Origin: Verrucomicrobiota bacterium
GTDB lineage: Bacteria; Verrucomicrobiota; Verrucomicrobiia; Opitutales; Opitutaceae
DNA length: 36,594 bases
NCBI GenBank assembly: GCA_016871775.1
Contig: VHCI01000023.1
Location: 1-36,594 of the forward strand
Reading direction: 5' to 3'
The notes below the pieces were generated by a model. The model saw only the letters and a program-made list of their open reading frames with translations. It was not told where the DNA came from and made no database searches. The translations under genes were made by a program, and so were the position numbers. This document shows, piece by piece, positions 1 to 36,594 of the stretch. Every line of letters begins with the position of its first letter. Position 1 is the stretch's first letter.

Positions 1-519
1 CGACGGGGAGCACTCCGGTGGTGACGCTGGATAATGGGAGCGGCTCGCCGGTGACGCTGACGGCGGTGTCGAACTCCGCTAGTGAGATAAGGGCGACGGT
101 GCCGACCGGCACGGCGAGCGGGACGTACGGGCTTAAAGTCACTTTCGGCACAGGTAACACGGCGGTAGTTCTGGGACGTCAAAACTTCGTGGTGGAGACG
201 AGCGGCGGCGGGACGACGCCGCAGTACGCGATCGCGGCCATCAATCCGCAGCCTGTGGCCGCGGGTGGAGAGGTGACGTTGACGGGCACATACCCGACGG
301 GGAGCACTCCGGAGGTGACGCTGGTGAATGGGAGCGGCACGACGGTGGCGACGCTTACGGTGGTGTCGAACTCCGCGAGTGAGATCAAGGCGACCGTGCC
401 ATCCGGTACGACCAGCGGGACGTACGTGCTGAAGGTCAACTTCGGCACGGGTCACACGGCGGTAGTTCTGGGACGTCAAAACTTCGTGGTGGGGACGAGC
501 GGCGGCGGGACGACGCCGC
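1..519 (+). repeat. Tandem 297-bp coding repeat (two copies seen, the first incomplete)
   Basis: Positions 1-222 and 295-519 are near-identical at DNA level, for example GACGGGGAGCACTCCGG at 2 and 296, and GGACGTCAAAACTTCGTGGT at 174 and 471. The offset grows from 294 to 297 bases because the second copy has one extra codon (GTTVATL against GSPVTL). The copies encode the IPT/TIG-like units of the surface protein. Copy 1 runs off the left edge, so more units probably lie upstream. Confidence 0.85.
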
Positions 520-1334
520 CGCCCGGCGGGACGCCGCCGACGATCATCGCTCAGCCCGCCAACGTCACCATCCCCAATGGCGAGCGGACCCAGTTGAGGG
601 TCACCGCCTCGGGTACCGGGACGCTCACGTACCAGTGGTACCAAGGACAGAGCGGCACCACAACGACGCCGGTATCGGGCGCCACCGGCCCGACGTTCAC
701 CACCCCCGCGATTACGGCGACGTCCAGTTACTGGGTGCGGATCACAGACGGCAATGGGGCAGTAACGAACAGCCCGACGGTGACCGTTACGGTCTCGGCG
801 ACATCACCGCTTACCGTCACCCAGCAAGTGGTGGGGCCGGGCTACAACGTCGGGGGCGTCGTAGCGGTGACGAATTCGATTTCGTACTCGGGTACCGCCC
901 CAAGCCGGATCGACTGGTCCACTTTGCTGCCTGCCGGCTGGAGATACCTCGGCAGCGGTGGCAGCGAGGGCGGGGTGCGGCCGGTTTACAAGAACGCTGA
1001 CCTCATAGAGTGGTCTTGGACCACGGTGCCTGCCAGTCCGATTGAATTCACTTACATGGTCAGCATTCCCCACGGGACCGCAGGCGATCAGGTGATCGCT
1101 TCCCTTGTCACGAGCCAGGCGGCTGGAACTAAGTACCAGACGATGGCCAAACCTGATCCATTGGTCATCCGATCGGCATCACTCCATTCGGCCGATTCTA
1201 ACCGAGACGGGAAGATATCCCTGATCGAGCTGACCCGCGTGATCGAGCTCTACAACTATCGCTCCGGAACCACCCGGACAGGCCAGTACAAGATTCAAGC
1301 TAGCACCGAGGATGGCTTCGCGTCTGGGCCATGA
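1..1334 (+). CDS. Surface protein with tandem Ig-like repeats and C-terminal EF-hand tail (5' partial)
   Basis: The reading frame is already open at the window edge (first whole codon at position 3), so the N-terminus and any signal peptide lie outside. Numbering residues from the GTG at 18: one and a half IPT/TIG-like beta-sandwich repeats (about 1-160), each ending LGRQNFVV; a glycine/threonine/proline linker; an Ig-like domain (about 173-259) with the YQWYQ and SYWVRITDGNG strands; a region (about 263-387) with LPAGWRYLGSGG and WTTVPASPIEFTYMV; and a 49-residue tail (390-438) that starts HSADSNRDGK. The tail holds a canonical 12-residue calcium-binding loop, D393 to E404, followed by LTRVIELYN. 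As far as I recall, the 263-387 region and this tail occur together at the ends of large extracellular proteins of Opitutaceae. A structural or adhesive surface role is inferred; no catalytic domain is visible. Sequence in this gene looks AT-richer than in later genes. Confidence 0.8.
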   Translation, partial: TGSTPVVTLDNGSGSPVTLTAVSNSASEIRATVPTGTASGTYGLKVTFGTGNTAVVLGRQNFVVETSGGGTTPQYAIAAINPQPVAAGGEVTLTGTYPTGSTPEVTLVNGSGTTVATLTVVSNSASEIKATVPSGTTSGTYVLKVNFGTGHTAVVLGRQNFVVGTSGGGTTPPPGGTPPTIIAQPANVTIPNGERTQLRVTASGTGTLTYQWYQGQSGTTTTPVSGATGPTFTTPAITATSSYWVRITDGNGAVTNSPTVTVTVSATSPLTVTQQVVGPGYNVGGVVAVTNSISYSGTAPSRIDWSTLLPAGWRYLGSGGSEGGVRPVYKNADLIEWSWTTVPASPIEFTYMVSIPHGTAGDQVIASLVTSQAAGTKYQTMAKPDPLVIRSASLHSADSNRDGKISLIELTRVIELYNYRSGTTRTGQYKIQASTEDGFASGP

Positions 1335-1337
1335 CCC

Positions 1338-2249
1338 ATGAATTCGATTCTGGGAAGCGGTTTCGAATTCCGATTGCTGATCGGGAGGTGTCGGGACGGT
1401 CTTCACTTCTCGGCTCTATTATTAGTCGCATTACTTCAGCGTAGTCCCGCGCTTGAAGGTGTGACTCGGATGGGCGAGCGAATTGCCATAAACCGCGGAG
1501 TTGAGGTGCTCCGTTCGGGGTTCGCTCTCGCGAGTCTCGGCGCGGTGCAGAGCCTCGCTGGAGCCACAACTTTTATCGCGAAGCAAGGCAGCACGCCGAT
1601 CATCGATGCGACGCCGCAGCAAACAAGGTTGCGCAACCCCGCGACCGGCACCGTCGGCGTCGCGCTGAATCCGGTCGCCTTCACCTACACCGGAACTCCC
1701 AGCGCGCCGCAGTACTGGGTGATTACTGGAGCCTTGCCCCAAGGGTTGACCATATCTCCTTTGCCGAATTCGGGCGTTGTGAGTTCCCCGTATCCTGTGA
1801 TCACGGGAACGCCGATCGAGAGCGGTTCGTTTACGCTATTTGCTCAGGCATACGGTATTGGAGGACGAGGGATCCCCGAGCCGATAGTTTTCGCGGTCGT
1901 GGCGAATGTACACTCAGCCGACTCGGACAAAAATTTCAAAATCAGCCTCCTTGAACTCACGCGGGTCATCGAACTTTACAACACTCGCAATGGCACGACT
2001 CGTACGGGATGCTATGCCGTGGCAAGTACGTCTACTGAGGACGGCTTTTATCCCGATGCAGATCGAGCTTCATTGGCTACCGTATCCCTCAGCTCATACC
2101 ACTCGGCTGACTCGAACCGGGACGGCAAAGTGAGCCTTCTGGAGTTAACCCGCGTGATCGAACTGTATAACACCCGCACTGGGTCGACCCGCACCGGCGC
2201 CTACAAACTCCAAACTGGCACCGAGGACGGCTTCGCCCCCTCGCCGTAA
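1338..2249 (+). CDS. Putative-Ig protein with two C-terminal EF-hand tails, probably a truncated paralogue
   Basis: This frame of 303 codons begins 3 bases after the stop of the preceding surface protein. The first 45-70 residues look like chance translation: no convincing signal peptide, no domain. The ATG at 1470 is an alternative start. From about residue 100 there is a putative-Ig (He_PIG type) domain with VGVALNPVAFTYTGTP, LPQGLTI and ITGTPIESGSFTL. Then come two copies of the EF-hand tail seen in the neighbour, starting at 1911 and 2100. The first loop is degenerate (DSDKNFKISLLE, the central Gly replaced by Phe); the second is canonical (DSNRDGKVSLLE). Each continues ELTRVIELYNTR, an RTG(C/A)Y segment and TEDGF. 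Without a secretion signal the protein would not reach the surface, so I read it as the 3' part of a duplicated or decayed surface-protein gene. The start is uncertain. Confidence 0.55.
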   Translation: MNSILGSGFEFRLLIGRCRDGLHFSALLLVALLQRSPALEGVTRMGERIAINRGVEVLRSGFALASLGAVQSLAGATTFIAKQGSTPIIDATPQQTRLRNPATGTVGVALNPVAFTYTGTPSAPQYWVITGALPQGLTISPLPNSGVVSSPYPVITGTPIESGSFTLFAQAYGIGGRGIPEPIVFAVVANVHSADSDKNFKISLLELTRVIELYNTRNGTTRTGCYAVASTSTEDGFYPDADRASLATVSLSSYHSADSNRDGKVSLLELTRVIELYNTRTGSTRTGAYKLQTGTEDGFAPSP

Positions 2250-2251
2250 GG

Positions 2252-2271
2252 CCCCGCGGGTGCCGCCGGGG
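2252..2271 (+). terminator. GC-rich hairpin just after the stop codon (possible terminator)
   Basis: CCCC-GCGG, loop GTG, CCGC-C-GGGG forms an 8-bp stem with one bulged base, starting 3 bases after the TAA of the EF-hand protein. There is no T-tract, so it is not a classical intrinsic terminator. It may still protect the 3' end or help termination. Confidence 0.3.
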
Positions 2272-2386
2272 GTCGCCTTCGCCGAGGTCTGCGAGATGCC
2301 CTGAAGCGGACCCCCAAATCGCGGGTTCCCTGCGGAGCTGCACTCCGCGTTTGGCAAGTCGGCCGTTTCCTGCGTGGCTCGCGGGG

Positions 2387-3475
2387 ATGCTGGAATCGCT
2401 CAGCGATCTGACCCTCGACGACCTTTCGCGCCGCCTCGCCGCCGCCGGGTTCGCGGCCGCGCACGCCGGGCCGGTCCTGCGAACCCATTACGGGCCGGGC
2501 CCCTCGTTGCCGCGGTCCGGGTACCTGCCGCCGGCCGGGCTCGCGGACTGGTTGGACGCCACCTTTACCCCCGCCGCCGAGGAGGTGCGGCGCGCGGCGT
2601 CCGCCGACGGCACGGTCAAGCTGCTGCTCCGCTGCCGCGACGGGGCCACGATCGAGGCGGTGCTGATGCCGGGTGACCGGCCCGACCGCGCCGCGGGCTG
2701 CCTGTCGTCCCAGGTCGGCTGCGCGATGGGCTGCGATTTCTGCGCCACGGCGCGCACCGGGTTCCTGCGCCACCTCACCGCCGGTGAGATTGTGGCGCAG
2801 TTCCGCGCGCTGCGGCGCGAGGCGGCCGCCCAGAGCCGGTCGCTGAAGACGGTCGTCTTTATGGGGATGGGCGAGCCGATGCTGAACTTGCCCGCGGTTC
2901 TCGCTGCAGCGGAGCGCCTCGCCGACAACCGCGTCGGCGGCCTCGGTTGGCGCCAGATCACGGTATCCACCGTGGGCGTAATCCCCGGCATCGACGCGCT
3001 GGCCACCGCCGGCCACAGCCTCAATCTTGCCGTCTCGCTGCACGCTCCGGATGACGCCACTCGCGCGCGGCTGCTGCCGCCCGGCCGGCGCTTCGCGGTG
3101 GCGGATGTGCTCGCGGCGGCGGACCGATTCCAGGCCGCGCGGGGCCGGCCCGTTACGCTGCAGTACTGCCTGCTCCGCGGCGTCAACGACGCGCCGGAGC
3201 AGGCCGAGCAGCTGGCCGCCCTAGTCGGAGCGCGCCGGATGCACGTGAATCTGCTCCATTACAACGCGACCGGACCCGGGCTCGGGGGGGCGCATTACGA
3301 GGCTGTGCCCGTGGCCGGGGCCGAGGCCTTCGCTGCCATCTTGCGCCGCCGCGGCGTGGTGGCGCACTTCCGGCGGCCGCGCGGGCCCGACATCGACGCT
3401 GCCTGCGGGCAACTGCGGCGCCGCGCGCTCGCGGCGTCCGCGGGTGACGTTTTCCCACCGGACGCGTCTGCCTGA
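2387..3475 (+). CDS. rlmN: 23S rRNA (adenine(2503)-C(2))-methyltransferase RlmN
   Basis: RlmN is a cytoplasmic radical-SAM enzyme that methylates C2 of A2503 in 23S rRNA, and in well-studied bacteria also A37 of some tRNAs. With the ATG at 2387 the protein has 362 residues, usual for the family. The stretch CLSSQVGCAMGCDFC carries the CxxxCxxC iron-sulfur ligands (C112, C116, C119) and the upstream conserved Cys (C105). MGMGEP is the SAM-binding motif at about 159. VSLHAPDD and LLRGVND follow. The second catalytic cysteine, which forms the methyl-cysteine intermediate, is C340 in DIDAACGQLR. The frame also extends to a TTG at 2351, giving 374 residues; I prefer the ATG because the N-terminal domain starts right after it and neither site has a clear ribosome-binding site. 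RlmN rather than Cfr is supported by the DIDAACGQL context. Confidence 0.93.
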   Translation: MLESLSDLTLDDLSRRLAAAGFAAAHAGPVLRTHYGPGPSLPRSGYLPPAGLADWLDATFTPAAEEVRRAASADGTVKLLLRCRDGATIEAVLMPGDRPDRAAGCLSSQVGCAMGCDFCATARTGFLRHLTAGEIVAQFRALRREAAAQSRSLKTVVFMGMGEPMLNLPAVLAAAERLADNRVGGLGWRQITVSTVGVIPGIDALATAGHSLNLAVSLHAPDDATRARLLPPGRRFAVADVLAAADRFQAARGRPVTLQYCLLRGVNDAPEQAEQLAALVGARRMHVNLLHYNATGPGLGGAHYEAVPVAGAEAFAAILRRRGVVAHFRRPRGPDIDAACGQLRRRALAASAGDVFPPDASA

Positions 3476-3516
3476 GCTGAAGCCCGATACTCCGCTTCCG
3501 GCCGCTTCTGATCCCA

Positions 3517-5571
3517 ATGCTCCTCGCCCGCCCCGCCGCCATCCTCGCCGCGCTCCTTGCGCTCGCCCCCCCCACCCGCGCTGCGTCCGCGCGGGCCCCC
3601 GCCACTCCCGCCGCCACCGCGATGCCGCGTCTGGCCCATCACAATCCCGGGCTCCTAGCCGATCTCGGCGTGGGCCTCTGGGCGTGGCCGCTGCCGATCG
3701 ACTACAACCGCGACGGCCGGATGGACCTCGTGGTCGTGTGCACCGACAAGCCCTTCAACGGGACCTGGTACTTTGAGAACAGCGGCGACGTCGACCCGCA
3801 GCTCCAGCTGCCGATCTTTCGTCCCGCCCGGCTCCTCGGGAACTCCGCGCCCTCGGCCGGCATCTCGTACGTCACCGGCCAGCCCGTGGTCACCGCCACC
3901 GCGTCGGTGAAGCAGGGGGACATCTTCGCCTATCGCGGCAACGTGTACCCGGATTTCATGAACTCCCACTTCGACCGGCCCGCGACGCTGGGCGCGCCGG
4001 AGCGGATCCTCACGGAGCCGGGCAACATCCGGCAGAACCAGTGGAAGCTGGTCGACTACGACGGGGACGGCGCGCTCGACCTCACCGTCGGCATCGACTT
4101 CTGGGGCGACTACGGCTGGGACGCGGCCTTCAACCGCTTTGGCGACTGGACCCGCGGCCCGCTCCACGGGTACGTCTACCTGATGCGCAATACCGGCACC
4201 ACCGCGAGCCCGGTCTACGCCGAGCCCGTGCGCGTGCAGGCCGGCGGCCGGCCAGTGGACCCGTTCGGGATGCCCTCGCCGATGTGGGGTGACTTCGACG
4301 GGGATGGCGACCTCGACCTGCTCTGCGGCGAGTTCCGCGACAGCTTCACCTACTACGAGAACACCGGCACCCGCACACGGCCCGAGTACGCCGCCGGCCG
4401 CCCCCTCGCCCTCGGGGGCGTGCCCCTCGTGATGGACCTCTGCATGATCACGCCGACCGCGGTCGACTTTGACGGGGACGGGGACCTCGACCTCGTGGTG
4501 GGTGACGAGGACGGCCGGGTCGCGTTCCTCGAGCACACCGGGCGGGTCAGCGGCGGAATGCCCCAGTTTCTCCCCCCGCGCTACTTCCGGCAGTTCGCCG
4601 CCGACGTGAAGTTCGGGGCCCTCGCCACGCCCTACGCCTTCGACTGGGACGGCGACGGCGACGAGGACCTCATCAGCGGCAACACCGCCGGCCACATCGG
4701 CTTCATCGAGAACCTCGGCGGCAACCCGGCGCGCTGGGCCGCGCCCCGCTACCTCACCGCGGGCGGCCGCCTCATCCGCGAGCAGGCCGGCCCCAACGGC
4801 TCCATCCAGGGGCCCGCCGAGGCCAAGTGGGGCTACTCCATCCTCAGCGTCGCCGACTGGGACGGCGACGGCCTGCCCGACCTGATGACCAACGGGATCT
4901 GGGGCAAGGTCGTGTGGTACAGGAACGTGGGCACGCGCACCGCCCCGCGCCTCGCGGCCGGCCAACCCGTGGAGGTCGCCCCCGGCACCCGTTCCCCGAA
5001 GCCTGCCTGGAACTGGTGGGACCCGCAGCGCCGGGAGTTCGTCACCCAGTGGCGCACCACCCCGCAGATGGTCGACTGGAACGGCGACGGGCTGATGGAC
5101 CTCGTGATGTCCGACCACGAGGGCTACCTGGCGCTGTTCCCGCGCCGCCGCGCGGCCGACGGCACCCTCGAACTCGGCGCGGCGCAGCGCGTCTTCTGGG
5201 GCGAGGGCGTCAGCGTCTACAACAGCAATGGCCAGCCGCAGAACCGCGAGTCCGGCCTGCTCCGGCTCAACGACGGCGTGAACGGCCGGGGCGGCCGCCG
5301 CACGTTCTGCGTGGCCGACTGGGACGGCGACGGCACGCCGGACCTGCTCGTGAACAGTAATCCGAACGTTAACTTCCTCCGCGGGCTCGGGCGCGACGAC
5401 GCTGGCCGCTGGCGCTTCCGCGACGAAGGGCCCGTGAGCGCGCACGTGCTCGCCGGGCACGCGACGAAGCCCACGGTGGGCGACTGGGACCGGGATGGCA
5501 TCCCGGACCTGCTGATCGGGGCGGAGGACGGCTTCTTCTACCAGGTGCGCAACCCGCGCGCCGCCCGCTGA
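3517..5571 (+). CDS. Secreted FG-GAP/VCBS-repeat beta-propeller protein
   Basis: The protein of 684 residues starts with a signal peptide (MLLARPAAILAALLALAPP, cleavage near ALA/TRA-A at about 20-24). It then carries nine calcium-binding D-x-(D/N)-x-D-G motifs spaced along its length: DYNRDGRMDL (about 62), DYDGDGALDL, DFDGDGDLDL twice, DWDGDGDEDL, DWDGDGLPDL, DWNGDGLMDL, DWDGDGTPDL and DWDRDGIPDL near the C-terminus. Several are followed by a W/F-x-x-N strand such as VVWYRN and IGFIEN. This is the FG-GAP/VCBS pattern of integrin-like beta-propellers, which bind calcium and usually a carbohydrate or protein ligand. Nothing catalytic is visible. It lies 69 bases upstream of an MFS transporter and sulfatase on the same strand, so a role in handling an external polymer is plausible but inferred. 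Confidence 0.8.
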   Translation: MLLARPAAILAALLALAPPTRAASARAPATPAATAMPRLAHHNPGLLADLGVGLWAWPLPIDYNRDGRMDLVVVCTDKPFNGTWYFENSGDVDPQLQLPIFRPARLLGNSAPSAGISYVTGQPVVTATASVKQGDIFAYRGNVYPDFMNSHFDRPATLGAPERILTEPGNIRQNQWKLVDYDGDGALDLTVGIDFWGDYGWDAAFNRFGDWTRGPLHGYVYLMRNTGTTASPVYAEPVRVQAGGRPVDPFGMPSPMWGDFDGDGDLDLLCGEFRDSFTYYENTGTRTRPEYAAGRPLALGGVPLVMDLCMITPTAVDFDGDGDLDLVVGDEDGRVAFLEHTGRVSGGMPQFLPPRYFRQFAADVKFGALATPYAFDWDGDGDEDLISGNTAGHIGFIENLGGNPARWAAPRYLTAGGRLIREQAGPNGSIQGPAEAKWGYSILSVADWDGDGLPDLMTNGIWGKVVWYRNVGTRTAPRLAAGQPVEVAPGTRSPKPAWNWWDPQRREFVTQWRTTPQMVDWNGDGLMDLVMSDHEGYLALFPRRRAADGTLELGAAQRVFWGEGVSVYNSNGQPQNRESGLLRLNDGVNGRGGRRTFCVADWDGDGTPDLLVNSNPNVNFLRGLGRDDAGRWRFRDEGPVSAHVLAGHATKPTVGDWDRDGIPDLLIGAEDGFFYQVRNPRAAR

Positions 5572-5589
5572 CCCGGTTCCCCCTTCGGA

Positions 5590-5620
5590 CCGCCGCTCCG
5601 GCCTCGCGCCGGGCCGGCGG
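5590..5620 (+). other. Stable intergenic hairpin between the FG-GAP gene and the MFS gene
   Basis: CCGCCG-CT-CCGG, loop CCTCGCG, CCGG-GC-CGGCGG gives a 6+4 bp GC stem interrupted by a 2x2 internal loop, in the 69-base gap between the genes. It is followed by C-rich sequence, not T's. It could be a weak terminator or an mRNA-processing element that sets different levels for the two genes. Confidence 0.3.
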
Positions 5621-5640
5621 CACCCCCCAGCCTCCGCCTT

Positions 5641-6903
5641 ATGCTCACCCCCGCCAACGCCGCGCGCTACGCCTGGTTCGTGGTCGCGCTCCTGTTCCCC
5701 GTCGCGCTCCTCAACTACCTCGACCGGCAGATGCTCGCCACGATGAAGGCGTCGATGGTCGCCGACATCCCGAGCATCGCCAACAAGGCCGACTGGGGCT
5801 TCGTCCTCGGCTGCTTCAAGTGGACCTACGCGGTGCTCAGCCCGTTCGGCGGCTTCATCGCGGACCGCTTCAGCAAGCGCTGGGTCATCGTCCTCAGCCT
5901 TGGGGCGTGGTCGGCGGTCACCTGGTGGACGGGCCACGTCACCACCTTCAACGAGCTGGTCGCCGCGCGCGCCCTGATGGGCATCAGCGAGGCCTTCTAC
6001 ATCCCGTGCGCCCTCGCGCTGATCGCGGAGTACCACCAGGGCCTCACCCGCTCGCGCGCGGTCGGGTTCCACCAGACCGGCATCTACATCGGCCAGATCC
6101 TCGGCGGCTTCGCGGGTTACGCCGCGGAGGATCCGGATCTCGGGTGGCGCTGGATGTTCTCCACCTGCGGGATGCTCGGCGTGGCGTACGCGCTGCCCCT
6201 GATGGCGATGCTGAAGGATCCGGACCGGAACCGCTCCGCGGAGCTCCCCGCCGGCCCGGCGCCCGCCCCGCTCGCGGCGGGCGAGGTCTTCCGCGGGCTG
6301 CTGACCAACCGCAACTTCCTCCTGCTGATCCTGTACTTCACCCTGCCCGCGATCGCCGGCTGGGTGGTGCGCGACTGGATGCCGGAGATCCTGCGCGAGA
6401 AGTTCTCGCTCGGCCAAGGCAAGGCCGGCGTGAGCGCCATCCTCTACGTGCAGATCGCCTCGCTGGTCGGGGCCGTCCTCGGCGGCGCGCTCGCCGACCG
6501 CTGGATGCGCACCTCCAACCGCGGCCGGATCTTCACCAGCGCGATCGGGATGGTGCTGTTCCTGCCCGCCCTGTTCAGCGTGGGCAACGCCGGCACACTC
6601 ACCGTCGCGGTGATCGGCCTCGCGGTGTTTGGCCTCGGCTGGGGTTTCTTCGACTGCAACAATATGCCGATCCTCTGCCAGATCGTCCGGCCCGAATGGC
6701 GCGCCACCGGCTACGGGCTGATGAACCTCGTGAGCATCAGCTGCGGCGGGTTCGGTGACTGGCTGTTCGGCTGGCTGCGCGACCGCGACGTCGCCCTGAA
6801 CGTGATCTTCGGCGCCTTCGCCGGGGTCGCCCTTCTCTCAGTGTTCATCGTCCTGCTGATCCGTCCCGCGCCGGCCGGGGACGACGCGAAACCGGCCGCC
6901 TGA
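5641..6903 (+). CDS. Major facilitator superfamily transporter
   Basis: An inner-membrane permease of 420 residues with about 12 hydrophobic segments and a central hydrophilic loop (about 198-222, rich in Pro/Ala). NYLDRQML in helix 1 and GGFIADRFSKRW after helix 2 (MFS motif A) resemble the anion:cation symporter type, which commonly moves organic acids or sugar acids. NRGRIF between helices 8 and 9 is a second motif-A-like loop. The stop lies just upstream of the sulfatase. Position after a secreted propeller protein and before a sulfatase suggests uptake of a breakdown product, but the substrate cannot be read from the sequence. The ATG at 5641 is the natural start, immediately before MLTPANAARYAWFVV and the first helix. 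Confidence 0.85.
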   Translation: MLTPANAARYAWFVVALLFPVALLNYLDRQMLATMKASMVADIPSIANKADWGFVLGCFKWTYAVLSPFGGFIADRFSKRWVIVLSLGAWSAVTWWTGHVTTFNELVAARALMGISEAFYIPCALALIAEYHQGLTRSRAVGFHQTGIYIGQILGGFAGYAAEDPDLGWRWMFSTCGMLGVAYALPLMAMLKDPDRNRSAELPAGPAPAPLAAGEVFRGLLTNRNFLLLILYFTLPAIAGWVVRDWMPEILREKFSLGQGKAGVSAILYVQIASLVGAVLGGALADRWMRTSNRGRIFTSAIGMVLFLPALFSVGNAGTLTVAVIGLAVFGLGWGFFDCNNMPILCQIVRPEWRATGYGLMNLVSISCGGFGDWLFGWLRDRDVALNVIFGAFAGVALLSVFIVLLIRPAPAGDDAKPAA

Positions 6904-6985
6904 GCCGTGGCGACGCGGCCACCCCGTCTCTCGCCCGCCGGGCCGCGGCCCCGCCGCGGGCTGCTCGCCGCCGCGGCCCAACGTC

Positions 6986-8212
6986 GTGGTCATCCTCGCG
7001 GACGACCTCGGCTGGCGCGACCTCCGCTGCACCGGCAACCCGTGGCACGACACGCCGCACCTCGACCAGCTCGCCCGGGAGGGCGCGCGGTTCACCCAGG
7101 CCTACGCCGCCGCCCCGATCTGCTCCGCTTCCCGCGTCGCCCTGCTGACCGGCCGTTCCCCGGCGCGCCTGGGCTTCGAGTTCGTCACCAAGCCCGCCAC
7201 CTCGCGTCCGCCGGCCGGGCTGCCGCTGCGGGTGCCGCCGTACCCGTTGGACCTGCCGCTGTCCGAGGTGACGCTCGCGGAGGTCCTCGGCCCCGGCGGC
7301 TACGCCACGGGCTACTTCGGCAAGTGGCACGTCAGCGCCCACGACGGCGGCTATCTCGGCTGGTCCCCGACCCACGGGCCGCGCCAGCAGGGGTTCGGGG
7401 AGGGGGACGCCGAGTTCGGCCTCCACCCCTACGCCTATCCCGGCCGCCCGGGGGTGCGGGAGGAAACGCTCCCCGCGGGCCAATACGGCGAGGACGCGCT
7501 GACGACCAAGGCGATCGCCTTCCTGCGGGCGCGGCGGGATCGCCCGTTCTTCCTGATGCTCGGGCACTACTTCGCGCACGACCCGATCCATAGCCGCGCG
7601 GCCTGGCTGGCGCGCAAGTACGCGGCGCGCCTGCCCGCCGGGGCGGATCCGCGGCGGGCGGAGTACGCGGCGATGGTGGAGACGCTCGGTCATCTGGTCG
7701 GCCGGCTGCTGGCCGCGCTGCAGGAGCTCGGCGTGGCGGAGAACACGCTCGTGGTGTTCACCTCGGACAACGGCGGCCACCCGGCCTACTCCGCCAATGG
7801 TCCGCTGCGGGGAAGCAAGTGGAATCTCCACGAGGGTGGCATCCGGGAGCCGTGGATCGTGCGCTGGCCTGGCCGGGTCCCGGCCGGGGCGGTGAGCGAC
7901 GGCCCGTTCGCCGGCACGGACCTGCTGCCGACCCTCGCGGCCGCCGTGGGCGCGCCGCTCCCTGCCGGTGTGACCCTCGGCGGGCGCAACCTCTGGCCGG
8001 TGTGGCGGGGCGAACCCGCGGCGACCGAGCTGCTCACGCGCCCGCTGCTCTGGCACTTCCCTTATTATCATCCCGAGACCGGCTTCGCCGCGGCGCGGCC
8101 GGCGATCGGCGTGGATGATTTCGCGGTGAGCCAGACGCGGCCCCACGCCGCCCTGCGCCTCGGTGACTGGAAGCTGCTGCACCGCTTCGAGGACGGCCGC
8201 GACGAGCTCTAA
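6986..8212 (+). CDS. Sulfatase (formylglycine type), damaged at both ends, probable pseudogene
   Basis: The core is a clear type I sulfatase, which hydrolyses sulfate esters using formylglycine made from a Cys. Metal-binding Asp pair ADD (residues 5-7), active-site CSASR (46-50) followed by VALLTGR, GKWH (112-115), H194/H198, TSDNGGH (259-265) and GSKWNLHEGGIREP (277 on) are all present. The motif has Ala in place of the usual Pro; the CxAxR form is accepted by anaerobic maturases. The 5' end is faulty: the conserved RPNVVVILADD strand runs upstream of the first possible start (GTG 6986) with no start codon in that frame back to the MFS gene, while a signal-peptide-like GLLAAAA lies in another frame from GTG 6907. 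The 3' end is cut by TAA at 8210, where relatives have Tyr in an ELY motif. Confidence 0.8.
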   Translation: MVILADDLGWRDLRCTGNPWHDTPHLDQLAREGARFTQAYAAAPICSASRVALLTGRSPARLGFEFVTKPATSRPPAGLPLRVPPYPLDLPLSEVTLAEVLGPGGYATGYFGKWHVSAHDGGYLGWSPTHGPRQQGFGEGDAEFGLHPYAYPGRPGVREETLPAGQYGEDALTTKAIAFLRARRDRPFFLMLGHYFAHDPIHSRAAWLARKYAARLPAGADPRRAEYAAMVETLGHLVGRLLAALQELGVAENTLVVFTSDNGGHPAYSANGPLRGSKWNLHEGGIREPWIVRWPGRVPAGAVSDGPFAGTDLLPTLAAAVGAPLPAGVTLGGRNLWPVWRGEPAATELLTRPLLWHFPYYHPETGFAAARPAIGVDDFAVSQTRPHAALRLGDWKLLHRFEDGRDEL

Positions 8213-8347
8213 CACCTCGGCCGCGATCCCGGCGAGCAGGCGGACCTCGCCGCGCGCGAGCCGGGGCGGGCCCGCGAGCTCTGTCGCCGCTTGGACGCGG
8301 CCCTCGACGAGGCCGGCGCCCGGCGGCCGACGCGGTCCGGGCCGTGA
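8213..8347 (+). pseudogene. C-terminal tail of the sulfatase, separated by an in-frame TAA
   Basis: After the TAA at 8210-8212 the same frame stays open for 44 codons to TGA at 8345. It reads HLGRDPGEQADLAAREPG and so on, the usual sulfatase ending in which ELY is followed by L, then D-P-x-E and L-A. One base change, TAC (Tyr) to TAA, explains the break. The sulfatase without this tail lacks its last strand and helix. Confidence 0.7.
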
Positions 8348-8383
8348 CGCCCCGCAGTCCAGCCGTCAACTGAATGAGTTGGC

Positions 8384-11299
8384 TCAGAAGCGGCCGCCCA
8401 CCCCGGCCGTCACCGTGACGCCCGGGATGCGCACCTCGGAGATCAGGTCGGCGATCCCGCGGTAGAACGACTGCGGCGCGTTGAAGATGTTGCCGACGTC
8501 GAGCGAGAGCGTGACCGCGGGGCGGAGCTGGTAGGCCACGCCGGCGTTCACGATCGTCCGGCGGTCGGTGTACTGGTTGCGCCCGGAACCCGCGGCGGTG
8601 AAAGCGTTGAGGTACTCGCCGGTGCGGTTCCAGACCACGCGGGCGCTGAAGCCGCCGTGTCGCCAGTGCAGGTTGGCGTTGCCGGTGAACGGCACGAAGC
8701 CCGGCACCTCGCCGGATTTCCGCTCGTCCGCGCCGCCGAAGTTCCCGCGGGTGTCGAGGAAGGTGAAGTTGGCGCCGCCACCGAGCCCGCGCAGCCAGCC
8801 GGGCAGGAAGGTGAACTGCTGCTGGTAGCTGAGCTCCCAGCCGCGGACGCGCGCCGAGCCGAGGTTCCGCGTGGTGAGGAGGCTGAAGCCGGCGTACTCG
8901 CCGTTGTAGCCGTTGTCCGGGCCGGAGCGGACGGTGCCGGAGAGGATGCCGGAGACGAAGTAGTCGGTGATGCGCTTGTCGAACCAAGACACCGAGAGGT
9001 TGCCGACGGGCTCGAAGTAATACTCGAGCGAAGCGTCCCAGCTGGTGGCCATCCGCGGGCGAAGCGACGGGTTGCTGATGGTGAGCGTCTGCGCCTGTTC
9101 GTTCACCGTCTCGCTGGGCATCAGGTTGGAGAGCGGGGGGCGGCCGAAGCTGGTGGACCAGCTCAGGCGGCCCTTGAGGTTGGGGAGGAAGTCGTGCGTG
9201 ACGTGCGCGCTGGGGAACGACTTGGTGTAGCTTCCAGAGAGCTCGCGCCGGTTCCCCTCGTAGTCGCGCCGCGCCGCGCCCGCCGGGTCCGCCGTCTGCT
9301 GCGCCACGGTGCTGCCGACGCGCCCGCGCACCCAGCCCCAGCTCTCGTCCTCGGTCGCCTCGGTGCGCACGCCCGCCAGCAGGCTGGTCGCGCCGAACCG
9401 GCCCTGGGCCATCAGGTAACCCGCGGTCACCGTCTCGGTCGCGAGCCGCGTGCCGGTGTAGCGCGAGGACTCGTGGAAGTAGAGGTCCTCGCGCCAGAGG
9501 GCGGAGTCGAGCGGCGTGCGGCCGCGCGCGACCGCGTGGGCGCTGATCCGGGGGAGGTTCAAGCCGAGCTTCCGGTCGCCGAAGACGGCGATCGACGGGT
9601 CCACGGGCAGCTGCGCGGCGCTGGTGCCGGTGAAGTTGAAGCGGCGGTTCTTGGTCACGCGGGTGCCCGCGATCTCCTCGCGCCAGCGGAGGCCCGCCTT
9701 GACGAAGGCCGCGTTGAGGCCGGCGAGGCGGAGGCGGGCGTTGCCCCGCAGTTCCCGGATCTCGTGCACGGGCTTGTTGTCGTTGAACAGGTAGGTGGCC
9801 GGCCGGTAGCTGGCGGCGTTCGCGAGGTCCGGGCCGCCGGCCTGGATGAATCGCGGGTAGAGGTCGGACCGCGTGCGGTCGAGGATCCAGCCCACGCCCG
9901 TCGCCTGGATCGTGAGGTCGCCGCCGTCACCCGAGCCGCTGCTGATGCCGTCGAGGCTGACCACGCCGTTGTAGTCCAGCTCGAGGGGGCCGAAGCGGTG
10001 CTCGGCGCCGAGGTCGAGGTGGCGCTGGCGGTGGAAGAAGTTGGACATCTGCGACTGCAGCGAGACGGTCGAGGCCGCGATGGGCCGCACCTGCGTCACG
10101 CGGTCGGTGAAGCCCGGGATGACGCCCGAGGCGGGCCCGGGGACGGTGGCCTGGTTGCCGGTGAAGGCGCGGAAGTAGTAGCGGAGGCGGAAGCGCTCGA
10201 AGGCGTCGTTGAAGATGTAGTTCAGCGAGAGCTTGGTGCTCTCGGAGAGGCGGTAGTCGAACTTCAGGTTGAGGCTCGATTGCTTGCGGTTGTTGTAATT
10301 GTCCTGGGTGCGGAAGTCCCAGAGGTAGGCCGGCGCCGCGGTGGTGTTCTGGAAGTCGCGCGTCGTGCTGAAGAAGCCGACCGCCTGTTCGCTGTAGAAC
10401 AGGTTGAGCGCCATCCCGAGGTTCCGCTCCCCGCCGAGGACGCTGAAGACCTCCTGCCAGGCGACGTTCAGGAGCGGGTGGGTGCGGTGCTGCTCGCGCA
10501 GCGGGATCTGCTGCGTGCCCGGCGGCGCGAGCCGCGCGGAGAAATTGTAGGTGATCCGCCGCTTCTCCTTCATTCCCAGGGGTGAGCGGCTCTTCAGGTT
10601 CACCGTGCCGCCCAGCGAGCCGGCCTCCTTGTCGGGGGTGTGCGCCTTGGTCACCTCGAGGGCCTCGAACATCGAGCCGGTGATGGTGTGGATGCGCGTC
10701 TGGCGGGATTCGCCGCCTTGGCTGCCCAGCAGGGCGCCGTCGACGGTGATGGTGTTGCTGCCCGGCCCCATCCCGCGGATGGTGAAGCCGACGATGTTGC
10801 CCTCGTCGCTCAGGTTGCCCGCCACGCCGGGGAGGAGCACCGCGAGCTCGCTCGCGTTCATGTTCGGGAGGTTCCCGTAGGCGTCGAGCGCGACCACGTT
10901 CTTCACGTTGGGCGCGTTGCGCTGGGCGGTCAGCGCCGCCGCGTTCCCCTCGCGCTCGCCGGTGACGGTGAAGGTGTCGAGGCGGTAGATCGCCGCGGTG
11001 AGGTCGAAGCTGCGGGTGACGGACGCCGTGCCGTCGATGGTCACGCTTGCGCGCGCCGGGTCGAGGCCGAGGTAGCTGGCCACCAACTCGTGGGTGCCGT
11101 CCGGGACGTCCGTCAGCACGTAGCGGCCCGTGGCGTCGGTGAGGGCGGAGAGGCCGAGGCGGGGCACCTCGACCCGCGCGCCCTCGAGGAGGTTGCGGGT
11201 CGCGGCGTTGCTGATGGTCCCGGCGACGGTGCCGGCGGCCGCGGTCAGCGCGGGCAGGAGGAGCGCGGCGAGCAGGAGGGGGCGGAGGAGGCTGGGCAT
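8384..11299 (-). CDS. TonB-dependent receptor with carboxypeptidase-like regulatory domain
   Basis: An outer-membrane active transporter of 971 residues. A signal peptide (about 1-22, ending LTAAA) precedes a carboxypeptidase-regulatory-like beta-sandwich (about 23-105: AGTISNAATRNLLEGARV, TDATGRYVLTDVPDG). Then come the YRLDTFTV box, the plug domain (about 120-240, with GFTIRGMGPGSNTITVDG and LEVTKAHTPDKEAGSLGGTV) and a long beta-barrel ending GVGGRF, with the terminal Phe needed for barrel assembly. The architecture is typical of Opitutaceae receptors for oligosaccharides or other large substrates rather than of siderophore receptors. It lies 71 bases downstream of the DUF3500 gene on the same strand and converges on the broken sulfatase. 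The substrate is not readable. Confidence 0.93.
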   Translation of the reverse strand: MPSLLRPLLLAALLLPALTAAAGTVAGTISNAATRNLLEGARVEVPRLGLSALTDATGRYVLTDVPDGTHELVASYLGLDPARASVTIDGTASVTRSFDLTAAIYRLDTFTVTGEREGNAAALTAQRNAPNVKNVVALDAYGNLPNMNASELAVLLPGVAGNLSDEGNIVGFTIRGMGPGSNTITVDGALLGSQGGESRQTRIHTITGSMFEALEVTKAHTPDKEAGSLGGTVNLKSRSPLGMKEKRRITYNFSARLAPPGTQQIPLREQHRTHPLLNVAWQEVFSVLGGERNLGMALNLFYSEQAVGFFSTTRDFQNTTAAPAYLWDFRTQDNYNNRKQSSLNLKFDYRLSESTKLSLNYIFNDAFERFRLRYYFRAFTGNQATVPGPASGVIPGFTDRVTQVRPIAASTVSLQSQMSNFFHRQRHLDLGAEHRFGPLELDYNGVVSLDGISSGSGDGGDLTIQATGVGWILDRTRSDLYPRFIQAGGPDLANAASYRPATYLFNDNKPVHEIRELRGNARLRLAGLNAAFVKAGLRWREEIAGTRVTKNRRFNFTGTSAAQLPVDPSIAVFGDRKLGLNLPRISAHAVARGRTPLDSALWREDLYFHESSRYTGTRLATETVTAGYLMAQGRFGATSLLAGVRTEATEDESWGWVRGRVGSTVAQQTADPAGAARRDYEGNRRELSGSYTKSFPSAHVTHDFLPNLKGRLSWSTSFGRPPLSNLMPSETVNEQAQTLTISNPSLRPRMATSWDASLEYYFEPVGNLSVSWFDKRITDYFVSGILSGTVRSGPDNGYNGEYAGFSLLTTRNLGSARVRGWELSYQQQFTFLPGWLRGLGGGANFTFLDTRGNFGGADERKSGEVPGFVPFTGNANLHWRHGGFSARVVWNRTGEYLNAFTAAGSGRNQYTDRRTIVNAGVAYQLRPAVTLSLDVGNIFNAPQSFYRGIADLISEVRIPGVTVTAGVGGRF

Positions 11300-11370
11300 G
11301 CGAAGCAGGGTAGGGGATGGATGAGGGGCAGGGGTGAAGGGGGCGCGCGGCCGTCAGCCGGGCGGGCGGG

Positions 11371-12396
11371 TCACTTCCGGGCGTGGTCGCGGGCGAGGTG
11401 CTCGGCGAGGACGTCGTGGCCGAAGTCACCCTTGAACTCCCGGAAGGCGGTGTGGACGTGGTTCGCCTGGTTCTGGAAGTTGTCGAACTCGATCAGGAAG
11501 GTCGGGCCCTGGATGCGGTAGTAGGTGGCCTTGCGGCGGTCGAGGCCGCCGGCCCAGGCGAAGGTGATGCGGTCCAGCCCGGCGGCGGAGATCTCGGCGA
11601 ACTTCTCCGCCGCGAGCTCGGGCCGCCAGCGGTCGAGGTAGAGCCGCACCAGGGCGAGGAGTTGCTCGCGCTGGGCGGGGTTCATCCGCGCGGCGGGCAG
11701 GCCGGCGGGCGCCAGCGGGTCCACGCGCTTCCGGTTGGTGGTCACGATCTCCTTCAGCGCCTCCTGGGCGAAGATGGCCTCGCGCCGCTGGTCCGCGTCG
11801 AGCGCGTTCACCAGCGCCAGGCCCTGGTCCTCCTCGGCGGCGAGGGGCCGCTCGCCGCGGCGGGGGCCCGCGCGCACCTCGGCCGGGTTGCTGCCGATGA
11901 AGGACGGGGCGAAGAACACGTGGCGGCCTCCGACCACGGTGAAGTTGAACGACAGGTGGTGGCCCTCGAAACGCCAGCCCCAGGTGGCCGCGGGGGCCGG
12001 TTCCCCGAAGAAGGTGAGGTAGTACAGCGTCGGGTCGCGGCGGCCCTTGGTGTCCTTCTCCAGCTCCTTCAGGACCAGCTCGAGCGCGATGATCGCCTGC
12101 GCCTTCGCCTGCCCGGTGTGGCTGAGGCCGGTCCGGAGCAGCGCGAGGCCGAGCGCCTGCTGGTCAGCGGTCAGCCGCTTGAAGGGCACGCCTTGGCGCG
12201 CGAGCGGCACGAAGTTCCAGTTCTCCCGCTCGGCATCGGTGAGCGGGTAGGTCGCCAGCTTCCGCTGCCCGTCATCGAGGGCGACGAGGAAGGTGCCGGC
12301 GGCCTGGGCCATCTCCGCGGCGACCTCGTGGGCGCGCAGCGGCAGGCAGGTCAGGAGGGTGAGCAGGGCGAGGCGGGGCAGGGTGGGGCGGGGCAC
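11371..12396 (-). CDS. Secreted DUF3500 family protein
   Basis: The start is the GTG at 12394-12396, which gives a clean signal peptide (MPRPTLPRLALLTLLTCLPLRA, then HEV) and a protein of 341 residues. The frame is open further upstream, but that part lies opposite the Fe-S carrier gene. DUF3500 features: ERENWNFVPLARQG, RLTADQQALGLALLR, a GHHLSFNF strand, FFAPSFIGSNPAEV, and a C-terminal block FLIEFDNFQNQANHVHT ending FGHDVLAEHLARDH. The family has no established biochemical function; its conserved His/Asn/Asp clusters suggest a metal-dependent enzyme. The TonB receptor follows on the same strand, so co-expression is likely. Confidence 0.8.
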   Translation of the reverse strand: MPRPTLPRLALLTLLTCLPLRAHEVAAEMAQAAGTFLVALDDGQRKLATYPLTDAERENWNFVPLARQGVPFKRLTADQQALGLALLRTGLSHTGQAKAQAIIALELVLKELEKDTKGRRDPTLYYLTFFGEPAPAATWGWRFEGHHLSFNFTVVGGRHVFFAPSFIGSNPAEVRAGPRRGERPLAAEEDQGLALVNALDADQRREAIFAQEALKEIVTTNRKRVDPLAPAGLPAARMNPAQREQLLALVRLYLDRWRPELAAEKFAEISAAGLDRITFAWAGGLDRRKATYYRIQGPTFLIEFDNFQNQANHVHTAFREFKGDFGHDVLAEHLARDHARK

Positions 12397-12492
12397 GCGG
12401 GTCTGATGCCCCTCTGGGCCGCGGGGGGCAAGGGCGGAGCGGGCGCGATTGCGCGGTTGCGCCGCGGCGCCGGGCGCGTTTCCTGCCCCCAG

Positions 12493-12888
12493 ATGTCGAC
12501 CGCCTCCGCCGAAGCCGCGCCCGTCCCCGTCCCGCTCCCCGAGGGGGTGCGCCCAGGGACCGAGACGCTGGTGCGGCTGACGCCGGCGGCGGGGGTGAAG
12601 GTGCGGGCGCTGATCGCCCGCGAGGCGCAGGGCGACTTTCTGCGGATCGCCATCACAGGCGGGGGCTGCAACGGCCTGAGCTACCAGCTGAAGTTCGTCC
12701 CAGCCCCGCGCCGGGGCGACCTCTGCGTCGAGACCGGCGGCGTGCGGGTGCTGGTCGACAGCCGGAGCGCGCTCTACCTGAAGGGCACGCACGTGGACTA
12801 TTCCGCGGCGCTGGTGGCGGGGGGCTTCAAGTTTTCCAATCCCAACGCCAAGGCCAGTTGCTCGTGCGGCGAGAGCTTCAGCCTGTGA
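12493..12888 (+). CDS. A-type iron-sulfur cluster carrier (HesB/IscA/SufA/ErpA family)
   Basis: A 131-residue cytoplasmic protein that carries and delivers Fe-S clusters to apo-enzymes. The three family cysteines are present: C59 in GGGCNGLSY, and C123 and C125 in SCSCGESF. LVDSRSALYLKGTHVDY is the conserved central strand and loop. The N-terminal 25 residues are Pro/Ala-rich and not conserved. The ATG at 12493 is chosen; it leaves a 96-base divergent gap to the DUF3500 gene. No suf or isc partner is adjacent, so which of SufA, IscA or ErpA it equals cannot be decided. Confidence 0.88.
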   Translation: MSTASAEAAPVPVPLPEGVRPGTETLVRLTPAAGVKVRALIAREAQGDFLRIAITGGGCNGLSYQLKFVPAPRRGDLCVETGGVRVLVDSRSALYLKGTHVDYSAALVAGGFKFSNPNAKASCSCGESFSL

Positions 12889-12929
12889 GCCGCCGGGGTG
12901 GCGGTCGTGGGCGGCGCAATTAACCCTTG

Positions 12930-12971
12930 CCCCCAGGGCGGGCCCGGGGGACAACGGGGGTCCTTTTTTTT
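12930..12971 (+). terminator. Strong hairpin plus T8 run ahead of infC (terminator or leader)
   Basis: CCCCC-A-GGG, loop CGGG, CCC-GGGGG (12930-12950) forms an 8-bp GC stem with one bulge. A run of eight T's follows at 12964-12971, 13 bases further on; a short GGAC/GTCC stem (12949-12963) abuts the T-run and would be an alternative fold. It sits between the Fe-S carrier and the infC start at 12990. It could end the upstream transcript or act as an attenuator-like leader for infC. Confidence 0.4.
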
Positions 12972-12989
12972 CCCAGCCCCAGCTTCTTG

Positions 12990-13652
12990 ATGGCCCTCTC
13001 CTCCCCCTCCGCCCCCGGCGGCCGCCTTAGCACTTTCCAGCGGCGCAACAACGACCCGTTCGCCGCCATCCGGCGCAATCACCGCATCAAGGTCCCGCAG
13101 GTGCGGCTCATCTCCCCTGAGGGCAAGCAGCTCGGCATCATCGATACGACCAAGGCCATCAATCTCGCGCTGGAGAACGGCCTCGACCTCGTGGAGGTCG
13201 CCCCCAACGCCACGCCGCCGGTCTGCCGGATCATGGATTTCGGCAAGTACGTCTACGAGGAGCAGAAAAAGGGTTCCCATTCGAAGTCCACCGCCAGCAA
13301 GATCAAGGAGATCGAGTTCACCGCCCGCATCGAGCAGCATGATTACGAGACAAAGCTGCGCCACGCCGAAGAGTTCCTCGACCACGGCAACAAGGTGAAG
13401 ATGCGCCTCAAGTTCCGCGGCCGCGAGATGGCCCACACCGAGATCGGGTTCGAAGTGATGAAGCGCGCCGTCGCCGACCTTGGCGGGATGGCCCACGCCG
13501 ACGCCGACCCCAAGCTCATCGGCCGCAACATCCACGTGATGCTCACGCCGCTCCCCGCCAACAAGCGGAAGCCGAAGTTCATCACCCTCTCCGAGGAGGA
13601 TGAGGAGCCCGCGGATGAGTCGCCCGCGCCCGGCGCCCCCGCCGCCGGCTGA
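12990..13652 (+). CDS. infC: Translation initiation factor IF-3
   Basis: IF-3 binds the 30S subunit and checks the start codon and initiator tRNA. The ATG at 12990 gives 220 residues. N-terminal domain: RRNHRIKVPQVRLISPEGKQ, LGIIDTTKAINLALENGLDL, VEVAPNATPPVCRIMDFGKY. The lysine-rich linker follows (QKKGSHSKSTASKIKEI), then the C-terminal domain (HDYETKLRHAEEFLDHGNKV, KFRGREM, and the MLTPLPANKRKPK tail). A short acidic Ala/Pro extension ends the protein. An upstream start at 12927 is possible but would add non-family sequence. The start is ATG, not the AUU-type codon used for autoregulation in enterobacteria. rpmI and rplT, the usual partners, do not follow; an amidase does. Confidence 0.95.
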   Translation: MALSSPSAPGGRLSTFQRRNNDPFAAIRRNHRIKVPQVRLISPEGKQLGIIDTTKAINLALENGLDLVEVAPNATPPVCRIMDFGKYVYEEQKKGSHSKSTASKIKEIEFTARIEQHDYETKLRHAEEFLDHGNKVKMRLKFRGREMAHTEIGFEVMKRAVADLGGMAHADADPKLIGRNIHVMLTPLPANKRKPKFITLSEEDEEPADESPAPGAPAAG

Positions 13653-13665
13653 TCCCGCCGCCGCC

Positions 13666-14787
13666 ATGCCCCGGGCGGCCCCCTTCGCGCGACTCCAGCG
13701 CCTCGCTGGCCTCGTCCTCCTTTGGCCCGGCCTGCTCGCCGGCGCCGACTCCCCCCCGCGCTCCGCCCCCTCCCGTCCAGGCGCTTTGGCCGCCGAGACG
13801 CCTCCCTCCGCCGCTCGCCCTCCGGTCCGTCGGATCGGGCGCGTCGACCACGTTGCCCTCCCGGACGTAGCCCGCGCCCTCGGGCTGCAGTTCGCCGCCA
13901 CCGATCAGGGCCGCAGCGCCACCCTCAAGGGGCCTGGGATCTCCGCCGCGTTCGAGGCCGATTCGCGCGAGGCCACGCTCAACGGGCTCCGGCTCTTCCT
14001 CGGCGATCCGGTTGCCGTCGCCAGCGGAGTGCTCTGCCTGAGCCGCGTGGACTTCGAGCGCGCCGTCGCGCCCGTGCTCCGGCCCGGCTTCGGCCTCGAC
14101 CCCCGCCCGGCCCCCAGGGTCATCGTCCTCGACGCCGGCCACGGCGGCCACGATCCGGGGCGGGTCAACGCCCCCCTGAAGATCAACGAGAAGACCCTCA
14201 CGCTCGACGTCGCCCGGCGCGCCCGCCGCCTGCTGGAGGCCGACGGGTTCAAGGTGGTGCTCACGCGCGAGAGCGACACGTTCATCGCCCTGCCCCAGCG
14301 CGCCGCCGCCTCCAACCTCGTTCAGGCCGACGCCTTCGTCAGCATCCACTTCAACGCGCTGCCGCAAGACGCCCGCACGTCAGGGGTTGAAGTCTATACC
14401 TTCCCGCCCCGCGGGCAGCGCTCCGCCAATTCGTGGAGTCCCGGCGCGAAGGAGGACGCCGAGCAGCACGCCTCGCCGGTCCACCGGCTAGACGGCTGGA
14501 GCGCCCTGCTCGCCCACTCGCTGCACGGCCGGCTCGTCGGCGACCTCAAGGCGCCCGACCGCGGTCGCAAGCTGATGCACCTCGCAGTCCTGCGCCCGTT
14601 GCAGGCCCCCGGCGTCCTCGTCGAGTGCGGCTTCCTGACCAGCGAGGCCGAGGCTCGCCGCATTGCGACGCCCGAGTACCGCCAGCAACTCGCCGCCGCC
14701 CTCGCCGCGGGTATCCGCGACTACGCGCGCGACGTTGGGGGCGCCCGCCGCGCGCCGCGCACTTCCTCCTCCCCCTCCTCCCGATGA
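13666..14787 (+). CDS. N-acetylmuramoyl-L-alanine amidase (Amidase_3), secreted
   Basis: This enzyme cuts the bond between N-acetylmuramic acid and L-alanine in peptidoglycan, acting in the periplasm during cell separation or wall turnover. With the ATG at 13666 it has 373 residues: a signal peptide (to about 27), a low-complexity Pro/Ala stretch, a small N-terminal domain (about 52-140) of the copper-amine-oxidase-like type, and the catalytic domain (about 150-355). Zinc ligands and catalytic residues are visible: H159 in LDAGHGGHDPG, E175 in INEKTLTLDVARR, H228 in SIHFNA and E320 in VECGFLTS. An upstream in-frame ATG at 13615 overlaps infC and is less likely. The end overlaps the nuclease start by four bases (ATGA), so the two are translationally coupled. 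Confidence 0.9.
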   Translation: MPRAAPFARLQRLAGLVLLWPGLLAGADSPPRSAPSRPGALAAETPPSAARPPVRRIGRVDHVALPDVARALGLQFAATDQGRSATLKGPGISAAFEADSREATLNGLRLFLGDPVAVASGVLCLSRVDFERAVAPVLRPGFGLDPRPAPRVIVLDAGHGGHDPGRVNAPLKINEKTLTLDVARRARRLLEADGFKVVLTRESDTFIALPQRAAASNLVQADAFVSIHFNALPQDARTSGVEVYTFPPRGQRSANSWSPGAKEDAEQHASPVHRLDGWSALLAHSLHGRLVGDLKAPDRGRKLMHLAVLRPLQAPGVLVECGFLTSEAEARRIATPEYRQQLAAALAAGIRDYARDVGGARRAPRTSSSPSSR

Positions 14788-15812
14788 TCCGTCCCGTCTT
14801 TTTGCCGCTCCTGCTCCTCCTCGCCCCCGCCCGGCTGACCGCGTGGGATTACGAGGGCCACCGCATCGTCGCCCAGCTCGCCCTTGCGGCCCTGCCGGAG
14901 GACTTCCCGCGGATCGTCGCTGGGCTCGAGGAGGGCGAGCGCGTTGCTTTCCTGTCGGCCGAGCCGGACCGCTGGCGCAACGTGCCCGATCTTCCGCTCA
15001 AGCACGCAGGCGGCAGCTGGGGCGACCACTTCCTCGATTTGGAATACCTCACCGATGCCGGCCTCGATCTTGAGACGCTCACGTCCTTCCGCTACGAGTT
15101 TGTACTTCAGTTCGCCCGGGGCCGTGCCGCGCACGCCGCCGCCTTCGAGCCGATCGACCCCGCGCGCAACCGGGACCGTACCGCCGAGTGGCCCGGCTTC
15201 GCCCCTTGGGCCATCGCCGAGCACTTCGCCCGCCTGCGCTCCGGGTTCTCCTACCTGCGCGTCTTCGAGCAGGTCGGCACCCCCGCCGAGGCCGCCAACG
15301 CCCGGGCGAACCTCCTCTACGTGATGGGCCTCCTCGCCCATTACGTCGCCGACTGTTCCCAGCCGCTCCACACGACCAAGCACTACAACGGCTGGTCCGG
15401 GGACAACCCCCGCGGTTACTCGACCTGGAACGGCCTCCACGCTTGGATCGACGGCGGGATCATCGCCCGCACCGGCCTGCGCTTCCCCGCTCTGCGGGAG
15501 CGCGCCCTGCCCCCGCGGGTACTGCCCCTTGTCCCTCGCAAAGACGGCCGCGACCCGCTCTTCGTTGCCGTGCTGGACTACATCCGCGTCCAGCACCGCC
15601 AGGTGGAGACGATCTACGAGCTCGCGAAGGCCGGCCGCCTGGGGCAAGCTCCCGGTGCCGAGGTTCCGGCCGAGACGCGCCGCCTCATTGAGGAACAGCT
15701 GCTCGCCGGGGGGCAGATGCTCGCAAGCGTATGGCTCACCGCGTTCCGCGGCGCGGTGCCGGACACGTACCTCCGCGCGGCGATCGCCCGCCGTCAGGCC
15801 GCGGCACCCTGA
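14784..15812 (+). CDS. Secreted S1/P1-type zinc nuclease
   Basis: The protein of 342 residues starts with a signal peptide (MIRPVFLPLLLLLAPARLTA) cleaved before W21, the residue whose free amino group binds zinc in this family. Counting from that Trp, the ligands fall at W1, H6, D42, H62, H166, D170, H176, H199 and D203. The spacing H-x3-D-x5-H, then 23 residues to H-x3-D, matches P1 nuclease exactly (H116, D120, H126, H149, D153); only the loop before H166 is longer. The family degrades single-stranded DNA and RNA and 3'-nucleotides outside the cytoplasm. The more distant zinc phospholipase C family shares the fold, so a lipid substrate is a weaker alternative. It is coupled to the amidase by a four-base overlap. 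Confidence 0.85.
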   Translation: MIRPVFLPLLLLLAPARLTAWDYEGHRIVAQLALAALPEDFPRIVAGLEEGERVAFLSAEPDRWRNVPDLPLKHAGGSWGDHFLDLEYLTDAGLDLETLTSFRYEFVLQFARGRAAHAAAFEPIDPARNRDRTAEWPGFAPWAIAEHFARLRSGFSYLRVFEQVGTPAEAANARANLLYVMGLLAHYVADCSQPLHTTKHYNGWSGDNPRGYSTWNGLHAWIDGGIIARTGLRFPALRERALPPRVLPLVPRKDGRDPLFVAVLDYIRVQHRQVETIYELAKAGRLGQAPGAEVPAETRRLIEEQLLAGGQMLASVWLTAFRGAVPDTYLRAAIARRQAAAP

Positions 15813-16069
15813 CCCCAGCCGGGGTTGCCCGCGGTGTGCCCCGCCTCCTTTCCACGGCGTGCCTGCTGGCGCCGCTCTGCCTGATGGGACTCGCCGGTCC
15901 CGCCGGCCGCTCCCTCGCCGGCGGACGTTCTCGTCCTCGCCAACGCCCGCTATTACCTCGCCATGCGCAGCGTCCTCGCGGCCAGCGTTGCCCGCGCGCT
16001 GCCGGCCGGGCGCTGGCGGACCTGGCCCAGCGCGGAGAGGTGGGCGCCCCGGGGCTCGCGACCGCGGCG
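15813..16069 (+). other. Non-coding gap with a possible decayed secreted-protein gene
   Basis: No intact gene fits here. A GTG at 15836 opens a signal-peptide-like stretch (VPRLLSTACLLAPLCLMGLA). In a different frame, from about 15921, follows SPADVLVLANARYYLAMR, which reads like the first beta strand of a secreted protein, and this frame ends at TAG 16104, inside the antisense permease gene. The switch of frame suggests the 5' end of a gene broken by indels, but both stretches are too short to be certain. Confidence 0.25.
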
Positions 16070-17710
16070 CTACCGGGCCATGGGGATCATCCCGGGCAGC
16101 ACGTAGGCTTGTAGCATCACGAATAGTCCCATCAGCACAGCCAGCGCCACGCTGTGCCAGAAGACCGCGCGCAGGATGGTGCCGGCCGAGGGGCTTTCCG
16201 GGTGGCCGCCGGTGGCGACGCTCGCGACCACGATGCTCTGCGCGTCGATCATCTTGCCCATCACGCCGCCCGAGCTGTTGGCCGCGCAGGTGAGCAGGGG
16301 GTTCAGGCCGAGCTGCTCGGCGGTCACCTTCTGCAGGTTGCCGAAGAGGACGTTCGAGGAGGTGTCGCTGCCGGTGAGGGCGACGCCGAGCCAGCCGATG
16401 ATCGGGGAGAAGAACGGGAAGAGCCACCCGGTGCCGGCCATCGCGAGGCCCATCGTGGTGTCCGTCCCGCTGTAGCGCGTGGTGAAACCGAGGGCCATCA
16501 TCACGGAGATCGTGAGTAGCGAGACGCGCACCCGCAGGAGCGTGCGGCCGTAGAGCCGGAGCGCCTCTCCGGGGTGGACGCGGAGGGCGAGGGCCGTGGC
16601 GATGCCGGCGAGCAGCAGGGCGGTTCCCGTGGCGGAGAGCAGGTTGAGGTTGAAGACGGCCTTCTCCTGCTCAGGGCGCGGCGCGACCGGTGGCACCTTC
16701 TCCACCGCGAGGTGCAACGCGGGCACCGGCAGCTGGGGGGCGAACCACCCGTTGAGCGCCGCCTTCACCGGCGGCAGGCCCCAGAGGAAGACGAACGCGG
16801 ACAGGAAGAGCCATGGAACCCACGCCTTCCACGGCGGGCCGCCCGCGGCCGCGGGGGACTCCGCCAAGACGCGGACCCCCGGGTTGGTCTGCTCCTCCGC
16901 CGGCCGCCAGAAGCGCATCAGAACCACCACCGCGAACATCGAGGCCGCGCCAGCGATGATATCCACCAACCACGGCCCGTGGAAGTTGCTCACGAGGTAC
17001 TGGACCAGTCCAAAGCTCGCGCCCGCCACCAGGCACGCGGGCCAGACGGCCACCATCCCGCGCCAGCCCGCCTGCGCCGCCACCAGCCAGAACGGCACCA
17101 GCAGCGAGAAGAACGGCAATTGTCGGCCGACCATCGCGCTCAGATCCAGCAGATCCAGCCCGGTGAGGGGCGCGAGGGTCACCAGCGGAGTGCCGAGGGA
17201 GCCGAAGGCGACCGGCGCCGTGTTGCCGATCAGGGCAAGCTTTGCCGCTTCCAGTGGCCGAAAGCCCAGCCCGATCATCAGCGCCCCCGAAATCGCCACC
17301 GGCGCCCCGAAGCCCGCTGCACCCTCGATGAAGGCGCCGAAGGAAAACGCGATGAGCAATGCCTGAATGCGCCGGTCGGCGGACACCCCCGCGACCTGCC
17401 GCTGCAGCACCGTGAACTGGCCGGTGTCGACCGAGAGCTGGTAGATGAAGATCGCGTTGAGGATCAGCCAACCGATCGGTAGCAGGCCGAAGGCGGCCCC
17501 GTACGCCGCCGCCGCCAGCGCGAGCTGCGTCGGCATCCCGTAGACCGCAGTTGCGGTGGCCAGCGCCACCCCAAGGGCGACGAGGGCCGCGAGGTGCGCG
17601 CGCACATGCCCGAAGGCAAGCAGGGCGAGCAGCACGATTACTGGCAACGCCGCGACGAGGGCGGATACCCCGATGCCGCCGAGTGGGGCGTAGGTTTGGG
17701 ACCAGGTCAT
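16070..17710 (-). CDS. L-lactate permease (LctP family)
   Basis: An inner-membrane symporter of 546 residues, close to the usual 550 of the family, that imports lactate and sometimes glycolate with protons. The start at 17710 gives MTWSQTYAPLGG, matching the family N-terminus; the frame extends further upstream without similarity. Family blocks: ILNAIFIYQLSVDTGQF, FSFGAFIEGAAGFGAPVAIS, IGNTAPVAFGSLGTPLVTL, MVGRQLPF, GRTLLRVRVSLLTISVMMAL, TGSDTSSNVLFGNLQ and CAANSSGGVMGKMID. About 13-14 hydrophobic segments are seen. It follows corA by 44 bases on the same strand, suggesting a PTS-IIA/CorA/permease operon. No lactate dehydrogenase is near. Confidence 0.92.
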   Translation of the reverse strand: MTWSQTYAPLGGIGVSALVAALPVIVLLALLAFGHVRAHLAALVALGVALATATAVYGMPTQLALAAAAYGAAFGLLPIGWLILNAIFIYQLSVDTGQFTVLQRQVAGVSADRRIQALLIAFSFGAFIEGAAGFGAPVAISGALMIGLGFRPLEAAKLALIGNTAPVAFGSLGTPLVTLAPLTGLDLLDLSAMVGRQLPFFSLLVPFWLVAAQAGWRGMVAVWPACLVAGASFGLVQYLVSNFHGPWLVDIIAGAASMFAVVVLMRFWRPAEEQTNPGVRVLAESPAAAGGPPWKAWVPWLFLSAFVFLWGLPPVKAALNGWFAPQLPVPALHLAVEKVPPVAPRPEQEKAVFNLNLLSATGTALLLAGIATALALRVHPGEALRLYGRTLLRVRVSLLTISVMMALGFTTRYSGTDTTMGLAMAGTGWLFPFFSPIIGWLGVALTGSDTSSNVLFGNLQKVTAEQLGLNPLLTCAANSSGGVMGKMIDAQSIVVASVATGGHPESPSAGTILRAVFWHSVALAVLMGLFVMLQAYVLPGMIPMAR

Positions 17711-17754
17711 CGGGCGGGGTGGGGTTTCGGGCCGGAGCGGGGCGGCCGAGGCGC

Positions 17755-18723
17755 CTAGAACCAGCGTTTTCGTCGCAGGTAGATGAACATCAAAATTGTC
17801 GAGACAAGGGTGAAGCCCACCGCGACCGGATAGCCGCGGCGCAGCTCCGGCATCGCCTCGAAATTCATCCCGAACCAAGTGCCGATCACCATCACCGGGA
17901 TCGTGATCGCGGTGAGCGCGGTGAGGAACTTGATCCCCTCGTTGGCCTCGAAGGCCGCCTTGTTGAGGTAGATATCAAACGCCATCAGCAGCCGTTCGTG
18001 ATAGCCGGCGACGGTATCCTCGAGGCGAGCGAGGTTGTCGCGCAGGTCCCGGAAGTAGGGTAGCAGCTTGGTCCGGATCAGCTTGTTCTCCCCGCGCGCC
18101 AGCCGATCGATCACGTCCCGCTGCGGCCGCACGATGGTGCGCAGCCGCGTGAAGTCGTTGCGCACGTGCAGCAGCTCCGTCACGAGGGCCTTCTCGCCCG
18201 AGCGCCGCGCCAGCACGTGCTCCTCGAGTTCCTCCAGCTCGGCGCGCAGCTCCTCCACCACTGGCGCGTAGTTGTCCACGAGGAGGTCGATCAGCGTGTG
18301 CGCGATCCGGTCCGGCCCCCGCGGTCCGGCCCCCGCCTGCTTCAGCGTCCGCTCGATCAGCGAGGAGACTGAGCGCAGCGGTGCGGTGTGGAAGGTGACG
18401 AGGAAGTCCTTGCCGAGGAAGAAGTCGAGCTCGGTGGTGTTGAACTTCTCGGTCCGGGTGAAGTCCACCGCGTGGGTGACGATAAAGAGGTAGTCCTCGT
18501 AGTCCTCGACCTTCGGGAGCGAATTCGGCTGGGTGCAGTCCTCGATCGCGAGTGGGTGGAAGCCGAAGACGCCTTCAAGCAGCGCGCGGGTCTCCTCGGG
18601 TGTTGGGTTGTCTAGGTCGACCCAGAGCAGCAGCCCCTTGTCGGCACGCACGAGGCGGAGCGCCTCCAGCTCGAGGTCCTGGCCAACGAGCTTGCTGTCG
18701 CTGAAGATGAACGACCGGATCAT
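17755..18723 (-). CDS. corA: Magnesium/cobalt transport protein CorA
   Basis: A pentameric inner-membrane channel for magnesium. The protein has 322 residues, typical length. The N-terminal cytoplasmic domain (1-240) contains LLLWVDLDNPTPEE, IEDCTQPNSLPKVEDYEDYL and the long helix with LLPYFRDLRDNLARLED. TM1 is ALTAITIPVMVIGTWFG. The signature G-M-N lies at 285-287 in FGMNFEAMPEL, and TM2 plus a basic tail (YLRRKRWF) end the protein. It lies 54 bases downstream of the PTS IIA gene. CorA rather than the ZntB branch is supported by the MPEL loop after GMN. Confidence 0.93.
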   Translation of the reverse strand: MIRSFIFSDSKLVGQDLELEALRLVRADKGLLLWVDLDNPTPEETRALLEGVFGFHPLAIEDCTQPNSLPKVEDYEDYLFIVTHAVDFTRTEKFNTTELDFFLGKDFLVTFHTAPLRSVSSLIERTLKQAGAGPRGPDRIAHTLIDLLVDNYAPVVEELRAELEELEEHVLARRSGEKALVTELLHVRNDFTRLRTIVRPQRDVIDRLARGENKLIRTKLLPYFRDLRDNLARLEDTVAGYHERLLMAFDIYLNKAAFEANEGIKFLTALTAITIPVMVIGTWFGMNFEAMPELRRGYPVAVGFTLVSTILMFIYLRRKRWF

Positions 18724-18777
18724 CGGGCAGGAGCGTGGCGGCCCAGCTCGGCGGCGTCGAGCCGCGAGGTGGAGCGC

Positions 18778-19248
18778 TCAGAGCCCGAGGCGGGCCTCGG
18801 TGGCGGCGATGGCGGCGATGAACTCCGCGGGGGTCGCCGCGGCGAGGAAGGCGGCGCGGTCGGCCGGGTCGCGCAGCAGCTTGCACAGGGTGCTCACCAC
18901 CTCGAGATACTCACCCGGCTTGGTTTTGGGCGTGCCGAGCACGAAGAACAGCCGCACCAACTCGCCCTTGTCGTCGAAGACGATGCCCTCATCCGAACGG
19001 CCGACCGCCATCACGATGCGGCGCACGTGCTCGGTGCGCGCGTGGGGCAGGGCGATGCCGTTGCCGAGCGAGGTGGTGTCGAGGCGGTCCCGGGCCAGCA
19101 GCTCGTCGTAGAAGCCAGCGTAGTTCGCGACCTCCGGGTGCCCGTCGAGCGGCCGGGCGATTTCGTTGAGCGCCCCGGTGCGCCGCGTGGCTTGCAGGCG
19201 CAGGGTGATGCGCGAGGGATCAAGGAGCGACGTGATGCGGCCGGTCAT
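18778..19248 (-). CDS. PTS IIA-like nitrogen-regulatory protein (EIIA-2 domain)
   Basis: A cytoplasmic single-domain protein of 156 residues. H69 in GNGIALPHARTEHV is the phosphorylation site of the fructose/nitrogen EIIA class. LVRLFFVLGTPKTKPGEYLE follows, where enzymes have a longer VFLLA strand. No EIIB or EIIC partner is near, so a regulatory PtsN-like role is more likely than sugar transport; PtsN-type proteins are known to control ion transporters. It heads a likely operon with corA and the lactate permease. The basis for the function is family knowledge plus context. Confidence 0.82.
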   Translation of the reverse strand: MTGRITSLLDPSRITLRLQATRRTGALNEIARPLDGHPEVANYAGFYDELLARDRLDTTSLGNGIALPHARTEHVRRIVMAVGRSDEGIVFDDKGELVRLFFVLGTPKTKPGEYLEVVSTLCKLLRDPADRAAFLAAATPAEFIAAIAATEARLGL

Positions 19249-19360
19249 ACGCGGTCAAGGCAACGCAGAAGCCGCGGGCGTGGGAAGGAGAAAACCACCG
19301 CGCGCGCGGCGGCGCCCGAAATGGCGTTGCGCACCCCCCCGCCGCGCGCAGCGTAGCCGC

Positions 19361-19840
19361 ATGTTCCGCCTGTTGCGCGTCCTCGCTTTCGCCGGGACCC
19401 TTGCCGCCGCCGAGCCCTTCTCCCGCTCGCTCGCGCCCGCGGACTTCGCCGCCGCCGGCCTCGGCCGCCTCACCTCGGATGAATTGTCCCGCCTCGACGC
19501 GCTGATCGCCGCCCGCGGCCAGCCTGCGCCAGCGGTGGTCGCGGCCGCATCCGCCGCGGAACGTGCCCCGGTGGCCCCCGTCCGGCGCGCCGCGCCCGCC
19601 GCAGAGGCGGAGATGATGGAGAGCCGCCTCTCCGGTGAGTTCCGCGGCTGGGAGCCACGCGGGGTGTTTGCCCTTGAGAACGGCCAGCGCTGGCAGGAGA
19701 CGGGCGGCACAACCTATGCCGGACCGCCGCTCTCCGCCCCCGCGGTGCGCATCCGGGCGGGTGCCCTCGGCGCTTACTGGATGCGGATCGAGGGCGTGCG
19801 CCTTGAGGTGAAGGTGCGCCGCGTCGACGCTGGCCGCTAG
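19361..19840 (+). CDS. Small secreted protein of unknown function
   Basis: I do not recognise a named family. The ATG at 19361 gives 159 residues with a signal peptide (MFRLLRVLAFAGTLAAA, then EPF). A helix with LAPADFAAAGLGRLTSDEL and LDALI follows, then an Ala/Pro-rich linker. The C-terminal half has SRLSGEFRGWEPRGVFALEN, GQRWQETGG and YWMRIEGVRLEVKVRRVD. That order of beta strands, with an F-x-LxNGQ-x-W turn, resembles a small OB-like domain seen in many uncharacterised proteobacterial periplasmic proteins. It is divergent from the PTS IIA gene and stops four bases before the gntP-type gene on the other strand. Confidence 0.7.
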   Translation: MFRLLRVLAFAGTLAAAEPFSRSLAPADFAAAGLGRLTSDELSRLDALIAARGQPAPAVVAAASAAERAPVAPVRRAAPAAEAEMMESRLSGEFRGWEPRGVFALENGQRWQETGGTTYAGPPLSAPAVRIRAGALGAYWMRIEGVRLEVKVRRVDAGR

Positions 19841-19844
19841 GCGC

Positions 19845-21260
19845 TTAGAACCAGAGGTTCGGCCAGAGCCGCGCGGCGACCAGCGCCTGAATCAGCCCCA
19901 GCACCGAGATCAGCGACAGCAGCATCGTCCAGCTGCGCAGCGTCTCGCCCTCGGTGAGGCCGCCGAGCCGGCCGATCACCCAGAACCCGCTGTCGTTCAT
20001 CCAGGACAGCATCGAGGCCCCATAGCCGACGGCCAGGTAGATGTAGAACACATGGACGCCGAAGCCGGCCGGCCCGGCGATCGAGAGCATGATCGAGGAG
20101 GCGGTGATCATCGCGACAGTCGCTGAGCCCTGCGCCACGCGCACGACCACCGCGAGCAGCCAAGCGAGGAACACGTAGTTCATCCCGCCGCCCTCAGCGA
20201 GCACGCGCACGGAGTCGCCAATCCCGGCGTTCTTGATCATGGCGCCGTAGGCGCCGCCGGCGGCCGTGATCAGGATGATGACGCCCGCGGTTTCGAGCGG
20301 CGGTCCGAGGATGTCGACCGCGTTCCGCCACGCGAGGCGGCGCTGGCGGGCGTACACTGCGAGCGCCACGGCCGCGCCCAGCAGGAGGGCCACATTCTTG
20401 TTGCCGAGGAACTCGATGGTCGGAGCGGCCGCCGCGGGCAGGCGGCCCGCGAAGGGCGCGCTGAAGGAGGCGGTGGCGATGAGCACCACCGGCAAAATCA
20501 CTGGCGCGATCGAGACCCAGAAGCCCGGCAGTTCCTCCTCTCGGCGATTCGCCACGTCCTGCAGCGAGGCGAGCGAGGAGCCGGCCGTCTCGCGCAGCGG
20601 CACCGGGTGGCGCGCGTCGATCCAGTGGGCGAACGCGAGCCCGCCGAGCGCGGGCAGGATGCCGAAGAGGATGCCACCCACGATCGAGAGGCCGAGATCC
20701 ACCCGCAGGGTCTCCGCCACGATCAGCGGTCCCGGGGTCGGGGGCACCGTGCCGTGGGTGATCACGCCGCCGGCGCAGATCGCGAGCACGTAGAGCAGGT
20801 AGTTCTTCCCCGTCCGCAGGGCGAGGGCCCGCGCCAGCGGAACCAGCAGGAAGAAAACGGTGTCGAAGAACACCGGGATCGCGAGGATGAAGCCGCAGGC
20901 GAGCAGGGCCAGCGGCGCCCGCTTCTCCCCCAGCACCGCGATGAAGCGGCGGATGATCCGGTCCGCCGCCCCGCTCTCCATCAGCGCCACGCCGATGACC
21001 GATGCGATCGCGATGGTAAATCCGATCTTGCCGGCCGCGGAGCCGAACTCGGCCATTACCGCCTCGACCGCCTTGGTGAAGCGTCCGGCGCCCGTCTGGC
21101 CGAGGGCCGTCATCAGCCCGACGAAGATCGCGGCGAAGAAGAGCGCGAAGAACGCGTGCAGCCGCAACCAGACGATGGCGGCCACGATGAGCACGACGCT
21201 CAGGGCGAGCACCGTGAGAGGCCCGGGCGCGGAGGCGAGGGCGAGGGGTAGCGGGGGCAT
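19845..21260 (-). CDS. GntP-family gluconate/organic acid permease
   Basis: An inner-membrane proton symporter of 471 residues. The start at 21260 places MPPLPLALASAPGPLTVLAL before the first helix; the frame runs further upstream over non-family, Arg-rich sequence. GntP features: GFILAIPVFFDTVFFLLVPLA, CAGGVITHGTVPPTPGPL, AHWIDARHPVPLRE, ITAAGGAYGAMIKNAGIGDS, VVRVAQGSATVAMITASSIM and LSWMNDSGFWVIGRLGGLTE. The family moves gluconate, idonate, fructuronate or glycerate; the actual substrate is not readable and no kinase or dehydratase lies beside it. It follows gyrA by 71 bases on the same strand. Confidence 0.9.
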   Translation of the reverse strand: MPPLPLALASAPGPLTVLALSVVLIVAAIVWLRLHAFFALFFAAIFVGLMTALGQTGAGRFTKAVEAVMAEFGSAAGKIGFTIAIASVIGVALMESGAADRIIRRFIAVLGEKRAPLALLACGFILAIPVFFDTVFFLLVPLARALALRTGKNYLLYVLAICAGGVITHGTVPPTPGPLIVAETLRVDLGLSIVGGILFGILPALGGLAFAHWIDARHPVPLRETAGSSLASLQDVANRREEELPGFWVSIAPVILPVVLIATASFSAPFAGRLPAAAAPTIEFLGNKNVALLLGAAVALAVYARQRRLAWRNAVDILGPPLETAGVIILITAAGGAYGAMIKNAGIGDSVRVLAEGGGMNYVFLAWLLAVVVRVAQGSATVAMITASSIMLSIAGPAGFGVHVFYIYLAVGYGASMLSWMNDSGFWVIGRLGGLTEGETLRSWTMLLSLISVLGLIQALVAARLWPNLWF

Positions 21261-21331
21261 TCCCCGAGCGCGCCAGCGCGGGGGCGCCCGGGCAAGCCGT
21301 TTAATCGGCCGGCCCCGGGGGGGCGCCTCGC

Positions 21332-23821
21332 TCAGGCTCCAGCGGGGTCGCCGGCGGCCGCCTGCTCCTCGTCCGTCTCGATGATCCGCGCAATGCTCAG
21401 CAGCTTGTCGCCCGGCTCGAGCGTGACCAGCCGGACGCCCTTGGCGCCGCGGCCCGTCTCGCGGATGCCGGCGACGGGGCAACGGATGCTCTGGCCTTTG
21501 GCCGTGAGCAGCATCACCTCGTCTTCATCGCGCACCGCGAGGGCGCCTGCGAGGTGGATGGAGCCGTCCTCCGGGAGATCGATGGCCCAGACGCCGCTGC
21601 CGCCGCGGTTGATCAGGCGGTAGTCCTCGAAGCGGGTGCGGACGCCGAGCCCGGCCTCGCTCGCGACGAGAAACTTCGCCGCGTGGTCGACCACGGTGAT
21701 CGCCTGCAGCACGTCGCTGACGAGCTTGAAGCGCATCCCGGTGACGCCCCCTGTGGCCCGGCCAGTGGGACGGAACAGCTCCTCGCCGGTTTCGGGGTCG
21801 CGCTCGCTGAGGCGGACGGCGAGGCCTTGGTGGGAGACGAGCACCAGTTCGTCGGCGCCGGTGGTCAGCACGGTGCCGATCACCGTGTCGCCGGGGTCGA
21901 GGTTGATCCCAATGATACCGCCGTCGCGGGTGCTATTGGCGTAGTCGGAGAGCGGGCTCTTTTTGATGACGCCGGCGCGGGTGGCCATCACGAGGAAGCG
22001 GTCGGCGACGAAGTCCCGCACGCAAAGCATCGCCGCGATCTTCTCGCCCTCGCCGAGGCGGAGGAAAGAGCCGACCGACTTGCCGCGCGAGGCGCGCGTG
22101 CCCTCGGGGACGTCGTAGCACTTGCGGGCGTGGCATTGCCCGCTGCTGGAGAGGAAGAGAATGAAGTCATGCGTGCTCGCGGTGAACAGGTGCTCGACGA
22201 AGTCTTCCTCGTAGGTCTCGGCTCCGATGACACCCTTGCCGCCGCGCCGCTGCAGGCGGTACTGGGCGGCGGGCGTGCGCTTGATGAAGCCGAGGTGGGA
22301 GACGGTGATCACGCAGCCCTCGTTGGGCACGACATCCTCCATCCGGAACTCGCCGGCGGCGGCCTCGATGGCGGTCCGCCGGGGCGAGGAGTGTTTGGCC
22401 TTCATCTCGAGCAGCTCACGCTTGATCAGGTCGAGCAGCTTGGCCTCGGACTCAAGGATGCCGCGCAGTTCCTCGATCAGCTTCATCAGCTCGAGGTACT
22501 CAGCCTCGATCTTGCCCCGCTCAAGGCCGGTGAGCTGGTAGAGTCGCAGCTCGAGGATGGCGTCGGCCTGGCGTTCCGAGAGCGGGTAGCGGGCCATCAG
22601 GCGCTCGCGGGCCTCCTCGCGGTTGGCGGAGGCGCGGATGATGCGGACAAAGTCGTCGAGGTGGTCGAGGGCGATGATGTAGCCCTCGAGGATGTGCGCG
22701 CGGTCCTCGGCCTCGCGGAGCCGGAAGCGGGTGCGCCGGGTGACTACCTCGCGGCGGTGCGCGAGGTAGCAATCGATCAGCTCCCTGATGTTCATCTGCT
22801 TCGGCCGCTTCTGGTCGAGCGCGAGGAGGATGACGCCAAAGGAGGACTCGAGCGCCGTCTTCTGGAAGAGCTGGTTGATCACGACCTTGGCCTGCTCGCC
22901 CCGCTTGAGCTCGATGACGATGCGAGTGCTCTCGTCCGACTCGTCGCGCAAATCGCGGATGCCGTCGACCTCCTTCTCGGAGACGAGCTCGGCGATGCGG
23001 GTGACGAGGGTGCTGCGGTTGACGTTGTAGGGGATCTCGGTTATGACGACCTGTTCCATCCCGCCCTTGAGCTCTTCGGTGTGGGCCTTGCCGCGGATGC
23101 GGACGATGCCCTTGCCGGTGCGGAGGTAGCTGAGGATGCCCTCGCGGCCGGAGATGATGCCCCCGGTGGGGAAGTCAGGTCCCTGGATGAGCCCGCAGAG
23201 CTCGTCGACGGTGATGCCGGGCCGGTCGATGATGGCGCAGGCGGCGTCGATGATCTCGCCGAGGTTGTGCGGAGGGATGTTGGTCGTCATGCCCACCGCG
23301 ATGCCGGTCGAGCCGTTCATCAACAGGTTGGGGAGGGCTGCCGGGAGAACGGTGGGCTCGGTGGTGGACTCCTTGTAGTTGGGGACGAAGTCGACCGTCT
23401 CTTCCTCGATGTCGCGCAGGAGGTCCTCGGCGATCTCGCGGAGGCGGGCCTCGGTGTAGCGGTAGGCGGCGGGCGGGTCGCCGTCGACGGAGCCGAAGTT
23501 GCCCTGCGGGTCGATCAGCGGGTAGCGCATCACCCAGGGCTGGGCGAGGCGGACAAGGGTGTCGTAGACGGAGGAGTCGCCGTGGGGATGGAAGTTCTTG
23601 AGTACCTCGCCGACGACGCCGGCGCACTTGTCGAAGGCGCGGTTGTGGAGGAGCCCCTCGCGGAGCATCGCGTAAAGGATGCGCCGCTGTACCGGTTTGA
23701 GGCCGTCGCGGGCGTCGGGGAGCGCGCGCGAGATGATGACCGACATCGAATAATCGATGTAGGCCGTCTGCATGATGTCCGTGATGTTCGCGGCGGAGAG
23801 CTTTTCAGGGACGGTGGACAC
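21332..23821 (-). CDS. gyrA: DNA gyrase subunit A
   Basis: GyrA is the cutting subunit of the A2B2 gyrase that introduces negative supercoils. It has 829 residues and a GTG start ([17 protein letters not shown]). The catalytic tyrosine is Y122 in [10 protein letters not shown]. The quinolone region [19 protein letters not shown] has S83 and D87, the residues of a sensitive enzyme by E. coli numbering. The GyrA box QRRGGKG lies at 524-530, at the start of the six-bladed C-terminal wrapping domain, which separates it from ParC. The stop is 71 bases before the GntP-type gene. A four-helix bundle gene separates it from gyrB, although the two usually lie adjacent in such clusters. Confidence 0.97.
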
Positions 23822-23834
23822 GGGAAAGGAGCGA

Positions 23835-23847
23835 GGAGTGAGGAGCG
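23835..23847 (+). repeat. Left arm of a 13-bp inverted repeat flanking the four-helix bundle gene
   Basis: GGAGTGAGGAGCG here is exactly the reverse complement of CGCTCCTCACTCC at 24293-24305. The two arms enclose the four-helix bundle gene. The adjoining words AAGGAGCG and (a)gcgaa(aa)gct also recur in inverted order on the other side, which gives the flanks a loosely repetitive, purine-rich look. Confidence 0.6.
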
Positions 23848-23904
23848 GGTAGCGAAAAGCTGGCGGAAGCGGTTAGCCGGTGGCGAAGGACGCGGAGCGG
23901 CTGT

Positions 23905-24270
23905 TCACGCGCCGCCGCGCTCCATCCGATTGATAGAGCCCTGTAGGAGGCGGGAGACCTCCTCGACGCCGTCCTGAAGCGTCGCCGTGTCGGCGTAGCG
24001 CAGGTCGAGGGCGAGGATCAGCTGGTAGAGGCATTCGTTGGCGGAGCCCTGAGCGATGTTCAAGCAGCGGAGCTGATCCGGCTTGCTCCGTTTCCAGAAG
24101 CCCTCGACGAAATTCGAGGCGAAGCTGACCGCCGCGCGCCGCAGCTGCGCGGTGAGGGCGAACACCTCGTGCTGTGGAAATTGGTCCGCGCAGCAGTAGG
24201 TCGCCAAGGCGCAGGCGTGGGCCTTCCGCCAAGCGACGACGTCCCTAAACGATTGGGCTTTTTCAGGCAT
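23905..24270 (-). CDS. Four-helix bundle protein (23S rRNA intervening-sequence type, S23 family)
   Basis: A 121-residue all-helical protein with no signal peptide. FRDVVAWRKAHACALATY is the conserved first helix; AQLRRAAVSFASNFVEGF the second, with the family S/P-I/F-xxN-xxEG motif; LRCLNIAQGSANECLYQLIL the third, with the conserved A-x-GS-x-x-E; and VEEVSRLLQGSINRM the fourth. The family was first found inside intervening sequences of 23S rRNA genes and also includes relatives that assist diversity-generating retroelements; its function here is unknown. It sits alone between gyrB and gyrA, 83 bases before gyrA and 76 after gyrB, bounded by a 13-bp inverted repeat. No reverse transcriptase or rRNA gene is nearby. 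Confidence 0.88.
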   Translation of the reverse strand: MPEKAQSFRDVVAWRKAHACALATYCCADQFPQHEVFALTAQLRRAAVSFASNFVEGFWKRSKPDQLRCLNIAQGSANECLYQLILALDLRYADTATLQDGVEEVSRLLQGSINRMERGGA

Positions 24271-24292
24271 CAGTAAGTTGGGTGGTTTCAGG

Positions 24293-24305
24293 CGCTCCTC
24301 ACTCC
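24293..24305 (-). repeat. Right arm of the 13-bp inverted repeat flanking the four-helix bundle gene
   Basis: CGCTCCTCACTCC is the reverse complement of 23835-23847. It lies in the 76-base gap between the gyrB stop and the four-helix bundle start. Confidence 0.6.
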
Positions 24306-24346
24306 CCGCTGCTAGCTTCGCGCTCCTTCGCGGCTTGGCGCTGGGC

Positions 24347-27141
<2,795 letters not shown>

Positions 27142-27861
27142 ATGCTTACCCCTGTGATGCAGGCCCTGCTGGTGCTTCAGGATCGTGACCTGCACCAGCG
27201 GTCGCTCGCCGCCCAGCTCCGGGCCGTGCCCGAGGACCAGGCCCGGGTCGAGCGCCAGGTCGCGGCGGAAAAGGCCGCCATCGAGGCGGCCCGCGGGGAG
27301 CTGAAGGAACTGGAATCGCGCAAAAAGTTGCTGGAGATAGAGATCGGCACGGCGGAGGCCAAGGTGGCGCAGTACCGGACCCAGCAGCTATCGATTCGAA
27401 AGAACGATGAGTATCAGGCGATGGGCCAGCAGATTGCGGCCACGCAGGAGGCGATCGGGCGCTTGGAAGAGCAGGAACTGGGGGTGATGTTCGCGATCGA
27501 CGAGGCCCGGAAGCGGTTTGAGACGGCGGCCGGGGTGCTCCAGGCCAACATCGCCGGCCACGAGGCCCGCCTGGCGGTGCTCCGGCAGCGGGCGGCGGCG
27601 CTCACCGTGGAGCTACGTGGCGCCGAGGAGGCGGTTGCGGCCGCTCGCACCGGCGTGGAACCCCTGCGGTTGCGGGCCTACGACCGGGTGGCGGCACGCC
27701 AGATGCCCGTGGTGGTGCCCATCCACGGCAGCAAATGCGGGGGCTGCCACCTGAAGGTTTCCAGCGAGGTCGAGTCCGCCGCGCGCGCCAAGACGCCCGA
27801 CCCGATCGCCCCGCTTCCGACCTGCGACCAGTGCGGGCGGATCGTCTTCTGGGAAAGCTGA
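27142..27861 (+). CDS. Coiled-coil protein with C4-type zinc ribbon (zf-RING_7/DUF164 family)
   Basis: A cytoplasmic protein of 239 residues. Residues about 8-175 are a long antiparallel coiled coil rich in Glu, Ala, Arg and Gln, with the family core SIRKNDEYQAMGQQI at about 84-98. The C-terminal ribbon has C199 and C202 (SKCGGC) and C228 and C231 (PTCDQC), ending GRIVFW. The family is widely conserved and suspected to bind nucleic acid, but has no proven role. It is divergent from gyrB across 251 bases and is followed by a clear terminator, so it is likely monocistronic. Confidence 0.88.
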   Translation: MLTPVMQALLVLQDRDLHQRSLAAQLRAVPEDQARVERQVAAEKAAIEAARGELKELESRKKLLEIEIGTAEAKVAQYRTQQLSIRKNDEYQAMGQQIAATQEAIGRLEEQELGVMFAIDEARKRFETAAGVLQANIAGHEARLAVLRQRAAALTVELRGAEEAVAAARTGVEPLRLRAYDRVAARQMPVVVPIHGSKCGGCHLKVSSEVESAARAKTPDPIAPLPTCDQCGRIVFWES

Positions 27862-27891
27862 GCCCCGCGCCGCCCGCGCGCGGGGCGTTTT
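27862..27891 (+). terminator. Intrinsic terminator of the zinc-ribbon gene
   Basis: GCCCCGCG, loop CCGCCCGCG, CGCGGGGC makes an 8-bp GC stem starting one base after the TGA, followed by G and TTTT at 27888-27891. The T-tract is short but the stem is very stable. Confidence 0.65.
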
Positions 27892-27930
27892 GGGCGTGCC
27901 ACCGCGGCCGCGCCGAGGCCAGATGATGGG

Positions 27931-28908
27931 ATGCTGCCCCGCTCCCTGCTCTCGCGTCGCCGTGCCGTCCCGCGGCTGGCTTGTCTGCTGCTCACCGTCC
28001 TGCCGCTCCTGCCCGCCGCCGCGCCGGAAAGCCCGCGCCGGGTTCTGGTCGTGACCGTGACCACGGGTTTCCGCCACTCCTGCATCCCGTTGTCGGAGCA
28101 GATCCTCGAGCGGATGGCCCGGGAGGACGGACGGTTCGCGGTCGACTTCGTGCGCCAGCCGGAGGGGATGCCGGGTCCGCCCTCCCGCCCGCGTCCCGGC
28201 CCGGCAGGCGAGGCGGATCCCGCTCACCAGGAGGCGCTGCGCCGCTTCGCCGACGAGGAACGCCGGTACCGCGAGACGTGGATGCCGCGCGTCGAGGAGG
28301 CCCTCCGCCCGCTGCACCCCGCGAACCTCGCGCGCTACGCCGCCGTGCTCTTCGCCAGCACCACCGGGGAGCTGCCTCTGCCCGACAAGCAGGGCTTCAT
28401 CGACTGGATCGCGTCCGGGCGCGCGTTCATCGGCGTCCACGCTGCGACTGACACCTTCCACGGCTTCCGGCCCTTCATCGAGATGATCGGCGGCGAGTTC
28501 CTGCGCCACGGTCCGCAGGTGGCGGTTGAGGGGATCAATGACGATCCCGCGCACCCCTCCGGGCGCCCGCTGCCGGCCCGCTGGCCGGTGTTCGACGAGA
28601 TTTACCAGTTCAAATCCCACGCCCCCGAGCGGGTCCACAGCCTCCTGCGGCTTGACCGGCTGATGCTCACGGCCGAAGACATCAAGGCGGGGCGGGCGAC
28701 GCCGGGGCACTACCCCTTGGCGTGGGCGCGCCGCCACGGACAGGGCCGGGTCTTTTACACGGCCTTGGGCCACCGGGAGGACCTCTGGGATCCGGGTCGC
28801 GAGGAGAAGGGGGGACGTCGTAACCCGCGGGAAGCGGCGCGGCTCTTCCAGGGGCACCTCCGCGGCGGCATTCTCTGGGCCCTCGGCCTCGAGCCGGGCC
28901 GGCCGTAG
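27931..28908 (+). CDS. Secreted ThuA-like domain protein
   Basis: A protein of 325 residues with a basic signal peptide (SRRRAVPRLACLLLTVLPLL, cleaved near PAAA). The ThuA fold is a class I glutamine-amidotransferase-like domain, here about 35-320. Visible family blocks are VLVVTVTTGFRHSCIPLSEQ, YAAVLFASTTGELPLPDKQ, IDWIASGRAFIGVHAATDTF, IGGEFLRHGPQ, DEIYQFK and GRVFYTALGHREDLW. The position equivalent to the amidotransferase Cys is not a nucleophile, as usual for ThuA. In Verrucomicrobiota and Planctomycetota such proteins are abundant and linked by context to sugar breakdown, for example trehalose or 3-keto sugars; the role here is inferred. It converges with the DUF1501 gene. Confidence 0.82.
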   Translation: MLPRSLLSRRRAVPRLACLLLTVLPLLPAAAPESPRRVLVVTVTTGFRHSCIPLSEQILERMAREDGRFAVDFVRQPEGMPGPPSRPRPGPAGEADPAHQEALRRFADEERRYRETWMPRVEEALRPLHPANLARYAAVLFASTTGELPLPDKQGFIDWIASGRAFIGVHAATDTFHGFRPFIEMIGGEFLRHGPQVAVEGINDDPAHPSGRPLPARWPVFDEIYQFKSHAPERVHSLLRLDRLMLTAEDIKAGRATPGHYPLAWARRHGQGRVFYTALGHREDLWDPGREEKGGRRNPREAARLFQGHLRGGILWALGLEPGRP

Positions 28909-28924
28909 CCGGCAGGGGGCGGCG

Positions 28925-28943
28925 GGGCGCTGCCCTGGCGCCC
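28925..28943. terminator. Hairpin between the convergent ThuA and DUF1501 genes
   Basis: GGGCGC, loop TGCCCTG, GCGCCC forms a perfect 6-bp GC stem in the 51-base gap between the two stops, with TCTT after it on the + strand. It may serve as a weak two-way terminator. Confidence 0.35.
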
Positions 28944-28959
28944 TCTTGAACCAACCGGC

Positions 28960-30426
28960 TCAGGCCAGGATTCCCTTCACGAGGTGGCCGTGGACGTCGG
29001 TGAGGCGGTAGCGGCGGCCCTGGAACTTGTAGGTCAGCTGCTCGTGGTCGACGCCGCAGAGGTGCAGGAGGGTCGCGTGCAGGTCGTGGATGTGCACCCC
29101 GTCGCGGACCACGTTGTAGCCGTACTCATCGGTCTCGCCGTGGGTGATGCCCGCCTTCACGCCACCGCCGGCCAGCCACACCGAGAAGCAGCGCGGGTGG
29201 TGATCGCGGCCGAAGTTCGTCGCCGTCATCGGGCCCTGGCAGTAGTTGGTCCGCCCGAATTCCCCGCCCCAGATCACGAGGGTGTCGTCGAGCATCCCCC
29301 GCTGCTTCAGATCGGTGACCAGCGCCGCGCTGGGCTGATCGGTCTGCAGGCACTCGCGGCGGATCCCGCCGGGCAGGCCCGCGTGGTGGTCCCAATCCTG
29401 GTGGTACAGCTGGATGAACCGCACCCCACGCTCAGCGAGACGGCGGGCGAGGATACAGTTGGCCGCGAAGGTGCCCGGCGTCCGCGCGTCCGGGCCGTAG
29501 GCGTCGACCACCGCGTCGGGTTCGCCGCGCAGGTCGGTGACCTCCGGGACGCTGCTCTGCATCCGGAAGGCGAGCTCGTAGTTGGCGATGCGGGCGCCGA
29601 TCTCGGCGTCCGGGGTGCCGGCGAACTGGTGCTCGTGGAGCTCGCGCAGGCGGTCGAGGGCGAGGCGGCGGTTGGCCGGGGAGACGCCCGCGGGATTGCC
29701 GAGGTACAGGACGGGATCGCCGCCGGAGCGGAAGCGCACGCCCTGGTGCTTGGCGGGCAGGAAGCCGGAGCCCCAGAGGTGCGACATCAGCGGCTGGCCC
29801 TTCTTGTCCTTCGTGAGCAGGACGACAAACGACGGCAGGTTGTCGTTGCTGCTGCCGAGGCCGTAGTCGAGCCACGCGCCGAAGCTGGGGCGGCCTGGGA
29901 TCTGCGCGCCGGTCTGCATGAAGGTCACGCCCGGGCCGTGGTTGATCGCCTCGGTGTGCAGGGAGCGGATCACGCAGAGCTCGTCGGCGACCTTCGCGGT
30001 GTAAGGCAGCAGCTCGCTGAAGGCGTTGCCGCTCCGGCCGTGCCGCTGGAACGCGAAGGGTGAGCCGGCGATCGGGATCGAGCTCTGGTTGCCGGACATC
30101 CCGGTGAGGCGCTGCCCGCCGCGGACGGAGTCGGGCAACTGTTCCCCGTGGCGTTGGTTGAGCAGGGGTTTGGGGTCCAACAGGTCAAGCTGGGAGGGGC
30201 CGCCGGACTGGAAGAGGTAGATGATGCGCTTGGCCTTGTGGGCGAAGTGGAGGCCGCCGCCGGGGGCGGCGCCGACGGCGGAGGCCGCGTGGGCGGGGCG
30301 CGCAAGGAGCCGGGCGAGGGCGAGGCCGCCGAGGCCCAGACCGAGGCGGTTGAGGCATTCGCGGCGGCTGAGCCGGAGCCAGGGCTCGGCGCCAGTGCAG
30401 AGCGGGGCAGGATCGGGCAGGCTCAT
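28960..30426 (-). CDS. DUF1501 domain protein with twin-arginine-type leader
   Basis: A protein of 488 residues starting at the ATG in 30424-30426, which overlaps the stop of the upstream PSCyt/PSD1 gene (ATGA). LSRRECLNRLGLGLGGLALA at 19-38 is a twin-arginine-type leader, implying export of a folded protein. The DUF1501 domain fills the rest: AKRIIYLFQSGGPSQLDLLD, PDSVRGGQ, ELCVIRSLHTEAINHGPGV, GRPSFGAWLDYGLG, RFIQLYHQDWDHHAGLPGG, DTLVIWGGEFGRTNYCQGP, GRDHHPRCFSVWLAGGG and DLHATLLHLCGVD. The fold is related to sulfatases and alkaline phosphatases, but the FGly motif is absent. Catalytic function is not established. DUF1501 with PSD1 is a hallmark pair of planctomycetes and verrucomicrobia. 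Confidence 0.9.
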   Translation of the reverse strand: MSLPDPAPLCTGAEPWLRLSRRECLNRLGLGLGGLALARLLARPAHAASAVGAAPGGGLHFAHKAKRIIYLFQSGGPSQLDLLDPKPLLNQRHGEQLPDSVRGGQRLTGMSGNQSSIPIAGSPFAFQRHGRSGNAFSELLPYTAKVADELCVIRSLHTEAINHGPGVTFMQTGAQIPGRPSFGAWLDYGLGSSNDNLPSFVVLLTKDKKGQPLMSHLWGSGFLPAKHQGVRFRSGGDPVLYLGNPAGVSPANRRLALDRLRELHEHQFAGTPDAEIGARIANYELAFRMQSSVPEVTDLRGEPDAVVDAYGPDARTPGTFAANCILARRLAERGVRFIQLYHQDWDHHAGLPGGIRRECLQTDQPSAALVTDLKQRGMLDDTLVIWGGEFGRTNYCQGPMTATNFGRDHHPRCFSVWLAGGGVKAGITHGETDEYGYNVVRDGVHIHDLHATLLHLCGVDHEQLTYKFQGRRYRLTDVHGHLVKGILA

Positions 30427-33400
30427 CGTTTCTGAACGAACAGGTCGTGGTTCATCAGGGTGTTCACCAGCGTGGCCGCGGCGGCGAGGGCCACCGGCGG
30501 CAGCGCTGGATCGGCCGGGCGCGAGCCGTGGGTCAGGTAACAGTCCGCGTCGCCCGGCTCGCGGGCGTAGTGGTCCAGCTGCTCGCGGTGGAGCCGGAGC
30601 AGAATCGCGGCCTCGGTGGCGTCGGGGTCCCGCCCGAGCACGCGGCGGAAGGCCAGCGCCGGCAGCGCCTCGGGCCGCCCCGCGGTCGCGCGCAGCAGGT
30701 CTTCGGCGAGGGCGCGCGCCGCCTCGACGAACTGGGTGCCGTTCAGGAGCACGAAGGCGTGCAGCGCGGTGTTGGTGGTGTCGCGGCGGGCGACGCACAC
30801 CACGCGTTTCGGCACGTCGAACGCCTCCAGCACCGGCGCGGGGCCGTTGCGCCGCCAAAAGGTGTAAAGGCTGCGCCGGAACAGCGCGTCGCCCGTGCCG
30901 GCCGGCGCCGGCTTGAAGGACTCCGGCAGGTCGTAAGGGTGAACGGGTGGCCCCCCGAGGCGCTCCACCAGCAGGCCGCTCAACGCGAGGGCCTGGTCGC
31001 GGATCATCTCGGCCGGCAGGCGGTGCCGCGGGCCGCGGGCGAGCAGCGTGTTCTCCGGGTCGTCGGCCACGAGCGCCGGAGTCCCGGTGCTGCGCTGCCG
31101 GTAGGTGTGCGAGAGGACGATGGTCCGCAGCAGCGCCTTCACGTCCCAGCCGCCGCGGACGAACTCGACTGCGAGCCAGTCGAGCAACTCCGGGTGCAGC
31201 GGGCGCTCGCCCTGCAGGCCGAAGTCCTCCGCGGTCTTCACCAGCCCGCGGCCGAAGAGGGCCTGCCAGAAGCGGTTGACCGTGACGCGGGCCAGCAGGG
31301 GATGGTCCGGGGCGGTGAGCCAGCGCGCCAGCCCGAGGCGGTTGCGCGGGGCGTCGGCGGGGAACGGCGGCAGCCACTCGGGCGTGTCGGCCCGCACCTC
31401 CTCGCCGCGCTGGTCGTACTCGCCGCGACGGAGGATGTAGGCGGTCTTCGGCGCGGATAGTTCGCGCATCACCATGATCTCCCGGGCCTCCTCGGCCAGG
31501 CGCGTCTGCCGGGCGCGGGCGGCGCGGAGTGCGTCGGCCGCCACCCGGTACTCCGGGTCGTGTGCCGCGAGGTAATGGGCGAGGAGCGCGGCATCGTCCC
31601 GGGCCCCCGGGGCCCGGACGGCCCGCGTAAGAGCACCCGGCGCGGCCACCTCCGCCGCCTCCAGCGGAGTCAGGGCCCGGTCAAAGACGCGCAACTCGTC
31701 CACCAATCCGCCCTGGAAACCGCGGTCGCGGAAGCGCTCCCCGAGGGTGATGGTGTCCCCGCCGCCCCCGGTAATGTTGCGCGTGAGTTGGTCGCGGACG
31801 ACCTCGAGGGGCGCCGCGACGCCGTCGACGTACACCCGCAGGCCGGCGGCCCGGCTCGAGCCGTCGTTGGTGACGGCGACGTGGACCCAGCGTCCGAGGG
31901 GCAACGGGTCGCGCGTGCGCACGGCGATGGCGTCGCCGGGCCAGAAATGGATCAGCGACCACTGCAGCCGGCCGTCGACCATCAGCAGCTCGTAACCGCG
32001 GCTGGCCGCATCGGTCCACGCGCGCGAGCGGTGCATCAGCACGGCGCGTTCGCGGGCCGCGGGGGCCTGCAGCCAGAGCGCGACGGAGAAGGGCTCGTGC
32101 CGCGGGAAGTTGCCGAGGGTGGTGTTGACCGGATGGTCGCCGGAGAGGCGGAGGCCGTGGCCGTGGCGGCCGGGGACGGGTGTGTTTTCCGCGGGGGTGT
32201 TGGCCGCGTGGCGCTCGTCGACCGCGCTGGCGAAATGGCCGAGCTTGGCGGCCTCCATCGCCTTGGTCACGGGCGCCTTGGCGCCGGGCGGCGCATCGAG
32301 GCGCGCCTCGAAGTCGAACCGGGCGAGCTCCCCGGGTAGGCCGGCGCCGTCCGGGTGGGCCGCGAGCCACGCGGCGAACGCTTCCCAGCGGCTCGCGGCG
32401 ACGGCGGCGAGCGCCTGCTCCGCCCCGGAGACGGCGGCGGTGGCGGCGGCGTAGGTCTCCTTCTCCTGAGCGCCCTGCAGCCACATCGCGGGCGTCGGCA
32501 TCGACGGCGTGAAGAACGAGTACAGCCCCGCCTCGTCGATGTCGTCGAAGAAGGCGAAGAGCTGGTAGTAGTCCTTCTGCGTGACTGGGTCGAACTTGTG
32601 GTCGTGGCAGCGGGCGCAGTCGAGGGTCAGGCCGAGGAACGCGGTGCCGAAGGTGGCGGTGCGGTCGTTGATGTAATTCACCCGGTACTCCTCCTCGACC
32701 GAGCCGCCCTCGCTCTCCTGAGGATTGAGGCGGTTGAAGGCGGTGGCGAGGCGCTGCTCCTCGGTGGCGCCGGGCATCAGGTCCCCGGCCAGCTGCCAAG
32801 TCACAAACTGGTCCCAGGGTAGGTTGCGGTTGAAGGCTTGGATGACCCAATCGCGCCACGGCCACATCGCCCAGTCGCGGTCGACCTGGAACCCGAAGCT
32901 GTCCGCGTAGCGCGCGAGATCGAGCCAGTCGGCGGCCATCCGCTCGCCATAGCGCGGGGAGGCGAGGAGGCGCTCGACGGCGCGCGCGTAAGCGTCTGGG
33001 GCGGGGTCGGCGAGGAAGGCGGCGAGTTCCGCGGGCGAGGGGGGAAGACCGGTGAGGTCGAAGGTGACGCGGCGCAGCAGGGTCGCGGGATCGGCCTCGG
33101 GTTGGGGCGCCACCTTGCGGCGGCCCAGCGCGGCGAAGACGAGCTGGTCGATGCCGTTGCGCGGGTCCGGCCCGGCGCGGAGGGCCGCGGGCGGGAGGTT
33201 GGGGGCCGCGGGCGGGACGAAGGCCCAATGTTCCTGGTAGGCCGCACCGGAGTCGATCCAGCGGCGGAGGGTGTCGATCTCGGCCGGGGTGAGGCGGCCA
33301 ATCTTTGCCTCCGGGGGCGGCATCACCTCGTCCGCGTGGGGGCTGAGGACGCGGAGGAGCAGTTCGCTCTCGGCGCCGCGACCCGGGACGATCACGCGTT

Positions 33401-33617
33401 GCCCGTCGCGCTCGCGCAGGGCGCCCGCACGGGTGTCGAGGCGGAGCTTGGCCTTGCGGCCCCGCTCATCGGGGCCGTGGCACTGAAAGCATTTGTCGGA
33501 GAGGATTGGCCGGACGTCGCGGTTGAAGTCCACCTCCGCCGCGGCGGCGGCGACTACCGCGAGGGTGGCGAGCAGGAGGCGGGCGCGGGACGCGAGGAGA
33601 GCGGCGGCGGGTAACAC
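30423..33617 (-). CDS. PSCyt1/PSCyt2/PSD1 (DUF1549-DUF1553) cytochrome-type protein with LamG insert
   Basis: A secreted protein of 1064 residues. I chose the GTG at 33617, which gives a signal peptide (MLPAAALLASRARLLLATLA, cleaved after AAAAA); the frame extends to a TTG at 33701. PSCyt1 (about 30-130) holds a haem-c site C43-x-x-C46-H47 in DKCFQCHGPDERG. PSCyt2/DUF1549 (about 155-365) holds TFDLTGLPPSPAEL, YGERMAADWLDLARYADS and a second C334-x-x-C337-H338 in LDCARCHDHKFDP. A LamG/concanavalin-like domain (about 432-657: EPFSVALWLQ, GRWVHVAVTNDG, LRVYVDGVA, GLVDELRVFDRAL) is inserted before PSD1/DUF1553 (about 750-1060: NRLGLARWLTAPDHPLLARV, FGLQGERPLHPELLDWLA, RRSLYTFWRRN, LLNGTQFVEAARALAED, LVNTLMNHDLFVQKR). 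No function is proven; electron transfer plus carbohydrate binding is the usual guess. It is coupled to DUF1501. Confidence 0.9.
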   Translation of the reverse strand: MLPAAALLASRARLLLATLAVVAAAAAEVDFNRDVRPILSDKCFQCHGPDERGRKAKLRLDTRAGALRERDGQRVIVPGRGAESELLLRVLSPHADEVMPPPEAKIGRLTPAEIDTLRRWIDSGAAYQEHWAFVPPAAPNLPPAALRAGPDPRNGIDQLVFAALGRRKVAPQPEADPATLLRRVTFDLTGLPPSPAELAAFLADPAPDAYARAVERLLASPRYGERMAADWLDLARYADSFGFQVDRDWAMWPWRDWVIQAFNRNLPWDQFVTWQLAGDLMPGATEEQRLATAFNRLNPQESEGGSVEEEYRVNYINDRTATFGTAFLGLTLDCARCHDHKFDPVTQKDYYQLFAFFDDIDEAGLYSFFTPSMPTPAMWLQGAQEKETYAAATAAVSGAEQALAAVAASRWEAFAAWLAAHPDGAGLPGELARFDFEARLDAPPGAKAPVTKAMEAAKLGHFASAVDERHAANTPAENTPVPGRHGHGLRLSGDHPVNTTLGNFPRHEPFSVALWLQAPAARERAVLMHRSRAWTDAASRGYELLMVDGRLQWSLIHFWPGDAIAVRTRDPLPLGRWVHVAVTNDGSSRAAGLRVYVDGVAAPLEVVRDQLTRNITGGGGDTITLGERFRDRGFQGGLVDELRVFDRALTPLEAAEVAAPGALTRAVRAPGARDDAALLAHYLAAHDPEYRVAADALRAARARQTRLAEEAREIMVMRELSAPKTAYILRRGEYDQRGEEVRADTPEWLPPFPADAPRNRLGLARWLTAPDHPLLARVTVNRFWQALFGRGLVKTAEDFGLQGERPLHPELLDWLAVEFVRGGWDVKALLRTIVLSHTYRQRSTGTPALVADDPENTLLARGPRHRLPAEMIRDQALALSGLLVERLGGPPVHPYDLPESFKPAPAGTGDALFRRSLYTFWRRNGPAPVLEAFDVPKRVVCVARRDTTNTALHAFVLLNGTQFVEAARALAEDLLRATAGRPEALPALAFRRVLGRDPDATEAAILLRLHREQLDHYAREPGDADCYLTHGSRPADPALPPVALAAAATLVNTLMNHDLFVQKR

Positions 33618-33761
33618 GAGGCGGGCGAAGTGACGGGAGGACTTAAACGAAGGTCGGCGCGCAGGTAAAGCGCGCTCGGTCGGTTGGTCGGCGAGAGCCA
33701 ACGGGGCAGCCGGCCGGGCGGTCTGAATTCCCTGGGCGGATAGCCCGGGGGAGGAAGTGAC

Positions 33762-36594
33762 TCAGAACGACCCCTTCACCCCCAGCGTGAGCTGCACGCC
33801 GTGGGTCATCTCCTGATAACGGCGGGCGTAGGCCGGGGTCAGGGCCCCGCGGCGCTCGAGGATCTCCGGGCGGTCGAACACGTTCTGCGCGTTCAGGTAG
33901 ACGAACAGCTCGCGCCGCAGCTGCCAGTCGAGGTTTAGGTCGACGGTCACCTTGCGTCGCACGTACTCGAAGCCGTCGGCGCCGAAGGCCGGCTGGGCGC
34001 CGCGGCGCTGGGTGCCGCGGTAGTTCCACTTGAGCATCACGGTGATGGGCCGCCGCGCGAAGGTGAGGCCCCAGTTGGCGCTCTCGGGCACGAAATTGCC
34101 GAACTCGGCGTCCTTCCCGCCCTCGAGCTTCAGCTTGGTCCCGTTGGCGAAGGCTTGGAAGGGCCGGCCCCAGGCGCCGAGCGGCGCGAGCGAGTGCCGG
34201 ATGTTGAACTCGATGCCGGAGACGCGCGCGGCGTCCGGTAGGTTGTAGGTCGTGGTCAGGCGCCAGCTGCGGTAGCGCGAGTCGAGGTCGAGCTTCGCGA
34301 GGTCGGCCTCGGTCGCCAGCTTCACCACGTTGCCGAAAAAGTCGGCGATGTCCTTGCGGAAGGCGCCCGCGCTAAACAGGCCGCCCTGCGGGCTGTAGTA
34401 CTCGAGCGAGAGGTCGAAGTTGTCGGCCGTCCACGGGCGCAGGCCGGTGTTGCGGATGTTGATCGTGCCCGGGATCGCGTCTGGATCGGGCGTGATGTCG
34501 TTGAGCTCGTTCTCGTCGATCGTGGCGTTGGGGATGATGTTGGTGAAGTCGGGCCGGCCGTAGGTGCGCGCGTAGGCGGCGCGGAGCAGCAGGTCCTCGC
34601 GCAGGCTCCACGTGAGGTGGAGGCTCGGGTAATTGCCGGCGTAGGTGCGGTCCGCCTCCAGGCCGCGGTCCTTCCGGATCAGCCGCAGCTCTTCGAGGGA
34701 ACCGGCGGCGCCGGCCTCCGGGCGGCGGATCAGGGCGCCGTTCGCGGCGCGGGCGAAGGCGCCCGTCACGGTGCGCTGCCACACCGCGTCCGGCGTGAAG
34801 AGCGGGCCCGCGCCCTGGGCGCGCGTCCGCTCGCGCCGCACCCCGGTCACAACTCGCAGCCGGTTGTGGAAGAGGCCGAACTCGGCCTGCACGTAGCCGG
34901 CCTGCACGCCCTCCTCGAGCCGTTCCGAGTTGTTGATCCGGAACTGCTCCTCCGCCACGACCTGCGCGGGCGTCTTCGTCCACAGGTTCGGATTGGTCGC
35001 GAGGCCGTCCCACGCGCGGTAGAGGGAGACGAAGGGCAGGGAGGACAGGCCGAAGAACTCGGGCTGGTTGACGTAGTTGCGCATCCCGTACGGGGCGGGT
35101 GAGTCGGGGGTGTTCGCGTTCCCGTCCGGGCCGAGGTAGGTCCAGTTGATGCTCTGGCGGCGCACGTCGCGCACCTTCACGCGCGAGAGCGCGCCAACCT
35201 GAACGGCGGCGGGGAAGGGGAGCGCCGTCAGCGCGCGGCGGACGTCCACCTTCGCGTTGGAGAGGCTGTCCCGGATCGGCCGCGGCGTGGATTGCGCGGT
35301 GTTGAGGCGGTACTGGCTGAGGTCGCGCCAGTCGACCTCGCGGTTGGCGTTGTCGAGCACCTGGAAGCCGTACGGGCGGAGGGTGTTGATGCCGGTGAGG
35401 TTCACGCGCACGGGGTTGGTGAGCGCGATCCCGAGGGTGCGGAAGCGGCCCTCCGAGGTGTCGAAGTAGCCGCCGCCGGCGTTCGACTGGCCGGCGCCGG
35501 CCACGACGCGCCAGGTGCCGTCGTCGTAGCGATAGCGCAGGGTGGCGGCCTTGGTGTCGAGCCGCTGCACGACCGAGGCGCCAAGGCCCATCAGGGCGAC
35601 GCCGCCGCGGCCGGTGGCGCCATTGGTGAAGTCGGGCCCGAAGGTCAGCGCCGTGCCGCCCGCGACGGACGGCGCGCCGTTGGTTCCGGTGGTGAAGTTG
35701 ACCGACGCGTTGGAGCGGTCGGCGATGAAGCGGCTGCGCTCGAGGCTGAGCGAGAGCACGCCGTTCGGGTGCGGGCGCCAGTCGGCCTTGAGCGCGGCGG
35801 ACTGGCGGGCGGTGAGGCGCGGGACGCTGATCACCTGGTAGGCCTGCAGGAAGGGCCGCTCCGGGGAGGCGCCGGTGCCGGCGCCGCTGGTGGCGTAGCC
35901 CTTGGTCGAGCGCTGCTGCTCGACGAAGCGGTCCTGGAACTGGCCGGTCACCACGAGGCCGAAGTTGCGGTTGACGGGCAGGGTGTAGTCGAAGCTGGCG
36001 CTCGGCCGCACCTTGTGGATGCGCTCGTCGGAGACGTGCGGCTCCTTGCCGAACCCGAGGCGGTTGTGGATGCCGGCGACGCTCACGCTCCAGCGCAGCT
36101 GCGCGCTCTTCCGCTCGAAGGCGCTCTTGCTCACCATATCGATCGAGCCGGACATCGAGTCGGCGGGCGTGGCGGGCGTGGGCACCTTGGTCACCTCGAG
36201 CCGGGAGATGTTGTTGATCGAGACCTCCTTGAACTGGAACACGCGCGAGGCGCCCTGGGGGTTGCCGGTGTTGGCCATCTCGAGGCCGTCGGTCGAGAGC
36301 ACCGCCATCGAGGTGGGGAAACCGCGCACCGCGACGGAGGCGACCGAGCCGCCGGACTCGGTGTCGTACTCGGCGGTGATGCCGGGGAGGTACTTCAGGA
36401 ACTCGCCCACGTTGCCGTCCATCACGTCGCCGAGGGAGTCGGCCGCGACGACGGTCTTGATGTTCGGGGCGAAGCGCTGCTCGTTGATGGCGATGGCCGC
36501 GCCGTCGGTCTCGCGCTCGGTCGCGACGGTGAAGGCGTCGAGGCGGACCACGCCCCCGCCGCCGTAGCGGGCGGCGCTGGTGAGGGCGAAGTCC
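33762..36594 (-). CDS. TonB-dependent receptor (5' end outside the window)
   Basis: The frame is open to the right edge; at least 943 codons are visible, and the signal peptide and probably a regulatory domain lie beyond. It opens DFALTSAARYGGGG, then the VVRLDAFTVATERE box. The plug contains NEQRFAPNIKTVVAADSLGD, EFLKYLPGITAEYD, ASVAVRGFPTSMAVLSTDG and ISRLEVTKVPTPATPADSMS. The barrel follows and ends GVQLTLGVKGSF with the terminal Phe. The plug resembles that of the receptor at 8384-11299 (QR-x-APN-x-K-xVVA-x-D), so both belong to the same Opitutaceae-type branch, but barrels differ. It lies 144 bases upstream of the PSCyt/PSD1 gene on the same strand, so the three may be expressed together. 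The substrate is unknown. Confidence 0.92.
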   Translation of the reverse strand, partial: DFALTSAARYGGGGVVRLDAFTVATERETDGAAIAINEQRFAPNIKTVVAADSLGDVMDGNVGEFLKYLPGITAEYDTESGGSVASVAVRGFPTSMAVLSTDGLEMANTGNPQGASRVFQFKEVSINNISRLEVTKVPTPATPADSMSGSIDMVSKSAFERKSAQLRWSVSVAGIHNRLGFGKEPHVSDERIHKVRPSASFDYTLPVNRNFGLVVTGQFQDRFVEQQRSTKGYATSGAGTGASPERPFLQAYQVISVPRLTARQSAALKADWRPHPNGVLSLSLERSRFIADRSNASVNFTTGTNGAPSVAGGTALTFGPDFTNGATGRGGVALMGLGASVVQRLDTKAATLRYRYDDGTWRVVAGAGQSNAGGGYFDTSEGRFRTLGIALTNPVRVNLTGINTLRPYGFQVLDNANREVDWRDLSQYRLNTAQSTPRPIRDSLSNAKVDVRRALTALPFPAAVQVGALSRVKVRDVRRQSINWTYLGPDGNANTPDSPAPYGMRNYVNQPEFFGLSSLPFVSLYRAWDGLATNPNLWTKTPAQVVAEEQFRINNSERLEEGVQAGYVQAEFGLFHNRLRVVTGVRRERTRAQGAGPLFTPDAVWQRTVTGAFARAANGALIRRPEAGAAGSLEELRLIRKDRGLEADRTYAGNYPSLHLTWSLREDLLLRAAYARTYGRPDFTNIIPNATIDENELNDITPDPDAIPGTINIRNTGLRPWTADNFDLSLEYYSPQGGLFSAGAFRKDIADFFGNVVKLATEADLAKLDLDSRYRSWRLTTTYNLPDAARVSGIEFNIRHSLAPLGAWGRPFQAFANGTKLKLEGGKDAEFGNFVPESANWGLTFARRPITVMLKWNYRGTQRRGAQPAFGADGFEYVRRKVTVDLNLDWQLRRELFVYLNAQNVFDRPEILERRGALTPAYARRYQEMTHGVQLTLGVKGSF

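Follow-up and report, generated by a model that had tools for sequence, protein, structure and literature searches.

Why does a lone gene for a small four-helix-bundle protein of the S23/IVP type lie between gyrB and gyrA, enclosed in a pair of inverted repeats, in a bacterium of the Opitutaceae (Verrucomicrobiota; assembly GCA_016871775.1, contig VHCI01000023.1)? The whole stretch of DNA analysed, referred to here as the window, is 36,594 nucleotides long. We conclude that the gene belongs, as a coding member, to a widespread group of tiny elements whose mirror-image ends are made of 7-letter repeats. The observations behind this conclusion concern the gene and its arms, the 7-nt period of the arms, the match between repeat unit and protein subfamily, the additional arrays in the genomes of carriers (some of them hairpins lacking an open reading frame, ORF) and the turnover of the gyr junction. 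The locus consists of the following features:

24347..26929, minus strand: gyrB, the upstream neighbour (PRK14939/gyrB, models of NCBIfam for this DNA gyrase subunit, above cut-off)
24316..24341, minus strand: GCGCCAAGCCGCGAAGGAGCGCGAAG, likely a remnant of the 5' arm of a GxxExxY-type element, lying beyond the S23 arm (by eye similar to the 5' arm that an intact GxxExxY element has at this junction in genomes G014, G008 and G019)
24293..24313, minus strand: 5' arm of the S23 element, on the gene strand AGCAGCG GGGAGTG AGGAGCG (inverted repeat of 21 nt, 90%, score 16)
23905..24270, minus strand: S23/IVP four-helix-bundle gene, 121 aa (PF05635, 4.4e-27)
23827..23847, minus strand: 3' arm of the S23 element, which reads on the gene strand as the reverse complement of AGGAGCG AGGAGTG AGGAGCG (same 21-nt inverted repeat)
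21332..23821, minus strand: gyrA, the downstream neighbour (PRK05560/gyrA NCBIfam models above cut-off)

The original prediction of a lone S23/IVP gene between gyrB and gyrA was borne out by PF05635 (94.8 bits, cut-off 33.8), by TIGR02436 (7.8e-27; 93.7 bits, cut-off 24) and by the NCBIfam gyrase models, and this gene is the only one within the 525-bp interval. The predicted model of the protein (pLDDT 94.1) has four helices (residues 12-28, 33-58, 63-89 and 96-118). Among solved structures, the closest is that of XCC0516 from Xanthomonas (2gsc; Z 19.5, with an rmsd of 1.2 across 112 residues; sequence E 2.9e-15), a relative whose paper mentions five four-helix bundles in its title. The fold is also that of Avd (Z 13.5-14.4), and the Avd model NF033474 gave 19.6 bits on the S23 protein, below its cut-off of 80. 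No enzyme family in Pfam or NCBIfam was matched by the S23 protein. With PF05635 as its sole Pfam match, the gene does not code for an HUH (Y1) transposase, and no transposase was detected by Pfam between gyrB and gyrA. The genome of the window, which is 96% complete, gave no match to the reverse transcriptase family PF00078.

The 13-bp inverted repeat predicted around the gene proved exact: the 13-mer GGAGTGAGGAGCG lies at 23835-23847 on the plus strand and its reverse complement at 24293-24305. The arms reach further than this, with 21 nt at 90% identity (23827-23847 / 24293-24313) and, in a looser alignment, 35 nt at 74%. They are built of degenerate tandem 7-mers, (A/G)GGAG(C/T)G, and the 3' arm ends 5 nt from the gyrA ORF. 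In the 36.6-kb window they are the sole inverted repeat with a score of at least 16 and arms at most 1 kb apart, and none of 2000 Markov shuffles of both flanks reached this score. The 13-mer word alone is not enriched, since its mismatch counts are close to control or expectation (8 matches with one mismatch in the genome of the window compared with 11 for the reversed control; 4 matches with two mismatches within the window compared with 3.1 expected); what is enriched is the inverted pairing around the gene. The pattern of these particular arms, GGAGYGAGGAGYGAGGAGYG, is rare, being present in 5/57 genomes and with a single match in the genome of the window (G000). Further arm copies next to other S23 genes of this genome, a search for which had been suggested as a check, were not found: the gene at the gyr junction is the single S23 gene detected there, and the exact 13-mer has one more copy (C61:16811), inside a GA-rich run. 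This copy belongs to an orphan array, GGAGTGAGGAGCGGGGAGTGGGGAGCGAGGAG, at L010:3312-3343 (G000:C61:16811-16842), which has a tRNA-Gly gene at a distance of about 240 bp, the S23 gene being elsewhere.

Inverted arms are the rule of the S23 gene family, and the case in the window offers a glimpse of a general pattern. Genes matching PF05635 occur in at least 40 of the 57 genomes searched, the window's included. From these genomes 91 S23 loci were taken, mostly the better-scoring among the matches listed, and their genes were oriented with a profile built from them. For 89 of 93 S23 ORFs (four were left out for short flanks), an inverted match across the gene with a score of at least 14 was found in 63 of these better-scoring loci of relatives, compared with 36/1068 for swapped flanks, 6/89 for direct matches and 4/445 for Markov sequences; the rows are not independent, because the sample contains related elements. 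Weaker S23 homologues carried arms in 9/20 cases. Among control ORFs of 90-160 aa from four genomes (591 of 600 sampled), which are mechanical ATG ORFs and in many cases surely not genes, 5/591 had arms. Below the arm score were 26/89 S23 genes and 11/20 weaker homologues. The flanks of seven homologues (L353, L355, L357, L363, L364, L369 and L371) stayed below this score and contained no heptamers, and homologues of this kind perhaps form a branch with another role.

The analyses of period, unit, neighbours and arm divergence are based on 66 S23 elements with an arm score of at least 13. The best arm period was 7 in 53 of them, 8 in 12 and 12 in one; the mean self-identity of the arms was 0.70 at lag 7 and 0.25-0.34 at other lags. 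Read in the orientation of the gene, the upstream arm was purine-rich in 62/66 elements.

Armed S23 genes are also present in other phyla. The window S23 protein as a query against named genomes returned no relative; the stretch of XCC0516 used instead led to at least 580 confirmed relatives in named genomes, of which the best 80 were kept and 78 used for the arms. A score of at least 14 was reached by 53/78 loci, as against 15/624 with swapped flanks and 19/78 for direct matches, the latter count being raised because at some loci long arrays lie on either side. The S23 arms consist of GGGAATC in three Xanthomonas species and in Luteimonas, and of GGGATTC in Dokdonella. A scan for GGGAATC arrays in the genomes of 38 hand-chosen loci among the 80 named ones gave 124 matches in X. 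arboricola, 48 in X. dyei, 64 in X. vasicola, 92 in Luteimonas and 16 in Dokdonella, but 1 match in the other 33 genomes searched; as the five genomes are related, this represents one phylogenetic case. In Xanthomonas, GGGAATC has been described as a repeat that occurs throughout the genome, is mostly transcribed and forms G-quadruplexes; two genomes contain 70 and 75 convergent inverted pairs of it, near stop and start codons (Rehm 2015, PMC4692102). Judged by its letters, the heptamer of the Xanthomonas S23 arms is the same as this published, unexplained genome-wide repeat; the main text of that article contains neither the term 'S23' nor 'four helix'. In the open-access literature searched, no paper was found that links S23 genes to heptamer arrays; the closest one notes heptamers in a single element, the intervening sequence (IVS) of Coxiella (PMC4990558).

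The repeat unit differs among S23 elements (AGTAGCG, AGTTGAG, AGGAGTC, GGCGATG, GGAGTTT, GGCACAAA and others) and follows the S23 protein: close proteins share it, distant ones do not. Counting a unit as shared at 6/7 letters or better, and without pairs of two gyr elements, it was common to 89% of 35 pairs with a protein identity of at least 70%, to 63% of 57 pairs at 60-70% and to 1% of 343 pairs at 40-50%. Across 58 elements, unit and protein similarity were correlated (Mantel r 0.31, p 0.001), and S23 pairs inside one genome had the unit in common in about 2/48 cases. The outcome that had been named as contrary to the prediction, namely arms that are common words unrelated to the family, was therefore not observed. 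The match of unit and protein may result from joint descent alone. In pairs with 60-70% protein identity, the match between both arms of an element is better than that between corresponding arms across species (20.5 compared with 13.5; 58 pairs), which argues that both arms of an element change together. The values were 19.5 and 17.8 at 70-80% (30 pairs), and at 80% or more the order was reversed (22.8 and 27.2; 29 pairs), a pattern that recent divergence would predict. By eye, the 5' arm of the gyr element in G009 mixes AGTAGCG and AGGAGTG units and seems transitional between the window's unit and the one seen in the other gyr elements.

Arrays of such units also occur apart from the gene. 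With overlapping matches in one array counted separately, GTAGYGRGTAGYGRGTAGYG (unit AGTAGYG) was found in 19/57 genomes with up to 102 matches, and its reversed control in none except G013 (8), G020 (1) and G056 (7). The array RGTTGARRGTTGARRGTTGAR (unit AGTTGAR) was present in 14/57 genomes with up to 120 matches; its reversed control, the letters of which can match the same arrays in another frame, reached up to 10 per genome. At least 10 array matches of AGTAGYG were seen in 6/8 carriers of the matching S23 gene and in 3/49 other genomes, and for AGTTGAR the figures were 7/8 and 1/49. In the sampled loci, 22 inverted AGTAGYG pairs comprised 7 S23 elements and 15 short pairs (two of them overlapping) of 67-178 bp without an S23 gene. 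The motif AGCAT marks exactly one inner end in 10 of the 14 short pairs checked by script and in an eleventh by eye; in coding S23 elements, this AGCAT end includes the ATG start codon of the S23 gene. The view of the arms as the ends of a small unit, raised as one option in the original prediction, is thus well supported, both by their recurrence at most S23 genes sampled in relatives and other phyla and by the short inverted pairs that lack the gene.

Unbiased scans of 400 kb revealed short periodic hairpins in G017, G029 and G030. All three hairpins of G017 with 7-nt units match an S23 gene of that genome, whereas in G029 2/9 short hairpins have at least 6/7 identity to the units of its three armed S23 genes, and a third with a 6-nt unit resembles an S23 unit by eye. 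Arrays of AGTAGYG also occur without the respective S23 subfamily in G007 (34 matches) and G013 (63 matches). The single-contig genome G030 has no PF05635 gene among the matches listed, and it holds 26 AGTAGYG and 43 AGTTGAR array matches. The tie of arrays to a matching S23 gene is therefore strong but, in view of the hairpins of G029 and the arrays of G030, not absolute. A separate observation in G017 (L177 and L178, 320001-360000) concerned REP-like palindromes of the type GTGGGAGCGAGCTTGCTCGC, located at positions 329254 and 358391 within the 400-kb sample.

The junction between gyrB and gyrA has a variable content. It could be read over its full length in 29 cases, i.e. at 28 of 30 gyrA loci, two being cut by a contig end, and in G009. 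Eight junctions contain an S23 gene, six an armed GxxExxY gene, 13 a short spacer and two other genes. The proposed comparison with relatives in search of empty sites thus revealed a nearly empty junction (36 bp in G020), another armed gene, or a short hairpin, and S23 genes at this site without arms were absent, all 8/8 being armed. Of the 13 short spacers, 6 contain an inverted repeat that is equalled in no more than 1/200 shuffles and whose units, judged by eye, have 6 to 8 letters. At the junction of G031 (L130), two small genes were noted by eye, one AbrB-like and the other PIN-like, perhaps a toxin-antitoxin pair, and another small ORF fills the spacer of G003 (L122).

The GxxExxY genes at the junction (L102, L104, L105, L107, L110 and L113) have inverted arms of their own with units such as GCGCCAAG. 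Genes of this family (TIGR04256), which we take to be of the PD-(D/E)XK type, carried arms in 25/30 loci (L131-L160), compared with 9/180 for swapped flanks and 3/30 for direct matches; their units, such as CACAGAGNN, CGCAAAGNN and CACGGAANN, are 8 to 10 nt long by eye. Hairpins without an ORF and with GxxExxY-type units were found in G017 and G030. On the gyrA tree, in which 6/26 inner branches are well supported, the S23 gene requires 7 changes and the GxxExxY gene 5, at least three of each being forced by well-supported branches. The content of the junction does not follow this tree, because shuffled labels often do as well, and it differs between the well-supported sisters G006 and G007. 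The genome of the window and G009 are nested among GxxExxY carriers. From this position, and from the likeness of GCGCCAAGCCGCGAAGGAGCGCGAAG to the 5' arm of the GxxExxY element in sister genomes, we infer that the junction of the window once held a GxxExxY element, which the S23 element displaced. Neither an insertion event nor a target duplication was seen, and the relatives offer no closely matched empty junction to read one from.

At the gyr junction, the S23 genes are under purifying selection (dN/dS 0.04-0.17 in 27/28 species pairs). Between the window and G009, its nearest S23 relative in the sample, dN/dS was 0.50. The synonymous divergence of the gyr S23 genes is comparable to that of gyrB and therefore gives no sign of a recent horizontal transfer. 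No short heptamer hairpin was found in 400 kb sampled from the genome of the window. With one gene, one orphan array, no such hairpin in the sample and a raised dN/dS, the copy looks isolated and relaxed, and the S23 system appears to be near its end in this genome.

By analogy with REPIN/RAYT systems, we lean towards reading the interval as an S23 element whose protein recognises its own arms. The S23 protein would bind its heptamer array as folded nucleic acid, and this binding would keep and spread arm pairs with the cognate unit. The coding copy would settle for a long time at a fixed operon junction, and copies without the ORF would disperse to stop/start junctions elsewhere. The cutting and joining of strands would be left to host enzymes, because the S23 protein matches no enzyme family. 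A broader reading, which we offer tentatively, would regard S23 proteins as specificity factors of bacteria-wide, enzyme-free mobile elements, each subfamily reading its own 7- or 8-letter word that is written several times in both arms. The intergenic heptamer repeats of Xanthomonas, Geobacter, Beggiatoa and cyanobacteria would then be offspring without the ORF, the 23S rRNA IVS would be copies that landed in rRNA, and the GxxExxY genes would form a second class built alike with an arm grammar of its own. Two old puzzles would thereby be joined, the role of the common lone S23 genes and the origin of bacterial intergenic heptamer arrays, and since a protein family is paired with a 7-letter word that can be read, simple binding assays can address both. 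If true, this would be an unusual element whose sole gene seems to provide recognition but no chemistry.

The main rival to a mobile element, and one compatible with it, is that S23 is an RNA-binding regulator: the heptamer hairpins at stop/start junctions would be its mRNA targets, the gene would be self-regulated via its own site, and dispersal would be secondary. S23 elements do sit between co-directional genes, with a same-strand stop within 80 nt upstream in 51/66 and a same-strand start within 80 nt downstream in 55/66, but the counterparts on the other strand amount to 36/66 and 15/66, and chance ORFs in GC-rich DNA inflate all four counts. Published heptamers are mostly transcribed and have positions beside start or stop codons (Rehm 2015, PMC4692102; MacGregor 2015), the Geobacter sites of five tandem heptamers are predicted to bind a global regulator (PMC2700814), and the fold relative Avd (Z 14.4) belongs to a reverse-transcriptase ribonucleoprotein according to the titles of structure entries; all this is consistent with regulation. 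However, the content of the gyr junction varies among relatives, unlike that of a stable regulon, and base changes in the arms show no preference for G.U pairing on the gene strand. Compatible changes numbered 53 on the gene strand and 83 on the opposite strand (p 0.013, rows not independent), and selection for a gene-strand RNA stem was rejected on this basis. Altogether, we consider the regulatory explanation unlikely.

Still less probable is an RNA unit of the IVS type, in which the arms would pair in the gyr mRNA, RNase III would excise the interval, and rare reverse transcription would account for its spread. Folding of the interval, suggested as a check beforehand, did pair the arms in the predicted gyr-strand RNA (z -2.79, 2/100 shuffles equally good). 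The Coxiella IVS is similar in having three tandem GACAGAT heptamers directly before the S23 start codon and a 28-bp stem that RNase III cuts at the start of the first heptamer (PMC4990558). The link to 23S rRNA intervening sequences that had been proposed therefore holds for the anatomy, but the arms bear no G.U sign of a gene-strand RNA stem that is being kept, and excision would presumably separate the gyrB from the gyrA mRNA. Spread driven by a reverse transcriptase was rejected as well: PF00078 is absent from 37/57 genomes, the window's included, and several of these (G001, G004, G007, G010, G013, G015, G017 and G029) hold array populations, large ones among them, so that an RVT_1 enzyme is not required. 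Passive hitchhiking, by which S23 genes would settle in, or be copied along with, hairpins formed from slippage-born heptamer tracts, is very improbable, since slippage produces neither matched inverted arms around a single family of genes nor repeat units that track the protein, and other ORFs of S23 size lack arms (5/591 with arms), even though the repeat number varies between Coxiella strains (PMC4990558) and between Xanthomonas sites (Rehm 2015, PMC4692102) and G030 holds array populations with no S23 gene among the matches listed.

The self-recognising S23 element that we favour would resemble REPIN/RAYT systems in its long-lived coding copy and in a repeat type tied to the protein type. 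The many inverted pairs without an ORF that such systems have elsewhere in the genome find counterparts in relatives, with none in the 400 kb sampled from the genome of the window. RAYT is an HUH-type transposase. In contrast, S23 matches no enzyme family, and its arms are arrays of 7-mers, whereas REPINs are single palindromes. Avd of the diversity-generating retroelements has a similar fold, but the genome of the window is without PF00078 and the Avd model remains below its cut-off.

Like the element of the window, the IVS of Coxiella has one S23 gene in an inverted-repeat stem and tandem heptamers before the start codon (PMC4990558), and its authors termed it a selfish genetic element. It differs in being located in the 23S rRNA instead of at a junction of protein genes in an operon, and the passages describing it tell of no dispersed copies without the ORF (PMC4990558). 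The TAACTGA repeats of Beggiatoaceae (PMC4679880) and the Geobacter sites (PMC2700814) are likewise intergenic heptamer arrays, near start codons or paired, although those of Beggiatoa are mostly direct arrays (PMC4679880); for both groups a binding protein was postulated, and the passages describing them name none (PMC4679880, PMC2700814). The GGGAATC repeats of Xanthomonas and the GGGGA(C/T)T repeats of Nostoc were published as G-quadruplex repeats (PMC4692102); those of Xanthomonas share with the S23 elements the heptamer of the Xanthomonas S23 arms, the convergent pairs and the position near stop and start codons.
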